NCBI RefSeq assembly: GCF_002224675.1
Contig: NZ_NMPZ01000006.1
Location: forward strand, 62,001 to 126,000
Source: Segatella copri
GTDB taxonomy: Bacteria; Bacteroidota; Bacteroidia; Bacteroidales; Bacteroidaceae
DNA length: 64,000 bases
Direction of reading: 5' to 3'
Shown here: positions 1 to 64,000 of the stretch, piece by piece
Numbering within the stretch: the stretch's first letter is position 1
How the letters are laid out: every line of letters begins with the position of its first letter
The notes under the pieces: model-generated
Seen by the model: only the letters and a program-made list of their open reading frames with translations
The model's database searches: none
Told to the model about the DNA's origin: nothing
Program-made: the position numbers and the translations under genes

Positions 1-472
1 CACTCGCCAGATGATACACCCTACTGCTCACCTGATGCGCCACATCACCGATCAGCTGCAAGGCATGCTCATCATTCGCCTCGATAAAACAAGGTATCTG
101 AGAGAAATCCACCTCACGCTGCTTGGAGAAAGTCTGCATCGGATAAAGCACACCATAATGTAAAGCCATTCCCTGGAAAACATCCATCGGGATAGAGCCT
201 GCCGTATGCAGAAAAACCTTGGTCTCCTTTCCTTTGCAGAGAACAGGAATCAACTCTACAATAGCACTATCCTTCACCGAAACGACGTACAGATCTGCAT
301 CTGAGCGAACATCTGATATATCCGAAACAGGCTGTGCGCCCACCTCGGAAGCCAGAGCCGTAGCCGATTGCATCGTGCGGCTGAACACCTGCACCACATC
401 ATGACCTGCGGCAAATATCGCCTTCCCCAAATGAGTGGCAAGATTGCCAGCACCAATCAATATCACCTTCAT
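1..472 (-). CDS. DUF2520 / Rossmann-fold oxidoreductase-like protein (partial, 3' end outside window)
   Basis: The first 157 codons of a minus-strand gene that starts at the ATG at 472 and runs off the left edge. The N-terminus MKVILIGAGNLATHLGKA is a dinucleotide-binding beta-alpha-beta start (GxGxxxxH). It is followed by a second strand (DADLYVVSVKDS) and by VFLHTAGS and LHYGVLYPMQTFSK, as in ProC/6-phosphogluconate-dehydrogenase-like DUF2520 proteins. Members are predicted NAD(P)-dependent oxidoreductases of unknown substrate. The C-terminal DUF2520 half is not visible, so the family call rests on the Rossmann part. Confidence 0.7.
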   Translation of the reverse strand, partial: MKVILIGAGNLATHLGKAIFAAGHDVVQVFSRTMQSATALASEVGAQPVSDISDVRSDADLYVVSVKDSAIVELIPVLCKGKETKVFLHTAGSIPMDVFQGMALHYGVLYPMQTFSKQREVDFSQIPCFIEANDEHALQLIGDVAHQVSSRVYHLAS

Positions 473-607
473 ATCTTTTTCTTTTTCAATCTTATTTTTA
501 CCTGAAGCCATCAAGCCGCTTTACGCAAGCCATCAGGCCATTTTTACCTAAACAATCCTTGATAATGTGCAAAAATACTAAAAAAGAGCCACACAATGGA
601 AGAAAAC

Positions 608-638
608 TTGTTTTTTTATAATTAATTTATTATTTTTG
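608..638 (+). promoter_or_regulatory. Bacteroidetes-type promoter, possibly for a leaderless mRNA
   Basis: TTG at 608-610, 20 bases, then TATTTTTG at 631-638, a full match to the Bacteroidetes -33/-7 consensus. The expected transcription start (about 5-8 bases downstream) falls on or just after the GTG start codon at 643. Confidence 0.6.
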
Positions 639-642
639 CAAT

Positions 643-1653
643 GTGAAAAGAATAGAAGTAAGAATATATTCGGAAAACGAGGAGCTGCCCCATCTGCTGG
701 AGGGCAACTTCTTCCATAGCTTGGAACTCTTCCAGATAGGTGAAAAAGTACCAAGCGATACCCCCATTATGGCTGTAGCTACCCAGGAAGGAAGAGTAGT
801 CGGACAAATGCTAGCCATGATACACCGCCGCCATATCCTTATTCCACCTTTTATATATATACATGCCCACGTGCACGGAGAAGGAGCCTATCTGGATGAA
901 GAAACCGCCGAAGCCACCTTCCCTACTCTTCTGCATGCGATGACCCGCGAACTCACCCGCCGCCATACCCTCTACATCGAATTTTCAGAGATACAGAAAA
1001 AGATGTTCGGCTACCGACATTTCCGTCGCACGGGCTACTTCCCTGTGGCTTGGCAGGAAATATACAATTCACTACACAGCAAGACACCGGAAGAGCGTCT
1101 CACCGACAAGGCTAAAATGCAAATTGAAGCAGCAGAAAGAAAAGGATTGAAATGCCATAGCACTTCTGACGAAAACGAAGTGGGAAAATTCTATCAACTC
1201 TATAGAAACTTCTACAAGATGAAACCTCGCCGCTATGTGCCACCAAGAGAATACTTTGAGCAAATAAGCAAAAGCAGCGAAGCAAAGGTCTTTGTGACAA
1301 CCTACGACAAGAAACGCCTGGGTATCAAGAAAGCATCTTACGAAAACAAGATACTGGGCGGATGCACCCTGGCCTTCTGCGACAACGATGCCTATCTGTG
1401 GCACCTGGCATCGCTCAGGAAAAGCTACCGATATCTGCATCCCGATGCCCTGACCGTCTGGCACGCCATCCAATACGCCCACCAAAGGGGCTTCAAGCAC
1501 CTGCACTTTATGGATGTAGGCTTACCTTGGAAGCGAAATCCGTATAGAGAATTCATTCGCAGCTTCGGAGGCAAGCCCGTGGCAAAATACCGCTGGTTCA
1601 GATGCAACATCGGCATCATCAACAGACTGATGAAATGGATATACAAGCTTTAA
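643..1653 (+). CDS. GNAT/FemAB-like acyltransferase
   Basis: A 336-residue protein with two GNAT-like halves. The N-terminal half (1-135) has the strand-rich VATQEGRVVGQMLAM and YIHAHVHGEGAY. The C-terminal half (150-336) has GCTLAFCDNDAYLWHLAS and a conserved tail (LHFMDVGLPWKRNPYREF) typical of Bacteroidetes acetyltransferase-like proteins related to FemAB/peptidoglycan aminoacyl transferases. The substrate is unknown. The start codon is GTG at 643; an ATG at 641 is followed at once by TGA and cannot be used. Next in-frame Met is residue 43, which would remove part of the first domain. The 3' end overlaps the convergent tetR stop codon by four bases. Confidence 0.6.
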   Translation: MKRIEVRIYSENEELPHLLEGNFFHSLELFQIGEKVPSDTPIMAVATQEGRVVGQMLAMIHRRHILIPPFIYIHAHVHGEGAYLDEETAEATFPTLLHAMTRELTRRHTLYIEFSEIQKKMFGYRHFRRTGYFPVAWQEIYNSLHSKTPEERLTDKAKMQIEAAERKGLKCHSTSDENEVGKFYQLYRNFYKMKPRRYVPPREYFEQISKSSEAKVFVTTYDKKRLGIKKASYENKILGGCTLAFCDNDAYLWHLASLRKSYRYLHPDALTVWHAIQYAHQRGFKHLHFMDVGLPWKRNPYREFIRSFGGKPVAKYRWFRCNIGIINRLMKWIYKL

Positions 1654-2270
1654 AGCTGTCCGATTGCCTTATCCAGCAATTCGAGACCGCGATCGGTACA
1701 GAAACCACGAATCATAATGAGAGTGAAATTATCGAAGAGCTCCTGCATCGTAAATCTCTTATAGAGCTGCTGATGCATCATCTCTGACATACAGATTCTC
1801 GAAGACTCATAAACCACCTCGAAATTTACATCCTTGCGGAAGTATCCCTCATCTACACCAGCCTGGAAGAAGCGCATGCTATCATCATATTCCTTATCAT
1901 GCTCCTCTTTCAGGAACTTCAGGATGCGGGGCATTCTATGAATCTCCTCATAGAAAACTACCCCCACCTGCTGGTTACGCTCCATCTGAAGGCGATAGAT
2001 ATAGCCAATCACATCCATTACATTACGTGCGTGCGCAAGAGCATACTCTTCAACGCGGGCCTTGTATTCTGCCCGCTCTATCTTCATTCCTGCAAGCAGC
2101 AGTTCCTCCTTGTCGCCGAAGATCTCATACACCGTACGCTTCGACACACGGAGTCCACGAGAAATCTCATCCATCTTCACCGCCTTTACGCCGCGCTGAT
2201 GAAACTCTTTCATGGCATAAGCTATGATCTTATCGCGCAATTCCTTTCTATATTGATTAATTTCTGCCAT
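1650..2270 (-). CDS. TetR/AcrR family transcriptional regulator
   Basis: A DNA-binding repressor-type protein. Residues 1-60 form the TetR helix-turn-helix (IIAYAMKEFHQRGVKAVKMD, then RVSKRTVYEIFGDKEELL), followed by an all-helical ligand-binding domain. I chose the ATG at 2270 (MAEINQYRKEL, 206 aa) because the HTH normally begins about ten residues after the start. An upstream in-frame ATG at 2333 would add 21 residues and leave a leader of only about 13 bases. It is divergent from maeB across ~200 bases, so maeB and its own promoter are plausible but unproven targets. Confidence 0.88.
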   Translation of the reverse strand: MAEINQYRKELRDKIIAYAMKEFHQRGVKAVKMDEISRGLRVSKRTVYEIFGDKEELLLAGMKIERAEYKARVEEYALAHARNVMDVIGYIYRLQMERNQQVGVVFYEEIHRMPRILKFLKEEHDKEYDDSMRFFQAGVDEGYFRKDVNFEVVYESSRICMSEMMHQQLYKRFTMQELFDNFTLIMIRGFCTDRGLELLDKAIGQL

Positions 2271-2352
2271 ATCTCTTATTTTAATGGTTTGTTGCATATC
2301 CGATTCTGCCAACTCCATATTGCAAAACCGCATCCTTTAAATAATTTTTGTG

Positions 2353-2360
2353 CAAAGATA
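2353..2360 (-). promoter_or_regulatory. -7 promoter element of the tetR gene
   Basis: Minus-strand TATCTTTG (plus-strand CAAAGATA) about 85 bases before the chosen tetR start. It lies 42 bases from the oppositely oriented maeB -7 element, so regulator binding here could affect both genes. Confidence 0.6.
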
Positions 2361-2402
2361 CAAAAAAAATAAAAATCCATCTTTTTTTAATAAGTTTTTT
2401 AT

Positions 2403-2410
2403 TACCTTTG
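2403..2410 (+). promoter_or_regulatory. -7 promoter element of maeB
   Basis: TACCTTTG followed by CACAATC, an exact TAnnTTTG match in an A/T-rich intergenic stretch, giving a leader of roughly 67 bases before the maeB ATG at 2484. Confidence 0.65.
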
Positions 2411-2483
2411 CACAATCTTTAAGATAAAACGCATTTTTTGCGAAAAACAGAAAGAAATAGAATCATTAAACCAATACATTGTT

Positions 2484-4772
2484 ATGGTAAAAATCACAAA
2501 AGAGGCGGCTCTCGAATACCACGAAGCAGGCCGTCCTGGTAAGATTGAGGTTAAACCAACAAAACCTTATCACACACAAACGGACTTGAGTTTGGCGTAT
2601 TCACCAGGCGTAGCTTTCCCATGCTTGGAGATTCAGCAAAACCCAGACGAAGTTTACAAATACACAGACAAGGGTAACCTGGTAGCTGTGATCAGCAATG
2701 GTACTGCTGTGCTCGGACTCGGCGACATCGGCGCGATGAGCGGTAAGCCAGTAATGGAAGGTAAAGGATTGCTGTTCAAGATTTATGGTGGAGTGGATGT
2801 CTTCGACATCGAAATCGACGAGAAAGATCCAGAGAAATTCTGCGAGACCGTAGAGAAAATCGCACCTACCTTCGGTGGTATCAACCTGGAGGATATCAAG
2901 GCGCCTCAGTGCTTCTACATCGAAGAGCGTCTGAAGAAGACCCTCGACATCCCTGTGATGCATGATGACCAGCATGGTACTGCCATCATCTCAGCTGCAG
3001 GTTTGAAGAATGCCCTCGAAGTAGCCGGCAAGAACATTGCCGACGTGAAGATTGTGGTTAACGGTGCCGGAGCTGCAGCCATCAGCTGTACCAAGCTCTA
3101 CGTTGCCCTCGGTGCACAGGTGAAGAACATCGTCATGCTCGACTCTAAGGGTGTAATTACAAGCGACCGTGAGAACCTGACAGAGCAGAAGAAGTTGTTC
3201 GCTACCGACCGCCGTGATGTTCACACACTCGAAGAGGCTGTGAAGGGTGCCGATGTATTCGTAGGACTCAGCAAGGGTAACGTACTCTCTAAGGATATGA
3301 TCCGCTCTATGGCTGACAGCCCTATCGTATTCGCACTCGCCAACCCTGTTCCAGAGATCAGTTACGAGGATGCTATGGACAGCCGTCCAGACGTATTGAT
3401 GTCAACAGGCCGTTCCGACTATCCAAACCAGATTAACAATGTTATCGGTTTCCCATATATCTTCCGTGGTGCACTCGACGTTCACGCCCGTGCCATCAAC
3501 GAGGAGATGAAGATGGCTGCCGTTCACGCCATCGCCGACCTGGCTAAGCAGCCTGTGCCAGACGTAGTGAACGACGTATATCACGTAAACGACCTCACAT
3601 TCGGTCCTAAGTACTTCATTCCAAAGCCAGTTGACCCACGCTTGATCACAGAGGTATCTGCAGCAGTAGCCAAGGCAGCAATGGAAAGCGGCGTAGCTCG
3701 CACCCCTATCAAAGACTGGGAGAAGTATAAGCAGGAGTTGCGCCAGTTGCTCGGTCAGGAGACCAAACTCACCCGCAAGCTCCACGATACAGCCCGCCTC
3801 CACCCACAGCGCGTAGTATTCGCAGAGGGCGGTAACCCAACCATGCTGAAGGCTGCAGTCCAGGCAAAGAACGAGGGTATCTGCGAGCCTATCCTGTTGG
3901 GCAACCCTGACCGTCTGAACCGTGTGGCAAGCCGATTGAAGCTCGACCTCTCAAACATCGAGATTGTAGATATGCGTGCCGACAACGAGCAGGGTCGCCG
4001 TGCCAAGTTTGCCAAGCACCTGGCAGAGAAACGTGCCCGCGAGGGTTACAGCTTCGAAGAGGCTTACGATAAGATGTACGAGCGCAACTACTTCGGCATG
4101 TCTATGGTTGAGCAGGGTGATGCTGATGCATTCATCACTGGTCTCTACACCAAGTACAGCAATACCATCAAGGTAGCCAAGGACGTTATCGGCATCCGTG
4201 ATGAGTACAAGACATTCGGAACCATGCACATCCTCAACACTCAGAAGGGCGTATATTACATCGCAGATACACTGATCAACCGTCACCCAGACGAGGATGT
4301 CCTGACCGATATCGCCAAGTTGTCTGCCGGCACCGTGAAGTTCTTCAACGAGGAGCCAGTAATGGCTATGTTGAGCTACTCTAACTTCGGTACAGACGCC
4401 ATCGGTTCTCCTGTAAAGGTAAAGAAGGCAGTGGCAGAGATGCAGAAGGAGTTCCCAGACCTCGCCATCGATGGCGAGATGCAGGTAAACTATGCACTCA
4501 ACAAGGATCTCCGCGATGAGAAGTATCCATTCTCACGTCTCAAGGGCAAGGATGTGAATACTTTGGTATTCCCTAACCTGAGCAGTGCAAATGGTGCATA
4601 CAAGCTTCTCCAGGGATTGAACCCAGAGGCAGAAATCATTGGTCCTATCCAGATGGGATTGAACAAGCCTATCCACTTCACTGACTCAGAGAGCAGTGTA
4701 CAGGATATCGTAAACATCACAGCCGTAGCTGTAATCGATGCTTACGTAGAGAAGATCAAGAATCAGAAATAA
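2484..4772 (+). CDS. maeB: NADP-dependent malic enzyme with C-terminal phosphotransacetylase-like domain
   Basis: Oxidative decarboxylation of malate to pyruvate with NADP. The 762 residues match the long MaeB-type family. Residues 1-425 are the malic enzyme part, with [10 protein letters not shown] near the N-terminus, the substrate/metal motif MHDDQHGTA at about 158-166 and the nucleotide-binding [12 protein letters not shown] near 192. Residues about 430-762 ([19 protein letters not shown] onward) are a PTA-like domain, which in this family is regarded as regulatory (acetyl-CoA) rather than catalytic. It is monocistronic: its own promoter precedes it and a terminator follows 79 bases after the stop. 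Confidence 0.95.
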
Positions 4773-4850
4773 CCTCTTAAATAAGAGTTATTAAATATCG
4801 GAAATTATGCTAGTAATAGCAAAAGATTGATTATGAATATGTTTAGGGAG

Positions 4851-4884
4851 GGGCAGAAGCTTGTGAAAGTTTCTGCCCTTTTTT
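4851..4884 (+). terminator. Rho-independent terminator of maeB
   Basis: Stem GGGCAGAA / TTCTGCCC around a 12-base loop, followed by six T residues. Confidence 0.8.
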
Positions 4885-5103
4885 CGTATATAAAGAATCT
4901 ATACCCAATCTAACAAAAGAAAAAATATCAGTTATCCTATTTGATATGAAGAACCTGCTAAAAAAGCACAAAAGACAGCAAAAAGCAATCGTTTACGCAT
5001 CAATTTCCGTTAACACTAGTTAAATAATAGAATTGTGCGCCTACACATTTGATATGAGACAAAAAAAGTTTCAAAAAGATTTGGAGATATCAAAAATAAG
5101 CCT

Positions 5104-5111
5104 TACCTTTG
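5104..5111 (+). promoter_or_regulatory. -7 promoter element with no ORF behind it
   Basis: TACCTTTG, an exact -7 match, in the 696-base gene-free gap between maeB and rplU. What follows is a short sequence ending in a terminator hairpin, not a coding region. Confidence 0.6.
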
Positions 5112-5117
5112 CAGCAG

Positions 5118-5206
5118 TTATCCTGAAAACAATCTTTTCACCTTAAGGAAAACTAATACCTATTGAAGATTTGGAGCGGTAGCCTGTGAAGGTCATCGCT
5201 TTTTTG
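5118..5206 (+). ncRNA. Candidate small RNA (about 90 nt) upstream of rplU
   Basis: The interval from the predicted start behind the 5104 promoter to a T-run at 5200-5205. It contains a small hairpin TGAAAA-CAATC-TTTTCA (5123-5139) and ends in the terminator at 5176-5205. No ORF of useful length is present. It could be a free small RNA or an attenuated leader. The Bacteroidales-1 RNA, which is reported next to ribosomal protein operons and carries RUCCU loops, is one known family to compare; I see only single AUCCU motifs here and do not assign it. Confidence 0.4.
5176..5205 (+). terminator. Terminator hairpin of the candidate small RNA
   Basis: GCGGTAGCC / GGTCATCGC pairs over nine positions with two G-U pairs and one mismatch around loop TGTGAA, followed by TTTTTT. 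Confidence 0.6.
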
Positions 5207-5339
5207 TTTATATCCACTTTTTTGTTAACGACCCTACGTCTTGTACCCACTTTTTGTTAATAACCATGCTTCTTTGTTAATTCTTCCTAAAAGAAGAAAG
5301 ATTTTCATCCCCCTATTCTCTTATTTCAAAGAAAGTTAG

Positions 5340-5347
5340 TAATTTTG
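5340..5347 (+). promoter_or_regulatory. -7 promoter element of rplU-rpmA
   Basis: TAATTTTG followed by CACCCC. It predicts a start near 5354 and thus a long (~115 base) leader before rplU. Confidence 0.65.
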
Positions 5348-5353
5348 CACCCC

Positions 5354-5468
5354 GAATGCTCATGGATTGGGCAAATATTACAGAAAAAGTTAAGTTCGTT
5401 GGGGCTCGGTAAAGATCCGGCACGATGCAGGACGCCTCGCGGAAAAACCCGTTTATATAAATAATTAA
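5354..5468 (+). promoter_or_regulatory. Long 5' leader of rplU, possible ribosomal-protein autoregulatory site
   Basis: A leader that becomes G/C-rich from about 5397 to 5450 (GGGGCTCGG ... GATCCGGC ... GCCTCGCGG ... ACCCG), unlike the A/T-rich surroundings and with several complementary segments. L21 operons in other phyla have autoregulatory leaders. That this one does is inference only. Confidence 0.35.
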
Positions 5469-5786
5469 ATGTACGCAATCGTAGAAATTAACGGTCAGCA
5501 GTTCAAGGCTGAGGAGGGCAAGAAGCTCTTCGTACATCACATCAAGGATGTTGAGGCAGGTCAGACTGTTGAGTTCGACAAGGTTTTGCTCGTTGACAAG
5601 GACGGCGCAATCACTGTCGGTGCACCAGCTGTAGAGGGTGCAAAAGTAGTAGTAGAAGTAGTGAACCCACTCGTAAAGGGTGACAAGGTTATCGTCTTCA
5701 AGATGAAGCGCCGCAAGGACTATCGCAAGAAGAACGGTCACCGTGCACAGTTCACTGAGGTATCAATCAAATCTGTAATCGCTTAA
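5469..5786 (+). CDS. rplU: 50S ribosomal protein L21
   Basis: A 105-residue protein of normal L21 length. It starts [20 protein letters not shown] and ends with the conserved [19 protein letters not shown] and [10 protein letters not shown]. It is a large-subunit protein that binds 23S rRNA. rpmA follows 19 bases downstream in the usual rplU-rpmA order. Confidence 0.97.
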
Positions 5787-5790
5787 AATT

Positions 5791-5796
5791 AGGAGG
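5791..5796 (+). promoter_or_regulatory. Strong Shine-Dalgarno of rpmA
   Basis: AGGAGG nine bases before the rpmA ATG. This is notable because most starts in this window have no such motif, and it may keep L27 synthesis coupled to L21. Confidence 0.6.
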
Positions 5797-5805
5797 AATT
5801 AGAAA

Positions 5806-6096
5806 ATGGCACATAAGAAAGGTGTTGGTAGTTCTAAGAACGGCCGTGAATCAGCTTCACAAAGATTAGGCGTTAAGATCTGGGGTGGTCAGAGCATCAT
5901 CGCAGGTAACATCATCGTTCGCCAGCGTGGTAACAAGCACTTCCCAGGTGAGAACGTAGCTCAGGGTAAGGATGATACATTGTATGCTTTGGCAGACGGT
6001 ATCGTTTACTTCCACAAGGGCCGCAAGGACAAGAGTACAGTTTCTGTTCTCTCTCCAGAGGTTTACGCTGAGAAGACTAAGAAAGCTGACGCTTAA
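5806..6096 (+). CDS. rpmA: 50S ribosomal protein L27
   Basis: A 96-residue protein that starts directly with [19 protein letters not shown], the mature L27 N-terminus reaching toward the peptidyl transferase centre. There is no Firmicutes-type N-terminal extension. The core [19 protein letters not shown] is conserved. The lysine/alanine tail after residue 85 is short and variable. It is the second gene of the rplU operon and is followed by a strong terminator. Confidence 0.97.
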
Positions 6097-6138
6097 ATTT
6101 TAAAGTTTTAGAAAAAACTATTCCAAACAAACAACATA

Positions 6139-6170
6139 GAAGCCTGCTCATACCTAGAGCAGGCTTTCTT
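6139..6170 (+). terminator. Terminator of rplU-rpmA
   Basis: AGCCTGCTC / GAGCAGGCT stem with loop ATACCTA, followed by TTCTT, 45 bases after the rpmA stop. Confidence 0.85.
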
Positions 6171-6239
6171 CGTTTAACCCCCATAAAAACCACGAAAAAA
6201 CTTTAATTCTACCCTTCTCTGCAAAAAAGTTGGCATTTT

Positions 6240-6272
6240 TTTGCGCTATCACAAATATTTTTTGTAATTTTG
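6240..6272 (+). promoter_or_regulatory. Promoter of serS (-33 and -7 elements)
   Basis: TTTG at 6240-6243, 21 bases, TAATTTTG at 6265-6272. Both Bacteroidetes elements are present at consensus spacing; the leader is about 30 bases. Confidence 0.75.
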
Positions 6273-6309
6273 CCTTCAAATAGGAAAATTAATATAAAAA
6301 AGAAATATT

Positions 6310-7602
6310 ATGCTTACACTTAAACTCATCAGTGAAGAAACTGAACGTGTAGTTAAAGGTCTCGAAAAGAAGCATTTTCCAAATGCTCGTGAGGCAGTAG
6401 AGAAAGTTTTGGAGTACGACAAGATTCGTCGCGAAGCTCAGCAGAAGTTGGATAACAACAAGCAGCAGGCTAATCAGTTTGCCAAGCAGATTGGTGCCTT
6501 GATGAAGGAAGGCAAGAAAGAGGAAGCTGAGAGCGCTAAGGCTCAGGTAGCTATGCTCAAGGCTGATGCCAAGGCTCTGGAAGAGATTATGGAGAAGGCT
6601 CAGAACGATATGACCAACCAGTTGCTCGAAATCCCTAACATTCCTTGCGAGCAGGTTCCTGAAGGTAAGGATGCTGCCGACAATGTAGTTGTAAAGGAAG
6701 GCGGCGAAAAGCCTAACCTCGGCCCAGACGCTCTCTGCCACTGGGATCTCCTGAAGAAGTACAACCTCGTTGACTTCGACCTCGGTGTGAAGATCACTGG
6801 CGCTGGTTTCCCTGTATATATCGGCAAGATGGCTCGCTTCCAGCGTGCTCTTGAGGCATTCTTCCTCGATGAGGCCCGCAAGAGCGGATACCTGGAGATT
6901 CAGCCTCCTTACGTAGTTAACGAGGATTCTGGTCGTGGCACAGGTCAGTTGCCAGACAAGGAGGGTCAGATGTATCACGCCAATCTCGACAACCTCTTCC
7001 TCATCCCTACTGCCGAGGTTCCTGTAACCAACATCTTCCGCGATGTTATCCTCGATGAGAAGGATCTCCCTATCAAGCGCTGCGCTTACTCTGCCTGCTT
7101 CCGTCGTGAGGCTGGTAGCTATGGTAAGGACGTTCGTGGCTTGAACCGTCTGCACCAGTTCGACAAGGTAGAGATTGTACGCATCGATAAGCCAGGCCAC
7201 TCATACGAGAGCCTGAACGAGATGCTCGACCACGTAGAGGGTCTCTTGAAGAAGCTGGAGTTGCCATACCACATCCTCCGTCTCTGCGGTGGTGATATGA
7301 GCTTCACCTCTTCTATCTGCTACGACTTCGAGACATGGAGTGCAGCACAGGGCCGCTGGCTGGAGGTTTCATCAGTATCTAACTTCGAGAGCTACCAGGC
7401 TAACCGTCTCCACTGCCGCTACCGCCATGCAGAGGACAAGAAGATTGAGCTTTGCCACACCCTTAACGGTTCTGCTCTCGCCTTGCCACGTATCGTAGCA
7501 ACCATCCTGGAGAACAACCAGACTCCAGAGGGTATCCGCGTACCTAAGGTATTGGTTCCTTACTGCGGATTCGAGATGCTCGATGACAAGAACTTCGATT
7601 AA
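6310..7602 (+). CDS. serS: Serine--tRNA ligase
   Basis: Charges tRNA-Ser (and tRNA-Sec where present). It is 430 aa, the normal bacterial length. Residues 1-110 include the long lysine/glutamate-rich helical arm (about 30-105) that contacts the tRNA variable arm. The class II catalytic core follows, with motif 2 CFRREAGSYGKDVRGL near residue 263 and motif 3 in NGSALALPRIVATILEN near the C-terminus. It has its own promoter upstream and a terminator about 75 bases downstream. The stop codon lies inside the first copy of a triplicated 19-21 base sequence. Confidence 0.97.
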   Translation: MLTLKLISEETERVVKGLEKKHFPNAREAVEKVLEYDKIRREAQQKLDNNKQQANQFAKQIGALMKEGKKEEAESAKAQVAMLKADAKALEEIMEKAQNDMTNQLLEIPNIPCEQVPEGKDAADNVVVKEGGEKPNLGPDALCHWDLLKKYNLVDFDLGVKITGAGFPVYIGKMARFQRALEAFFLDEARKSGYLEIQPPYVVNEDSGRGTGQLPDKEGQMYHANLDNLFLIPTAEVPVTNIFRDVILDEKDLPIKRCAYSACFRREAGSYGKDVRGLNRLHQFDKVEIVRIDKPGHSYESLNEMLDHVEGLLKKLELPYHILRLCGGDMSFTSSICYDFETWSAAQGRWLEVSSVSNFESYQANRLHCRYRHAEDKKIELCHTLNGSALALPRIVATILENNQTPEGIRVPKVLVPYCGFEMLDDKNFD

Positions 7603-7645
7603 TTCGACAAGAATCGATTAATTCGACAAGAACTTCGATTTATTC
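7585..7645 (+). repeat. Tandem triplication of the serS 3' end
   Basis: Three adjacent copies of about 21 bases beginning GACAAGAA(CT)TCGATT at 7585, 7606 and 7625. The first encodes the last SerS codons and stop; the second lacks two bases. It looks like replication slippage. SerS itself is intact. Confidence 0.8.
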
Positions 7646-7674
7646 GATAAAATTTAAATAAAACATATTGTACG

Positions 7675-7720
7675 AGGATAACTTCGGCTACCCCATAAAG
7701 GCGGCCGCAGTTATCCTTTT
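7675..7720 (+). terminator. Terminator of serS
   Basis: Perfect nine-base arms AGGATAACT / AGTTATCCT with an inner GGC/GCC pairing, followed by TTT. Confidence 0.75.
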
Positions 7721-7806
7721 GCATTTTATATACCATGAGCAAACATCAAGACAACTAATAAGAAATAGAAACACAGATAGTATTCAACATAAAAAGTTAA
7801 TAGCCC

Positions 7807-10152
7807 ATGAACAAGATTATCAAGAAAATACAATACTCTGAAAAGGTATTCCGTTTCGATGTGGAAGCTCCACTCATCGCCAAGAGCCGCAAGGCTGGCA
7901 ACTTCGTCATCATCCGTGTAGATAACAACAGCGAGCGCATGCCGCTGACCATCGCCGATGCCGACATCGAGAAAGGCACCATCACGCTGGTTGTACAGAA
8001 GGTAGGACTTTCTTCTACCAAGCTTTGCGCCCTGAACGAGGGCGATGAGATTCACGACGTGGTGGGACCACTCGGCAACCCTACCCACATCGAGAACTTC
8101 GGTACCGTGATCTGTGCAGGTGGTGGTGTAGGTGTGGCTCCAATGCTCCCTATCATCAAGGCACTGAAAGCTGCAGGCAACCGAGTGCTCAGCGTGATTG
8201 CTGGTAGAAGCAAGGACCTCGTCATCATGGAAGATGAGGTGCGTGCATCCAGCGACGAACTCATCATCATGACCGATGACGGAAGCTACGGCGAGAAAGG
8301 CGTAGTAACCGTGGGCATCGAAAAGCTCATCAACCAGGAACATATAGATAAGGTGTTCGCCATCGGTCCTCCTATCATGATGAAGTTCTGCTGCCTCCTT
8401 ACCCAGAAATATAATCTTTCTACTGATGTATCGCTTAATACCATCATGGTAGATGGTACCGGTATGTGCGGTGCCTGCCGTCTCACCATCGGCGGCAAGA
8501 CCAAGTTTGTCTGCATCGATGGTCCGGAGTTTGATGGCGCCCAGGTAGATTGGGATGAGATGTTCAAGCGTATGGGCACCTTCAAGGATGTAGAGCGCGA
8601 GGAAATGGAGCACTTCGAGGAGCATCTGGCTACAGTGGATGCAGGGAAGAAGAAGGAGACTACAGACATTACGATGGATGTGGAGCCTACCGATGCACCA
8701 ATAGAAGAACTGACAGACCGTAACGCAGAGTGGCGCAAGGAGTTACGTGCATCGATGAAAGCAAAGGAACGCACCGCTATCGAGCGCGTCAAGATGCCAG
8801 AGCTGGACCCAGTATATCGTGCAACTACCCGCACCGAGGAAGTGAACATCGGTTTGACCAAGGAGATGGCTTTGACAGAGGCAAAGCGCTGTCTCGACTG
8901 TCCGAAGCCTACCTGTATGGAGGGCTGCCCAGTGAGCATCAACATCCCATCCTTCATCAAGAACATCGAGCGTGGGCAGTTCCTTGCCGCAGCCAAGGTT
9001 CTGAAGAACACCTCTGCCCTCCCAGCCGTTTGTGGTCGTGTTTGTCCTCAGGAGAAACAGTGCGAGAGCAAGTGCGTACATCTCAAGATGAACGAGCCAG
9101 CCGTAGCCATCGGTTATCTGGAGCGCTTTGCTGCCGACTACGAGCGTCAGAGTGGCAACATCTCTGTGCCTGAGTGCGATGAGGCAAACGGCATCAAGGT
9201 GGCGGTAGTGGGTTCAGGTCCTTCCGGCTTGAGCTTTGCTGGCGATATGGCGAAGAAGGGATTCGACGTCACCGTGTTCGAGGCTCTGCACGAGATTGGC
9301 GGTGTATTGAAATATGGTATTCCAGAGTTCCGATTGCCAAATGCCATCGTGGATGTAGAGATAGAGAATCTCCAGAAGATGGGCGTGAAGTTCATTACCG
9401 ACTGCATCGTGGGCAAGACTATCTCCGTGAAGAATTTGGAAGAACAGGGATTCAAGGGATTCTTCGTTGGTTCGGGAGCCGGACTTCCTAACTTCATGAA
9501 TATCCCTGGCGAGAACGCCTTGAACATCATGTCATCCAACGAGTATCTTACCCGTGTGAACCTGATGGATGCAGCCAACCCTCATACCGACACCCCTATC
9601 AACCTGGGTAAGAAGGTGGTTGTTGTAGGTGGCGGAAACACTGCAATGGACAGCTGCCGCACCGCCAAGCGTCTGGGAGCCGAGGTAACATTGGTTTATC
9701 GCCGTTCGGAGGCAGAGATGCCAGCCCGACTTGAGGAGGTGAAACATGCCAAGGAAGAAGGCATCAACTTCATGACCTTACATAATCCAAAGGAATATGA
9801 GGCGGATGAGAAGGGCGCAGTAAAGGCTGTGGTCTTGGATGTGATGCAGCTCGGTGAGCCTGATGCCAGCGGCCGTCGCCGTCCGGAAGCTACAGGCGAG
9901 ACCATCACTTTGGAGTGCGACCAGGTAATCGTAGCTGTTGGCGTAAGCCCTAACCCTCTCGTTCCTCAGAGCATCGAGGGATTGGAACTCGGCAGAAAGA
10001 ATACGATTGCCGTAAATGACCAGATGCAGAGCTCTATTGAGGAAATCTATGCTGGCGGCGACATCGTAAGAGGTGGTGCCACCGTGATTCTCGCAATGGG
10101 AGATGGCAGAAAGGCTGCACTCAATATGAGTGAGAAGCTTTTGAAGAAATAG
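7807..10152 (+). CDS. Fused NfnA-NfnB-type oxidoreductase (DHOD-B NAD-binding subunit / glutamate synthase small subunit-like)
   Basis: A 781-residue fusion. Residues 1-285 resemble the FAD/NAD-binding, [2Fe-2S] subunit PyrK/NfnA: CAGGGVGVAPMLPIIKAL near 98, then MCGACRLTIGGKTKFVC near 219. Residues 300-781 resemble NfnB/GltD: the cysteine sets CLDCPKPTCMEGCP near 361 and CGRVCPQEKQCESKCV near 408 for [4Fe-4S] clusters, the FAD motif VVGSGPSGLSFAGDM near 467 and the NAD(P)-binding VVVVGGGNTAMDSC near 604. By homology it would move electrons between NAD(P)H and ferredoxin. Annotations as glutamate synthase are probably misleading, as no large GltB subunit is nearby. Confidence 0.88.
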   Translation: MNKIIKKIQYSEKVFRFDVEAPLIAKSRKAGNFVIIRVDNNSERMPLTIADADIEKGTITLVVQKVGLSSTKLCALNEGDEIHDVVGPLGNPTHIENFGTVICAGGGVGVAPMLPIIKALKAAGNRVLSVIAGRSKDLVIMEDEVRASSDELIIMTDDGSYGEKGVVTVGIEKLINQEHIDKVFAIGPPIMMKFCCLLTQKYNLSTDVSLNTIMVDGTGMCGACRLTIGGKTKFVCIDGPEFDGAQVDWDEMFKRMGTFKDVEREEMEHFEEHLATVDAGKKKETTDITMDVEPTDAPIEELTDRNAEWRKELRASMKAKERTAIERVKMPELDPVYRATTRTEEVNIGLTKEMALTEAKRCLDCPKPTCMEGCPVSINIPSFIKNIERGQFLAAAKVLKNTSALPAVCGRVCPQEKQCESKCVHLKMNEPAVAIGYLERFAADYERQSGNISVPECDEANGIKVAVVGSGPSGLSFAGDMAKKGFDVTVFEALHEIGGVLKYGIPEFRLPNAIVDVEIENLQKMGVKFITDCIVGKTISVKNLEEQGFKGFFVGSGAGLPNFMNIPGENALNIMSSNEYLTRVNLMDAANPHTDTPINLGKKVVVVGGGNTAMDSCRTAKRLGAEVTLVYRRSEAEMPARLEEVKHAKEEGINFMTLHNPKEYEADEKGAVKAVVLDVMQLGEPDASGRRRPEATGETITLECDQVIVAVGVSPNPLVPQSIEGLELGRKNTIAVNDQMQSSIEEIYAGGDIVRGGATVILAMGDGRKAALNMSEKLLKK

Positions 10153-10171
10153 TATATTACATAAAAAACCG

Positions 10172-10209
10172 AAAAAAGGCAGGTTGCAAATTAGCAATCT
10201 GCCTTTTTC
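10172..10209. terminator. Bidirectional terminator between convergent genes
   Basis: AAAAAGGCAG / CTGCCTTTTT arms around GTTGCAAATTAGCAAT, with a T-run on either strand. It serves the nfn fusion on plus and the beta-barrel/anti-sigma-like gene on minus. Confidence 0.75.
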
Positions 10210-10255
10210 GTTATTCATTACTCTCCAAAAAGATGGGAGTAATTGATACTATATA

Positions 10256-11734
10256 CTATAGATTGAATCTCAAACCGAACTGGAGATTGAAATTCAACTT
10301 CTTATCCTTGAAGGTATTTTCCACATGGCTCCCGTTATCGAAATAATATTTAGCACCCGGTTCGATATACAGACCCACCTTTGGTGTGATGTCATACTGC
10401 GCACCGAGCGAAGCCTTTCCAGAGAACTGCACTCTGTCTCGCTTGGCATTCTCTTTCTTTACACCCTCTTCTTCGGTATCATTCTTCACATTGTAATCAG
10501 CCTCAGCACCAGCCATCACATAAGCATGGAAGCCTCCACTCTGCCAGAATTCATAATTCAATCCCACCGGAATACCCACATAATGAAGCACCTGATGAAC
10601 ATTGTAGCTACTACCTGGTGCGTATGGATAAAAATCAGAAGAAGTGCGTGTATATACCATACCCGTACTCAAAGACAGACGAGGGGCAATACCAAAGGCT
10701 ACCTGCAAACCAACAGATACTGGAGCATGATGCTTGGCATTCACCTGCTGTTTTCTTTGAATCGCCTTATAGGATGCCAAGAGATATTCTTCTCCATATA
10801 TGCCTCCAGCCGTCGGATCAGGGATGACACCCGGCATCGGTTCTGCCATCGTTCCATAGCTAAAATCATTATAGCCTCCAGACGCGTCGGAATTCACACC
10901 GCCCAGACTTGGCGTCAGGTTTTCGGCATAGAGTTGCATCGACCAGCCAGAAACCTCCTCATTTTTTTCAAAATGATAAGACTGAGAAGCATACGCTGCC
11001 GCATGATGATCGGTAGAGCGGGTTAAGGCCTTATAATCGGATTTCTCTGCAAGCAAAGAGATTTCATTCTCAGATTCTTCCTTAAGAACATCATCACTCG
11101 TCTTCTTTTGGGATGCAGCGGATTGCAAATCCGCTGAAACAACGAGGGATGGAGCGGGTTGAGATGCTGCGGATTGCAAATCCGCTGAAACTGCGTGGGA
11201 TGGAACGGATTGAGATGCAGCGGATTGCAAATCCGCTGAAACTGCGTGGGATGGAGCTGGTTGAGATGCTGCGGATTGCAAATCCGCTGAAACAACGTGA
11301 GATGGAGCTGGCTGGGATGCAGCGGATTGCAAATCCGCTGAAACAACGTGGGATGGAGCTGGTTGAGATGCAGCCAATTGCAGATTACCCTTTTCTACAT
11401 CCTCCTGGTGCAGATAAACATAGCTTCCACCTATTCCCAATAATGCCACGGCTGCTGCAGCCGCAGACCATCGCTTGAAATAGACTATCCTGGCATTCTT
11501 TTTAGCCTCTGAACTGTCGTGTAAAACCCTGGCATCCTTTTTAGCCTCTGAACCAACGTTTGAATCAGCAGATTCTGAGCTTTCTGAAGCTATCGTCTGT
11601 GGATTCGACGAAACAGATTCTATATTATTCTGAGCAAGCGATTGTTCAATGCCTGCCCACAAGTCGTGGCTGACAGACTCCTGATAGCCTGCCAACTGGT
11701 CTTGAAGTTTGCTTGTCCAATCTTGATTACTCAT
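10256..11734 (-). CDS. Anti-sigma-like membrane protein with C-terminal outer-membrane beta-barrel domain
   Basis: A 492-residue partner of the upstream ECF sigma factor. Residues 1-90 are a soluble acidic segment, as in cytoplasmic anti-sigma regions. A membrane helix follows (WSAAAAAVALLGIGGSYVYL, about 91-110), then a 17-residue repeat tract (ADLQSAASQPAPSH-VVS type, about 118-207) and a low-complexity linker. The last ~180 residues resemble a porin-like barrel (VGLQVAFGIAPRLSLSTGM, FSGKASLGAQYDITPKVGLY, final LNFNLQFGLRFNL). The start overlaps the sigma gene by eight bases, so the two are translationally coupled. A one-piece inner-to-outer membrane sensor is inference. The gene could also be read simply as a beta-barrel protein. 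Confidence 0.65.
   Translation of the reverse strand: MSNQDWTSKLQDQLAGYQESVSHDLWAGIEQSLAQNNIESVSSNPQTIASESSESADSNVGSEAKKDARVLHDSSEAKKNARIVYFKRWSAAAAAVALLGIGGSYVYLHQEDVEKGNLQLAASQPAPSHVVSADLQSAASQPAPSHVVSADLQSAASQPAPSHAVSADLQSAASQSVPSHAVSADLQSAASQPAPSLVVSADLQSAASQKKTSDDVLKEESENEISLLAEKSDYKALTRSTDHHAAAYASQSYHFEKNEEVSGWSMQLYAENLTPSLGGVNSDASGGYNDFSYGTMAEPMPGVIPDPTAGGIYGEEYLLASYKAIQRKQQVNAKHHAPVSVGLQVAFGIAPRLSLSTGMVYTRTSSDFYPYAPGSSYNVHQVLHYVGIPVGLNYEFWQSGGFHAYVMAGAEADYNVKNDTEEEGVKKENAKRDRVQFSGKASLGAQYDITPKVGLYIEPGAKYYFDNGSHVENTFKDKKLNFNLQFGLRFNL
11118..11389 (-). repeat. 51-base in-frame tandem repeat built on a palindrome
   Basis: GCGGATTGCAAATCCGC occurs at 11118, 11169, 11220, 11271 and 11322, exactly 51 bases apart, with a decayed sixth copy at 11373. 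On the coding strand each palindrome encodes ADLQSA and the rest of each unit encodes a proline/serine spacer. The same palindrome core occurs in intergenic repeats at 25.9-28.6 kb. Confidence 0.9.
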
Positions 11735-12281
11735 ATTCTTTCTCGTTTATATTATTTAGATATTCATTTATTTTCTTTGCCAGAAACTTCTTGGCTCTTA
11801 GATATTGCGAAGCAGAGGTACTCTCCTTGATGCCCAGCAGATCAGCAATCTCCTTATGGCTCCTTTGCTCAAACACAAACATGTTCAGAACCAGTCGATA
11901 GCCCTCGGGCAATTCACCGATCATCTTCGTCAATACGGCAGGCGGCACCCGTTCTACCTCCGGTTCGTCGTCACTCACATCTTCCGGAACTTCATCCACG
12001 AAAGTGATGCGACTCTGCCTTCGGGTAAAGCTGATAGCCTCATTTGCCACAATCCGGAGAAACCACGCCTTCAGCGAACCTTCGCCCCTGTACTCGAAGT
12101 TGGCAATACCAGAGAAAAGTTTCACAAAACTATCCTGCACCACATCCTCCGCATCATCACGTAAAGGGACATACCTCAGCGCTACCGCCATGGCATATCC
12201 TACGTAGCGGTCGTAGAGCCGGTGCATCGCCGCCCGACTGCCGCCTTTGATGTCGTGCAAAAGTAGTTTTTCAGATTCCAA
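11727..12281 (-). CDS. RNA polymerase ECF-type sigma-70 factor
   Basis: A 184-residue ECF sigma factor. Region 2 (LYDRYVGYAMAVALRYVPLR, DAEDVVQDSFVKLFSGI, about 21-60) and region 4 (YRLVLNMFVFEQRSHKEIAD, LLGIKESTSASQYLRAKKFL, about 128-170) are both present. The only in-frame start that keeps region 2 is TTG at 12281, since TAG lies three codons upstream. It is followed with overlap by its likely membrane regulator. No TAnnTTTG is visible in the 84 bases before it, so it may be transcribed with rnz or be autoregulated from a non-standard promoter. Confidence 0.88.
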   Translation of the reverse strand: MESEKLLLHDIKGGSRAAMHRLYDRYVGYAMAVALRYVPLRDDAEDVVQDSFVKLFSGIANFEYRGEGSLKAWFLRIVANEAISFTRRQSRITFVDEVPEDVSDDEPEVERVPPAVLTKMIGELPEGYRLVLNMFVFEQRSHKEIADLLGIKESTSASQYLRAKKFLAKKINEYLNNINEKEYE

Positions 12282-12321
12282 TTTTCTCTATCTTTTATGT
12301 ATTAAACGAATATCAACACAA

Positions 12322-12361
12322 AACCTTGCACCAAAAAACAAACTTTTTTTGATGCAAGGTT
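12322..12361. terminator. Inverted repeat between rnz and the ECF sigma gene
   Basis: AACCTTGCA / TGCAAGGTT arms with an A/T-rich loop. The T-run is better on the plus strand, so as a minus-strand rnz terminator it would be weak. It may also act as an operator or partial attenuator. Confidence 0.4.
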
Positions 12362-12365
12362 GTTT

Positions 12366-13280
12366 TTATACCGAGATAACCATTCCCTCATTGGTGAGAT
12401 AGCTTTCCTCGAAAACCTCTTTGGCTTCTTTCAGCAGAACCGTCTCATCATTATATCTCGCACTATAATGTCCCAGGAGCAACTTGCCTACCCCGGCAGC
12501 CTTTGCCACCATCGCAGCCTGCTTCGCCGTACTATGGTTGTAGATCTTAGCCCGGTCTTCCTGCTCCGAAGTATAAGTACTTTCATGATAAAGCACCGTA
12601 ACCCCCTTCACCTTTTCCCAGAGATTCGGAATATATCGGGTATCACTCATATAGGCATAACTGCGAGGCGGGTCGGCAGGTGTCACCAGACGGGCATTCG
12701 GAATCACCTCGCCCTCCTCGTTGGTCCAGTCAGCCCCATTCTTGATGTTGTTGATCTGACTGATTGGGATGCCGTAGTAATCTATCATATCCCTCTTGAT
12801 ATGAGGCAGCGTAGGCTTCTCTCTGAAGATATAGCCGCAGCATGGCAGACGATGTTTCAGAGGCACCGTCTCCACCGACAGAGAATGATCTTCGTAGATA
12901 ATCTGCTGTTTCTCCGTATCCACCGGAATCATCTCCATCTCATACTCCATCGTCTGCATAAAGAATTCTACCTGTTGTTTAAACAGAGGAGCATAATCCT
13001 TTGGAGCATAAACTCTTAACTTAGATGTACGTCCGAGCATTCCGAGCGTAGAAAGCAAGCCCATCAATCCGAAACAATGATCGCCATGCATGTGGGTGAT
13101 GAAGATGGCATTGAGCTTGGAGAAATGGATATGGGAACGACGGAACTGCATCTGTGCACCCTCGCCACAATCTATCATATAGCACTTTCCCCGCATCTCT
13201 ATGAGCTGCGAGGAAGCATTGTGTTTCAGGGTTGGCAGCGCACTGCCACACCCCAGTATATGTATCTTAAATGGTTCCAA
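12366..13280 (-). CDS. rnz: Ribonuclease Z
   Basis: tRNA 3'-end endonuclease of the metallo-beta-lactamase fold, 304 aa. The zinc motif THMHGDH places ligands at His63, His65, Asp67 and His68. It is followed by the family-typical FGLMGLLSTLGMLGR, then YHESTYTSE and the downstream histidines in LLLGHYSARY. It lies in a minus-strand cluster with mazG and a lipoprotein gene (26-base gap). Confidence 0.95.
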   Translation of the reverse strand: MEPFKIHILGCGSALPTLKHNASSQLIEMRGKCYMIDCGEGAQMQFRRSHIHFSKLNAIFITHMHGDHCFGLMGLLSTLGMLGRTSKLRVYAPKDYAPLFKQQVEFFMQTMEYEMEMIPVDTEKQQIIYEDHSLSVETVPLKHRLPCCGYIFREKPTLPHIKRDMIDYYGIPISQINNIKNGADWTNEEGEVIPNARLVTPADPPRSYAYMSDTRYIPNLWEKVKGVTVLYHESTYTSEQEDRAKIYNHSTAKQAAMVAKAAGVGKLLLGHYSARYNDETVLLKEAKEVFEESYLTNEGMVISV

Positions 13281-13306
13281 CTTAATCTAAAATTTAGAAT
13301 GACAAT

Positions 13307-13867
13307 TTACTCCTGGCGCTTGAAGACATAGATGCCCTGGGTATTCTCCAGCATCAAGCTGTCAGAGCCCAGTTTATCGATGGCAAAGGTATCCTTGTTG
13401 AGCAGGAGCTTTCCGTTCAGGATTTTCCATGAAGTCCAAGGATTGGTCTCAGCCTTCACATTGTTTTTTACCTCTCCACCTTCCAGCAAGTCGAAGTTCT
13501 TGTCGAGTGAAGTCCACTTGCCCAGGAGTGAAGTAAGATTGATGATTTTCTGTGCCATCATCTCTCCATCCTGTGCCTTGTAACCGATAAGAGCGATGCG
13601 GTCGCCTGCCAGCAAACCACCCAGCACGATGTCTGGCTGCTCATCATCGATAAAGACTGAGAGCGTATCTCCCTCATCAGAAATCAGCTCCAGATTGTGC
13701 ATAGATGTACCCTCACCACAAACACCGTAGATGGTTGAATCATCGGCAACCTCCTCCAGATCAAGGGAATCTGTAGGAGTGATTACCTGTGCGGTTTTCT
13801 TATCCTTGCAGCTATTGGCAGCAAAGAGTACCACCAAAGCCATCATCATATAAACTAATCTTTTCAT
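13307..13867 (-). CDS. Lipocalin-like lipoprotein
   Basis: 186 aa. Signal peptide MKRLVYMMMALVVLFAANSC with a lipobox ending at Cys20 predicts acylation and export. The body is beta-rich. The C-terminal half (LLGKWTSLDKNFDLLEGG, WTSWKILNGKLLLN, DSLMLENTQGIYVFKR) resembles the lipocalin-like domain common in Bacteroidales lipoproteins. Ligand and function are unknown. It sits between mazG and rnz with short gaps. Confidence 0.7.
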   Translation of the reverse strand: MKRLVYMMMALVVLFAANSCKDKKTAQVITPTDSLDLEEVADDSTIYGVCGEGTSMHNLELISDEGDTLSVFIDDEQPDIVLGGLLAGDRIALIGYKAQDGEMMAQKIINLTSLLGKWTSLDKNFDLLEGGEVKNNVKAETNPWTSWKILNGKLLLNKDTFAIDKLGSDSLMLENTQGIYVFKRQE

Positions 13868-13936
13868 AATCCTTATAGTTTTTGTTGTTATAAAAACGTT
13901 TTATCTTGTTTATCATGAAGCTCCTCCTATTGAAGC

Positions 13937-14896
13937 TTACGATTCTTTCTGAAGTCTTTCCTGTTTCTTGGCTTCATCCCACAGTTTATCCATCTCTTCC
14001 AAACTCATGTCTTTCAGATTCTTACCCTGCTTGAGCGAATGATCTTCTACATAGTTGAAACGGCGGATAAACTTCTGGTTTGTCTTCTCCAGTGCATTGT
14101 CCGGATTGAGCTTGTAGAGACGGGCTGCATTGATGACGGAGAAGAGGAAATCGCCGAGTTCCTGGGTAGAGTTTTCCTTGTCGTCCTTGGCAAGTTCTGC
14201 CTTGAGTTCTTCCAGTTCTTCGTGTACCTTGTCCCATACATCCTCCTTCTCCTTCCAGTCGAAGCCCACGTTTCGTGCCTTGTCCTGAATGCGATAGGCC
14301 TTGATAAGGGATGGCAGGGAATTTGGCACACCGCTCAGAACGCGCTCGTTGCCATCTTTCTCCTGCTGCTTGATCTGCTCCCAGGTTTTCTCTACCGAGG
14401 CTGCATTCTTGGGTTTGCTGGCACCAAGAGCCAGGGTTTCTTCCGAGCTTCCCGCCTCAGCCTTCCCGGTTGCAGATTCTGCCTTCCCGGCTTCTGCTTT
14501 TTCAGACTCCTTATATACCACCTGTCCCTCATCATTGATATACATATCAGGATTCGCCACAGTCCATTCGCCCTCCTCCTTCCAGTTGATGAAAGGATGG
14601 CGGAACATCAGTTTATCAGCTTCCTGATTGCAGACATCGCAGATATCGAACTCGCCGTCTTCTCTGCCGATGATGCTATAGAACATCACGTGCTCCAGCA
14701 CATCGCCCAGCTCCTTCTTGATATCCTTGTAATCGCGCTTCATCAAGGCGTCACAAAGCTCGAAAGTCTCCTCGATGGTATTCGGACGAAGACTCTCAAA
14801 TGTCTGCTTCTTATCCCATGGACACTGCAGGCGCAAACGGTCCTGCACATCCAGCAAGCGGCTGAACGCCGCTAACTTTTCTTCTTTCGTATGCAT
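13937..14896 (-). CDS. mazG: Nucleoside triphosphate pyrophosphohydrolase MazG
   Basis: Hydrolyses NTPs to NMP and pyrophosphate (housecleaning, stringent-response modulation). Two all-alpha MazG domains are visible: residues 12-100 (CPWDKKQTFESL, EETFELCDAL, KKELGDVLEHVMFYS) and about 185-300 (DKARNVGFDWKEKEDVWDKV, ELGDFLFSVINAARLY). Between them is an unusual insert (about 104-168) with an alanine/glutamate/glycine-rich run (EKAEAGKAESATGKAEAG). This makes the protein 319 aa against about 260 in the usual family. Confidence 0.93.
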   Translation of the reverse strand: MHTKEEKLAAFSRLLDVQDRLRLQCPWDKKQTFESLRPNTIEETFELCDALMKRDYKDIKKELGDVLEHVMFYSIIGREDGEFDICDVCNQEADKLMFRHPFINWKEEGEWTVANPDMYINDEGQVVYKESEKAEAGKAESATGKAEAGSSEETLALGASKPKNAASVEKTWEQIKQQEKDGNERVLSGVPNSLPSLIKAYRIQDKARNVGFDWKEKEDVWDKVHEELEELKAELAKDDKENSTQELGDFLFSVINAARLYKLNPDNALEKTNQKFIRRFNYVEDHSLKQGKNLKDMSLEEMDKLWDEAKKQERLQKES

Positions 14897-14963
14897 TGTT
14901 TTAATTTCTACTTTTTACTGCATTACAAACCATCGTTTTGTGCAAAAATTAATAATTTTGATG

Positions 14964-14971
14964 CAAAGATA
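14964..14971 (-). promoter_or_regulatory. -7 promoter element of the mazG cluster
   Basis: Minus-strand TATCTTTG about 70 bases before the mazG ATG, back-to-back with the valS promoter 23 bases away. Confidence 0.65.
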
Positions 14972-14993
14972 GCATTTTTCGCTCAAAAATTCG

Positions 14994-15001
14994 TATCTTT
15001 G
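14994..15001 (+). promoter_or_regulatory. -7 promoter element of valS
   Basis: TATCTTTG followed by CACCG, giving a leader of about 45 bases before the valS ATG at 15054. Confidence 0.7.
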
Positions 15002-15053
15002 CACCGTTTTTTAAGGAAAAAGAAAGAAAAAGAATAAAAATTAGATAGAAACA

Positions 15054-17735
15054 ATGGAATTAGCAAGTAAATACGATCCACAAGCAGTGGAAAGTAAATG
15101 GTATCAGTACTGGCTCGACAACAAGCTTTTCAGCTCTAAGCCAGATGGTCGTGAACCTTATACGGTGGTTATCCCTCCACCAAACGTAACAGGTGTGCTC
15201 CACATGGGACACATGCTCAACAATACTATCCAGGATATTCTCGTTCGCCGTGCACGCATGGAGGGCAAGAACGCTTGCTGGGTACCAGGTACCGACCACG
15301 CCAGTATCGCTACCGAGGCTAAGGTGGTTAACCGCCTCGCACAGCAGGGTATCAAGAAGACTGACCTTACTCGCGATGAGTTCCTCAAGCACGCTTGGGA
15401 CTGGACTCACGAGCACGGCGGCATCATCCTCAAGCAGCTCCGCAAGCTCGGTGCCAGCTGCGACTGGGACCGCACAGCCTTCACCATGGACGAGACCCGC
15501 TCTCGTGCCGTAATCCACGTTTTCTGCGACCTCTACAAGAAGGGTCTCATCTATCGTGGCGTGCGCATGGTCAACTGGGACCCTAAGGCCCAGACTGCAC
15601 TCTCTGACGAGGAGGTTATCTACAAGGACGAGCACTCTAAGCTCTACCACTTGAAGTATTATGTAGTAGAGCAGGACTGCCAGCAGGTGGACGAGGAGAA
15701 CGTGATGCACAAGGATGAGAAGGGCTACTATGCAGTGGTAGCAACAACCCGTCCTGAAACCATCATGGGCGACTCTGCCATGTGTATCAACCCAGAGGAT
15801 AAGAAGAATACCTGGCTGAAGGGTAAGCACGTGATCGTGCCTCTCGTAAACCGCGAGATTCCTGTTATCGAGGATACATACGTAGATATCGAGTTCGGTA
15901 CCGGATGTCTGAAGGTAACTCCAGCTCACGATATCAACGACCACGCCCTCGGTTTGAAGCACGGTTTGGAAACCATCGACATCTTCAACGACAACGGTAC
16001 CATCAGCGAGGCAGCAGGTCTCTATGTAGGTATGGACCGCATGGACGTGCGCAAGCAGATTTCCATCGATCTTCAGAACGCCGGTCTGATGGAGAAGATT
16101 GAGGACTATAATAATAAGGTGGGCTTCTCTGAGCGTACCAATGTGCCTATCGAGCCAAAGCTCTCTACACAGTGGTTCCTCAAGATGCAGCACTTTGCCG
16201 ACATCGCCCTCCCTCCAGTAATGGACGACGACATCGAGTTCTATCCTAAGAAGTATAAGAACACCTATCGCCACTGGTTGGAGAACATCAAGGACTGGTG
16301 TATCAGCCGTCAGCTCTGGTGGGGTCACCGTATCCCAGCCTACTACTTCGACAATGCCGGCAAGAAGGATTTCGTGGTAGCTGAGACTGCTGAGGAGGCT
16401 CTGAAGCTCGCCCAGGAGAAGAACGCCAGCATCAAGGCTGAGGATCTTGAGCAGGAGAGCGACTGCCTCGACACCTGGTTCTCTTCATGGCTGTGGCCTA
16501 TCTCTCTGTTTGATGGCATCGAGAATCCAGACAACGAGGAGATCAACTACTACTACCCTACTTCCGACCTCGTAACAGGTCCGGATATCATCTTCTTCTG
16601 GGTAGCACGTATGATCATGGCTGGCTACGAGTATCGTGGCAAGATGCCATTCAAGCACGTATATTTCACAGGTATCGTCCGCGACAAGCTGGGCCGCAAG
16701 ATGAGCAAGAGTCTCGGTAACTCACCAGACCCATTGGATCTGATTGACAAGTTTGGTGCCGACGGTGTTCGTATGGGTATGATGCTCAGCGCTCCAGCCG
16801 GCAACGACATCCTCTTCGACGAGAGCCTCTGCGAGCAGGGACGTAACTTCAACAATAAGATCTGGAATGCCTTCCGCCTCGTGAAGGGTTGGGAGACTGC
16901 AGATATCGAGCAGCCTAAGAGTGCAGAAATCGCCGTGAAGTGGTTTGATGCCAAGCTCAAGGAGGTGAACGAGGAGATGCAGAAGCAGTTCAAGGACTAC
17001 CGTATCTCTGAGGCATTGATGACTGTATATAAGCTGTTCTGGGATGAGTTCTCATCTTGGTACCTGGAGATGGTGAAGCCAGCTTACGGCCAGCCTATCG
17101 ACCAGAAGAGCTACGATGCTACCCTCCGTTTCTTCGATGCCCTCCTGAAGATGTTGCATCCATTCATGCCATTCATCACCGAGGAGTTGTGGCAGCACAT
17201 CTACGACCGCAAGGATGGCGAGAGCATCATGCGCGAGAAGCTGGAGATTCCTGCACCTACAGCCGAGGAGCAGAAGTTGGCAGCCGACATTGAGGCAGTG
17301 AAGCAGATTATCGCCGGTGTTCGTACCGTTCGCAACCAGAAGAACATTGCCCAGAAGGAGCAGTTGTCTCTCCAGGTAGTAGGCAAGAACGATTTCGAGG
17401 CTTACAACGACGTAACTCTGAAGATGGCAAACCTCGACAAGATTGAGGTCATCGCTGAGAAGAGTGCCGATGCATCCAGCTTCATGGTAGGCACCGACGA
17501 GTTTGCCGTACCATTGGGCGACCTCATCGACGTGGCAGCCGAGATCGAGAAGGCAGAGGCTCAGCTCAAGCACCTGGAGGGCTTCCTGATTGGTGTACGC
17601 AAGAAGCTCAGCAATGAAAACTTCGTAGCTCACGCTCCTGAGAAGGTAGTAGCCCTGGAGCGCAAGAAGGAGAGCGACTCTGTAGAGAAGATTGCTGCCC
17701 TCAAGGCAACCATCGAGGAGCTCAAGAAGAAGTAA
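15054..17735 (+). CDS. valS: Valine--tRNA ligase
   Basis: Class I synthetase, 893 aa. The HIGH-type motif VLHMGHML is near residue 48. The CP1 editing domain follows ([26 protein letters not shown]). KMSKS is intact in [16 protein letters not shown] near residue 548. An anticodon-binding domain (about 620-780) and the C-terminal coiled coil typical of ValRS ([19 protein letters not shown] to the end) complete it. No T-box or other leader is evident. Confidence 0.97.
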
Positions 17736-17753
17736 CAGATTCTTTTTATATAT

Positions 17754-17846
17754 GTTGAATGTTGAGTGTAGAATGATGAATGTGGAATCAGACGGATGAA
17801 TTCGTCAGCCATTCTGCAACTCAGCATTCAGCATTCAACATTCAAC
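17754..17846. repeat. Inverted-repeat element between valS and the C11 peptidase
   Basis: Perfect 12-base arms GTTGAATGTTGA / TCAACATTCAAC bound 93 bases with further internal pairing (GAATG/CATTC, GACG/CGTC). A related single arm, ATGTTGAATGTAGAATGAT, lies at 39252-39270. It may act as the valS terminator, since T-runs flank it. Confidence 0.6.
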
Positions 17847-17855
17847 TTTTTTATT

Positions 17856-19130
17856 ATGATCAAGAAGCTTTTCACCTTATTTATATGTATGTTTTCGTTC
17901 GCCATGACTTTCACCAGTTGTAGCGACGAGGCTTTTGATGTGGATAGCGTCAACAAGCAGACCATCCTGGTATATTATCCATGGACAGGCAGTACCACCA
18001 GTTCGGGTTTGAAGGAATTCCTTGCAAACAACATCGACAGCATCTGCCAGGGTATCGTAGCCAAGAAAGGACTCAGTGACTCACGTGTGATGGTATTTTT
18101 CAGCGAGAAATACAACAAGAGCACACTCTACGATCTGCAGTACGATGCCGCCAGCAGGAAGGTGAACCGTGTGCACGTAAAGACCTACGAGGACAACAGC
18201 TATTGCACGGCAGAGGGATTCGCCAACCTTCTCAATGAGGTGAAGCAAAATGCCGAGGCACTCAACTATGCCCTCATCATCGGAGTACATGGTTCCGGAT
18301 GGACCTATGCAGAAGATTGGGTGAATTATCCGAACTATGCCCGTCCTGGCTTCGGAAGCACAGCCACAGCCGGCAAGCCATCCAGTACATTCAGTGGCAT
18401 ACAGTTTGGCAGCGACCCAGACCATCCAGTCACCCGCTTCTTCGGAAGTGTAAATTCCAAGAGTTATGCCATGGACATCCCAACCCTGGCAGAAGGAATC
18501 AGACAGAGCGGAATGAAGATGCAATACATTCTCTTCGATGCCTGCTATATGGGAAATGTGGAGACTGCCTACGAACTGAAGGATGTCACCAACTATCTCA
18601 TCAGTTCGAGCAGCGAGGTGATGGGTATGGGCATTCCATACCGAAGCATCTGGAGCATGCTCAATTCCGCAACGCCCAACTATTCCGGCATCGTGAACGG
18701 TATTGTCAACTTCTACAAATCCAGCGACGTACCTTATTGCAACATGGCAGCCATCAACTGTCGCGAGATGGATAACCTGGCTAGCGTAATGAAGGAAATC
18801 AACAGCAAATATACGCTCGATTCCTCCATTCCTCTAGAAACAATCCAACCTCTCGACGGCTTCACTCCCAACCTGTTTTATGACATGTCGGTATATGTAG
18901 ATAGTCTCAAGCCAAGCGGTTACCTGAAAGACCAGTTTGCCGCCCAGATAAAGAAAACCATCAAGGAGGCAGCTCATACCGATGAGGCAATTACCATGCT
19001 GAAGGACTCGTATAGAGGAACCATCTTCCAGGTGAAAAGCTATTGCGGTCTTTCCATCTCCGACCCGAGCCAGCACAGTGTAGCCCTCAAGGGAAGAGAG
19101 AAGACAGGATGGTGGAAGGCAACCCACTAA
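17856..19130 (+). CDS. Clostripain-related (C11) cysteine peptidase, lipoprotein
   Basis: 424 aa from the ATG at 17856; the in-frame ATG at 17796 lies inside the hairpin element. A lipoprotein signal (MIKKLFTLFICMFSFAMTF, Cys22 in TSC) places it at the cell envelope. The C11 catalytic pair is recognisable: His in YALIIGVHGSGW and Cys in YILFDACYMGNVE. C11 enzymes cleave after basic residues and often self-process. The C-terminus ends normally (KTGWWKATH). No operon partner is evident. Confidence 0.85.
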   Translation: MIKKLFTLFICMFSFAMTFTSCSDEAFDVDSVNKQTILVYYPWTGSTTSSGLKEFLANNIDSICQGIVAKKGLSDSRVMVFFSEKYNKSTLYDLQYDAASRKVNRVHVKTYEDNSYCTAEGFANLLNEVKQNAEALNYALIIGVHGSGWTYAEDWVNYPNYARPGFGSTATAGKPSSTFSGIQFGSDPDHPVTRFFGSVNSKSYAMDIPTLAEGIRQSGMKMQYILFDACYMGNVETAYELKDVTNYLISSSSEVMGMGIPYRSIWSMLNSATPNYSGIVNGIVNFYKSSDVPYCNMAAINCREMDNLASVMKEINSKYTLDSSIPLETIQPLDGFTPNLFYDMSVYVDSLKPSGYLKDQFAAQIKKTIKEAAHTDEAITMLKDSYRGTIFQVKSYCGLSISDPSQHSVALKGREKTGWWKATH

Positions 19131-19142
19131 TACCTGAAGCAG

Positions 19143-19440
19143 CACGCCCTGAAAGGGCAAAAGCTCCTAGCCCAGGGCAACGTCCTGGGAATTATGGACG
19201 CAAGCGTGCCGCCCTGAAAGGGCAAAAGCTCCTAGCCCAGGGCATCGCCCTGGGTATAATAGCAGTTTACAAGACGCCCTGTAAGGGCAAAAGCTTTCAA
19301 ATACCTGGCAATATACAAAGCTTTTGCCCTTACAGGGCGACAGGTTTGCGTCCATAAATACCCAGGGCGATGCCCTGGGCTAGGAGCTTCTGCCCTTTCA
19401 GGGCGTGTGGGGCTTACTTGCAAAGAAAGATTGAGTACTC
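19143..19440. repeat. Composite palindromic element B, copy 1 (left end truncated, internally duplicated)
   Basis: Built from modules GCCCTGAAAGGGC, AGCTCCTAGCCCAGGGC, GCCCTGGG and AAGCTTTTGCCCTTACAGGG in mirrored order, so the two halves can fold into one long hairpin. The first module pair occurs twice (19143, 19208). The right end matches the GTGTGGGGC...ACTTGC end of the copies at 25174 and 36878. An apparent ORF across it is repeat sequence, not a gene. Confidence 0.8.
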
Positions 19441-19485
19441 ATAAAGAGGAACTTACTTGCAAAGAAAGGTTAAGTACTAATAAAG
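19413..19485 (+). repeat. Tandem duplication of about 39 bases at the right edge of element B copy 1
   Basis: CTTACTTGCAAAGAAAG starts at 19413 and again at 19452, each followed by (A/G)TTGAGTACT- or TTAAGTACT-like sequence and ATAAAG/TAAAG. Confidence 0.75.
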
Positions 19486-19520
19486 TTGAATGTTAACATT
19501 TAAAAATTAAAAGGACAAAG

Positions 19521-20510
19521 ATGGAATTTTTTATAATCGATCGTAATGGACAGCAGGCAGGTCCTTTCAGTTTCGACCAACTCGTACAGAAGGGCATCAG
19601 TCCCGAAACACTGGTATGGAAGCAGGGTATGGCAGATTGGACTCCAGCCTGGAAGGTAGAGGATCTGAGAGCTGTATTGGAAGCAATAGAAGCCAACCAG
19701 AGCAACCAGAATGCCCAAAAGCAAGAAGGAGTTCAGCAAGGTTTCCCGCAAGGAGCCAACCAGCAGCAGGATTATCAGAAAGCCCAGCAGGAAGCCTATC
19801 AGCAGGGATTCCAGCAGGGAGCAGCAATGAATTCGAATTTCCAGCAGCAGCCTAAGAAGAACAAGAAGAAGAGCCATTTCGCGATGAAGATGGTGATAGG
19901 TCTCATTATTTTCATCCTTGCCATATTTGCCATAACCAATCCGAGCGCAGATGCTCATAAGGAGAAGGTTCGCACGGAGGCAAGCAAGGCAGTAGAAAAG
20001 GCGGTAGGATCTACCGACAACAATTTCTTCTCGCAGGCACTCCGCTCTGTAGCCAAGATGATGGCTGGCAGCATGATGGACGAAGCGATGAACCAGCTTT
20101 TCGAATACCACAACTATATCGTTTGCTCTACGGGTTCTGTAGAGTTCAACGGCAAGCCGCATACCGTGAGTTTCGGTATTCTCGGCAACGTCTATACGAT
20201 GAATGCCGACGATATGGTGAAAGCACTGGAATCAGCCGATAATCTCCATATCGAGGAGTCGGAATCAAATGTATCCTCTGATACTCCTAATATGGATAGC
20301 TCAGATTCAGAAGACCAGGCTGACAGCGATGAAGGCAGCTTCAGCACAAAAATGCAGAAGAAACTGGAAGAGAAAGCCAATCAGACTTTCGATAAGGCGG
20401 CAGATAAAGTGAGCAAGAAGGTAGAAGAGAAAATCAACCAGAAGCTCGAAGAGACCACCGATTCTTCCAGCATCGAAAAGATAATCGATAAGATCCTGGA
20501 GCTATTTTAA
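19521..20510 (+). CDS. GYF_2 (DUF4339) domain membrane protein
   Basis: 329 aa. Residues 1-55 are a GYF-like domain (FIIDRNGQQAGPFSFDQL, VWKQGMADWTPAWKV), usually a protein-interaction module. A Gln/Ala-rich linker (60-110) follows, with direct repeats of QQGFQQGA type. One membrane helix comes next (MKMVIGLIIFILAIFAI, about 122-138), then a DUF4359-like stretch (NPSADAHKEKVRTEASKAVE) and an acidic, helix-prone tail of KVxxKxNQ repeats. It is likely anchored in the inner membrane. Function is unknown. Confidence 0.7.
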   Translation: MEFFIIDRNGQQAGPFSFDQLVQKGISPETLVWKQGMADWTPAWKVEDLRAVLEAIEANQSNQNAQKQEGVQQGFPQGANQQQDYQKAQQEAYQQGFQQGAAMNSNFQQQPKKNKKKSHFAMKMVIGLIIFILAIFAITNPSADAHKEKVRTEASKAVEKAVGSTDNNFFSQALRSVAKMMAGSMMDEAMNQLFEYHNYIVCSTGSVEFNGKPHTVSFGILGNVYTMNADDMVKALESADNLHIEESESNVSSDTPNMDSSDSEDQADSDEGSFSTKMQKKLEEKANQTFDKAADKVSKKVEEKINQKLEETTDSSSIEKIIDKILELF

Positions 20511-20523
20511 CGGCATATAAAAC

Positions 20524-20574
20524 AAATCTCCCTATAAGCAGGCGACATACGTCAGGCTTATAGGGAGATTTTTT
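20524..20574. terminator. Bidirectional terminator, ATCTCCCTATAAGC family copy 1
   Basis: AATCTCCCTATAAGC / GCTTATAGGGAGATT arms followed by TTTTTT, between the convergent GYF_2 and DUF5675 genes. The same arm sequence recurs at 54.7 and 55.8 kb. Confidence 0.8.
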
Positions 20575-20607
20575 GGTTAAAATAGCCTATAAATAGCAGC
20601 ACAGATA

Positions 20608-21024
20608 TCAGGCTACTTCCAGAAAATCGGGAGAGCGGGATATCTTGACCACCACTGCGTGATGGCGCACAAACTGCATGCGAATGCGGGCAATGAGAAG
20701 ATCATAGCACGCCTCGCTATGAATGAGGAAACCCAGATGGAGACACTCTCCTACGATGATGCAGTGGTTGCGCCAACCGTGAATGCCATTACCCCTGGAG
20801 AAGGACACACGGGAATCAACATGGGAGTCAACCCCAGAATCAACATCTGACAGTCTTATATAATAAGGTAATGCCAGCTTGCTGTTGCGCTGCAGGGCAT
20901 ATTCGCCTTCCGGCAGACAATGCACATCCTCCTCCAACGTATCACAAACATGCTGACCATCAATCAGCAATCTACCACTTACGGCATGATGATAACTGCC
21001 AAAACGTTCTATAGCTATTTCCAT
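20608..21024 (-). CDS. DUF5675 family protein
   Basis: 138 aa. Family features visible are the N-terminal strand ERFGSYHHAVSGRLLIDGQHVCDTLEED, PEGEYAL, GIHGWRNHCIIVGE and a C-terminal strand region. DUF5675 proteins are small beta-rich proteins of unknown role, often found near phage-type amidases and HU-like genes in Bacteroidales. Here it lies downstream of such an amidase with DUF4248 between them, separated by repeat D copy 1. The region between residues 58 and 72 has a DVDSGVDSHVDSRV-type short repeat. Confidence 0.75.
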   Translation of the reverse strand: MEIAIERFGSYHHAVSGRLLIDGQHVCDTLEEDVHCLPEGEYALQRNSKLALPYYIRLSDVDSGVDSHVDSRVSFSRGNGIHGWRNHCIIVGECLHLGFLIHSEACYDLLIARIRMQFVRHHAVVVKISRSPDFLEVA

Positions 21025-21085
21025 AAACTTTTGATTTTTCCAAACTATTATTTTTTAACCTTAAACCCATCCCCATCTTCTCTCC

Positions 21086-21287
21086 ATATCCGTGTAAATA
21101 ATATTCAAGGAGGAGAGAAACAGGCAAAAACGCCCGAAAAATGGGGAAAAAAGAGATTGAGAATTTTCCCTTAAGGGTTTTTATTTTTTTCCTTAAGGGA
21201 AAATATATTTTTCCTTAAGGGAAACGACAGCTTCTCTTAAGAGATTTTTCTGCCACGTTTAACTTGTAAAGTTATTTACCACTACCA
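21086..21287. repeat. Duplicated intergenic sequence D, copy 1
   Basis: About 200 bases nearly identical and in the same orientation to 55455-55658. Both contain ATTCAAGGA, GAGATTGAGAATTTTCCC, three TTCCTTAAGGGAAA-type palindromes and AACTTGTAAAGTTATTTA. It begins just after the DUF4248 stop. Confidence 0.85.
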
Positions 21288-21290
21288 ATG

Positions 21291-21545
21291 CTATACTCCC
21301 ACTCCATCCGGCTCTCCGAGATAGTAAAAGATATAATCTACCATCTTGGGCGTGAAACTATGCAGCGAAGGTTTATACCCCAATTCCTGCAGTTTGACAT
21401 AGAGCGGAGTGCAGCGCTTCACCCAATCCATAAACTCATCTCTCGCAGCATGCCCCTTGGAACGGCTGTGAGGACAGTAGAGGTGAGCAAGCTCCTGCTT
21501 GCTCATCACTCTACGTTCTACAAAATGTTGCTTGGTAACATTCAT
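21291..21545 (-). CDS. DUF4248 family protein
   Basis: 84 aa. It matches the family pattern: FVERRVMSKQELAHLYCP at the N-terminus, an alanine/arginine region and the C-terminal GYKPSLHSFTPKMVDYIFYY with LGEP near the end. It looks like a small DNA-binding-type fold (KQELA...LGEP), but no function is known. In Bacteroidales it typically accompanies the HU-like/smalltalk/amidase set. The amidase gene lies 83 bases upstream. Confidence 0.8.
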   Translation of the reverse strand: MNVTKQHFVERRVMSKQELAHLYCPHSRSKGHAARDEFMDWVKRCTPLYVKLQELGYKPSLHSFTPKMVDYIFYYLGEPDGVGV

Positions 21546-21628
21546 CTAGTTTTAATTTTTAGTTAGTAATCTTATCTTCTACAAAGTTACAAAAAAATCG
21601 GATAGGGTGTTTCATCTGATTACAAAAT

Positions 21629-22069
21629 TTAATATTTACAATTCAGATGTAACAAGGGCTGGAGCGTGGTGGCATCAAAGCAGGGACACGCCTTCTGCAC
21701 TCCAGGCAGGTCACGATGCCCCAGAATGGTGCGGATGCCGGGAAACTGTATCTTCAGCTGAACGATCAGCTTCTTCATCGCCTTCTTCTGCTCCCCGGTA
21801 CGGGTATCCGCCACATAGCCGTTCTCATCCAATCCGCCCTCATAGCAGATTCCGATGGAATGTGCATTCCAGCCACGGGCATGGGCACCCATGCGCTCCA
21901 GCGGACGGGTGGCATGTACCTTGCCGTCACGGCTGATGAAGAAATGATAACCGATGTAACGCCAGTGGTTCACCTCCACGTGATCGTGGTAAAGCTGATG
22001 CACGGTGTAAGGGTGGTTGCAGCGGGTTGCGCTGCAGTGTACCACAATCATTGTAATTTCTCTAGTCAT
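21629..22069 (-). CDS. N-acetylmuramoyl-L-alanine amidase (T7-lysozyme type)
   Basis: 146 aa, one complete Amidase_2 domain. Zinc ligands are His in IVVHCSAT (residue 11), His in ILGHRDLPG and Cys in ACPCFD. The fold-typical HWRYIGYHFFISRDG and GAHARGWNAHSIGICYEGG are present. It cleaves the amide bond between MurNAc and L-Ala. There is no signal peptide, as in phage endolysins. It heads a minus-strand set with DUF4248 and DUF5675. Confidence 0.92.
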   Translation of the reverse strand: MTREITMIVVHCSATRCNHPYTVHQLYHDHVEVNHWRYIGYHFFISRDGKVHATRPLERMGAHARGWNAHSIGICYEGGLDENGYVADTRTGEQKKAMKKLIVQLKIQFPGIRTILGHRDLPGVQKACPCFDATTLQPLLHLNCKY

Positions 22070-22193
22070 AAGCTGATGTTTTTAATGTTTCAACACTGCA
22101 AAGATAAGACATTCTCCTAACTCCAACTGGCGATAGCCGTCGATTTCCGGCGAAATTCCGCCTACACCGGAATGTTTTATATTTAGTTAACTA

Positions 22194-22365
22194 GTTACCT
22201 CTCGTGGAAGAAATGTCTAGATAGTTACTTCTCGTAGGCAAACTTACCAAAGGGTTACATCTCATCAGAGAAAACCGTTACATCTCGCTGGATAACGCCT
22301 TCTGCCAGTTACCTCCCATGGTAACAGTATTTTCTATTCATCTGTCTATCTGATAGTTACACATC
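22194..22365 (+). repeat. Iteron-like direct repeats GTTAC[CTA]TCTC[GA]T
   Basis: Six direct copies beginning GTTAC at 22194, 22224, 22254, 22277, 22308 and 22356. The first three are spaced exactly 30 bases. The last two are degenerate (GTTACCTCCCAT, GTTACACATC). They lie ~500 bases upstream of a Rep gene in an otherwise gene-free 790-base region, the usual place for initiator-binding iterons. Confidence 0.65.
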
Positions 22366-22504
22366 AAAATAGCGCCACAAGAAATATGATAATATGATAT
22401 ATAAGAAATAAACAAGAAAAATGGTCATGATGGGTTCTCAAAGTTTTTTTTCTCTTTTTTCTAAAAAAACTTGTAAAATACTTGTTAGTTTCAGAAAATT
22501 TATA

Positions 22505-22512
22505 TATCTTTG
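22505..22512 (+). promoter_or_regulatory. -7 promoter element of the rep gene
   Basis: TATCTTTG followed by CAGCGC. It predicts an unusually long (~340 base) leader before the Rep ATG at 22862. Confidence 0.65.
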
Positions 22513-22552
22513 CAGCGCTCTTTCAGTAGAAATACCGGAGGAGCAGACATAC

Positions 22553-22574
22553 GGCATCCTGTTGGCAGGATGCC
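22553..22574 (+). promoter_or_regulatory. Perfect stem-loop early in the rep leader
   Basis: GGCATCCTG-TTGG-CAGGATGCC: nine paired bases with a four-base loop about 35 bases into the predicted transcript. There is no T-run, so it is not a terminator. Leader control of rep expression, as in many plasmids, is possible. Confidence 0.5.
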
Positions 22575-22705
22575 CAAGCATGATAAATGCTGAGTTTACA
22601 TCTCAAAATCCCTTGTAAGGTGTGGAGCTAAATCCTTGCATGGGGTACTCAATTGTAAATTCAGGCTAGATTTTCGTGCGCATTCTCTATGAACAATTCA
22701 TACGG

Positions 22706-22806
22706 GGGTGCGACATGGGAAAATTCTGGTCTGATGTGAAAATTGAGTTAAGGACCAGAAAAAAAGCTCCAAAATATTTTTGGTCCATTTGAGATTTCGC
22801 ATCCCC
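22706..22806 (+). promoter_or_regulatory. Long-range inverted repeat just upstream of rep
   Basis: GGGGGTGCGA (22706-22716) pairs with TCGCATCCCCC (22796-22806). Inside, TCTGGTC pairs with GACCAGA. The pairing spans about 100 bases immediately before the Rep start and could be an mRNA structure or an origin element. Confidence 0.5.
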
Positions 22807-22861
22807 CAGATTTGTTTTCATTGCCACCCCCATTTTATAGACTTTTATAAAACAACGAGCA

Positions 22862-23920
22862 ATGAACAAGATCCTAACTTTCAACGTAGCCGAAGCCACA
22901 GAGCTTGGCACTCATTGCGCCCTGCATCACAGCTACAGCCCGCAAGAACAGAAGTACATCTTCAGACTTGACGTGTACAATCAGAAACAGATCAAAATGG
23001 CTATCAGCCAGAACGCACACCATGGGCAACTGGACCTCAACGGTTTCGAGCACCTCGAAAATATGTTACGTTTCGAAGTACCCTACAGAGCTTTGGAAGC
23101 TACCAAATCACATTACAACAACCTGGAGACTGCCCTTATCGACATAGGCAAAAAGCCGGTCTGTATCCCTTACACCGTCGCAGAATCTGGTAATCCTGGA
23201 ACATACCACTTGTGCTACAAGCAGTTCGACTACCTCTACCACTTCGTTGACTACACCAAGAAAGGTCAGGAGAAGAGAGCCATCCTGGAGATGCCGATTC
23301 CCGTGGCTCAGTACTACTTCGCCCTGGACCTGGGCTACTTCAAGGTTTCGCCGCAGCTTTACGAGTCATTCCATCACCAGTCTTCCCGCTGCCTTTATCT
23401 CCTGACAGAGAGCCGACTGAAGAAGGGCTACACCAAGTTTACGCCTCCCGAGATCCTTGCGCTCCTCACCAGCCACACCCAATATCGCGGCACGGGGAAT
23501 CTGGAATATACCCAGCTTTCTACTGCCGAAGAAGAGATCAGAAATGCCTACAAGCTGAACCGTCTCGACTATATCGTGATACACACGCTAGAGACTACCC
23601 GTAACCAGGTAGTAGGCAAATACGGCTGCTTGGTAATCTTCGGCCTCAAGTACCGCAACGATGACCCAGATATGCTGAGCGATGAAGACAGAACAAAGCT
23701 GACAATGAAGAAACTAAACTTTAGAAAGCTACTCACCTCTTCCTACTGGAACGTGAGCCACAAGGTGGCAGAGGAGTTGAGCGATCGCCTCACCCTGTCA
23801 GACCTGGATGCCGTGAACCAGTGCTTTCTGGCAGCCTATGCGGCGAAGAGAAAGCACGAGATCAAGAATCCCGCAGGGTATATCGTGTCCAGCCTGGATA
23901 AGGTTCTGAGGAAGAAATAA
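22862..23920 (+). CDS. Plasmid-type replication initiation protein (RepB/Rep_3-like)
   Basis: 352 aa, the usual size for winged-helix initiators. Recognisable parts are a first winged-helix region with SRCLYLLTESRLKKGYTKFT after residue 170, a second basic domain with KLNFRKLLTSSYWNVSHKVA, and a C-terminal tail YAAKRKHEIKNPAGYIVSSL as in plasmid Rep proteins. By homology it would bind iterons and open an origin. It sits in the chromosome behind iteron-like repeats and a long structured leader, with no partition or mobilisation gene visible. An integrated or domesticated replicon remnant is the likely reading. The reading frame is intact. Confidence 0.72.
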   Translation: MNKILTFNVAEATELGTHCALHHSYSPQEQKYIFRLDVYNQKQIKMAISQNAHHGQLDLNGFEHLENMLRFEVPYRALEATKSHYNNLETALIDIGKKPVCIPYTVAESGNPGTYHLCYKQFDYLYHFVDYTKKGQEKRAILEMPIPVAQYYFALDLGYFKVSPQLYESFHHQSSRCLYLLTESRLKKGYTKFTPPEILALLTSHTQYRGTGNLEYTQLSTAEEEIRNAYKLNRLDYIVIHTLETTRNQVVGKYGCLVIFGLKYRNDDPDMLSDEDRTKLTMKKLNFRKLLTSSYWNVSHKVAEELSDRLTLSDLDAVNQCFLAAYAAKRKHEIKNPAGYIVSSLDKVLRKK

Positions 23921-23931
23921 CAGAAATTCCC

Positions 23932-24007
23932 CAGGCGTTCCGACGGATATGTTATCCGTCGTAAAAAAAGGTTCGACCTATTAAACCGGGGGATTTGTAA
24001 TCCCCCA
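23932..24007. repeat. Palindromic element C, copy 1 (left half only)
   Basis: Contains CGACGGATATGTTATCCGTCG, GGTTCGACCTATTAAACC and GGGGGATTTGTAATCCCCC, the left half of the element seen complete at 25883. It lies directly upstream of the first Rpn gene. Confidence 0.8.
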
Positions 24008-24016
24008 AAGCCTTGA

Positions 24017-24076
24017 ATCTGTGTAAATCTGTGGGATTTATTCTTTGTCCCACAGATTTCACAGATTTACACAGAT
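24017..24076. repeat. Long inverted repeat, ACAGATTT type
   Basis: ATCTGTGTAAATCTGTGGGA (24017-24036) pairs with TCCCACAGATTT...TTTACACAGAT (24048-24076). A single degenerate arm of the same type (ACAGATTTCACAGAT-AACACAGAT) lies at about 30451-30474. Confidence 0.75.
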
Positions 24077-24132
24077 CTCTACCTTAAAATTATGGGATCC
24101 TAACTTTTTCTGAAACTTTTCACAGAATTCTC

Positions 24133-24163
24133 TTGCAGGTTTGAAAATAAAGTCGTAACTTTG
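24133..24163 (+). promoter_or_regulatory. Promoter of the first Rpn gene
   Basis: TTG at 24133-24135, 20 bases, TAACTTTG at 24156-24163. It overlaps the first possible start codon (TTG at 24161), so translation must begin further down, at 24185 or 24191. Confidence 0.7.
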
Positions 24164-24184
24164 CGCTATATAATTTTAAAACGG

Positions 24185-25096
24185 ATGGTTATGAAGTATT
24201 TAGATCCTAAGGCAGACCTTACGTTCAAGAAGATATTCGGCAATCATCCGAAAAGAATGATCAGCCTTCTGAACGCACTCCTGCCACTCAGTGAAGAAGA
24301 GCAGATACACGAGATAAAGTATCTGCCTACAGAACTTGTACCCCAGCTCGAAGGGGGCAAAAACACCATTGTGGATGTACTCTGCACCGATGCAAGAGGT
24401 AGAAAGTTCTGTGTGGAAATGCAGATGGAATGGTCCGACGCATTCCAGCAGCGAGTACTGTTCAATGCATCCAAGCTCTATGTGAGTCAGGCTAAAAAGG
24501 GAGGAAAATACAGTGAACTGCAACCCGTATATTCTCTCAACCTGATAAATGATATCTTTGCGCATGATACTCCAGATTTCATCCACAACTACCGAATCGT
24601 GCATGACAAAGACAGCAATAAGGTCATCGAAGGCTTGCATTTCACCTTCATAGAACTTCCGAAGTTCACTCCACATTCCATCACCGACAAGCGGATGATG
24701 GTATTGTGGCTCCGTTTCCTCACGGAAATCAATTCCAATACGCAGAAGATTCCTGCTGACCTGCTCAATGACCCGGAGATTGGAAAAGCCGTAGAAGAGT
24801 TGGAAATTTCCGGCTTTACAGATGCCGAACTCAGAGCCTACGACAAGTTCTGGGATTCAGTAAGTGTTGAAAGAACCCTCCTGGATGACAGATATCAAAA
24901 AGGTAAGGAAGAAGGAATAGCTGAAGGCATGGAAAAAGGTAGAGCTGAAGGCATGGAAAAAGGCATGTCACAACGAAGCCTTGAGATTGCCCGAAAGATG
25001 TTGGCAAAGGGCTTAGATGATACCACTATTATGGAAATGACAGGGTTAAGCCTGGATGAAATCAGGCTATTGAAATCGCAAATGAATAAAATATAA
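24185..25096 (+). CDS. Rpn family PD-(D/E)XK nuclease / putative transposase (copy 1)
   Basis: A 303-residue PDDEXK_2 protein. N-terminal LDPKADLTFKKIFGNHPKRM is the family signature. Active-site residues are Asp in TIVDVLC and the E-x-Q pair in KFCVEMQMEW. The C-terminal quarter has the family's repeat (EEGIAEGMEKGRAEGMEKGM) followed by a small helical domain (LEIARKMLAKGLDDTTIMEM, TGLSLDEIRLLK). Rpn proteins are DNA endonucleases linked to recombination and, in enterobacteria, to phage defence. It is flanked by element C fragments on both sides. Confidence 0.88.
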   Translation: MVMKYLDPKADLTFKKIFGNHPKRMISLLNALLPLSEEEQIHEIKYLPTELVPQLEGGKNTIVDVLCTDARGRKFCVEMQMEWSDAFQQRVLFNASKLYVSQAKKGGKYSELQPVYSLNLINDIFAHDTPDFIHNYRIVHDKDSNKVIEGLHFTFIELPKFTPHSITDKRMMVLWLRFLTEINSNTQKIPADLLNDPEIGKAVEELEISGFTDAELRAYDKFWDSVSVERTLLDDRYQKGKEEGIAEGMEKGRAEGMEKGMSQRSLEIARKMLAKGLDDTTIMEMTGLSLDEIRLLKSQMNKI

Positions 25097-25101
25097 AACA
25101 A

Positions 25102-25157
25102 CCCGTCCCGAAATCCGCCGGGACGCCTAGCGGAGGAAAGAGATATCCGGCGCTAGG
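25102..25157. repeat. Palindromic element C, copy 2 (right end only)
   Basis: AAATCCGCCGGGACGCCTAG, CGGAGGAAAG, GATATCCGGCGCTA, matching the right end of the copy at 25883-26103. It starts five bases after the Rpn copy 1 stop codon. Confidence 0.75.
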
Positions 25158-25173
25158 GAATAATAAATCAAAA

Positions 25174-25388
25174 ATTGAAGTTTCGCATATGGTTCATGTA
25201 CGGGCTGAAGGCCCAAAAGCTCCTAGCCCAGGGCATCGCCCTGGGTATAATGGCAATCTTTAAGGCGCCCTGTAAGGGCAAAAGCTTTGTATATTGCCCG
25301 GTATTTTAAAGCTTCTGCCCTTTACCTTTCCCTTCGGCCGGTGACCGTTGGTTCAGGGCGTGTGGGGCAAAACTTGCGAAAGTTCAAT
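25174..25388. repeat. MITE-like palindromic element B, copy 2
   Basis: Ends are ATTGAAGTTTCGC and GCGAAAGTTCAAT, a 13-base inverted pair with one mismatch. Inside are GGGCTGAAGGCCC, AGCTCCTAGCCCAGGGC, GCCCTGGGTATAATGGCAA, GCCCTGTAAGGGCAAAAGC and CAGGGCGTGTGGGGC. It has no coding capacity. Confidence 0.8.
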
Positions 25389-25390
25389 CA

Positions 25391-25448
25391 AAGATAAACA
25401 GAAATCCCCCATCCTACTTTCTCAAGCGGGATGGGGGTTTTGCTTATG
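25391..25448 (+). terminator. Terminator-like block, AATCCCCCATCC family copy 1
   Basis: AATCCCCCATCC / GGGATGGGGGTTTT stem, with flanking AGATAAACAG and TGCTTATGT. The same block follows Rpn copy 3 (29615) and higBA (27030), so here it may mark a lost gene end. Confidence 0.7.
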
Positions 25449-25882
25449 TAATAATTAAACCTAAAAAACAAAAGCAAGTATCAACTCTTCAGGAGTTGGT
25501 ATTTATATTTATAGATATATGATATCTTTTGGATTTTCGGAATAAAAGCCCTGCCGGCTTTCACAAGCAGGCAGGGGATAATTATAAGTAAAAGATGTAA
25601 ATAGATGTACCACTGTACAACCTACTTATTAAAACTATAAAATTAATCTTGCAGATTCTACACACATTAATCTGCTTCCTTGAATATGAAGGAGGCATAT
25701 TCACATATACCCGCAATCAATAGACTCTAATTCTTGCGATTATTTACCACAGGCTATCTCTAGCCTACCTATTATATCTCGAACTGTCTTTTTAGAAAAC
25801 GCCCCGGCGGAGACATAACTTCCGCCGAGGCGCGGCATTTTCATGCGCATTCTATGAAATGAATTTCTTCCGTTCTAGACTG
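25449..25882. other. Gene-free stretch with isolated hairpins
   Basis: No ORF, promoter match or repeat family member is seen. It contains hairpins CAACTC-TTCA-GGAGTTG near 25475, CCCTGC...GCAGGG near 25550-25575 and CGCCCCGGCGGA...TCCGCCGAGGCG near 25800-25834. Confidence 0.5.
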
Positions 25883-26103
25883 TCCTCCGTTAGGCGTCCC
25901 GACGGATATGCTATCCGTCGTAAAAAAGGTTCGACCTATTAAGCCGGGGGATTTGTAATCCCCCTATCCCATCGATATGCCGGCTAATGCCTGGTTGCTG
26001 GGGATTGCAAATCCCCAGAGCATAAAGAGGTTAGGTCAGTTTTTGACGGCGGATTGCAAATCCGCCGGAACGCCTAACGGGGGATGGGCATATCCGGCGC
26101 TAC
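25883..26103. repeat. Palindromic element C, copy 3 (complete)
   Basis: About 220 bases. The outer inverted ends are CCTCCGTTAGGCGTCCC and its partner GGAACGCCTAACGGGGG. Inside are four GGAT[A/T]NNN[T/A]ATCC palindromes with different extensions: CGACGGATATGCTATCCGTCG-like, GGGGGATTTGTAATCCCCC, CTGGGGATTGCAAATCCCCAG-like and GGCGGATTGCAAATCCGCC. GGTTCGACCTATTAAGCC and ATATCCGGCGCTAC are further marks. Confidence 0.85.
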
Positions 26104-26154
26104 TGGCTGCATAAAAATCATCCCCCAACCTGCAAACTGCGGGCTGGGGGGGGG

Positions 26155-26222
26155 TGCAATCCCCTATCCCATCGATATGCTGGCTACTGCCTGGTTGCTG
26201 GGGATAACATATCCCCAGAGCA
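26155..26222. repeat. Palindromic element C, copy 4 (middle part only)
   Basis: AATCCCCTATCCCATCGATA followed by GCTGGGGATAACATATCCCCAGAG, matching the centre of copies 3 and 5. Confidence 0.75.
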
Positions 26223-26304
26223 GAAATAAAGCAGTAAATACCTTAATTTATTCTAAAATACAAAATTATATAGCCAAAATATATCGTTTTTCAAAATTTA
26301 TATA

Positions 26305-26312
26305 TATCTTTG
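26305..26312 (+). promoter_or_regulatory. -7 promoter element of higBA
   Basis: TATCTTTG followed by CACTTATAATT, about 24 bases before the higB ATG. Confidence 0.65.
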
Positions 26313-26336
26313 CACTTATAATTAATAAAGAGAATT

Positions 26337-26636
26337 ATGAGAATTATTTCGCATAGAAAACTAAAAGAGTTTTATGAATCCCCAGGACGAGAAGACTCTA
26401 AAGTTGCCCTTGAAAGGTGGTACCAGATAGCAGAAGAAGCAGAATGGCATAACTTTTCCGATATTAGAGCAGACTTCCCTGATGCCGATTACGTAGGTAA
26501 TCAACATTACGTATTCAACATCCGAGGAAATAACTATAGATTAGTAGTTGTCATAAAATTCACTATAGGCCGACTTTTTGTAAGATTTGTCGGAACACAT
26601 AGTGAATACGACAAAATTGACTGTACCAACATTTAA
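26337..26636 (+). CDS. higB: HigB-type mRNA interferase toxin
   Basis: A 99-residue RelE-fold toxin. MRIISHRKLKEFYESPGRED at the start, WHNFSDIRADFPDADYVGNQ, then VFNIRGNNYRLVVVIKF and a C-terminal FVRFVGTHSEYDKI match the HigB family, which cleaves mRNA on the ribosome. The toxin precedes the antitoxin, which is the usual hig order, with an 11-base gap. It has its own Bacteroidetes promoter. Confidence 0.9.
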   Translation: MRIISHRKLKEFYESPGREDSKVALERWYQIAEEAEWHNFSDIRADFPDADYVGNQHYVFNIRGNNYRLVVVIKFTIGRLFVRFVGTHSEYDKIDCTNI

Positions 26637-26647
26637 CATCAAGAATT

Positions 26648-27010
26648 ATGGAAAAAATAACAAAAGAACAGTATGAGTTTGCACTCAACAGAATAGAAGA
26701 GCTTTTACCATTGGTAACGGATGAAACTCCTGCTAATGATAAAAATGCCATTGAACTGACATTAATGTCAGATATTGTGGAGTCATACGAAAAGAGACAT
26801 TTTCCTATAGGAAAGCCTTCAGTATCCGAACTCATTGAACTTTCACTGAGTGAAAAAGAAATGACACAAAAACAATTAGCAACAGAAATCGGAATAAGCC
26901 CTTCCCGCATTAACGATTATATTACTGGACGTTCGGAACCTACATTAAAAATTGCCAGATTGCTTTGCAAGGTACTGAATATTACTCCTGCTGCTATGTT
27001 ACAATACTAA
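26648..27010 (+). CDS. higA: HigA-type antitoxin (XRE helix-turn-helix)
   Basis: 120 aa. The N-terminal helical part (1-60) is acidic. Residues 65-115 are an XRE HTH: LSEKEMTQKQLATEIGISPS, RINDYITGRSEPTLKIARLL. It should neutralise the preceding toxin and repress the operon promoter. A stem with the AATCCCCCC-type terminator sequence follows 20 bases after the stop. Confidence 0.92.
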   Translation: MEKITKEQYEFALNRIEELLPLVTDETPANDKNAIELTLMSDIVESYEKRHFPIGKPSVSELIELSLSEKEMTQKQLATEIGISPSRINDYITGRSEPTLKIARLLCKVLNITPAAMLQY

Positions 27011-27029
27011 GTAATAGTTTTCAGCTTAC

Positions 27030-27080
27030 AAGAAATCCCCCCATCCCGCTTTCTCAAGCCGGATGGGGGGTTTGCTTATG
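27030..27080 (+). terminator. Terminator of higBA, AATCCCCCATCC family copy 2
   Basis: AAATCCCCCCATCC / GGATGGGGGGTTT stem with loop CGCTTTCTCAAGCC, then TGCTTATGTG. Confidence 0.75.
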
Positions 27081-27162
27081 TGATAGAGAGAGATTTATGA
27101 ATGTCTATCAGGCAGTTTTCCCACTTTTTATTTGGGCGTTTCAGGAAAAAAGCGTAATTTTG
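27077..27162 (+). promoter_or_regulatory. Repeated Rpn upstream segment U with promoter, copy 1
   Basis: TATGTGATAGAGAGAG, GTCTATCAGGCAGTTTTCC, TTTG at 27131-27134, 20 bases, TAATTTTG at 27155-27162. The promoter is complete. The segment recurs before Rpn copy 3 and, without its -7 element, at 30369. It also contains a 23-codon ORF (MNVYQAVFPLFIWAFQEKS...) of doubtful meaning. Confidence 0.7.
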
Positions 27163-27197
27163 CAGTGAAACTAAATGTTGAACTAAATGAATGGCGT

Positions 27198-27461
27198 ATG
27201 AAACAGGTAGAAGAATGGGAGTATGAAGCAAGCAAGATGGCATACCGGGATATCAAGAACTCCATTGATACGGCGAAGCAAGAAGGTCTTGCGGAGGGTA
27301 TGGAAAAGGGTATGGAATTAGGTATGGAAAAAGGAATGAAAAAAGGAATGAACCAGAAAGCCCTGGATATTGCCAGGAATATGCTTGCTGATGGTGTTGA
27401 CATCAATCTGATCATGAAGTATTCCGGACTTACCCAAGAGCAAATAGAAAAATTAAAATAA
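27198..27461 (+). CDS. Rpn C-terminal domain protein, nuclease domain deleted (copy 2)
   Basis: 87 aa from the ATG at 27198. The first eight codons (MKQVEEWE) correspond to the start of Rpn copy 3, then the sequence jumps in frame to its C-terminal region (YEASKMAYRDIKNSIDTAKQ onward). About 200 codons holding the whole PD-(D/E)XK core are missing. The repeat tract is longer than in copy 3 (EKGMELGMEKGMKKGMNQ), while the final helical domain is nearly identical (SGLTQEQIEKLK). Promoter, start and stop are intact, so it may be expressed. It may be a decayed gene or a free antitoxin-like C-terminal domain. Confidence 0.75.
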   Translation: MKQVEEWEYEASKMAYRDIKNSIDTAKQEGLAEGMEKGMELGMEKGMKKGMNQKALDIARNMLADGVDINLIMKYSGLTQEQIEKLK

Positions 27462-27469
27462 GATATTAT

Positions 27470-27690
27470 CCCCGCTAGGCGTCCCGACGGATTTGTAATC
27501 CGTCGTAAAAAAAGGTTCGACCTATTAACCCGGGGGATTTGAAATCCCCCTATCCCACCACCATACAGTCTACAGCCTGATTGCTGTGGATAACATATCC
27601 CCAGAGCATAAAGAGGTTAGGACATTTTTTGACGGCGGATTGCAAATCCGCCGGGACACCTAACGGAGGATAGGGATATCCGGCGCTGCT
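27470..27690. repeat. Palindromic element C, copy 5 (complete)
   Basis: The same order of modules as copy 3: GCTAGGCGTCCCGACGGATT, GGGGGATTTGAAATCCCCC, GTGGATAACATATCCCCAG, GGCGGATTGCAAATCCGCC and ATATCCGGCGCTG. It begins eight bases after the stop of the truncated Rpn gene. Confidence 0.85.
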
Positions 27691-27699
27691 AATTTGTGT

Positions 27700-28029
27700 T
27701 TAAGTTGTGAATTCAATTTTACGCATCACAAGGATGCAAGTTATTAAAATAGTAAGAATAGTAAAAGGAGCTGCACACAAGAGTGCCGGGAAAAAATCCC
27801 ACGCTACCAGATACCAGTATGAATACATTGGAAGCATAACAGATAATCCACCCCAAGAAAAGCATTTGAACATACTTAATGGTTCTTTTAAAGGATGTAT
27901 TCTTTGCCCACAATGATTGCATTCGGTATAATAATTGGTACCATGCCAAAAATACTTACTTATAACTCGCAATGACACTTGCTTACCACAAGTGGGGCAT
28001 ATTGCATTCGAAAGATTTATGTCTAACAT
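27700..28029 (-). CDS. Zinc-ribbon membrane protein, unknown function
   Basis: 109 aa. Residues 11-43 form a zinc ribbon (CPTCGKQ ... CNHCGQ), followed by two hydrophobic segments (about 58-80, MLPMYSYWYLVAWDFF, and 82-102, LLCAAPFTILTILITCILV). A cytoplasmic ribbon with two membrane helices is predicted. A good promoter precedes it. I do not recognise a specific family. Confidence 0.65.
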   Translation of the reverse strand: MLDINLSNAICPTCGKQVSLRVISKYFWHGTNYYTECNHCGQRIHPLKEPLSMFKCFSWGGLSVMLPMYSYWYLVAWDFFPALLCAAPFTILTILITCILVMRKIEFTT

Positions 28030-28069
28030 ATTATTGTTGCGTTTTGAAGTTTAAACTAAATTTTCATTG

Positions 28070-28077
28070 CAAATATA
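28070..28077 (-). promoter_or_regulatory. -7 promoter element of the zinc-ribbon gene
   Basis: Minus-strand TATATTTG (plus CAAATATA), 41 bases before the ATG at 28029. Confidence 0.6.
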
Positions 28078-28162
28078 CGAAATTAAGTTGAATCCTGCAA
28101 GACTAATCGGCATGAACAAGACAAAAAGTGTGATAAATAGCATAAAACCAAACATAAGATAG

Positions 28163-28444
28163 TTTCTTGGCTACTTTTTCTCTGAAAATGGCGTTGTAAG
28201 AGCTTTCCTTAGAGAAGGTAAATCTGTATCAATTAACCATTCTCTAAATGACTTAGAACAGCAACTCAATCCCGATGTGTTCTTTCGCGTCAACCGACAG
28301 TACATTATAAACATATCATTCATTGAGAAGCTCACCAAATTCTTTAACTATAAAATGATTATCAAACTCTATGGCTTTACTGATTTACAGATCATCGTCA
28401 GCAAAGAAAGAATCTCCCAACTCAAAAGTTGGTTAGACAGATGA
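28163..28444 (+). pseudogene. LytTR DNA-binding domain fragment
   Basis: A 93-codon open frame without a start codon, preceded directly by TAG. The translation has LytTR hallmarks: VVRAFLREGKSVSINHSLND, LEQQLNPDVFFRVNRQYIIN, ISFIEKLTKFFNYKMIIKL, then IIVSKERISQLKSWLDR before TGA. LytTR domains form the DNA-binding end of response regulators. The receiver domain and start are missing, so this is the 3' remnant of a regulator gene. Confidence 0.8.
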
Positions 28445-28485
28445 CGAAATAAAGAAACAATTGGTCATCGTGACCTGCCTGGCAT

Positions 28486-28635
28486 CCAAATCCCCCTATC
28501 CCATCACTATAAAGACTACAATCTGGGTGCTGGGGATAGCATATCCCTAGAGCCTAAAGAGGTTAGGTCATTGTTTGACGGCGGATTGCAAATCCGCCGG
28601 AACGCCTAACGGAGGAAAGGGATATCCGGCGCTAC
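28486..28635. repeat. Palindromic element C, copy 6 (right two thirds)
   Basis: AAATCCCCCTATCCCATCAC, CTGGGGATAGCATATCCCTAG, GGCGGATTGCAAATCCGCC, GGAACGCCTAACGGAGG and ATATCCGGCGCTAC. It ends immediately before the U segment of Rpn copy 3. Confidence 0.85.
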
Positions 28636-28655
28636 GAAAGTTTTCCTACTTTTTA

Positions 28656-28687
28656 TTTGGTCGTTTCAGGAAAAAAGCGTAATTTTG
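28656..28687 (+). promoter_or_regulatory. Promoter of Rpn copy 3 (within segment U copy 2)
   Basis: TTTG at 28656-28659, 20 bases, TAATTTTG at 28680-28687. The upstream open frame from 28657 overlaps the promoter, which supports the start at 28723. Confidence 0.75.
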
Positions 28688-28722
28688 CAGTGAAACTAGA
28701 TGTAGAATTAAATGAATGGCGT

Positions 28723-29595
28723 ATGAAAAAGGTAGAAGAAAGATACATCAGCTTGCTGACCGACTTCGGCTTCAAGCGAATATTCGGAACGGCAATGAAC
28801 AAGGATTTGCTCATTTGCTTCCTCAACAGCTTGTTTAATGGCAGACAGGTTGTGAAGGATGTGTCGTATCTGAATCCGGAGCACGTGGGAGATGTATATA
28901 CCGACCGCAAGGCCATCTTCGACGTATATTGCGAAGGCGAAAACGGCGAGAAGTTCATCGTGGAAATGCAGAATGCTTACCAGACTTATTTCAAGGACCG
29001 CTCTCTCTTCTACTCCACTTTCCCGATTCGCGAGCAGGCACCAAAGGGGAGCGACTGGGATTTCAAGCTCAATCATGTCTATACTGTTGCGCTGCTCAAC
29101 TTCAACATGAATGAAGATGCCTTCGACAAGGAGAAGATCCGCCATCATGTACAGTTGTGCGATACCACTACCCACAAGATTTTCTACGACAAGCTGGAGT
29201 TTATCTATGTAGAGATTGCGAAATTCAATAAGACACTAGGAGAACTGGAAACGCTCTACGAGAAGTGGCTTTATGCGCTGAAGAATCTCTATAAGCTTAC
29301 CCAGCGCCCGAAGGAGCTGTGCGACAAGGTGTTCGACCGTCTCTTTGAGGAAGCCGAGATTGCCAAGTTCACTCCACAGGAGATGAGGGAGTATGAAGCA
29401 AGTAAGATGGCATACCGGGATATCAAGAACTCCATTGATACGGCGAAGCAAGAAGGTCTTGCGGAGGGTATGGAAAAAGGAATGAACCAGAAAGCCCTGG
29501 ATATTGCCAGAAATATGCTTGCCGATGGTGTTGACAGCAATCTGATCATGAAGTATTCCGGTCTTACCCAGGAACAGATAGAAAAATTGAAATAA
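28723..29595 (+). CDS. Rpn family PD-(D/E)XK nuclease / putative transposase (copy 3, full length)
   Basis: 290 aa from the ATG at 28723 (MKKVEERYISLLTDFGFKRI). Active-site elements are Asp in AIFDVYCEGENGEK and E-x-Q in FIVEMQNAY. The middle helical region is typical of the family (RPKELCDKVFDRLFEEAE). The C-terminal section has one short EGMEKGMNQ repeat and the terminal helical domain also found in copy 2. Possible internal starts for a C-terminal product are ATG 29383 and ATG 29407. Only moderate similarity to copy 1 suggests two lineages. Confidence 0.9.
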   Translation: MKKVEERYISLLTDFGFKRIFGTAMNKDLLICFLNSLFNGRQVVKDVSYLNPEHVGDVYTDRKAIFDVYCEGENGEKFIVEMQNAYQTYFKDRSLFYSTFPIREQAPKGSDWDFKLNHVYTVALLNFNMNEDAFDKEKIRHHVQLCDTTTHKIFYDKLEFIYVEIAKFNKTLGELETLYEKWLYALKNLYKLTQRPKELCDKVFDRLFEEAEIAKFTPQEMREYEASKMAYRDIKNSIDTAKQEGLAEGMEKGMNQKALDIARNMLADGVDSNLIMKYSGLTQEQIEKLK

Positions 29596-29614
29596 GATAT
29601 TATTTTAGAAGTAA

Positions 29615-29670
29615 CAGATAAACAGAAATCCCCCATCCTGCCTTCTCAAGCCGAATGGGGGTTTTGCTTA
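29615..29670 (+). terminator. Terminator of Rpn copy 3, AATCCCCCATCC family copy 3
   Basis: ACAGATAAACAG, AAATCCCCCATCC / GAATGGGGGTTTT stem, then GCTTA. One mismatch in the stem. Confidence 0.7.
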
Positions 29671-29707
29671 AAATATAGGATTGAATGAATGTTAATGCCG
29701 GATAGGA

Positions 29708-30157
29708 TTATCTGTCAATTTCAGCACGGATGAATTTACCGGCACTGCTGTAATACAGGTCGTAGCCTGGGATGTCTATTTCGTAACCACCTATCTCCTT
29801 CTCTATCTTATACGGCTGCTGTGAAGGATAGCGCTTGGCAATGTCCGCAGCGATAACATCAGGAATGATGCCTGATGGCAAAGCTGAGAACTTGCAGTCC
29901 ACGCTCTTCCACTCTCCCTTGTTGTTGAAATCTATTTTGGTTCCATCGTTCAATGTTGCCTCATATTCCCAATTTCCGTTGTCCTTCTCCTTCTCTACAC
30001 GGGAGTAGGTAGCAGTAGGAAAATACTGCTTAACAAACTGCTGAGCCTGTGCTGGCAACTCAGCATAACCGATTTCTTTCTCATCACTGCCGTGACAAGC
30101 TACTGCTACCAAAGCAAAAACAATCGACAGAAATGTCGCTAAAAACGTTCTTTTCAT
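29708..30157 (-). CDS. PepSY-like (DUF2874) lipoprotein
   Basis: 149 aa. N-terminal signal MKRTFLATFLSIVFALVAVA with a Cys at 21 suggests a lipoprotein. Two repeated beta-lactamase-inhibitor-like/PepSY-like units follow: LPAQAQQFVKQYFPTATYSR with YEATLNDGTKIDFNNKGEW, and IAADIAKRYPSQQPYKIEKE with YEIDIPGYDLYYSSAGKF. Such periplasmic proteins are common in gut Bacteroidales; their role is unknown. It has its own promoter and stands alone between mobile-looking sequences. Confidence 0.85.
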   Translation of the reverse strand: MKRTFLATFLSIVFALVAVACHGSDEKEIGYAELPAQAQQFVKQYFPTATYSRVEKEKDNGNWEYEATLNDGTKIDFNNKGEWKSVDCKFSALPSGIIPDVIAADIAKRYPSQQPYKIEKEIGGYEIDIPGYDLYYSSAGKFIRAEIDR

Positions 30158-30266
30158 GTTGTTACAATTTAAATTTTGATGTTACTATTTTAATTATTTA
30201 TCACTTATTATTATACACTATCGTATAACCCGTATATTGCCATACACGGGGTTGTTTTATATGCTA

Positions 30267-30297
30267 CAAACATACTAAAATAATTTCAAACTACAAA
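30267..30297 (-). promoter_or_regulatory. Promoter of the PepSY-like gene
   Basis: Minus strand TTTG (plus CAAA 30294-30297), 19 bases, TATGTTTG (plus CAAACATA 30267-30274). Leader of about 100 bases. Confidence 0.7.
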
Positions 30298-30368
30298 ACA
30301 TTCGCCCCATATTTTAGAGTGTTTTAACGGTTATAATTGCATTATGATTTATGACATACCTTCTTAGG

Positions 30369-30436
30369 TATGTGATAGAGAGATTTATGAATGTCTATCA
30401 GGCAGTTTTCCTACTTTTTATTTGGTCGTTTCAGGA
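30369..30436 (+). repeat. Orphan copy 3 of the Rpn upstream segment U
   Basis: TATGTGATAGAGAG, GAATGTCTATCAGGCAG and TTTTTATTTGGTCGTTTCAG are nearly identical to 27077-27146, but the sequence diverges before the -7 element and no Rpn gene follows. It is a scar of a lost or moved Rpn gene. Confidence 0.75.
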
Positions 30437-30545
30437 AGCTAGTTTCCTACAGATTTCACAGATAACACAGATGCATAGACTTACTATAATAATTGTTTTT
30501 TCTTTCAAGTGGCGAACAACTCTTGATTTCCGCCCCAAAATTTTG

Positions 30546-30553
30546 TATCTTTG
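30546..30553 (+). promoter_or_regulatory. -7 promoter element of the HU-like gene
   Basis: TATCTTTG followed by CATTGTC, giving a leader of about 70 bases. Confidence 0.65.
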
Positions 30554-30629
30554 CATTGTCATTGAAACACAATGGCTTGCAGAAACAAAAGCTCTGCAAT
30601 CAATGTTTAACTAAAATGTTTTTTGAGTT

Positions 30630-31271
30630 ATGGGAATGAATGTTAAAGCTATTGAGCGCAAGATTGCTTACTTGGGTAAGGAAGGTGGCAAGGACCAGTA
30701 CATGTACGTGATGCAGCCACTGATCTACAACAAGCTCACACCGGAGAAGGTGATCCAGCAAGCTGCCCTGCATTGCGGTCTGACTCCTGCCGTGATGAAC
30801 GTGGCTTACGCTGCCCTGAGCGAGGTGATCAAGGCGTGGGCTACAGAGGGTCACTCCGTATCGGTACCGGGTCTGGGCACCATGCGTTTCGGTCTGCGTG
30901 CCAATGCGGTGAAGTCGGTAGAGGATGTGAGCACCAAGCTCATCACCCAGCGACGCGTAATCTTTAGCCCTAATATGGAGATTAAGCAGGAGCTTGCCAA
31001 GACGGGTATCAGCATCACCTGCGTAAACCGCGATGGCGAAGTGGTAAAGAACATCTCTTCCAACGATTCGAAGGATGTGGAGGACACCGAGGGTGACAAC
31101 CAGGAGAACCCTGACGAGAACAAGGGTAATACCGGAACTACCGGCGGCAACACGGGCGATACCGGAACCCAAGGTGGCGGAAGCGATACCGGAACCCAGG
31201 GTGGCGGTTCGCAGACTGGCGGAAGCGATACCGGCGACAACGGAGAAAATGGTGATAATGTAAGTCTCTAA
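30630..31271 (+). CDS. HU-like DNA-binding protein with Gly/Thr/Asp-rich tail
   Basis: 213 aa. Residues 1-130 match the Bacteroidales HU-like family: YLGKEGGKDQYMYVMQPLIY, TPEKVIQQAALHCGLTPAVM, VPGLGTMRFGLRANAVKS, RVIFSPNMEIKQEL. The tail from about 145 is acidic, then a repetitive GGxTGDTGTQGGGS-type low-complexity stretch. It is probably a DNA-binding architectural protein. The smalltalk peptide follows after 12 bases, the order typical of this family. Confidence 0.85.
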   Translation: MGMNVKAIERKIAYLGKEGGKDQYMYVMQPLIYNKLTPEKVIQQAALHCGLTPAVMNVAYAALSEVIKAWATEGHSVSVPGLGTMRFGLRANAVKSVEDVSTKLITQRRVIFSPNMEIKQELAKTGISITCVNRDGEVVKNISSNDSKDVEDTEGDNQENPDENKGNTGTTGGNTGDTGTQGGGSDTGTQGGGSQTGGSDTGDNGENGDNVSL

Positions 31272-31283
31272 AAAATATAGCCC

Positions 31284-31376
31284 ATGAAACGTGAAAACTG
31301 GAAAATCGTAATTAAGATTGCTCTCTCACTCCTTACAGCCATCGCAGCCTCTTTAGGTTTGACAAGCTGTATGTAA
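31284..31376 (+). CDS. Smalltalk protein (30 aa)
   Basis: A 30-residue peptide: basic start MKRENWKIVIKIALSLL, hydrophobic middle, end ASLGLTSCM. Size, composition and position right behind an HU-like gene match the smalltalk family of Bacteroidales. The hydrophobic stretch could insert in the membrane. The terminal T-S-C resembles a lipobox but lies at the extreme C-terminus. Function unknown. A strong terminator follows. Confidence 0.85.
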   Translation: MKRENWKIVIKIALSLLTAIAASLGLTSCM

Positions 31377-31402
31377 GTCGGGATGTAAAGCTAGAACCTC
31401 TC

Positions 31403-31447
31403 AAAGAGGGTGTGTCATGAATTGATGACACACCCTCTTTTTTTATA
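31403..31447 (+). terminator. Terminator of the HU-like/smalltalk unit
   Basis: AAAGAGGGTGTGTCAT / ATGACACACCCTCTTT, a 16-base perfect stem with loop GAATTG and a long T-run. Confidence 0.9.
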
Positions 31448-31530
31448 GACAAGCTATTCATTTAACCCTTATTAACGGAAATCAAATACTATTTTTCCTA
31501 CTTTTATGATGTTATTTCGAATAAAAACTG

Positions 31531-31538
31531 TACTTTTG
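31531..31538 (+). promoter_or_regulatory. -7 promoter element of the DUF1016 gene
   Basis: TACTTTTG followed by CATATATAAG, about 97 bases before the chosen ATG at 31635. Confidence 0.6.
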
Positions 31539-31634
31539 CATATATAAGATGTATAACCGAAATGCAGATAGACTGCAACGATAGTATTACAAATGTTTAA
31601 GGTCACAAATTGTGATCTCCAAAAGGATATACAC

Positions 31635-32657
31635 ATGACAGATAAAAATAACCAAGACATCACCCTACAAGGGTTTGTCAACGACATAAAGACTATCATC
31701 AATACAGCTCGCACCAATGCCGTGCGCAGTGTTGATTTTTGCCGAGTGCAAATGTACTGGGCTATAGGACAGCGTATAGTAGAAAAGGAACAACAAGGGA
31801 AAGAACGTGCAGACTATGGCACCTACCTTATAAAGAACCTTGCCAAGGAGATTGAGCCTGAGTATGGCAGCGGATTTGGTGTACGTCAACTGGAACGTTG
31901 TCGCCAGTTTTATACTATCTATCCAATTGCGTCCACACTGCGGACGCAATTGAATTGGTATCAATATAAGCAACTTATTGCTATTGCCGACCCCGACAAA
32001 CGAGAGTATTACGAACTGGAAGCTGTCAACGAGGGTTGGTCCGGTCGCCAGCTTGAACGCCAAATCAATTCGATGCTGTATGAGCGTCTTCTAATGAGCA
32101 ATGACAAGGAATCTGTACTTGCAGTAGCACGCAAAGAACGTATTCCAGAGTCGCCACAGGAGATTATCAAAGACCCGATGGTGCTGGAGTTTCTTGGTCT
32201 GGAGCGCAAGGCTTCTTACTATGAGAAAGACTTAGAGAGTGCCATCATCTCTCATATAGCCGACTTCTTGCTCGAAATGGGCAAGGGCTTTTCTTTTGTG
32301 GCAAGACAAAAGCGTCTGTTGATAGAGGATGATGAGTATTTTGCGGATTTAGTTTTCTATAATCGTCTGCTACGATCTTTTGTGGTTATTGAAATAAAAA
32401 ACCATAAACTAACACATCAAGACCTCGGTCAGTTGCAACTATACGTCAACTATTACGACCGATACGAAAAGACAGACGACGAGAATCCAACCATCGGTAT
32501 TTTGCTCTGTACCGACAAGAATGATACTGCGGTAAAACTTGCTTTACCAGAAAACAACAAAACGATTCTTGCCAGCAAATACCAACTCTATCTGCCTACA
32601 ACAGAACAGCTGATTAGTGAAATCAACGAGGTCAAAAAGTTGGCAGAAAAGCATTAA
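31635..32657 (+). CDS. DUF1016/YhcG-type PD-(D/E)XK nuclease
   Basis: 340 aa from the ATG at 31635. The N-terminal domain (15-150: VQMYWAIGQRIVEKEQQGKE, YGSGFGVRQLERCRQFYTIY, LNWYQYKQLIAI) is DUF1016_N. The C-terminal nuclease domain has Asp in YFADLVFYNR followed by the E-x-K of FVVIEIKN. The family is widespread in accessory regions, often near restriction or toxin-antitoxin loci. It is monocistronic here with a strong terminator. Whether it acts in defence or repair is unknown. Confidence 0.92.
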   Translation: MTDKNNQDITLQGFVNDIKTIINTARTNAVRSVDFCRVQMYWAIGQRIVEKEQQGKERADYGTYLIKNLAKEIEPEYGSGFGVRQLERCRQFYTIYPIASTLRTQLNWYQYKQLIAIADPDKREYYELEAVNEGWSGRQLERQINSMLYERLLMSNDKESVLAVARKERIPESPQEIIKDPMVLEFLGLERKASYYEKDLESAIISHIADFLLEMGKGFSFVARQKRLLIEDDEYFADLVFYNRLLRSFVVIEIKNHKLTHQDLGQLQLYVNYYDRYEKTDDENPTIGILLCTDKNDTAVKLALPENNKTILASKYQLYLPTTEQLISEINEVKKLAEKH

Positions 32658-32707
32658 CATTAATTTTATGGTCGATAAAGAAGAAAGTGATATTATATAA
32701 TAATGAT

Positions 32708-32748
32708 AAAAAAGGCTGCGTCACCCGGTGGTAACGCAGCCTTTTTTC
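32708..32748. terminator. Bidirectional terminator between DUF1016 and pepO
   Basis: AAAAAAGGCTGCGT / ACGCAGCCTTTTTT arms with loop CACCCGGTGGTA; T-runs on both strands, between convergent genes. Confidence 0.9.
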
Positions 32749-32801
32749 ATATTTCATTCTTATCCCTTTAAAACTTAAAAAACTAACGGGATATTTGATC
32801 T

Positions 32802-34835
32802 TTACCAAAGCTCCAGACGCTCATTCTTAGGAATGAACATCTTGTCGCCCTGCTTTACACCGAATGCCTCATACCAGGCATCAATGTGAGGAAGAGCACC
32901 ATCTACACGCCACTTACCAAGCGCATGAGGATCGTTCTTCACACGGTTGCGAATCTCCTTCTCGGTGATGTTCTGACCCCATACACCAGCGTAGGCAAGG
33001 AAGAAGCGCTGATCAGCAGTAAAGCCATCCTTGTTCTTCAAAGGCTTCTTGGCTGTCGCATTCTTGAAGGCATTGAAAGATACCATCAAACCACCGTGGT
33101 CGGCAAGGTTCTCACCCAATGTAAAGCGACCGTTGGCATTCAGGTCTGGCAATACCTTGATGTTGCTGAAGAAATCAGCATACATATCGGCACGCTTGTT
33201 GAAGCCCTCAGCATCAGCTGCTGTCCACCAATCCTTCAGGTTACCGCTGGCATCATACTGGCGACCCTGATCATCAAATCCGTGAGTCATCTCATGACCA
33301 ATCACTACACCGATAGCACCATAGTTGAATGCCGCGTCTGCCTTGGCATCAAAGAATGGATACTGAAGGATACCTGCAGGGAAGCAGATCTCGTTGGTGG
33401 TAGGATTATAGTATGCATTCACAGTCTGAGGAGTCATATACCACTCATCTCTGTTGACTGGCTTACCAGCCTTCTCAGCAATCTCCTTATTGTTGCGGAA
33501 CTGACGGCAGGCCATCACGTTCTCATAGAAACTCTTGGATGGGTCGATGGTAAGCTTGCTATAGTCAGTCCACTGGTTAGGATAACCAATCTTGACATAG
33601 AACTTATCGAGCTTATTGTGGGCAGCAGCCTTGGTCTCTGCACTCATCCACTCCTGAGCATCGATACGCTGACCGAGACTCACCTGGAGATTCTTGACCA
33701 AAGTCTCCATCATCTTCTTGGATGACTCAGGGAAGAACTTCTTGCAGTAGATTCTGCCGAGCGCCTCACCCATCTGAGCATCTACCTGAGAAGTAGCACG
33801 CTTCCACAATGGATGGTCTTCCTTTCTGCCACTCATGGTCTTGCCGAAGAAATCGAAGTTTGCCTCACGGATCTCATCGGTGAGATAAGCAGAAGAACTG
33901 CCGATGACACTCCACTCCATCAATGCCTTCAAGGTCTCAGCATCCTCTGCAGCAGTAATCTTGTCGTAACCAGCCATGAATGCAGGCTGACCTACAATCA
34001 TCTCCTGGATATATTCGCTCTTGATGCCCTCGCCGTTAGCCAATGCCTCGAGAGGAATGTTTGGATAATTCTCTTTAAACTGCTTCAGGCTCATCTTGTT
34101 GTAGTTAGCCTGTGGGTCACGGAGTTCGGTACGGCTCTTGGAGATAGTAGCAAGACTGGTCTCGTGGAGGAATACCTTCTGTGCCTTCTTGGCAGCATCG
34201 GCAGCAGAGAAGCCATAGAGCTGGAACATCTTTGCCACGTAGGTCTTGAAAGCCTCACGGATAGCTACGGTAGCAGCATCGTTGTTGAGGTAGTAATCCT
34301 TGGCACCGAGAGTCAAACCACCCTGCATCACATTGTAGATGTTCATGGTTACGTTCTTCTCATCAGCACCGAAACCGGTACCGAAACCTACGCCCAAGCC
34401 CTGCATGGCATACTTCACCTGCAAGTTCTGGAGATCTGCCTTGGTCTTGGCAGCAGCAATCTCGTCGAGGAGAGGCTTTACGGGAGCAATGCCCTCCTTA
34501 TTGCGGCGGTCGATATCGAGCGCCAACTTATAGAAGTCGGAAAGCTTCTGTTCGATGGTTCCTGCCTTGTAGGTCTTCTTCTTGAGTTCATCAAGAATAG
34601 AGTTGATACGCTTGTTGCTGTTCTCAGCCAACTGTTCGAAACTACCATAACGGCTGTAGGCAGCAGGAAGCGGATTGTTCTTCTGCCAGCCACCGGTAGC
34701 AAACTGATAGAAATCATCAGCAGGCTTTGCTGTCTTGTCAAGATTACTCATGACAAGTCCCGACTTGTTCTGAGCATCAGCAGCCAAAGGCATGGCTGCG
34801 AGCATCATCATCGGAAGGATGTACTTCATTTTCAT
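32802..34835 (-). CDS. pepO: M13 family zinc metallopeptidase (PepO/neprilysin-like)
   Basis: 677 aa with signal peptide MKMKYILPMMMLAAMPLAADA, so exported. The catalytic VVIGHEMTHGFDDQGRQYDA (HExxH near residue 515), the third ligand in GENLADHGGL and the substrate-binding NAYYNPTTNEI are all present. It cleaves small peptides in the periplasm or outside. The ABC-F gene ends 26 bases upstream on the same strand, so the two may be co-transcribed. Confidence 0.95.
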   Translation of the reverse strand: MKMKYILPMMMLAAMPLAADAQNKSGLVMSNLDKTAKPADDFYQFATGGWQKNNPLPAAYSRYGSFEQLAENSNKRINSILDELKKKTYKAGTIEQKLSDFYKLALDIDRRNKEGIAPVKPLLDEIAAAKTKADLQNLQVKYAMQGLGVGFGTGFGADEKNVTMNIYNVMQGGLTLGAKDYYLNNDAATVAIREAFKTYVAKMFQLYGFSAADAAKKAQKVFLHETSLATISKSRTELRDPQANYNKMSLKQFKENYPNIPLEALANGEGIKSEYIQEMIVGQPAFMAGYDKITAAEDAETLKALMEWSVIGSSSAYLTDEIREANFDFFGKTMSGRKEDHPLWKRATSQVDAQMGEALGRIYCKKFFPESSKKMMETLVKNLQVSLGQRIDAQEWMSAETKAAAHNKLDKFYVKIGYPNQWTDYSKLTIDPSKSFYENVMACRQFRNNKEIAEKAGKPVNRDEWYMTPQTVNAYYNPTTNEICFPAGILQYPFFDAKADAAFNYGAIGVVIGHEMTHGFDDQGRQYDASGNLKDWWTAADAEGFNKRADMYADFFSNIKVLPDLNANGRFTLGENLADHGGLMVSFNAFKNATAKKPLKNKDGFTADQRFFLAYAGVWGQNITEKEIRNRVKNDPHALGKWRVDGALPHIDAWYEAFGVKQGDKMFIPKNERLELW

Positions 34836-34861
34836 TTTCTCGTTATTTATTATTGTTTTAA

Positions 34862-36832
34862 CTATGAATTCTTGATTTCCTCCAGTTCTTCGGAGAGCAT
34901 CATCCAGTTCTCGTTTTCCTCATCCAGGCTCTTCATCAGCTCGGTATATTCGGTAACGAGTTCCATATTCGTAGCATTCTCAGGCTTCATCAGGAGGGCA
35001 TCAATCTCAGCCTTGCGGGTTTCGAGCTTTTCAATCTTCGTCTCGCATTCCTTCACCGCCTTCTCAGCCTTGCGAATCTTCTTCTGCTGTTCCTTGTGCT
35101 CGGCATAGCTGAGTTTTCCAGAGGATGCTTCGGAAGATTCTGCAGATGATGATGAAGAAGATGGAGAGCCGGCAGATGACATATTCTGACTTCCGACCTG
35201 ATTCGCCAGTGCCTGACTGATGCTCTCAGCATTGTGGGCACGGAGATAATCGTAGATACCGCCCAGATGCTCACGTACCTTGCCACCGGCAAACTCATAT
35301 ACCTTATCTACCAGTCCGTCGAGGAACTCACGGTCGTGACTCACTATAATGGCGGTGCCGTCGAATGCCTTGATGGCTTCCTTCAACACATCCTTCGACT
35401 GCATGTCGAGATGGTTGGTAGGCTCATCGAGAATCAGGAGATTCACCGGTTCGAGCAGGAGCTTGATCATCGCCAGACGACTGCGCTCTCCTCCACTCAA
35501 CACCTTGACATATTTCTCGGAAGTTTCGCCACCAAACATAAAGGCACCCAGCAGATCGTTCACCTTGAGGCGCATTTCGCCGGTAGCCACATTGTCGATG
35601 GTCTGGAAGATGGTAAGATTCTCGTCGAGCAGCTGTGCTTGATTCTGTGCGAAATAACCTATCTGCACGTTATGACCTATCTTGAGATTGCCCGTAAAAG
35701 GAATCTCGCCCATGATACACTTCACCAGGGTAGATTTACCCTCGCCGTTCTTACCTACGAAAGCTACTTTCTCACCACGCTTGATGGTAAAGGTCACATG
35801 GTCGAAGACGGTATGATCGCCATAATCCTTTCTCACCTCATCGCAGATGACCGGATAATCGCCACTACGGAGACAAGGAGGGAACTTGAGATGCATCTGC
35901 TTGGTATCCACCTCATCCACCTCGATAGGAACGATTTTCTCCAACTGCTTGATGCGGCTCTGCACCTGCACTGCCTTGGTTGGCTTATAGCGGAAACGCT
36001 CGATGAAGTCCTTGATATCGGCTATTTCCTTCTGCTGGTTCTCGTAGGCACGGAGCTGCTGCTCGCGGCGCTCGGCACGAAGTACCACATACTCATCGTA
36101 TTTCACCTTGTAATCCTCTACCCTTCCGCAGGTAATCTCCAGGGTACGGTTGGTTACATTATTGATAAAGGCACGGTCGTGACTTACCAGCACCACCGCC
36201 TTGGCACTCTGCGCCAGGAACTGCTCCAGCCACTGGATACTCTCGATATCAAGATGGTTGGTAGGCTCATCGAGGAGGAGCACATCCGGCTTCTGGAGCA
36301 GGATCTTTGCCAACTCGATACGCATACGCCATCCACCGGAGAACTCCCGGGTAGGACGGTCGAAATCTTCACGGGTGAAACCCAGACCGCTCAACGTGCG
36401 CTCTATTTCCGCCTCGTAGTTTTCACCGCCCATCATCATATAGCGATCATGTTCCTGGGTGAATTTCTCCACGAGCTGGGCATAGCTCTCGCTCTCGTAG
36501 TCAGTGCGGTCAGCCATTTCCTGCTGCATCTTGTCGAGGCGCGCCTTCATCTCGGTATTGTGGGCGAAAGCCTTTCGGGTTTCCTGCTTCACGGTGGTAT
36601 CATCCTGCAGTTTCATCACCTGAGGCAGGTAGCCGATGGTGGTTTCATTAGGGATAGCCACTACGCCGGAGGTTGGCTTCTGCAAGCCACAGAGAATCTT
36701 CAGCATCGTAGATTTGCCGGCACCGTTCTTGCCTACCAGGGCAATGCGGTCGCGGTCGTTGATTACGAAGCTTACATCATTGAAAAGTGGCTTTACGCCA
36801 AACTCTACTTTCAGTCCTTCTACTGAAATCAT
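34862..36832 (-). CDS. ABC-F family ATPase (ribosome-associated type)
   Basis: 656 aa, two ABC domains and no membrane segments. Walker A motifs are GKNGAGKSTM (about 35) and GKNGEGKSTL (about 370). Signatures are FSGGWRMRIELAKILLQKPD and LSGGERSRLAMIKLLL, and both Walker B/H-loops read DEPTNHLD. The inter-domain linker (about 245-320) is charged. A serine-rich patch (about 550-570) precedes a C-terminal coiled coil (AEHKEQQKKIRKAEKAVKEC onward), as in Uup/YdiF-type translation factors. It is not a transporter. Confidence 0.93.
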   Translation of the reverse strand: MISVEGLKVEFGVKPLFNDVSFVINDRDRIALVGKNGAGKSTMLKILCGLQKPTSGVVAIPNETTIGYLPQVMKLQDDTTVKQETRKAFAHNTEMKARLDKMQQEMADRTDYESESYAQLVEKFTQEHDRYMMMGGENYEAEIERTLSGLGFTREDFDRPTREFSGGWRMRIELAKILLQKPDVLLLDEPTNHLDIESIQWLEQFLAQSAKAVVLVSHDRAFINNVTNRTLEITCGRVEDYKVKYDEYVVLRAERREQQLRAYENQQKEIADIKDFIERFRYKPTKAVQVQSRIKQLEKIVPIEVDEVDTKQMHLKFPPCLRSGDYPVICDEVRKDYGDHTVFDHVTFTIKRGEKVAFVGKNGEGKSTLVKCIMGEIPFTGNLKIGHNVQIGYFAQNQAQLLDENLTIFQTIDNVATGEMRLKVNDLLGAFMFGGETSEKYVKVLSGGERSRLAMIKLLLEPVNLLILDEPTNHLDMQSKDVLKEAIKAFDGTAIIVSHDREFLDGLVDKVYEFAGGKVREHLGGIYDYLRAHNAESISQALANQVGSQNMSSAGSPSSSSSSAESSEASSGKLSYAEHKEQQKKIRKAEKAVKECETKIEKLETRKAEIDALLMKPENATNMELVTEYTELMKSLDEENENWMMLSEELEEIKNS

Positions 36833-36877
36833 CTATTTTAATGTATAATGTATAATTTATAATTTTCCTAACTACTT

Positions 36878-37127
36878 ACTCAAGTTTCGCAAGTAAGCCC
36901 CACACGCCCTGAAAGGGCAGAAGCTCCTAGCCCAGGGCATCGCCCTGGGTGTTTATGGACGCAAAACTGCCGCCCTGTAAGGGCAAAAGCTTTCAAATAC
37001 CTGGCAATATACAAAGCTTTTGCCCTTACAGGGCGCCTTGCTGATTGCCATTATACCCAGGGCGATGCCCTGGGCTAGGAGCTTTTGGGCCTTCAGCCCG
37101 TACTTGAACCACATGCGAAACTTCAGT
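36878..37127. repeat. MITE-like palindromic element B, copy 3 (complete, reverse orientation)
   Basis: Bounded by ACTCAAGTTTCGC and GCGAAACTTCAGT (12 of 13 paired). Internal modules CACACGCCCTGAAAGGGC, AGCTCCTAGCCCAGGGC, GCCCTGTAAGGGC, AAGCTTTTGCCCTTACAGGG, ATACCCAGGGCGATGCCC and GGGCCTTCAGCCC are the reverse complement order of copy 2. It fills the 348-base gap between ABC-F and queA. Confidence 0.85.
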
Positions 37128-37180
37128 ACTTATTTCTTTCTTCCTATGAAAGAGTTTCTTCTTGTGAAAAGAGCATTTCC

Positions 37181-38455
37181 TTACGGAATGAGCAGGGAGG
37201 AATCTCCATAGCTCAGGAAGCGGAAATCATGAGAGAGGGCATAATCATATACCTTCTTCCAATCACCATGCAGGAAAGCACTCACCAGGAGAAGCAGGGT
37301 GCTCTGAGGCTGATGGAAATTGGTTACCAGCATCTTCACAATCTTATAGGTATAACCTGGAGCGATGATGATCTGCGTGCTGGAATGAAGGGCTTCCAAT
37401 CCGTTGCGGTCGAGATAATCGACGATTGCCTGGATAGCCTGCACCGGAGTGATGTCATCCACCAGATTGCCATCTGCCGACAACTCGTATGGATCCCACT
37501 GTTTTACATGCAGATCCTCTTCACTTGCCTCAGGATGCTTGATGAGATGCACGCCCATATAGTAGAGACTCTCGATGGTGCGCACACTGGTGGTTCCCAC
37601 GGCAATGACCTGGCACTCGTGCTTGATGAGCTTTTCCAGACTGCGACGATGAACCACGATATATTCGGTATGCATCTGATGGCCTTCTATCTCAAGACTC
37701 TTCACTGGCTTAAAGGTTCCCGCTCCAACATGAAGGGTTACCTCTTCACGGTCGATGCCATGCGCATCCAGGTCCTGGAGCACCGCATCGGTGAAATGCA
37801 GACCGGCTGTTGGGGCAGCCACACTACCCTTGATCTTGGAATATACGGTCTGATAAGTGGTCTTGTCACTTTCTTCTGTCTTGCGGTTCAGATAAGGAGG
37901 GATAGGCAACTCTCCCACTGCTTCGAGAATCTCGGCAAAGGAAACATGCTCGTTGTCCCAGTCGAAATCCACCCAGTAGTTGGTGCCGCCACCTTTAGCC
38001 ACCATTTCAGCCGCCTCTGTGCTGAGCGCATCTCCACGGCGCATGGTAGCAGAGAGGGTAAGCTGATGACCCTTGATCTCGAAGTCGCGCTTCAGGCTTC
38101 CCTCTTTCCATTTCTTCAGGTTACCAATCATACAGAGCCATGAGCAGTGACCCGATGTCTGGAACATCAGCTCATAGTCGGTAGGTGCAGCAGGTTCCAT
38201 CAGGAACACCTCGATGAGTGCTCCCGTCTCCTTGCGGAAATGCATGCGCGCCTGGATTACCTTGGTATTATTGAATACCATCATGGCACCCTTTGGCAGA
38301 TAGTCGGGAAGATGGAAGAACACATCGTCGCTCACCTCGCCATGCTTATAGACCAGCAGTTTACTGTGGTCGCGCTGTGAGATAGGAAACTTGGCGATGC
38401 GCTCATCTGGCAAATCGTAATTATAATCACTAATCTTAATATGTTTTGTATCCAT
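37181..38455 (-). CDS. queA: S-adenosylmethionine:tRNA ribosyltransferase-isomerase
   Basis: Transfers the ribosyl part of SAM to preQ1 in tRNA to give epoxyqueuosine. 424 aa, longer than the ~350 aa enterobacterial enzyme. Family segments are YDLPDERIAKFPISQRDHSK, GAMMVFNNTKVIQARM, VAAPTAGLHFT, VTLHVGAGTFKPV, HTEYI and NFHQPQSTLLLLVSAF. The extra length lies in inserts between about 95-160 and 300-345. It is probably the last gene of the bat-PAP2-queA run on the minus strand. Confidence 0.95.
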   Translation of the reverse strand: MDTKHIKISDYNYDLPDERIAKFPISQRDHSKLLVYKHGEVSDDVFFHLPDYLPKGAMMVFNNTKVIQARMHFRKETGALIEVFLMEPAAPTDYELMFQTSGHCSWLCMIGNLKKWKEGSLKRDFEIKGHQLTLSATMRRGDALSTEAAEMVAKGGGTNYWVDFDWDNEHVSFAEILEAVGELPIPPYLNRKTEESDKTTYQTVYSKIKGSVAAPTAGLHFTDAVLQDLDAHGIDREEVTLHVGAGTFKPVKSLEIEGHQMHTEYIVVHRRSLEKLIKHECQVIAVGTTSVRTIESLYYMGVHLIKHPEASEEDLHVKQWDPYELSADGNLVDDITPVQAIQAIVDYLDRNGLEALHSSTQIIIAPGYTYKIVKMLVTNFHQPQSTLLLLVSAFLHGDWKKVYDYALSHDFRFLSYGDSSLLIP

Positions 38456-38525
38456 TGCTTTCTTTGAAAATTGAACTTTTTATTTTTGAAAATAGTGATG
38501 CCCCCCAAGAAGGCTCACTGCCTGA

Positions 38526-39230
38526 TTACAACCCCGTCATCAGAACGACGGCACGCAGGATGACATATACGAGGGTGAGCATCAGAACGGTCATAATCAT
38601 ATCGATGTCATCGCAATCATATCCCGTACAGGTATATTGATTCGAAACATACTTGATTTCCGGTGACATACGCCGGTACATACGATGGAAGAAAAGATAT
38701 ACCAGCGTACCAACCACCATGCCCAGCAGCATACCGCAAACGATGTCCAGCGGATAATGAACGCCCAGATAGAGGCGGGTCCAGCAGTTCACCAGCGACC
38801 ATGCTATCAGGGTGAAGGTGAGCATCCTGCTCCTTACAAGCAGCGAGAAGAACACGGCTATCGCCATGGTGTTGGCTGCATGCGCCGAACAGAAACTGTA
38901 GTCCTTCAGACGAAGATTATCCACTACCTGTACGGAATATTTTACCAGCGGATCGTTGGAAGGTCGCCATCTGGCCGCAAGCGGTTTGATGATTCCCTCG
39001 GCAATGCCATCGGCAAAAAGGATGCACAGGAATGCGCAGCCTACAATAAGACCAATCTGCCCGATTGTCTCATTATTGCGCATCACGATGATAAAGAGTA
39101 CAAGATAGAGCGGTATCCAGGTGAAACCCGAAGTAAGTGCCATCACCAACTGGTCGAGAATCACATTGTTACTGCCGTTGAACCACTGCAGTATCTGAAA
39201 GTCAATATCTTGTATCGAACTAAAATCCAT
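38526..39230 (-). CDS. PAP2-type membrane phosphatase
   Basis: 234 aa, about six membrane helices. The phosphatase motifs are in order: KPLAARWRP (K-x6-RP), YSFCSAHAANTMA (PSGH-type motif with Ser-Ala-His) and TRLYLGVHYPLDIVCG (R-x5-H-x3-D). It would dephosphorylate lipid phosphates such as undecaprenyl pyrophosphate or phosphatidylglycerol phosphate; which one cannot be told. It lies 73 bases after batD-batE, and the N-terminus (QILQWFNGSNNVILDQLVMA) is typical of Bacteroidales members. Confidence 0.88.
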   Translation of the reverse strand: MDFSSIQDIDFQILQWFNGSNNVILDQLVMALTSGFTWIPLYLVLFIIVMRNNETIGQIGLIVGCAFLCILFADGIAEGIIKPLAARWRPSNDPLVKYSVQVVDNLRLKDYSFCSAHAANTMAIAVFFSLLVRSRMLTFTLIAWSLVNCWTRLYLGVHYPLDIVCGMLLGMVVGTLVYLFFHRMYRRMSPEIKYVSNQYTCTGYDCDDIDMIMTVLMLTLVYVILRAVVLMTGL

Positions 39231-39303
39231 TTACTTATTGTTTTATATTTAATGTTGAATGTAGAATGATATCAGTGTCTGACGCTCCATCCACTTCATT
39301 CTC

Positions 39304-41901
39304 CTAGATTTCCTCGAGATGCTTGGTCTCGATCCATCCTTCTCTTCCATCGCCTACGCGGATGCCACGCCAGTCGGTCATACCCTTGTCGATGATATCT
39401 ACACGGGTACCCTCGTGGAGAACAAACTGATCGGTACTGGTCTTGGCAGGCGTCTTCTTGATGTTCACGGAAGGTGAGATGATGATGGCACCCTTGCGGT
39501 TGTCAAGCGCCTGCTTCTGCTGATAGGCAAAGAGATTGCTCAGCAGGAAGACGAGGAAGAAGCCGATACCGCCAAAGAAGCCGATCTTGCGCATCAGGAT
39601 GTGCGGACCGAAGAGATAGAGCAGCACGAGCAGCAGCGCCATGATGATGGAGATGATACCAGTCTTCGCCCAGTTATCTACACTCGTGAAATTGACCAGC
39701 GCCTTATACCAGGTAACAAAGAACATTTCGCTTACCGGGGTAATCTTGTCGATGGTCTTGCTGCGTGCAAACTGGAGATTGAAGTTGATATCCTCATCTC
39801 CAGGCGAGAGCAGGCGGGCACGTTCATAGTTGAGCACCGCCTTGGTGATATTGTCTGTACGATAGTAGGCATTGCCGAGATTGTAGTAAATCTCGGCAGA
39901 GGCACCATTCTTGAGTAGCTCTTCGTAGTCGCGGATAGCCTGCTGGTAGTTGCCTTTCTGGTATTCCGTATCAGCATTGTTCTTGGTGATTGCCAATACC
40001 GGAGAAGCGCCGAAGCCCAGCATCGCCAGGAGCAGCCATACGAAGGAATATCCGGCAGGATGCTTCTTGGCGTTCTTGCGAGTCGCATTGATTGCATTTT
40101 CTATTTCCATAATCGCTGTCATTGCCGATTCGAAGGTACGGTTCATATTGCCGGCAGGATCGCCTGGAGCATAACGCTCGAACTCGCACTCATCGAGAGC
40201 GGAAGTAAACTTCTGTATTGTAACATCGTCCACATCGTGGGCGAAGAGTTTCTCACGGATATTCTCACGAGAGAGCTGCTCTACCGGCATGTTCAGCTTG
40301 TAGCTCATATATCCCCAGAGGGCACGCATCACCTCATCGTAGAACTTCCCCTGCTTGCCCTGCAACATCAGCTTGTTGGCCATGCGCAGACGCTTGGTGG
40401 CTATCTTGCCCGCCTTGTTGGAGCGCTTCTTCACGATGTCGGCATTCTCGATGGCTCTGCGGTGGAATACCACCAGCAGCACGAAGAAGGCGATGAGCGG
40501 AATGAGCAGACAGGTCCAGTAGCCGAAGCTTCCGAAGAACATATCATCTGCCTGATGCTGTGAGGTCTTGCCCAACATGATGGTATGGATATCCTTGTCC
40601 TTGCTGGTATAGTCAGCCGACTCGGATGTGGATCCATCTCCCTTCTCCACGTTCAGAGTGAAAGGTTGGGTCTTGATGGTCTTATACGCATTCTTGCTGG
40701 TATCATAATAGGTGAACTCCACGGCTGGAATGGTATAGCTGCCCTGATTGCGAGGAACAGCCAGGAAATCGTAGATCATATTACCCTCCACTCCATTGGC
40801 GGTGAGTCGGGTCTTATCTGTTACCTTGGCATCATACTTGTCGAAATCCTTCGGGAAATTCACTACTGGCTGCTTCAGTAACTTGAGGTTTCCGATACCT
40901 CCCACTATCACACGGAGCGTGATCGGTTCGCCTGCCTTGATTTCCTTCTTGTCAAGACAAGCAGAGATATTGAACTTACCTACTCCACCCGAGAAGTTGG
41001 CAGGGCGCTGAGGCAACGGATCTACCTGCAGGGTGATACCCGGAGCCTTGATGTCCTTCTTTACCTCTACATATCCGGAGCCGCCATTGAAGAAGGCCTC
41101 CATAGGGTCAACATTGCGGTTCTGCTGTACCACGATGCCCTTGAAGGTGATGGAAGGAATCTCCAGCTTACCGGTCATCTGAGGATACATCACATACTGG
41201 CTCCAGGTAACACACTTGTAAGGACGGCCGTTCACCATTTCGGTATGGAAAGTCTTCTGCTGTGGCAGAGGTACTTCCTGGTTGTGGAATCCCTTCAGGT
41301 CTGGCATCTTGCCTTCCAGCTGGGTGAGTTCCACCTGTGTATATACCTTGTAGGTAAGCAGGATAGGTTCCTGCTCGTGTACTCTCTTCTTGTTGGCAGA
41401 CACCTTGATGAAGAGGTCGCTGCCTGAGATGGCAGAGCCTGCGGTACGCATACGAGGTTGGTCGTAGCTATTCTGTCCGTGCATGCTAGGAGCGCCGTTG
41501 GTATGCTGGGCGTGACCCGACACCGTAATCCTCACGGCGTGAGAAGCCAGGCTCCTGCCCCCCACGATGGCGTGGGAAGAACCAATATTGAAGGTACCAT
41601 TCTTTGCCGCATAAAGGGTGTAGGTGATGGTTACAGATGAAGAGGACGAGGTATGTCCGTTGATCATCTGATAACTGGATTGCGAAGATGTGTAAGGGCC
41701 TGCGATGACTTCGAGTCCATCCTGCACTGCACCCATTCTGAATTCCTCTACATCACGGGTGTTGATGGTATAGGCGACACGGAAGTTTTCTCCAGCCGCT
41801 ACGTGCGATGGAGCCGACACGGAGATATGCTGGGCCACCGCATGCACCTGGTAGCCTAGCAAGCATATCAGCAATATCATATACCAACCTATTCTTTTCA
41901 T
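39304..41901 (-). CDS. batD: BatD-BatE fusion protein (aerotolerance operon)
   Basis: 865 aa. A signal peptide (about 1-23) and residues 24-450 form the beta-sandwich BatD part (HISVSAPSHVAAGENFRVAY, KAPGITLQVDPLP), with a membrane helix near 460-480. After a cytoplasmic linker, a second hydrophobic stretch (about 620-640) and TPR motifs (NADTEYQKGNYQQAIRDYEE, YYNLGNAYYRTDNITKAVLN) follow. Two further helices (about 750-795) and a terminal SH3-like domain (SVNIKKTPAKTSTDQFVLHE) are the BatE part. In other Bacteroidetes these are separate batD and batE genes. Confidence 0.85.
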   Translation of the reverse strand: MKRIGWYMILLICLLGYQVHAVAQHISVSAPSHVAAGENFRVAYTINTRDVEEFRMGAVQDGLEVIAGPYTSSQSSYQMINGHTSSSSSVTITYTLYAAKNGTFNIGSSHAIVGGRSLASHAVRITVSGHAQHTNGAPSMHGQNSYDQPRMRTAGSAISGSDLFIKVSANKKRVHEQEPILLTYKVYTQVELTQLEGKMPDLKGFHNQEVPLPQQKTFHTEMVNGRPYKCVTWSQYVMYPQMTGKLEIPSITFKGIVVQQNRNVDPMEAFFNGGSGYVEVKKDIKAPGITLQVDPLPQRPANFSGGVGKFNISACLDKKEIKAGEPITLRVIVGGIGNLKLLKQPVVNFPKDFDKYDAKVTDKTRLTANGVEGNMIYDFLAVPRNQGSYTIPAVEFTYYDTSKNAYKTIKTQPFTLNVEKGDGSTSESADYTSKDKDIHTIMLGKTSQHQADDMFFGSFGYWTCLLIPLIAFFVLLVVFHRRAIENADIVKKRSNKAGKIATKRLRMANKLMLQGKQGKFYDEVMRALWGYMSYKLNMPVEQLSRENIREKLFAHDVDDVTIQKFTSALDECEFERYAPGDPAGNMNRTFESAMTAIMEIENAINATRKNAKKHPAGYSFVWLLLAMLGFGASPVLAITKNNADTEYQKGNYQQAIRDYEELLKNGASAEIYYNLGNAYYRTDNITKAVLNYERARLLSPGDEDINFNLQFARSKTIDKITPVSEMFFVTWYKALVNFTSVDNWAKTGIISIIMALLLVLLYLFGPHILMRKIGFFGGIGFFLVFLLSNLFAYQQKQALDNRKGAIIISPSVNIKKTPAKTSTDQFVLHEGTRVDIIDKGMTDWRGIRVGDGREGWIETKHLEEI

Positions 41902-41958
41902 ATCGTATCTTAAATAATAGCTAAATATTATATGTAAATCGTATTTTTATCTAATCTT

Positions 41959-42705
41959 TTACCAATTCTTGTCGTAAGCCTTTCTGCGTGGCTGGCTCAT
42001 CGCCTTCTGCAACTTGCGCTTGGTGGCTTGCTCCTGCTGAACGGCGGCATTCAGGAGCTGCTCGGCATTCTCGCGGCTCATTTTGTCCTGGTTCGGCTGG
42101 TTTTGGTTCTGATTATTCTTGTTATTCTTATTTTTATTCTTGTCGTTCTTGTTCTTATCGTCGTTTTTATCCTTGTTGTCTTTGTTCTTGTCCTTATTCT
42201 GATCCTTCTTGTTCTTGTCCTTGTTCTTATCCTTGTTGTTCTTGTTCTTATCCTTGTTTTGCGGATTGTTCTTGAGCAACTTCTTGCAGAGGGCAAGATT
42301 ATAACGGGTCTCATTGTCCTGTGGATTGCATCTCAGCGCCATCTTGTAGTATTCGATGGCCTGGGCATATTCACGGTGGTTCTGCATGATCACGCCCATA
42401 TTGTGATAGCTGGCTGCACGGCGGAGGCGGTTGGTTTCCAACTGGGCTGCATTGGTAAATTGCTGTATCGCCATGGAGTCTTTCTGCTGCGCCATGAGCG
42501 CACAACCAAGATTGTATATCGCCTGTGGATTCTTCTGATTCTTGGAGATAGCCTTGCGATATTGGGTTTCTGCCACTGCCCATTTCTGGGATTTGAAGGC
42601 ACGATTGCCCTGACGGATCAGGTTACGATCAGTCTGGGCTCCGACTTGTGCCGTACCCACCAGCAACATTGCCACAGTTACTATTATATAATGTATATAC
42701 TTCAT
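41959..42705 (-). CDS. batC: BatC, TPR protein with Lys/Asn/Asp-rich region
   Basis: 248 aa. Signal peptide to about residue 23, then TPR units (about 32-150: QKWAVAETQYRKAISKNQKN, YNLGCALMAQQKDSMAIQQF, YAQAIEYYKMALRCNPQDNE). A long K/N/D-rich low-complexity stretch (about 153-212) follows, then a conserved short end (ENAEQLLNAAVQQEQATKRK). It lies between batB and batD-E as in other bat operons. The low-complexity DNA (TTCTTGTCCTT-type repeats) is prone to slippage. Confidence 0.85.
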   Translation of the reverse strand: MKYIHYIIVTVAMLLVGTAQVGAQTDRNLIRQGNRAFKSQKWAVAETQYRKAISKNQKNPQAIYNLGCALMAQQKDSMAIQQFTNAAQLETNRLRRAASYHNMGVIMQNHREYAQAIEYYKMALRCNPQDNETRYNLALCKKLLKNNPQNKDKNKNNKDKNKDKNKKDQNKDKNKDNKDKNDDKNKNDKNKNKNNKNNQNQNQPNQDKMSRENAEQLLNAAVQQEQATKRKLQKAMSQPRRKAYDKNW

Positions 42706-42720
42706 TTTTACATCTATATT

Positions 42721-42832
42721 TTAAAGCTTTTGCCCTTTCAGCTTTACCCAGGGCGATGCCCTGGGCTAAGAGCTTCTGCCCTTTCAGGGCGACTCCGGAA
42801 ACGAAACCGGAAAACAACCGTTCAGGGCAAAT
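42721..42832. repeat. Palindromic element B, copy 4 (partial) inside the bat operon
   Basis: AAAGCTTTTGCCCTTTCAGC, TACCCAGGGCGATGCCCTGG and CTTCTGCCCTTTCAGGGCG, half of an element, in the 155-base gap between batB and batC. The other gaps of the operon are 11-60 bases. Confidence 0.8.
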
Positions 42833-42860
42833 AGGTGACAGGCCTGACTTTCTGCCCCGA

Positions 42861-43901
42861 TTATTTCGGCAGCTTCAAGGAATCCCTTTTGAAGAACTTG
42901 ATGTTCCTGAGCAACGGATTCTTTACTTCCAGCATGCAGACCTCGATGATGAGCAGGAGGATGATGAGAATGCCCACAGCCTGAAACTGTTCATCGTAGG
43001 CACTGTATATCACGCTGGTCATATCTCCCTTCTGCAACTTGGTAAGGTCATCATTCAATGCCTTTTCTGCATCGCTCGTATTATCCACATGGATATACTG
43101 ACCCTTGCCAGCCTGCGCCAGTTCGCGGCACATCTGCTCGTTGAGGGCAGTCATCACGGTATTGCCTGCGTGATCCTTCAGATAAGAGCCATCGCCCATC
43201 GGGATAGGAGCACCCTTGGTATTACCGATACCGAGGATAAACACATTGATGCCCTTCTTCTGGGCAATCTCGGCTGCCTCCTTGGCACCATCCTCATGGT
43301 TCTCACCATCGGTAATCACGATGATGGCTCTACCCACATTGTCCTGCTGGGTAAAACTCTTGGTGGCAAGCGAGATGGCATCGCCGATATTGGTACCCTG
43401 AGTCTGGATCAGCCCCGGTGTGATATTCTGCAGGAACATCTTTGCCGATACATAATCGCTGGTGATAGGCAACTGCACGAAGGCATCGCCTGCAAAGACG
43501 ATCAGTCCGATCTTGTCGTTGCTGAAGTTATCTACCAGATTCTCTATCAGCATCTTGCTCTTGTCGAGACGGGAAGGAGCCACATCCTCGGCAAGCATGG
43601 AATTGGAGATATCGAGACAGATCATCGTCTCGATGCCATTACGCTTGTCGTGAGAAATTTTGCTTCCCATCTGAGGGCGAGCCACCATCACGATGACGAG
43701 TGCCAAGGCAGCAAGCATCAGCACAAACTTCACCGTAGGACGGTATTTGGATATGTCGGGCATCAACTGCTTGAGCAGTTCCGGATCGCCCAAGCTTTTC
43801 AGCTTAGCCTTTCGCCTTCTCCAGCCTACCAGACGAACCAGTATGAGCACCGGTATCAGCCAGAGCAGCCAGAGAAACGTAGGATCTTCAAATCTTAACA
43901 T
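42861..43901 (-). CDS. batB: BatB, VWA-domain membrane protein
   Basis: 346 aa. N-terminal helices at about 6-24 and 56-75, a von Willebrand A domain with an intact MIDAS (CLDISNSMLAEDV for DxSxS, ITDGENHEDG for the distal Asp), and a C-terminal helix near 310-330 (VGILIILLLIIEVCML). The family member is anchored in the inner membrane with the VWA domain in the periplasm. It is downstream of batA by 44 bases. Confidence 0.9.
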   Translation of the reverse strand: MLRFEDPTFLWLLWLIPVLILVRLVGWRRRKAKLKSLGDPELLKQLMPDISKYRPTVKFVLMLAALALVIVMVARPQMGSKISHDKRNGIETMICLDISNSMLAEDVAPSRLDKSKMLIENLVDNFSNDKIGLIVFAGDAFVQLPITSDYVSAKMFLQNITPGLIQTQGTNIGDAISLATKSFTQQDNVGRAIIVITDGENHEDGAKEAAEIAQKKGINVFILGIGNTKGAPIPMGDGSYLKDHAGNTVMTALNEQMCRELAQAGKGQYIHVDNTSDAEKALNDDLTKLQKGDMTSVIYSAYDEQFQAVGILIILLLIIEVCMLEVKNPLLRNIKFFKRDSLKLPK

Positions 43902-43945
43902 ATTTATATGATGTTATAATCTATTTTGTCTAAACTCCTCTTTCA

Positions 43946-44944
43946 TCAAGGAATTCTTCTGAACCAAGTGAGGCGGAGCAATATCTCCAGGAGCAGTACC
44001 AGGAGTGCACCCAGGGCAAAAGGCTGATAGGCCTCATAGCGCTTGGCAAAATGCTTCACATTAAACTTAGACTTCTCCAACTTGTCGATGTCCTTGTAGA
44101 TTTTCTTCAACTCGGCTGTACTCGTAGCACGATAGAAGTTTCCATCGGTGGTCTGAGCGATGTCGCGCAGCGTCGGGGTATCGATTTCCACCGGGATATT
44201 GACATACTGTACGCCTCCTGCCACAGGCATCGGATAAGGCGCCACCTTGTTGGTTCCCACACCAATGGTATAGACTCTGATGCCGTAGCTCTTGGCTATC
44301 TCGGCAGCGGTCATAGGCGAGATGTCACCCATGTTGTTACTACCGTCGGTGAGCAGGATTACCACCTTGCTCTTTGCCTTGGAATCCTTGAGTCGGGTCA
44401 CAGCGTTGGCAAGTCCCATACCCACAGCGGTACCGTCGTCGATGAGTCCGCGAGCCGCAATATCAGTGCGGGTATCATGCAGGAGTCTGAGCAGACTGGC
44501 ATGATCGGTGGTCATCGGACATTGCGTGAAAGCCTCTCCGGCAAAGATGGTGAGTCCGATATTGTCGGTAGGACGGCCTGAGATAAACTCAGTGGCAACA
44601 TCCTTTGCCGCCTCCATACGGTTTGGCTTCAGGTCCTCGGCAAGCATAGAGGTTGATACGTCCATGGCAAGCATGATATCGATACCTTCTACGGTCTTGT
44701 TGTCCCAGGAATAGTGGGTCTGCGGACGGGCCATGGCGATGACGATGAGCACGAAGCAGATGCATCTCAGCACCATCGGCAGATGGATGAGTCTGACGCG
44801 CATGCTCTTGGGAGCATACTGATAGATTCGTGTATCACTCATGCGCATCGTAGGCTCGCTCTTCTTCCTGCCCAGGAAATACCATAATATATAAGGTATC
44901 AGCAGCAGGAGCAGCAGAAAATATGCTTTACTTGCAAATTCCAT
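43946..44944 (-). CDS. batA: BatA, VWA-domain membrane protein
   Basis: 332 aa. The layout is like BatB: N-terminal helices (YFLLLLLLIPYILWYF at about 8-23, MVLRCICFVLIVIAM at about 57-71), VWA domain with AMDVSTSMLAEDL (MIDAS) and LLTDGSNNMGD, and a C-terminal helix (about 307-325). BatA and BatB are thought to form a complex. In Bacteroides fragilis the operon contributes to aerotolerance. Confidence 0.9.
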   Translation of the reverse strand: MEFASKAYFLLLLLLIPYILWYFLGRKKSEPTMRMSDTRIYQYAPKSMRVRLIHLPMVLRCICFVLIVIAMARPQTHYSWDNKTVEGIDIMLAMDVSTSMLAEDLKPNRMEAAKDVATEFISGRPTDNIGLTIFAGEAFTQCPMTTDHASLLRLLHDTRTDIAARGLIDDGTAVGMGLANAVTRLKDSKAKSKVVILLTDGSNNMGDISPMTAAEIAKSYGIRVYTIGVGTNKVAPYPMPVAGGVQYVNIPVEIDTPTLRDIAQTTDGNFYRATSTAELKKIYKDIDKLEKSKFNVKHFAKRYEAYQPFALGALLVLLLEILLRLTWFRRIP

Positions 44945-45002
44945 TTCTTAATTTCTTTTTATTGTTTACATCACCAGCTCTGGATTTCTGAGCCTGATGA
45001 CA

Positions 45003-46079
45003 TTACATCACGAGCATCGCTACCTGATAAACGATGTAGCCGAAGATGGCAACTACGCTGATGCCGCCCACCCAGAGCAGGGTCTTGATGAGTCGGCGCT
45101 GCTGCTGCGACTTCTGGTCTTCGGTGCTGAGCGTTGGAACGATCTTCTCCTCCTTAGGCTGCTCATCGGTCTTCGTCTGATCGATGAAGTTGATGGCATT
45201 CACCAGGTTGGCATCGTTCTCGTTCATCGGAATCTCGTACTTGGCAAACTTCACCAGGTCGGCGGTGGAGAAGAGCATTCTCAGCTCGTCTATCATCTTC
45301 TGGTCGCCCGAAGCACGCAGGTGCTCGATGATTTCTCCACTGGTCATCTCCATCGCATTGAATCCGAAGCGGCTCACGATATAGGCACGCAGCGTATTGG
45401 TCAACTGGGTGTAGTACTCTTTCTGAGTCTCCTGGCTGGCACTGGTATGATGATGCTTGATGTCATTGATTTCACGCAGCGCCTTCTCATGGGCAGGCAC
45501 CCTCTTCACGATGCGGATGCGGGCGATGATAGGCTTGTTCTTCTTCAGACGATTGCGGAGATAAATCATTGCACCACAGATGATAATCATCAGCAGGCTC
45601 AACCAGAAGGCGAAGCTCCACTCACTCCACTCGAAAGGATTATCCTGTACACCCTTTGCCGGATAGAACTGGTTAGGATGCACCGTATCTACCGGAACGG
45701 TGAGCACCTTCAGTGCCAACGGATTTCCGTGATAGCTCTTGCCGTCGATCTTCACATCGAGTGCAGGAACCACATACACCTTCTCATCGAAAGAGGTAAG
45801 CGTATAGTCGCGGCTCACCTGGATGCGGTCATCACCCATCTGCATCGTGTCGCCCTTGCTCTGCTCCACCACCTCTACACCAGGTACAATCTGATCCTGA
45901 GGCTTGAAGGATGGCAGCACAATTCTGGCACCCTTCCGGGCAGTAGCCTTGAGGTGCAGGATGGTCTGCTGTCCGATAAGCAGCTGCAGGGAATCCATGC
46001 GCTGCTCCACGGTCTGACCGAAAGCCAGCGTAGAGCAACCCATCAGCGCCATCGTCAATATGATATTCTTTATTTTCAT
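45003..46079 (-). CDS. Bat operon membrane protein of unknown function
   Basis: 358 aa. Signal peptide (MKIKNIILTMALMGCSTLAF, about 1-22), a beta-rich extracytoplasmic part (about 23-150), a membrane helix (about 157-172, FWLSLLMIIICGAMIYL), a basic cytoplasmic helical domain (HEKALREINDIKHHHTSASQ, YYTQLTNTLRAYIVSRFGFN) and a second helix at the C-terminus (about 335-355). It occupies the usual slot between the DUF58 gene and batA; the family has no known activity. The cytoplasmic part resembles the DUF4381-like region found near MoxR/VWA genes. Confidence 0.75.
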   Translation of the reverse strand: MKIKNIILTMALMGCSTLAFGQTVEQRMDSLQLLIGQQTILHLKATARKGARIVLPSFKPQDQIVPGVEVVEQSKGDTMQMGDDRIQVSRDYTLTSFDEKVYVVPALDVKIDGKSYHGNPLALKVLTVPVDTVHPNQFYPAKGVQDNPFEWSEWSFAFWLSLLMIIICGAMIYLRNRLKKNKPIIARIRIVKRVPAHEKALREINDIKHHHTSASQETQKEYYTQLTNTLRAYIVSRFGFNAMEMTSGEIIEHLRASGDQKMIDELRMLFSTADLVKFAKYEIPMNENDANLVNAINFIDQTKTDEQPKEEKIVPTLSTEDQKSQQQRRLIKTLLWVGGISVVAIFGYIVYQVAMLVM

Positions 46080-46090
46080 GTTATCTTACT

Positions 46091-46960
46091 TTAGCCTCTC
46101 TGTTTGAACAGCATCAGGAGCGCCTTCGAGAAGTCCTCATTGGTGGCTACCGAAGTCCAATCTACCTTGCTCTTAGCAAAGAGCTGTCGCAGATTCTCCT
46201 GCTGTCGCAACCAGTTTTGGGTGTGAGCCACTCTCAATTTCTTCGAACTGGTATCGATATACATCTCGTGTCCCGTCTCGGCATCCATCACCTTGAGCAG
46301 TCCCACGTCGGGCAGCTGCTTGGCACGTGGATCATACACCTGTATTCCCACCACATCGTGCTTCTGGTTGGCTATCTGCAGCTGGTGCTGATAGTCCTTG
46401 CTATCGTAGAAGTCGCTGATGACGAAAGCCGTGCAATGGCGCTTCATCACTCTCGTGAAGTATTCCAGGGCACATCCGATATCGGTACGCTGACTCTCGG
46501 GATGAAAATCGAGCATCTCACGAATGATGTAGAGGATATGCTTGCGTCCCTTCTTGGGAGGGATATATTTCTCTATTCTGTCGGAAAAGAAGATGACACC
46601 TATCTTGTCGTTGTTCTGGATGGCACTGAAGGCAAGGGTTGCAGCTATCTCGGTAGCCAGGTCGCGCTTCATCTGGCGCATGGTACCGAAATCGAGCGAA
46701 CCGCTCACATCCACCATCAGCATCACGGTAAGCTCTCGCTCTTCTTCAAAGACCTTGACGAAAGGGCGATGGAAGCGAGCCGTCACATTCCAGTCGATGT
46801 CTCTCACGTCGTCGCCATACTGATATTCGCGCACCTCGGCAAAGGCCATTCCCCTACCCTTGAAGGCAGAATGATACTGGCCGGCGAAGATGTTCTGGCT
46901 CAATCCGCGAGTCTTGATCTCGATCTTCCGAACTTTCTTTAAGATATCTTGTGTATCCAA
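46091..46960 (-). CDS. DUF58 family protein of the bat operon
   Basis: 289 aa, soluble. The DUF58 motif is GRGMAFAEVREYQYGDDVRD with IDWNVTARF after it, followed by a VWA-like fold with an intact MIDAS (LMVDVSGSLDFGTM). DUF58 proteins are partners of MoxR ATPases. It lies 28 bases after moxR and 11 bases before the next gene. Confidence 0.92.
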   Translation of the reverse strand: MDTQDILKKVRKIEIKTRGLSQNIFAGQYHSAFKGRGMAFAEVREYQYGDDVRDIDWNVTARFHRPFVKVFEEERELTVMLMVDVSGSLDFGTMRQMKRDLATEIAATLAFSAIQNNDKIGVIFFSDRIEKYIPPKKGRKHILYIIREMLDFHPESQRTDIGCALEYFTRVMKRHCTAFVISDFYDSKDYQHQLQIANQKHDVVGIQVYDPRAKQLPDVGLLKVMDAETGHEMYIDTSSKKLRVAHTQNWLRQQENLRQLFAKSKVDWTSVATNEDFSKALLMLFKQRG

Positions 46961-46988
46961 CTTAATTTACTTTGAATTTTGAACTAAA

Positions 46989-47984
46989 TCAAGGCACTTC
47001 AACCTTGTTGATGATGCGGCTGACGATTTCCTCGCTGGTGATTTCGCTTGCCTCTGCCTCGTAAGAGAGGCCGATGCGGTGGCGGAGCACATCGTGAGCC
47101 ACGGCACGTACATCCTCAGGAATCACGTAGCCACGGTGCTTGATGAAGGCGTAGGCTCTGGCTGCCTTGGCAAGTGAGATGCTGGCACGAGGACTGCCGC
47201 CAAAGGTAATCATATCCTTCAACTCGCCCAGGCCGTAACGGTCTGGATAACGGGTAGCAAAGACGATGTCGGCAATATACTGCTCAATCTTCTCATCGAT
47301 ATACACCTCGTTGACGATGCTGCGAGCCTTCAGGATTTCCTCGGCTGTAGTAACCGGAGTCACGGTAGGCAGACCGCCCTGGATGTTTTCACGGATGATG
47401 AGCTTCTCTTCTTCGATGGTAGGATAATCGATGACAACCTTGAGGAGGAAACGGTCCACCTGAGCCTCAGGCAACTGATAGGTACCCTCCTGCTCTACCG
47501 GGTTCTGGGTAGCCATCACCAGGAATGGATTAGGCAAATGGAAAGTCTGCTCGCCGATGGTTACCTGATGTTCCTGCATCGCCTCGAGCAAGGCACTCTG
47601 CACCTTGGCTGGAGCACGGTTGATCTCATCTGCCAGGACGAAGTTGGCAAACACAGGTCCTCGCTTCACATGGAAGGCTTCATCCTTCTGCGAATAAATC
47701 TGCGTACCGATCACGTCGGCAGGCAACAAATCGGGTGTAAACTGTATGCGGCTATAGTCTGCACTAATCAACTGTGACAATGTTTTGATTGCAAGAGTCT
47801 TCGCCAGACCCGGTACACCTTCCAGGAGAATGTGACCATCAGAGAGAAGACCGATAAGGAGACAGTCAACGAGGTGCTTCTGACCTACGATGACCTTGTT
47901 CATGCCCATTACCAGGTTGGTAACGAACTGACTCTGTTGTTCAATCCGGATATTCAACTCACGGATATCAATAGCTTCTGCCAT
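46989..47984 (-). CDS. MoxR family AAA+ ATPase
   Basis: 331 aa. Walker A LLEGVPGLAKTLAI (about 53-66), Walker B FVLADEINRAPAKVQSALLE (about 115), sensor MATQNPVEQEGTYQLPEAQ and the lid region PRASISLAKAARAYA are complete. MoxR proteins act as chaperones that help assemble or insert metal in VWA-protein complexes. It is the first gene of the operon, behind a good promoter. Confidence 0.94.
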   Translation of the reverse strand: MAEAIDIRELNIRIEQQSQFVTNLVMGMNKVIVGQKHLVDCLLIGLLSDGHILLEGVPGLAKTLAIKTLSQLISADYSRIQFTPDLLPADVIGTQIYSQKDEAFHVKRGPVFANFVLADEINRAPAKVQSALLEAMQEHQVTIGEQTFHLPNPFLVMATQNPVEQEGTYQLPEAQVDRFLLKVVIDYPTIEEEKLIIRENIQGGLPTVTPVTTAEEILKARSIVNEVYIDEKIEQYIADIVFATRYPDRYGLGELKDMITFGGSPRASISLAKAARAYAFIKHRGYVIPEDVRAVAHDVLRHRIGLSYEAEASEITSEEIVSRIINKVEVP

Positions 47985-48070
47985 AATCTTATTATCAATT
48001 TTACGTTTAATTCATTCTAAAAACAGAACAAAGGGCACTTCCAAAATGCCCTCCGTCCTCAAATCAAACG

Positions 48071-48078
48071 CAAAAGTA
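48071..48078 (-). promoter_or_regulatory. -7 promoter element of the moxR-bat operon
   Basis: Minus-strand TACTTTTG (plus CAAAAGTA), about 87 bases before the moxR ATG. No other good -7 match was noticed down to batC, which suggests one long transcript. Confidence 0.6.
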
Positions 48079-48181
48079 CTCAATTATGAGCACAAAAGCG
48101 AATAAAGCTAACTAAATTATATTAAAAAAGTTTCACAAACGCTATTTTTAGAAACTTTTAATAAAGCAGGCACACGAAGCA

Positions 48182-49402
48182 TCAGCGATTGCGATGCTTC
48201 ATATACCATGGATGTACTAGGAAATTATACACCAGGAGAGAAACCACTGTCAATCCGAAAGTCGGATACAGAAGTTCCTTATACACAGGATTCAAGATCA
48301 CCGAATCCATACCAAGACCCTTCGGATACAAGTCCTTCACCAGCCAGAAACCCAATCCGATTCCTAAGCTCAACCCCAGTTCCCACGCCAGGAAGAAGGA
48401 GCTCATACTGGTGCCACGCTGGCAATGCTTGGCAAGCTTGATGTAGAAAAGCAGGAATCGGCTTCCGATGATACCCACTCCCAAGGCAAGCAAGGCAGGT
48501 ACAAGCATCTCTTCGGCAAAACCCTGATCGCTTAAGGAAACAAATTCTGCTGCCGCGATCAATATCAGTCCCACGATTACCTGACTCTTCAGCTCTGCAT
48601 CTGCAAAAACGTATTTCTCTGCCACCAATGCCAGAAACAGTCCGCAAAAAAACATCGCATAGACGGTGAGAGAATGAGGCAGCGACAGATAGAAGCCCGG
48701 TATCACCATGATGCATACAATATTGACGAACAGCGGAAATCCCTGAGGCAGGAAAAAGCGGTCGCTACTGATGAGTGACACGTTTTCTGACGGAGCCTTG
48801 AACGGGAATTTCACTCTGGAAACCAGCACCAAGGCAACCAATGCCAATACTGAGGCTACAGGAAAAACGACTTTCATACTGAAAACATTATAGACCAGAA
48901 GCGACAGCAATGGACCTACCGCAATGGAAAAGCGGGCAAACCAGGAGGTGATATAATTCGCCTCCGTACGCTGGAAAGATTCACAGGTATCGATAATCAG
49001 CGTACTCGCCAGCGACATCTCTGCCAAACCCAGGAAAGCGCCCTGAATCAGACGCATCACCACCAGCATCTCGAAGCCCACCTTGATATTCCAGAAGGTT
49101 TCCAGATAATAAAGAACGACGAGACTGACTGCCACACCCAGGATGGATATCTGGCATACCCGATTGCGGCGATAGCGCTGCACCAGATAGGAGCAGAAGC
49201 CACCCAAAAGAAAGATGCCCAAGCCATAAGCAGCATAAACCACGCCAATCTGAGTAACGGAATATCCATCCTTAGCCATAAAATAAGGTATGGTCAGGAG
49301 GAGCATGTAGATGCTCGTCATCAGGAAGAGATTGGCGAAGCAGAGACGCCAGAAGTCACGGTGCCACAGATTAAAATGCACCGGGGTATTTTGCGTATCC
49401 AT
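48182..49402 (-). CDS. MFS transporter
   Basis: 406 aa with about twelve hydrophobic segments and the loop 2-3 region YGLGIFLLGGFCSYLVQRYR. N-terminal NLWHRDFWRLCFANLFLMTS is typical of Bacteroidales MFS proteins of the arabinose-efflux type. The substrate is unknown. Its ATG lies directly beside the panB stop codon, so it is translated in one unit with panB and could be a metabolite exporter, though this is speculation. Confidence 0.88.
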   Translation of the reverse strand: MDTQNTPVHFNLWHRDFWRLCFANLFLMTSIYMLLLTIPYFMAKDGYSVTQIGVVYAAYGLGIFLLGGFCSYLVQRYRRNRVCQISILGVAVSLVVLYYLETFWNIKVGFEMLVVMRLIQGAFLGLAEMSLASTLIIDTCESFQRTEANYITSWFARFSIAVGPLLSLLVYNVFSMKVVFPVASVLALVALVLVSRVKFPFKAPSENVSLISSDRFFLPQGFPLFVNIVCIMVIPGFYLSLPHSLTVYAMFFCGLFLALVAEKYVFADAELKSQVIVGLILIAAAEFVSLSDQGFAEEMLVPALLALGVGIIGSRFLLFYIKLAKHCQRGTSMSSFFLAWELGLSLGIGLGFWLVKDLYPKGLGMDSVILNPVYKELLYPTFGLTVVSLLVYNFLVHPWYMKHRNR

Positions 49403-49403
49403 C

Positions 49404-50222
49404 TTAGTAGCTCTCTTCTGCGCTTGGATACTCCACGCTCTTCACGGCGTCGATATAAGCCTTTACTCCCTTCTGCATCTCCTCGCCTACCTGGGCAAAA
49501 TGACGCAGGAATTTTGGCTTGAAGCCCTGGGTCATACCGAGCGCATCAGCATAAACCAAAACCTGTCCATCACAACCGTTACCAGCTCCAATACCGATAG
49601 TTACAGCGTTTACCTGACGTGAAACTTCAGCCGCCAGTTTGGCAGGGACCTTCTCCAGAACGATGGCAAAACAGCCAGCCTTATCCAGAGCTTTAGCATC
49701 GCTGATCAGCTTCTCTGCCTCTGCATCCTCCTTGGCACGGATGCCGTAACCGCCAAACTTATTCACGCTCTGAGGAGTAAGTCCGAGATGGCCGCAAACA
49801 GGAATACCGGCATTGATGAGTGCCTGAACAGTATCCAGGATTTCCACGCCACCTTCCAGCTTCAGCGCATCCACGCCCGTCTCCTTCATCATTCGGCAGG
49901 CATTGCGCAAGGCATCTTCCTTGCAAACCTGATAGCTGCCGAAAGGCATATCACAGAGCACGAGTGCATGATTGCAGGCGCGGGCCACACTGCGTGCGTG
50001 GTAAATCATCTGATCTACGGTGATAGGCAATGTATCAGCATTTCCAGCCATCACATTGCTAGCCGAATCACCAATCAGGATGGTATCGATGCCAGCAGCA
50101 TCGATGATGCCTGCGGTAGTGAAATCGTAGGCAGTAAGCATCGTAACCTTCTCACCTGCCGCCTTCATTTCGGTGTAGGTCTTGGTTGTGATTTTCTTTT
50201 TGTCTGTAGATAAATATCCCAT
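49404..50222 (-). CDS. panB: 3-methyl-2-oxobutanoate hydroxymethyltransferase
   Basis: First step of pantothenate synthesis: ketopantoate from alpha-ketoisovalerate and methylene-THF. 272 aa, normal length. Motifs are KVTMLTAYDFTTAGIIDAAG, LIGDSASNVMAG, DMPFGSYQV, KLEGGVE, GHLGLTPQSVNKFGGYGIRA and GIGAGNGCDGQVLVY DALG-type end. The HAD gene is 32 bases upstream and the MFS gene directly downstream. panC is not in the window. Confidence 0.97.
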   Translation of the reverse strand: MGYLSTDKKKITTKTYTEMKAAGEKVTMLTAYDFTTAGIIDAAGIDTILIGDSASNVMAGNADTLPITVDQMIYHARSVARACNHALVLCDMPFGSYQVCKEDALRNACRMMKETGVDALKLEGGVEILDTVQALINAGIPVCGHLGLTPQSVNKFGGYGIRAKEDAEAEKLISDAKALDKAGCFAIVLEKVPAKLAAEVSRQVNAVTIGIGAGNGCDGQVLVYADALGMTQGFKPKFLRHFAQVGEEMQKGVKAYIDAVKSVEYPSAEESY

Positions 50223-50254
50223 ATAATTGTGTTTACTAAAAAGTATTATTCTTA

Positions 50255-50950
50255 TCAGTCTATTTTCCTGATTATCCTTTCTACAATCTTTTCCAGGTCA
50301 TCGTATCCGAATCCATTGTAATCGGCTATCACATAGTCGCTGTATGGCTGGATGCTCTCTGCAGAATTGGTAGTAGCGAGCCCGAGGGTAAATGCACCCG
50401 AAGCTCTCACGGCCTTCAGTCCGTTGAAGCTGTCTTCCAGACCCACACATTCCTCCGGCTTTGCTCCGAAGCAGGCAGCACCCTTGAGATAACAGTCTGG
50501 ATCCGGCTTGCTTTTGGCAAAATCTTCGCTGGTGAGCACGCGGTCAAAATAGGTCTTGAACTCAGGATGATGCTTATACACCTGCTCCATCTTCTGCAGA
50601 TTGCTGCTCGTCACCACAGCGCACTTCACACCATGCGCCTTCACGTCTTTCAGGAAAGTTTCGAATCCGGGAATGTAAGGATACGACATATTCAGCTCGA
50701 ACTCATCGAGCCGGGCTGTTATCTTAGCCTGTTCCGACTTGTAATCGGTGTATCCATCAATATGAGCGAATGTGGCATCATCAGAGAAGTACTTGTCGTA
50801 GATCTGAACCAGGGTCTGTCCCTTGATGCGGAGCGCAAAGTCAGGCATCTCCGGATGATACTCCCTGCCTATCATTCCCCAGAAAACGGAATACTGGCTT
50901 TCGGTATCGAAAACCACGCCGTCTAAGTCGAATAATGCTGCTTTTATCAT
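50255..50950 (-). CDS. HAD-superfamily hydrolase (beta-phosphoglucomutase-like)
   Basis: 231 aa. Motif I is ALFDLDGVVFDTESQ (nucleophile Asp8, acid/base Asp10). It has a helical cap (about 16-85), motif II in CAVVTSSNLQ, Lys in KSKPDPDCY and motif III/IV in ECVGLEDSFNGLKA. It belongs to subfamily IA with phosphatase or phosphomutase activity; the substrate is not evident. It is the first gene of an operon with panB and the MFS transporter. Confidence 0.9.
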   Translation of the reverse strand: MIKAALFDLDGVVFDTESQYSVFWGMIGREYHPEMPDFALRIKGQTLVQIYDKYFSDDATFAHIDGYTDYKSEQAKITARLDEFELNMSYPYIPGFETFLKDVKAHGVKCAVVTSSNLQKMEQVYKHHPEFKTYFDRVLTSEDFAKSKPDPDCYLKGAACFGAKPEECVGLEDSFNGLKAVRASGAFTLGLATTNSAESIQPYSDYVIADYNGFGYDDLEKIVERIIRKID

Positions 50951-50995
50951 TACTTTTTATATTAAATAAATACTATCTAACATCTTTTTCGGGTG

Positions 50996-51003
50996 CAAAG
51001 GTA
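50996..51003 (-). promoter_or_regulatory. -7 promoter element of the HAD-panB-MFS operon
   Basis: Minus-strand TACCTTTG (plus CAAAGGTA), about 46 bases before the ATG at 50950, divergent from the rsmG promoter. Confidence 0.7.
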
Positions 51004-51065
51004 CACATTTTTTTGCTAACAAGCCCCGAAATAACTACTAAATATACAAAAAAAGCTAATTTTAT

Positions 51066-51096
51066 TTTGTTTTATCTACAATTTGCACTACCTTTG
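51066..51096 (+). promoter_or_regulatory. Promoter of the rsmG cluster
   Basis: TTTG at 51066-51069, 19 bases, TACCTTTG at 51089-51096. It overlaps an upstream in-frame ATG (51083) and so excludes that start for rsmG. Confidence 0.75.
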
Positions 51097-51151
51097 CATC
51101 GGTTTATATACATTAATAAATATAGATAGAAAGAAACAAAAACAAGATAGA

Positions 51152-51775
51152 ATGAATATCATAGAGAAATATTTCCCTCACCTCACCGACGAGCAGAAGA
51201 AGCAGTTCGCTGCCCTCGACGGTCTGTATCGCGATTGGAATGCCAAGATCAATGTCATCAGCCGCAAGGATATCGACAACCTCTACGAGCACCATGTGCT
51301 CCACTCTCTGGCTATTGCCAAGGCGATCAACTTCCGCACGGGTTCAGAGATTCTCGACTTCGGATGCGGCGGTGGTTTCCCGGGCATCCCGCTCGCCATC
51401 CTCTTCCCTGAGTGCAAGTTCAAACTCATCGACGGCACCGGCAAGAAGATTAAGGTGTGCAATGAGGTGGCTGGCGCTATCGGACTCAAGAACCTGGTGG
51501 CTGAACACCTGCGCGGCGAGGACGAGAAAGGCAAGTACGACTTCGTGGTGAGCCGTGCCGTGATGCAGTTGCCCGACCTGATGAAGATCATCAAGAAGAA
51601 CTTCAAGAAGGCTGGTCAGAATGCCCTGCCTAATGGTTTGCTCTGCCTCAAGGGCGGCAATCTGAAGGAAGAGCTCAAGCAGTATTATAAGATTTCGGAA
51701 ATCACCCCTCTCAGCACCTTCTTCGATGAGGAGTGGTTCAGCCAGGACAAGCAGCTGGTTTATGTTCCTGCTTAA
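51152..51775 (+). CDS. rsmG: 16S rRNA (guanine-N7)-methyltransferase RsmG
   Basis: Methylates G527 of 16S rRNA with SAM. 207 aa from the ATG at 51152 (MNIIEKYFPHLTDEQKKQFA). The motif WNAKINVISRKDIDNLYEHH, the SAM-binding ILDFGCGGGFPGIPLAI and VVSRAVMQLPDLM are all diagnostic. The MBL hydrolase gene follows 18 bases downstream and ruvC after that. Confidence 0.95.
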   Translation: MNIIEKYFPHLTDEQKKQFAALDGLYRDWNAKINVISRKDIDNLYEHHVLHSLAIAKAINFRTGSEILDFGCGGGFPGIPLAILFPECKFKLIDGTGKKIKVCNEVAGAIGLKNLVAEHLRGEDEKGKYDFVVSRAVMQLPDLMKIIKKNFKKAGQNALPNGLLCLKGGNLKEELKQYYKISEITPLSTFFDEEWFSQDKQLVYVPA

Positions 51776-51793
51776 ATTAAAGAAAAAAGTAAA

Positions 51794-52438
51794 ATGCTAC
51801 ATATCGAAAGATTCCAAGTCAACATGTTGCAGGAAAACTGCTACGTGGTCAGCGATGACACCCTCGAGTGCGTCATCATAGATTGCGGCGCCTTCTATCC
51901 TGAAGAGCGCAAGGCGATCACCGAGTATATCAGAAAGAACAATCTGAAGCCTGTTCATCTCCTCGTTACCCATGGTCATCTCGACCATAATTTCGGCAAC
52001 GATACCATCTACCAGGAGTTCGGACTGAAGCCGGAAGTGGCACAGGGCGATGAGAAGCTGATGAAGGGTCTGGCTCATCAGGCAGAGACATTCTACCAGA
52101 TGCAGCTCGACACCCACTTCCCTCCTATCGGTCATTTCTTTGAGGAAGATGAGGTAATCAAGTTCGGCAATCACGAATTCACCATCATCGAGACTCCGGG
52201 CCACAGCAACGGCTCCGTATGCTTCTATTGCGAGGCAGAGCACGTACTCTTCTCGGGCGATACCCTCTTCAAGAGCTCCATCGGCAGAACCGATTTCCCT
52301 GGCGGCAGCATGTTCCGCATCATCAACAGCCTGCGCCATCTCGGCATGTTGCCGGATGAGACACAGGTGCTGCCAGGGCACGGAGAGGCTACCAGCATCG
52401 GCGAGGAATTGGCTCACAATCCATATATGGACCGATAG
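51794..52438 (+). CDS. MBL-fold metallohydrolase (glyoxalase II-like)
   Basis: 214 aa. The motif [11 protein letters not shown] gives ligands His60, His62, Asp64 and His65. Further ligands are in [34 protein letters not shown] and [14 protein letters not shown]. This is the YcbL/glyoxalase II-like subgroup with a thioester hydrolase-like site; substrate unknown. It sits between rsmG and ruvC in one direction. Confidence 0.92.
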
Positions 52439-52493
52439 ATTCTGGAAGATACAGCATTCAGAATTCCAAGGATTCAGAAGATACAGCATTCAG

Positions 52494-53135
52494 ATGATTC
52501 AGAAGAAATCGAACACAGAGAAAATCATCCTGGGCATTGACCCCGGCACCAACGTGATGGGCTATGGCGTGATACGCGTCATCGGCAACAAGGCAGAACT
52601 GGTGGTGATGGGTGTCATCGATATGCGCAAGGAGAAAGATCCCTACTTGCGACTCGGCAGGATTTTCGAGCGGGTGACTGGCATCATCGACTCCTATCTG
52701 CCCGACGAGATGGCGATAGAGGCTCCCTTCTTCGGCAAGAATGTGCAGTCGATGCTCAAGCTCGGCAGGGCGCAGGGAGTGGCTATCGCTGCTGCCATCC
52801 ACCACGACGTACCCATCCACGAGTACGCTCCGCTGAAAATCAAGATGGCAATTACCGGACAAGGTCAGGCTTCCAAGGAGCAGGTGGCGGCGATGCTGCA
52901 GCGTATGCTCAACATCCGGGAAGACGAGATGCCGAAATACATGGATGCCACCGATGCCCTGGGCGCTGCCTACTGCCATTTCCTGCAGATGGGCAGACCC
53001 GAAACGGGTGCAAAGCCCTATAGCAGCTGGAAGGATTTTGCTACCAAGAACGCCAGCCGCATAGAGAAAGGTACAGGCATGACGGGTCCGCAGGCAAAGC
53101 TTCTGGCGGCTATCAACCGTACCACGCACAAGTAG
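52494..53135 (+). CDS. ruvC: Crossover junction endodeoxyribonuclease RuvC
   Basis: Resolves Holliday junctions with RuvAB. 213 aa from the ATG at 52494 ([20 protein letters not shown]); the longer open frame from 52356 overlaps the MBL gene by 83 bases and is unlikely. Acidic active-site residues lie in [25 protein letters not shown] and the C-terminal [12 protein letters not shown]. The end ([20 protein letters not shown], about 30 residues longer than in E. coli) is typical of Bacteroidetes. A GATACAGCATTCAG direct repeat lies in the gap before it. Confidence 0.95.
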
Positions 53136-53191
53136 CCTAGCCCGGAAATATCATCCTGTTATCAAGCAATATATCAAAAAAAATAAGAGAG

Positions 53192-54679
53192 ATGCAAAAG
53201 ATTATCAGTATTCAGAATGGCGTAACCCGTATGCCGGAATGGCGTATGGCTGAGCCAGTTAACTTCGAGGCATGCGACGGCGAGCATATCGCTATCGTAG
53301 GTCCCAATGGTGGAGGTAAGTCGATGTTCGTGGACATCCTTGTGGGCAGACACCCGCTGTTGATGCACGATCCTGATTACGACTTTTCTCCTAGTACCAA
53401 ATCCCTGGTGAGCGACAATATCAAATATATCACCTTCCGTGATACCTACGGAGGCGACAACGACCGCACCTACTTCCTGCAGCAGCGCTGGAACCAGCTG
53501 GAAATAGATGAGAACACGCCTATCGTCAAGGACAAGCTGGAAGAGGCTTATCAGATGGCTGGCGAAGATACGCCGGAGCGCAGACAGCTGCAGGAACACA
53601 TCTACGAGCTGTTCCACATGCACCACCTGCTCGACAAATACACCATCCTGCTGAGCAGTGGAGAGCTCCGCAAGTTCAAGCTTGCCTCTACCCTCTTCTC
53701 AGAGCCTCGCGTGCTGATTATGGACAATCCTTTCATCGGTCTGGATGCCGACACCCGCGACCAGCTCAAGGAGCTTCTCAAGTCACTCACCACAGAGCAT
53801 CATCTGCAGATCATCCTCGTATTGAGCAAGAGCGATGACATCCCAGACTTCATCACCCACGTGGTAGAAGTGAAGGATATGAAGGTATATCCTAAGCTTA
53901 CCAAGGAAGAATATCTGGCACAGCGCAACCCCATCCCTGCCCACGTATTATGCGAAGAATTAGAACAAGCCATCATCGACCTGCCATATAGCGACCGGGA
54001 ATATCACAGTCAGGAAGTGGTGAAGATGAACAAGGTTCGCATCCAGTATGGCGAGCGCATCATCCTCAACGATCTCGACTGGACGGTTAACAATGGTGAG
54101 CGCTGGGCGCTGAGCGGACAGAACGGTGCCGGCAAGAGTACCCTGCTCAGCCTGGTATGTGCCGACAATCCGCAGAGCTACGCCTGTGACATAGCCCTCT
54201 TCGGCAATCCTCGTGGCAGCGGCGAGAGCATCTGGGATATCAAGAAGCATATCGGCTATGTATCTCCAGAGCTTCACCGTTCCTATCAGCGTGATATGCC
54301 AGCCATCCGCATCGTGGCGAGCGGTCTTACCGATTCTGTGGGTCTCTATGTAAAGCCTAAGGAAGAGGATATGGACCAGTGCCGTTTCTGGATGAAGGTA
54401 TTCGGTCTGGAGGGTTTGGAAGATCGTGGTTTCCTGAAGCTGTCAAGTGGCGAGCAGCGCCTGGTTCTTCTGGCACGCGCCTTCGTGAAGGATCCCGAGC
54501 TCCTCATCCTCGACGAACCTCTTCATGGTCTTGACAACAGAAACCGCCGCCTGGTAAAGGATATCATCGAGGCATTCTGCAAGCGAAAGAACAAGACGAT
54601 GATCATGGTTACCCACTATAAGGAAGAGCTCCCTGCCTGCATCGACCACAGCATCTTCCTGAAGAGACATACGAAATAG
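53192..54679 (+). CDS. Tandem ABC ATPase (ModF/PhrA-like), unknown substrate
   Basis: 495 aa with two ATPase domains and no membrane segment. Domain 1 (1-250): Walker A GPNGGGKSM, signature LSSGELRKFKLA, but Walker B reads LIMDNPFIGLD, with Asn where the catalytic Glu is expected. Domain 2 (270-495): Walker A GQNGAGKSTLL, signature LSSGEQRLVLLARA, Walker B LLILDEPLHGLD, complete. The architecture is that of ModF-type proteins. No permease lies nearby, so a transport role is unproven. It lies 56 bases after ruvC. Confidence 0.85.
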   Translation: MQKIISIQNGVTRMPEWRMAEPVNFEACDGEHIAIVGPNGGGKSMFVDILVGRHPLLMHDPDYDFSPSTKSLVSDNIKYITFRDTYGGDNDRTYFLQQRWNQLEIDENTPIVKDKLEEAYQMAGEDTPERRQLQEHIYELFHMHHLLDKYTILLSSGELRKFKLASTLFSEPRVLIMDNPFIGLDADTRDQLKELLKSLTTEHHLQIILVLSKSDDIPDFITHVVEVKDMKVYPKLTKEEYLAQRNPIPAHVLCEELEQAIIDLPYSDREYHSQEVVKMNKVRIQYGERIILNDLDWTVNNGERWALSGQNGAGKSTLLSLVCADNPQSYACDIALFGNPRGSGESIWDIKKHIGYVSPELHRSYQRDMPAIRIVASGLTDSVGLYVKPKEEDMDQCRFWMKVFGLEGLEDRGFLKLSSGEQRLVLLARAFVKDPELLILDEPLHGLDNRNRRLVKDIIEAFCKRKNKTMIMVTHYKEELPACIDHSIFLKRHTK

Positions 54680-54722
54680 GAAAGCGACTCAGTGACATCA
54701 CAAAGCTATCACAATAAAACAA

Positions 54723-54779
54723 GATCTCCCCATAAGCACAGGCTTCTGTAGCCTGGCTTATGGGGAGATTATATTTTTG
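54723..54779. terminator. Bidirectional terminator, ATCTCCCTATAAGC family copy 2
   Basis: GATCTCCCCATAAGC / GCTTATGGGGAGATT arms with inner ACAGGCTTCTGTAGCCTG pairing, then TATATTTTTG, between the convergent ABC ATPase and yoeB. Confidence 0.8.
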
Positions 54780-54783
54780 CGAG

Positions 54784-55059
54784 TTATTTGTCATTATAGT
54801 GACCTTCAACTTCAATTACAACTACAGTTATAATATCATCAAAAACATTATATATAATTCTGTCATGAGCTGTAATATGGCGGGAATAAGTTATATCGTT
54901 TCCCCCTTTCATTGCCTCAGGATGCCCAATACCTTCACGAGGTGTTTCTGCTATACTATTCAGAACCTTTCTTAGTTTCTCAAAAAGAGGCCTATTCGAT
55001 TTTTTCCATTTTTTGATAACTTTAGTGGCATCTTTTGAATAATCTATTTTGTAAATCAT
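54784..55059 (-). CDS. yoeB: YoeB-type mRNA interferase toxin
   Basis: A 91-residue RelE/YoeB-fold toxin. The ordered residues match: KVIKKWKKSNRPLFEKLRKV, GIGHPEAMKGG, YSRHITAHDRIIYNV and the C-terminal EGHYNDK, with the His-Tyr pair required for cleavage in YoeB. It overlaps the upstream antitoxin by four bases. The partner is not of the usual YefM/Phd type. Confidence 0.9.
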   Translation of the reverse strand: MIYKIDYSKDATKVIKKWKKSNRPLFEKLRKVLNSIAETPREGIGHPEAMKGGNDITYSRHITAHDRIIYNVFDDIITVVVIEVEGHYNDK

Positions 55060-55340
55060 AGAGAATCAAGCCATTTGTTCATCTCGGTTGAATTTTCAAA
55101 ATGAAGAGTCTCTCCTTTTTTATATTCATCCATTGCTTTATCAATCTTCTTCTGCAATTCTTCATCAATTGTATTATCCTCTACAACTTCAGAAGGATGG
55201 AGAATACTAATGAGAAGACTTTCCACATAGTTATTAAGGCTGCGATTGCTAGCCTTAGCCTTTTCTTTCAGTTCTTCCAGCAAACTGCTTTGGAACCTGA
55301 ACGAAGTTGGGATTCTTGCTGCTGTTGTTGACATAATCAT
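55056..55340 (-). CDS. Ribbon-helix-helix-like antitoxin partner of YoeB
   Basis: 94 aa (a start at the third codon, 55334, is equally possible). N-terminal TTAARIPTSFRFQSSLLEEL with KEKAKASNRSLNNYVESLL has the pattern of a ribbon-helix-helix DNA-binding domain. The acidic C-terminal part (DEELQKKIDKAMDEYKKGE, STEMNKWLDSL) would wrap the toxin. It is first in the operon with its own promoter and overlaps yoeB by four bases. The Phd/YefM fold normally paired with YoeB is not seen. Confidence 0.8.
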   Translation of the reverse strand: MIMSTTAARIPTSFRFQSSLLEELKEKAKASNRSLNNYVESLLISILHPSEVVEDNTIDEELQKKIDKAMDEYKKGETLHFENSTEMNKWLDSL

Positions 55341-55361
55341 TAATATTTTAAATTAGTTCTG

Positions 55362-55369
55362 CAAATATA
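55362..55369 (-). promoter_or_regulatory. -7 promoter element of the antitoxin-yoeB operon
   Basis: Minus-strand TATATTTG (plus CAAATATA), 22 bases before the antitoxin ATG. Confidence 0.7.
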
Positions 55370-55454
55370 CAGCAAATCCCTGACAACGCAAAGTTTTTTT
55401 GTGATTTTAACACATAATATTCCCCCAACCTGCCAAAACATACTGGTTGGGGGA

Positions 55455-55658
55455 ATATCCGTGTAAACAATATTCAAGGAAGAGAGAATCAGACGAAAAC
55501 GCCTGGAAAATGGGAGAAAAAGAGATTGAGAATTTTCCCTTAAGGATTTTTATTTTTTTCCTTAAGGGAAAATATATTTTTCCTTAAGGAAAACGGCAGC
55601 TTCTCTTAAGAGTTTTTTCCGCAACGCTCAACTTGTAAAGTTATTTATCACAACCAGT
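55455..55658. repeat. Duplicated intergenic sequence D, copy 2
   Basis: About 200 bases nearly identical to 21086-21287, same orientation, including the run of TTCCTTAAGG palindromes and AACTTGTAAAGTTATTTA. No DUF4248 or amidase gene accompanies it here. A short hairpin CCCCCAACC/GGTTGGGGG lies just to its left (55424-55452). Confidence 0.85.
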
Positions 55659-55672
55659 ATTTCAAGAAGCGT

Positions 55673-55837
55673 ATGGACTCATTATTTCTATTTCAGTTTG
55701 CATGTGCTCATCCATGCTTTCATCATGGCAATCTCCTATCTGCACGTAAGATGGAAGAGTTGCCATTAAAGCATATTGAAAAGCTCATTAGACACCAAGT
55801 AAAGTTTGAAGGAGCGACATACAAAATCTCCCTATAA
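55673..55837 (+). CDS. Possible small ORF or gene remnant (54 aa)
   Basis: Translation MDSLFLFQFACAHPCFHHGN ... ends KFEGATYKISL; the stop codon lies inside the following terminator. The open frame extends upstream without a start into repeat D. It is lysine/histidine-rich with plausible helix content, but I recognise no family and see no promoter. More likely the tail of a lost gene than a working one. Confidence 0.3.
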   Translation: MDSLFLFQFACAHPCFHHGNLLSARKMEELPLKHIEKLIRHQVKFEGATYKISL

Positions 55838-55873
55838 GCCAGGTGATAAAGACACCTGAACTTATAGGGAGAT
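55825..55873. terminator. Terminator of the C69 peptidase operon, ATCTCCCTATAAGC family copy 3
   Basis: AATCTCCCTATAAG / CTTATAGGGAGATT arms around an inner CAGGTG/CACCTG hairpin. It lies downstream of the minus-strand dipeptidase gene. Confidence 0.75.
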
Positions 55874-55880
55874 TCTTGTT

Positions 55881-57545
55881 TTATTTCTTCTCCTCTGGAA
55901 CCAGGAACTTATCGCCACTCTGCTTGACAAGCTGCTTGGCAAACTTCTCTGGATAACCAGGACGAACTGGAGTAGCACCCAAACCGTATGGAGTCTTCTT
56001 GAAGGTACCATTCTTATCGGTTGGCTTGATGATCATATCATTGTACTTCACCACCATGAACTCGAAAAGCTGGTTCCAGCGAGCCAACATCTGCTGAGCC
56101 TTCTCTACACTGTAGTCGTTGAGATACTTCACAGCAGCCTGTGGGTTCTGGGCATAAAGCTCCTGAGCCTTCTTCTCAACACCTGCCTGAGCAGCGAAAT
56201 AGCTGTTGTCCAAGCTATCACGAACCTCCTTCAAGGTTGGGAACATCAGACTGTAACGAGGATAAACCATGTTGCTAGTCATGTTGCAAACCCAGTATGC
56301 GTTTTTCTTGCTGAAATGCACCGCATCAGCACCAGGAGTATTGTAGCACTCAGGACGCTCGGTCATAGAGCAATATACTGGAGTGAACGCAGCCATATTG
56401 GCATCGTCGTTGGCAAACCAGAACACGCCGCCAATCTCTCTTGGCAACCATGAACGCATCTGGCTCACGAATACGAAACCACTCTGCTGGGTGCTGACAG
56501 GACGCTCGTTGAAATACTGCTTGCCATCCACCTTGTACATCAATGGTGTAGGACGATAAGGCATCTCCCAGATACCACCACCTATGTCAGAACCATCAGC
56601 TACAGAAAGAGGAGTACCCTCGTAATGGTCGCGCATCACATTCTCAACATCCTGAACGCTCACCTTCTTGTTAGGAACCACCCAGAGAGGCATATCCTGC
56701 GCATCAGGATTCTTGCCGAGTGCCCAATCCAGATAAGGACTCATATCATAGAAGTGGTTCAGCATAGCCCAGGCACGGGCATCGCAGAAACGGCGACCCG
56801 AGAAATCAGGCTTGGCATACGCCATCTTCCAGGAGAAATCAGCATCCTTGCCCTTGAACCAGCCCTTGCTGCGGGCAAAAGATACCACATCCTTGGCATA
56901 CATCACGTTCTTCTTGTCCTTCATATTGAACTTGCCGATGCGGCTCTGGTTGGCATGCGCACAGATGGCATCATCCGGAATACGGAGAGCTACCCATACA
57001 GCACCCTTGGAACCGGCACCCTTACCCATCATCTCCATGATCCAAGCCTCTTTAGGATCGCAGATGGTGAAGGTCTCACCGCCAGAGTTGTAACCATAGG
57101 TATTGGCGAGGGTGGTCATCACCTTGATAGCCTCGCGAGCCGTCTTACTGCGCTGGAGAGCTACATAGATGAGTGAGCCATAATCCATGATACCGGTAGA
57201 ATCTACCATCTCCTCACGACCGCCATAGGTAGTCTCGCCGATGGTAACCTGCCACTCGTTGATGTTGCCGATTACGTTGTAGGTCTCGGCAGCCTCAGGA
57301 ATCTCGCCATAATACTTATTGCTGTCCCAATCGAAAATCTTGCGCATCTCGCCCTTGGCATGTTTAGCCGCAGGATAATGGCAGAGGTACTGGAACATTC
57401 CGTAGTCGTCGGCACTGTAAGAACACATCACCGAACCATCTACTGATGCCTTCTTGCCCACGATGAAGTTGCTGCAGGCCTCAGCCTCTGAGACACTGCC
57501 CAACATAGCTACAGCCATCAGGGCTGAAGCAAAAATCTTATTCAT
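55881..57545 (-). CDS. C69 family dipeptidase, exported
   Basis: 554 aa. Signal peptide (MNKIFASALMAVAMLGSVSE), then EACSNFIVGKKASVDG, where Cys24 would become the N-terminal nucleophile after cleavage (Ntn-hydrolase fold). YNVIGNINEWQVTIGETTYG, GGETFTICDPKEAWIMEMMG and HANQSRIGKFNM are family segments. PepD-type C69 enzymes cleave a broad range of dipeptides. nadC ends 20 bases upstream, so the two are probably co-transcribed. Confidence 0.93.
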   Translation of the reverse strand: MNKIFASALMAVAMLGSVSEAEACSNFIVGKKASVDGSVMCSYSADDYGMFQYLCHYPAAKHAKGEMRKIFDWDSNKYYGEIPEAAETYNVIGNINEWQVTIGETTYGGREEMVDSTGIMDYGSLIYVALQRSKTAREAIKVMTTLANTYGYNSGGETFTICDPKEAWIMEMMGKGAGSKGAVWVALRIPDDAICAHANQSRIGKFNMKDKKNVMYAKDVVSFARSKGWFKGKDADFSWKMAYAKPDFSGRRFCDARAWAMLNHFYDMSPYLDWALGKNPDAQDMPLWVVPNKKVSVQDVENVMRDHYEGTPLSVADGSDIGGGIWEMPYRPTPLMYKVDGKQYFNERPVSTQQSGFVFVSQMRSWLPREIGGVFWFANDDANMAAFTPVYCSMTERPECYNTPGADAVHFSKKNAYWVCNMTSNMVYPRYSLMFPTLKEVRDSLDNSYFAAQAGVEKKAQELYAQNPQAAVKYLNDYSVEKAQQMLARWNQLFEFMVVKYNDMIIKPTDKNGTFKKTPYGLGATPVRPGYPEKFAKQLVKQSGDKFLVPEEKK

Positions 57546-57565
57546 AAAATATACCTTTATTTATA

Positions 57566-58417
57566 TTAATCACAAGCCTTGAAGCTCATATCCAAACCCT
57601 TCACACTGTGTGTCAAGGCACCTACAGAGATAAAGTCAACACCCTGCTCTGCATAGTCACGGATGGTATCGTAGGTGATACCGCCAGATGACTCTGTCTC
57701 ATACTTTCCAGCGATGATATCTACTGCCTTCTTGGTATCAGGCACAGAGAAGTTATCGAGCATGATACGGTTGACACCGCCGTGCTTCAATACCTGGTCG
57801 AGCTCATCGAAGCTGCGAACCTCGATTTCAATCTTCAGATCGAGCCCCTTCTCCTTGAGATAAGCATGGCAACGGTCGATGGCGTTATCGATACCGCCAG
57901 CGAAATCGATGTGATTGTCCTTGAGGAGAATCATATCGAAGAGACCGATACGATGGTTCATACCACCACCAATCTTCACAGCCTGCTTCTCCAACATACG
58001 GAGACCTGGAGTAGTCTTACGGGTGTCGAGGATGTGAGTCTTGGTACCTTCAAGGCGCTTCACATACTTGGCAGTCATGGTAGCGATACCGCTCATACGC
58101 TGCATGATGTTGAGCATCAGGCGCTCAGTCTGAAGCAGCGAACGGGTCTTGCCCTCTACGATCATAGCGATGTCGCCCTTCTTCACGTGGGTACCATCCT
58201 GCAACAGAACCTCTACCTTCATGGTAGGATCGAAGCGTGCGAATACCTTCTTAGCCATTTCTACACCTGCCAAAACGCCATCTTCCTTGATGAGCAAATG
58301 GCTCTTACCCATGGCGTCCTCTGGAATGCAACACAAGGTTGTGTGGTCGCCATCACCGATATCCTCAGCAAATGCCAAGTCTATCAACTTGTCTTCTAAT
58401 TGATCTACGCTTAACAT
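57566..58417 (-). CDS. nadC: Nicotinate-nucleotide diphosphorylase (carboxylating)
   Basis: Makes nicotinate mononucleotide from quinolinate and PRPP in de novo NAD synthesis. 283 aa. FAEDIGDGDHTTLCCIPED near the N-terminus, LMLNIMQRMSGIATMTAKYV, LDTRKTTPGLRMLEKQAVKI, GGGMNHRIGLFDMILLKDNH and EVRSFDELD are conserved. nadA and nadB are not in the window. Confidence 0.96.
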   Translation of the reverse strand: MLSVDQLEDKLIDLAFAEDIGDGDHTTLCCIPEDAMGKSHLLIKEDGVLAGVEMAKKVFARFDPTMKVEVLLQDGTHVKKGDIAMIVEGKTRSLLQTERLMLNIMQRMSGIATMTAKYVKRLEGTKTHILDTRKTTPGLRMLEKQAVKIGGGMNHRIGLFDMILLKDNHIDFAGGIDNAIDRCHAYLKEKGLDLKIEIEVRSFDELDQVLKHGGVNRIMLDNFSVPDTKKAVDIIAGKYETESSGGITYDTIRDYAEQGVDFISVGALTHSVKGLDMSFKACD

Positions 58418-58470
58418 ATTATTAATGTTTATTGTTTAATGTTTATTGTTTACTTTTGGGGGGAAGACTA

Positions 58471-58692
58471 TCAACTCTTGATCCTTTTCCCGTTCCATAG
58501 GGCGCAGAGGATGCCTTCCTCATCACGCTCTACCCTGATTTCTCCACCCAGCCATTCGGTCATGGGCAACTCCTCACGGAACTCATAGTAATTGACTACT
58601 CTACCCTCGGCAATCTCCACCACTGCCTGCTGCAGGATGGTGCCATCGGGAAGCACCACGGTATGAGCACCGCATCTTCTCAGTTCCTCCAT
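58471..58692 (-). CDS. Small conserved protein, unknown function
   Basis: 73 aa: MEELRRCGAHTVVLPDGTIL, VVEIAEGRVVNYYEFREELP, TEWLGGEIRVERDEEGILCA. It is beta-rich, with a DG turn pattern like the N-terminal strand domain of amidohydrolases, but far too short to be one. It is packed two bases after the DUF4296 lipoprotein stop and before nadC, which argues that it is a real gene of the operon. Confidence 0.65.
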   Translation of the reverse strand: MEELRRCGAHTVVLPDGTILQQAVVEIAEGRVVNYYEFREELPMTEWLGGEIRVERDEEGILCALWNGKRIKS

Positions 58693-58694
58693 CG

Positions 58695-59627
58695 CTATCT
58701 TGTCTTAAGAGGTTCTGCCATCATCGGCTTCATTTCCCTGAGCGGCTTCAGCGGTTTGCCATCCGAAGAAGCACTATCCTTGCGGAGACTATCGGATGAT
58801 GCCGAGGAAGAGCTTCCTGCCGGCGCTGCCACAGGCTTCAGCGGATGCATGCGAATCAGCTTGATATGCTCCAGGAACATCAGCTTCAAGGTGGTCTGAG
58901 AAGAGACACCCGTACCGTTATCGTCATTCATCAGCATGAAGTATCCCTTCACGCTCTTGATGCCAAGAGAATCAGCATCAGAGAGTTCCACCGAATAATG
59001 CTGGGTACTCTGAATCATGATGGTACGCTGGGCAATACTGTCATTACCAAACTGCACTGCGAGCATCGCAACACCATTGCGCATACCATCCTGGTAGATG
59101 AACTGCGCATCAAAATCGAGCATCAGGCGGTCGCCCTTATGGAAAGTAGAATCCACCTTGATATCGAAGCTGGTACTATTGAACGGCTGCACAGGCATGA
59201 ACACCATCGATGTAGCGAGATTCCATACATTAGCCGTATCGCCGGTGGCAGAGAGATTAGCAAACTCTCCTCCAGCACTGGCACTACCGCCCATGGCTGT
59301 AATCTCGTTGTTGTAACGGTCGGTCAGGTCCTTATATACATCCTCCAGCAGTTCGGTATGACGCATATAATAAACCATGGAAGAATCGAACTCGGCAGAG
59401 GTGACATCGTGCTTCCTGAGCACCGCCTCGCGATAAGCCAGGCTCTGTCCCTTGTCGCCGTTGTCATCCATGTGTGCCATCGCCAGAGCCAGGTGATAAT
59501 CATAAAGAATATCCGTCATCTTGCCCTTCGACAAGACGCCGCTAGGCAGGGAAGGCTTGCAGGATGAAACGCAGAAAAGCAATGCCATCACTGCCACAAG
59601 ACAAATCATTAACTTCTTCATTCTCAT
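58695..59627 (-). CDS. DUF4296 lipoprotein
   Basis: 310 aa. Lipobox: MRMKKLMICLVAVMALLFCVSSC, with Cys23 acylated after cleavage. The DUF4296 region (about 25-120) has GVLSKGKMTDILYDYHLALA, LRKHDVTSAEFDSSMVYYMR and YKDLTDRYNNEITAMGG. The C-terminal half is beta-rich and ends in a Ser/Ala-rich, lysine-rich tail. It follows lspA, which would process its own signal. Function unknown. Confidence 0.85.
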   Translation of the reverse strand: MRMKKLMICLVAVMALLFCVSSCKPSLPSGVLSKGKMTDILYDYHLALAMAHMDDNGDKGQSLAYREAVLRKHDVTSAEFDSSMVYYMRHTELLEDVYKDLTDRYNNEITAMGGSASAGGEFANLSATGDTANVWNLATSMVFMPVQPFNSTSFDIKVDSTFHKGDRLMLDFDAQFIYQDGMRNGVAMLAVQFGNDSIAQRTIMIQSTQHYSVELSDADSLGIKSVKGYFMLMNDDNGTGVSSQTTLKLMFLEHIKLIRMHPLKPVAAPAGSSSSASSDSLRKDSASSDGKPLKPLREMKPMMAEPLKTR

Positions 59628-59636
59628 GCCTCCTTT

Positions 59637-60320
59637 CTATTTCTTATCTTCCTTATTAGCAGAAGTCTCCTTCTTCTCCCCTTCCTTTTTCTTATTACTT
59701 CCTCCGAGCTGCTCCAGTTCCTTGCGACAGAAGAGCAGCATGGAGATGATACCCACGCTGACGCAGGCATCGGCAAAATTGAATACAGGATCGAAGAATG
59801 TTCCCTGCTGACCACCCCAGAAAGGTACCCACTCCGGCCACGTATAGCTGAAGAACGGGAAGCGGAACATATCCACTACCTTACCCATAAAGAAAGGTGC
59901 ATATCCGTCGCCGAACGGTACCATATAGGATACATAATAAGGCGAGGATGCAGTGAACATCAGACCATAGAACATCGAATCGATCATATTGCCGATGGCA
60001 CCCGTAAGTACCAGGGCTACGAGGATGATGTAGAGCAGACGATGCGTACCTCGCTTGATGATGCGATAGAGATAGACGATGAGAGCGACGATGGCTACAG
60101 AGCGCAGCAGGCTGAGCCAGAACTTGCCGATAAACGACATGCCCCACGCCATTCCGTTGTTCTCAATGAAATCGATAAAAAACCAATCTGTAACACGAAC
60201 AGACTCGCCAAGGCAAAAGTGGGTCTTGATGTACAGCTTAATCCATTGGTCGATGATAAGCAGCACAACCACCATTGCCGTGACGAGCCAGCCGATATGT
60301 AAATTCCTTTTTTTCTCCAT
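59637..60320 (-). CDS. lspA: Lipoprotein signal peptidase (signal peptidase II)
   Basis: Cleaves prolipoprotein signal peptides at the inner membrane. 227 aa. Four membrane helices, with LIIDQWIKLYIKTHF, ENNGMAWGMSFIG, and catalytic aspartates in GAIGNMIDSMFYG and FNFADACVSVG. It is longer than usual because of an insert around 130-170 and a charged cytoplasmic tail (GGSNKKKEGEKKETSANKED). The DksA-like gene ends three bases upstream. Confidence 0.95.
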   Translation of the reverse strand: MEKKRNLHIGWLVTAMVVVLLIIDQWIKLYIKTHFCLGESVRVTDWFFIDFIENNGMAWGMSFIGKFWLSLLRSVAIVALIVYLYRIIKRGTHRLLYIILVALVLTGAIGNMIDSMFYGLMFTASSPYYVSYMVPFGDGYAPFFMGKVVDMFRFPFFSYTWPEWVPFWGGQQGTFFDPVFNFADACVSVGIISMLLFCRKELEQLGGSNKKKEGEKKETSANKEDKK

Positions 60321-60323
60321 TTA

Positions 60324-60707
60324 TTATTTCTTTCTAGCCTCCTTGGAAGCTACACTCAATGTGGCATGAGGTACTGCACGCAAACGCTCCTTAGGAATCA
60401 ACTCACCCGTCTCGCGGTCGATGCCATAGGTCTTGTTCTGAATGCGGACCAGCGCAGCCTCCAGCCCCTTGATGAACTTCTGCTGGCGCTGAGCCATCTG
60501 GATGATTTCCTCCTTGCTCTGTGCCTCGCTGCCCTCCTCAAGAGCCTTGTAGGTTGGTGATGTATCTACCACATCATTACTATCTGAGTGGTTGAGCTGA
60601 GCCATACAGTCACGGTAGGTCTGCTTTGCCACCTTTAACTTCTCTTCAATGATAGCGCGGAACTCCTCGAGTTCTACATCGCTATAACGTGCTTTTTCGT
60701 TAGCCAT
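60324..60707 (-). CDS. TraR/DksA-like protein lacking zinc-finger cysteines
   Basis: 127 aa. It has a coiled-coil-like first part (LEEFRAIIEEKLKVAKQTYR ... EIIQMAQRQQKFIKGLEAAL). The C-terminal zinc-finger region is recognisable by KTYGIDRETGELIPKERLRA and VPHATLSV, but the four expected cysteines are absent: position one is Asp and the later pair is lost. The only Cys is residue 34. DksA binds the RNA polymerase secondary channel; zinc-free variants are known in other bacteria. It is co-directional with ileS and lspA. Confidence 0.85.
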   Translation of the reverse strand: MANEKARYSDVELEEFRAIIEEKLKVAKQTYRDCMAQLNHSDSNDVVDTSPTYKALEEGSEAQSKEEIIQMAQRQQKFIKGLEAALVRIQNKTYGIDRETGELIPKERLRAVPHATLSVASKEARKK

Positions 60708-60757
60708 AGACGTTGTTTTGTTATAAAAGTTATTATTAGACTAGAGTTTTAAGGAAA

Positions 60758-60810
60758 GAAGTTAGAAGCAAGTAGCTTCGGATAACTCCTGACTCCTAAC
60801 TTCTAACTCC
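60758..60810. repeat. Imperfect inverted repeat between ileS and the DksA-like gene
   Basis: GAAGTTAGAAG (60758-60768) pairs with CTTCTAACTCC (60800-60810). The right arm is part of a run of ACTCCTAAC-type short repeats of about ten bases (60786-60815). There is no clear T-run. Confidence 0.55.
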
Positions 60811-60817
60811 TAACTAT

Positions 60818-63800
60818 TTAATTCTTCTCTACGAGAATGTTCAACTTAAAGTCATCAAACTCGGTCTCAACACCTGCGTTGTCACCGATTTCGATGCTGT
60901 CAGCCAGTACCTGACCCTTGATGTAGTCGCCGAATGACTCGATGGCGGCATTGGTCTCCTCATTAGGAGCCACAGTCACCTTGATGCGGTCGGTAATCTC
61001 CAGACCAGTCTCCTTGCGGAGGTTCTGGATACGGTTGATCAGCTCACGAGCCATACCCTCCTTCTTCAATTCAGGAGTCAACTCTACCTCAAGCGCTACG
61101 GTCAGATTGCCCTCGTTAGATACGAGCCATCCTGGGATATCCTCAGAGATAATCTCCACGTCGGCTACCTCTACCACGGCTTCCTGTCCGTCAATATTCA
61201 ATGTGATGTTGCCTGCCTTCTCGAAGGCTGCAATCTGGTTCTGATCGAGTGCTGACATCTGGGCAGCAACACCCTTCATCAGCTTGCCGAACTTCTTACC
61301 CATCACTCTGAAGTTACACTTCACCTTCTTCACGAGAATGCCCTGACCCTCAATGAAGTTAACCTCCTTCACGTTCACTTCGTTCTTCAACAGTCCGGCT
61401 ACTGCCTCGATATGTGCCTTCTGTACATCATCTACGGCAGGAATCATGATCTGCTGCAGTGGCTGACGAACCTTGATGTTCACCTTACGGCGCAATGCCA
61501 ATACCATGGAAGTAATCTTCTGGGCGATGGCCATACGCTCCTCCAGGTCGGCATCGATAGCAGCCTCATCAGCTACAGGGAACTTATCGAGGTGTACGCT
61601 CTCCAACTCGCCGCCCAAGTCGTGATACAACTCGTCTGCATAGAATGGAGCGAATGGTGCCAGGAGCTTAGCCACTGTCATCAAACAGGTATAGAGAGTC
61701 TGGTAAGCACTCAACTTATCCTCGCTCATCTCCTTACCCCAGAAACGTTTACGGTTCAGACGAACGTACCAGTTAGAGAGGTCATCGTTGACGAAGGCAT
61801 CGATAAGACGGCCTGCACGGGTTGGGTCGTAGCCAGCCAACTCTCTGTCAACGCCCTTGATGAGGGTATTGAGTGAAGAGAGAATCCAGCGGTCAATCTC
61901 TGGGCGCTTCTCGAATGGCACCTGAGCAGCCTCTGCATCGAAACCATCGACGTTAGCGTAGAGGGCGAAGAAGCTGTAGGTATTATATAAGGTACCGAAG
62001 AACTTGCGACGGGTCTCATCTACACCATTAGGGTCGAACTTGAGGTTGTCCCAAGGCTCGCTGTTGGTCATCATATAGAAACGAACAGGGTCGGCACCAT
62101 ACTTATCGATCATCTCGAATGGGTTGGTCACATTGCCCACGTGCTTACTCATCTTGTTACCCTTGGCATCGAGAACGAGACCAGAAGAGATTACGTTCTT
62201 GAAAGCTACGCTGTCGAATACCATGGTAGCGATGGCGTGCAGGGTGAAGAACCATCCACGGGTCTGATCCACGCCCTCGTTGATGAAGTCGGCTGGATAG
62301 AACTTAGGAGGAATAGCATATCCCTCGTAGGTGCTGTGGATGAGTGCATCGCGGTCTGCCTCTGTGCCACGTGCCATCTCTCCCTCGAATGGGTAGTGGA
62401 GCTGGGCATAAGGCATTGAGCCTGAATCGAACCATACGTCGATGAGGTCGCTCTCACGATACATTGGCTTGCCCTCCTCGTTAACCAATACAATCTTGTC
62501 AACGTATGGACGGTGGAGGTCAATCTTATCATAGTTCTCCTGACTGTAGTCGCCAGGAACGAAACCATTCTCCTTCAATGGGTTGCTCTGCATAATACCG
62601 GCAGCCACAGACTTCTCGATTTCAGCATACAGTTCCTCCAAGCTGCCGATACACTTCTCGCCACGGTTCTCATCACGCCAGATTGGCAATGGAGTACCCC
62701 AGAAGCGGGAACGTGAAAGGTTCCAGTCGTTCAGGTTCTCGAGCCAGTTGCCGAAACGGCCTGTACCGGTGCTCTCAGGCTGCCAGTTGATGGTCTTGTT
62801 CAATTCTACCATGCGCTCCTTGCGGGCAGTATCCTTGATAAACCAGCTATCCAATGGGTAGTAGAGGATAGGCTTGTCGGTACGCCAGCAGTGAGGATAG
62901 TTGTGCACGTGCTTCTCACTCTTGAAAGCCTTGCCCTCCTGCTTCAACTCGTAGCAGAGTACGATGTTCAGGTCTTCAGCCTTTTCAGAAGCCTTCTTGT
63001 CCCAGACACCATCCACATTAAACTGTGGGTCATAGGCATTCTTCACGTAGTCGCCTGCGTGATGAGCGTATGCCTCCTTGTTAACGCAAGCGCTCACGAA
63101 GTTGGCATCGAGGTCTTCGATGAGATAGAACTTACCCTGGAGGTCAACCATTGGGCGGGTCTCACCCTTCTTATTAATAAGGTAGAGAGCTGGGATGTTG
63201 GCATCCTTAGCCACCTTGGCATCATCGGCACCGAATGTAGGAGCGATGTGAACGATACCTGTACCGTCATCGGTAGTAACGTAGTCGCCGAGGATAACAC
63301 GGAAAGCCTCGCTATCCATCTCAACGAACTTATCGCGACCATCCTCAGAAGCGAATACCTTCTCAGGATGAGCTGCAGCATATTCTGTAACGAAAGCTGG
63401 AGCAAAAGCATCTACCTTCTCGCATGGCTTTACCCATGGCAGGAGCTGCTCGTAGTGCATGCCTTCGAGGTCTGTACCCTTCATGTGGTCGATAATGCGC
63501 CATGGGCACTGCTTCTTCTCCTTGTCGAATGGCAGGAGATCGCCCTCCTTGCACTCCTGGTCTGCCTTCAGATATGAACCTACCAAAGCCTCAGCCATCA
63601 CGAGTGTCATAGGCTCGCCATTGTAGAGGTTGTAGGTCTCGATAGCTACATAGTCAATCTTAGGACCCACACAGAGAGCCACGTTTGATGGCAAAGTCCA
63701 AGGTGTAGTGGTCCATGCGATGAAGTATGGCTTGCCCCACTTGGTCCACTCTGCCTTAGGATCCTTGATGAGGAACTGGGCTGTGGTGGTGAGGTCCTTT

Positions 63801-64000
63801 ACATCGCGGTAGCAGCCAGGCTGGTTCAACTCGTGAGAGCTCAAACCTGTACCTGCGCCTGGAGAGTATGGCTGGATGGTGTAACCCTTGTAAAGCAGAC
63901 CCTTGTTGTAGAGCTGCTTGAGGAGCCACCAGAGAGTCTCGATATACTTGTTATCGTAGGTAATATAAGGATGATCGAGATCCACGAAGTAACCCATCTT
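60818..64000 (-). CDS. ileS: Isoleucine--tRNA ligase (partial, 5' end outside window)
   Basis: The C-terminal 1060 codons. The reading frame is open to the right edge, so the HIGH region lies outside. Visible are the CP1/editing part (AWTTTPWTLPSNVALCVGP, DDGTGIVHIAPTFG), WFIKDTARKERMVELN, DVWFDSGSMPYAQLHYPFEG, the KMSKS-type loop AKGNKMSKHVGN (His in the last position, as is common in this form), the anticodon-binding region and a C-terminal DUF5915-like extension. This is the long type of IleRS found in Bacteroidetes. Confidence 0.95.
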   Translation of the reverse strand, partial: KMGYFVDLDHPYITYDNKYIETLWWLLKQLYNKGLLYKGYTIQPYSPGAGTGLSSHELNQPGCYRDVKDLTTTAQFLIKDPKAEWTKWGKPYFIAWTTTPWTLPSNVALCVGPKIDYVAIETYNLYNGEPMTLVMAEALVGSYLKADQECKEGDLLPFDKEKKQCPWRIIDHMKGTDLEGMHYEQLLPWVKPCEKVDAFAPAFVTEYAAAHPEKVFASEDGRDKFVEMDSEAFRVILGDYVTTDDGTGIVHIAPTFGADDAKVAKDANIPALYLINKKGETRPMVDLQGKFYLIEDLDANFVSACVNKEAYAHHAGDYVKNAYDPQFNVDGVWDKKASEKAEDLNIVLCYELKQEGKAFKSEKHVHNYPHCWRTDKPILYYPLDSWFIKDTARKERMVELNKTINWQPESTGTGRFGNWLENLNDWNLSRSRFWGTPLPIWRDENRGEKCIGSLEELYAEIEKSVAAGIMQSNPLKENGFVPGDYSQENYDKIDLHRPYVDKIVLVNEEGKPMYRESDLIDVWFDSGSMPYAQLHYPFEGEMARGTEADRDALIHSTYEGYAIPPKFYPADFINEGVDQTRGWFFTLHAIATMVFDSVAFKNVISSGLVLDAKGNKMSKHVGNVTNPFEMIDKYGADPVRFYMMTNSEPWDNLKFDPNGVDETRRKFFGTLYNTYSFFALYANVDGFDAEAAQVPFEKRPEIDRWILSSLNTLIKGVDRELAGYDPTRAGRLIDAFVNDDLSNWYVRLNRKRFWGKEMSEDKLSAYQTLYTCLMTVAKLLAPFAPFYADELYHDLGGELESVHLDKFPVADEAAIDADLEERMAIAQKITSMVLALRRKVNIKVRQPLQQIMIPAVDDVQKAHIEAVAGLLKNEVNVKEVNFIEGQGILVKKVKCNFRVMGKKFGKLMKGVAAQMSALDQNQIAAFEKAGNITLNIDGQEAVVEVADVEIISEDIPGWLVSNEGNLTVALEVELTPELKKEGMARELINRIQNLRKETGLEITDRIKVTVAPNEETNAAIESFGDYIKGQVLADSIEIGDNAGVETEFDDFKLNILVEKN

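Follow-up and report, generated by a model that had tools for sequence, protein, structure and literature searches.

Rpn nucleases of E. coli have been previously described as toxins with a built-in inhibitor. The full-length protein RpnL is the toxin, and RpnS, made from an internal start, is the antitoxin that blocks it (PMC10327210). In RpnC a repeat number that is off by one four-residue unit abolishes inhibition, and four-residue repeats are also found in Rpn of Bacteroides fragilis (PMC10327210). In E. coli, rpnS genes that stand on their own have been described before: ypaA, located behind rpnE, and rpnCS, located behind rpnC, and the YpaA protein has been detected (Zhong et al. 2023, PMC10327210).

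In the window analysed here (the whole stretch of 64 kb from Segatella copri), a gene of this type is located at 27198–27461 on the plus strand. The original prediction saw in this gene and a neighbouring full-length nuclease a two-gene pair new to Bacteroidales. The arrangement as such is known from E. coli (rpnE-ypaA, rpnC-rpnCS), and the titles and abstracts found in searches of open-licence papers include none on excision-made RpnS or on Rpn pairs in Bacteroidales. We favour, with a probability of about 0.55, the reading that the window gene is a deletion-made RpnS-type gene encoding a register-specific antitoxin-type protein, of a kind made repeatedly and kept by selection at least once.

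Structure of the short gene and its surroundings

The short gene has 87 codons and a stop, and it was recognised as a free-standing Rpn C-terminal (RpnS-type) gene from its open reading frame, a profile match and the predicted fold of its 87-aa product. Two full-length rpn genes are found in the window on the same strand. The neighbouring one (28723–29595; PF12784, E = 6.3e-73) encodes a nuclease of 290 aa with FDVYC and VEMQ intact. The second (24191–25096; PF12784, E = 1.9e-46) belongs to another subfamily and has the same number of tail units as the short gene. The leader and first six codons of the short gene (27114–27215) are identical to the neighbouring long copy (28639–28740) at 96 of 102 bases (94%), and from 27217 the short gene tracks the long copy from 29387 with 90 of 91 bases identical. 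At the deletion junction between these two parts, a single base (27216, plus strand) matches neither flank in the alignment to the long copy. The short gene lacks the long-copy segment at 28741–29386 (plus strand), and the active-site motifs FDVYC (28918) and VEMQ (28960) fall within this segment. The predicted in-frame loss of the nuclease domain was confirmed: a net 645 nt, i.e. 215 codons, are gone, the tail is rejoined in frame, and the leader and promoter box are kept. The claim that the gene begins with the same first codons as 28723 holds for six codons, although the third of them differs (MKQVEE in the short gene versus MKKVEE in the long copy) and base 27216 is unmatched. Judged by these alignments, the window gene is a free-standing RpnS-type gene derived from a Segatella/Prevotella rpn gene by in-frame internal deletion.

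The 12-nt (four-codon) tandem repeats of the short gene, 4.5 copies at 27297–27350 on the plus strand, map to the long helix 1 of the predicted structure. Its tail contains six four-residue units, compared with three in neighbour 28723 and four in another close copy, located on contig C2; the original prediction had likewise seen an expanded repeat tract. The gene had also been proposed to derive from 28723. The match is close, but homology to the C2 copy extends farther upstream than homology to 28723, and the seven sites at which the short tail departs from the C2 copy outside the repeats are all synonymous. Since the C2 copy differs only synonymously there, neighbour 28723 is not established as the parent and, on sequence grounds, need not be. 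The seven synonymous differences may predate the deletion, and the window copy is probably young. Its closeness to relatives and its position in a repeat-rich stretch would also fit a young neutral remnant, that is, a leftover frame still undecayed after deletion of the toxic domain. We consider such a remnant possible but doubtful in the light of the data on relatives given below.

A promoter-like box, TTTG-N20-TAATTTTG, precedes the short gene (27131–27162), and a near-identical one, differing by one base, precedes the long copy (28656–28687; both on the plus strand). We take both boxes to be of the Bacteroidales −33/−7 type. Searching the 64 kb for the pattern with up to three mismatches gave these two matches, whereas 100 shuffles gave none. 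A generic sigma-70 scan found four promoter-like sites versus 7.4 in shuffles and a terminator scan four terminator-like sites versus 2.5; none of these sites was used. About 1.3 kb of other sequence separates the short gene from the 28723 gene, and the two are not an operon.

Several other features were noticed around the rpn genes. The rpn leader occurs a third time (30377–30437, 97% over 61 nt), here with no rpn gene behind it, and this is possibly the relic of a lost copy. Clusters of palindromic repeats of the GGCGGATTGCAAATCCGCC type, with three to four copies, flank and separate the rpn genes (25880–28640), and a similar palindrome core occurs inside a 51-nt tandem array at 11108–11382. 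A gene pair for a HigB-type toxin and an HTH protein is located immediately upstream of the short gene (26337–27010), and a YhcG/DUF1016-type PD-(D/E)XK nuclease gene is found near the rpn cluster (31593–32657). HU-HIG DNA-binding genes are near two rpn copies (window 30630–31271; L048:1504–2067), and a DUF4248 gene and an amidase gene (window 21291–22069) are 2–3 kb from the rpn gene at 24191. An association of rpn with a HU-HIG/DUF4248/amidase module is possible.

Regarding the product, a PDB search with the tail profile recovered E. coli RpnA-S (7TH0; E = 3.5e-7), outranked by eleven repeat proteins, mostly designed, each via weak stretches only. The 87 aa matched TIGR01784 at positions 213–273 (E = 1.2e-8, below the family cut-off), and PF12784, which is present in the neighbour, was absent among the matches up to E = 0.1. 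The AlphaFold model (mean pLDDT 82.8, pTM 0.43) has helices at 2–64, 69–76 and 80–84. Its best PDB match in Foldseek was again 7TH0 (probability 1.00, TM 0.86 on target, E = 0.05), with 0.6 Å over 41 columns. A predicted model of full-length 28723 (mean pLDDT 57.7) was rejected because of its poor quality. Sequence and predicted fold together support an RpnS-type tail: the tail is homologous, the predicted fold has three helices with the first lengthened by repeats, as in E. coli RpnS, and the nuclease domain is absent. The repeat number, which in RpnS equals that of the inhibited RpnL, is different in 28723 and in the C2 copy and equal at 24191. By analogy with E. coli, the product would most likely dimerise via its long helix and would pair only with Rpn tails of equal repeat number.

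Recurrence and selection in relatives

Relatives were collected in genus searches of 60, 398, 247, 398 and 398 genomes, partly overlapping, the 247-genome search covering the matches listed, and one additional scan of named genomes gave 29 loci. Many, not all, short loci were fetched, largely chosen for the short frame, and the class sizes given here are not population frequencies. There were 180 distinct tail-bearing frames: 75 full-length, three full-length without the N-terminus, 30 at an edge, two masked, 16 in-frame and five out-of-frame deletions, four called frameshifts, nine in tandem and 36 alone. One masked locus (L131) was excluded from the counts, and L141, classed with the frameshifts, consists of a long gene and, 361 bp behind it, an ORF that carries two tails. 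Nucleotide search with the start region among the 36 lone frames added ten in-frame cases (L048, L050, L112, L115, L121, L134, L169, L180, L182, L185) and two out-of-frame cases (L008, L051). The frame of L048, L112, L115, L121 and L182 was read from the translated ORF; L008, L051 and L180 were checked again. L189, where the leader match ends before the start codon, was not counted as in-frame. By locus, 26 nuclease deletions are in frame versus 7 out of frame; the window short, classed as an edge frame with its locus cut at the start, is outside the 26.

Because a direct repeat can itself set the frame, ten loci of a direct-repeat (KKLF-like) class were set aside (L081, L133, L139, L147, L175, L176, L177, L179, L180, L184). 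Their junction overlap versus the nearest long genes is 16 nt in L139, L147, L176 and L177, 13 nt in L184, 7 nt in L175 and 6 nt in L179; L081, L133 and L180 were assigned by junction residues only. Without this class, and with L121 and L169 merged, there are 15 in-frame versus 7 out-of-frame cases (P = 9e-4 against one third). HMM-level cases alone, with the class excluded, give 7 versus 5 (P = 0.07). The counts support the view that nuclease-deletion shorts recur and that the proportion found in frame exceeds one third. Such an excess speaks against neutral remnants, although the seven out-of-frame loci and a comparable short with a frameshift (L049) are what remnants would leave behind. That shorts stay open and near long genes in other Prevotella genomes is true in part: many are open and nine are in tandem with long genes, but L049 is not intact.

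Specifically, the genome of the window carries a second free-standing tail on contig C29 (L005) with another N-terminus and a partial in-frame deletion on contig C15 (L011). Segatella copri iA622 carries another short (L112). In the complete genome G044 there are three shorts, which have two different junctions among them, and one of the three is the frameshifted L049. The nine tandem shorts are distributed over seven loci, three being in one array, and in L145 the long gene itself is frameshifted. In L092 (1850–3487, minus strand) a full-length rpn gene is followed by three tandem shorts, overlapping or abutting and differing in repeat number. In L151 and L186 we noticed rpn leader-like sequence just 5' of an internal Met (METLNRLPW, MDTLSRLPW), which is perhaps another route to a free-standing tail. 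Among viral contigs, none of 104 pattern matches encodes a relative.

Some copies have more than the gene in common. L048 and L049 of G044 are found in two places with one junction and about 600 bp of upstream DNA in common, and L169 and L174 have about 450 bp around the gene in common and nothing beyond. This could be taken as a sign of a MITE-like non-autonomous derivative of a mobile rpn element that spreads via both retained ends. However, the common stretches end at different points between copies, and no fixed ends were found for rpn in E. coli (PMC10327210). We regard this explanation as highly improbable.

Synonymous and non-synonymous changes had been suggested as a measure of constraint. 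L091 (G393) and L133 (G376), from two species, are syntenic, with 1499 bp upstream 96.5% identical and the junction in common. With 11 synonymous versus 3 non-synonymous changes between the two (omega 0.06, P = 7e-6), this one syntenic pair indicates that the short gene is under purifying selection after the deletion, unlike a neutral remnant. The comparison was less clear elsewhere: omega is 0.36 in L121/L169, a pair with a common junction. L039/L187, shorts syntenic on both sides but with deletion origin not established, have 4 synonymous versus 1 non-synonymous changes. L147/L175 (omega 0.03) were rejected as proof of post-deletion selection; synteny ends at the leader, and they may be two separate deletions because there is a direct repeat at the junctions (16 nt, 7 nt). 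Our results on relatives suggest that such genes arose repeatedly in Bacteroidota and that at least one, judged from a single syntenic pair, has been kept by selection.

Repeat register and possible targets

Tail lengths change in four-residue steps in 165 of 172 cases. With the window short at register offset 0, neighbour 28723 is at −12 and the C2 copy at −8. In Prevotella tandem arrays none of nine shorts matches its long partner in register. For E. coli, K-12 and 12 strains from a spread list of 40 matches were taken, and both genes were measurable in 12 of 13; none of the 12 rpnE-ypaA pairs matches, and 8 distinct combinations occur. In all, 4414 genomes contain a match to at least 80% of the rpnE-ypaA query. 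K-12 ypaA is marked as a pseudogene in RefSeq. The main text of PMC10327210 does not say that RpnE and YpaA differ in register. The chance of a match under random pairing is 0.095 in Prevotella and 0.056 in E. coli. It is important to note that the no-match counts oppose a matching rule while avoidance is unproven, since random pairing rarely matches; register avoidance as a statistical claim was rejected, random pairing also often yielding no match. Equal register is seen between the C29 short and the C2 long copy and between the window short and the Rpn at 24191, the tails being divergent in both cases.

According to the original prediction, the short gene may act in trans as an inhibitor dedicated to the nuclease next to it. 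The two belong to the same subfamily and have near-identical tails outside the repeats, and E. coli RpnS does block RpnL (PMC10327210). However, the window short is three repeats longer than 28723, whereas one repeat is enough to abolish inhibition in RpnC, and register matched in neither the tandem nor the E. coli pairs. Because of this difference, the window copy is probably not an inhibitor of 28723 at present, and the role of dedicated partner seems quite unlikely.

The dedicated role is further opposed by genomes in which shorts occur but no nuclease-bearing Rpn was found. PF12784 at E ≤ 1e-20 is present in 22 of 26 short-bearing genomes, and 4 of 26 are blank. A repeat search of ten of these 26 genomes, among them all four blanks, with the cut-off relaxed to E ≤ 0.001 found no PF12784 in G376 and G440, and in G206 and G355 found it only inside short frames. 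In G403 the only PF12784 match is its own deleted gene. PF04754 was found in none of the four blanks, and the full-length profile gave only short frames there, plus a weak match (E = 0.008) in G206. Completeness is 93% in G376, 100% in G440, 83% in G206 and 93% in G355, and many rpn frames are at contig ends, so that a full-length copy could have been missed.

Full-length genes may also differ from those of E. coli in how they provide RpnS. In the linker before the repeats, where the internal RpnS start is expected, 40 of 75 full-length genes have an ATG, 29 have only GTG or TTG, and 6 have none of the three. The commonest ATG position is found in 17 of the 75, GTG at position 209 in 22 and TTG at position 205 in 25, and these GTG and TTG codons could be usable as internal starts. 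These genes show no clear conservation of an internal ATG start like that of E. coli. Since the linker ATG is poorly conserved by position, separate short genes may stand in for the internal start here.

Under our preferred reading of a deletion-made, register-specific antitoxin-type protein, the products would most likely act on Rpn nucleases of the same register, giving protection from them or tuning them, whether these are resident or incoming. A broader idea is that free-standing RpnS genes provide a set of immunity proteins, each specific to one register. They would be made repeatedly by excision, kept even after loss of all nucleases, and kept out of step with resident nucleases because a matching free antitoxin would permanently silence phage defence, whereas a non-matching one would guard against foreign Rpn toxins of other repeat length. 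We regard this broader idea as unlikely.

Comparison with known systems

YpaA/RpnES and RpnCS of E. coli (PMC10327210) are like the genes described here in being separate small tail-only genes with four-residue repeats, and rpnE-ypaA also in that the repeat number is unlike that of the partner in all 12 pairs measured here. The E. coli copies are directly behind their source gene. Many of the shorts found here result instead from in-frame loss of the nuclease domain, with the native start kept; they are dispersed, some being alone in the genome, and the window short also keeps the promoter box of the rpn gene. Intragenic RpnS (RpnA-S, 7TH0) has the same tail fold as predicted here, but its translation begins at an internal start within the long gene, whereas here the start is the native rpn one, kept through the deletion.

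Solitary antitoxins of type II toxin–antitoxin systems are similar in that the antitoxin part is kept and the toxin lost, for which anti-addiction is a common explanation. In rpn, however, toxin and antitoxin are one gene, and since they occupy one reading frame the toxin can be lost only if the gene suffers an internal deletion or is truncated from its 5' end. The loci described here show that toxin loss with retention of the antitoxin has occurred by this route repeatedly, and at least one of the products has been kept. Mismatch in register between separate RpnS genes and their linked nucleases, seen in the pairs measured from two phyla, raises the question of what the targets of free-standing RpnS are. 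The gene form is genuine, recurs and belongs to a known type; its recurrent origin by internal deletion, the solitary copies and the register mismatch are new.
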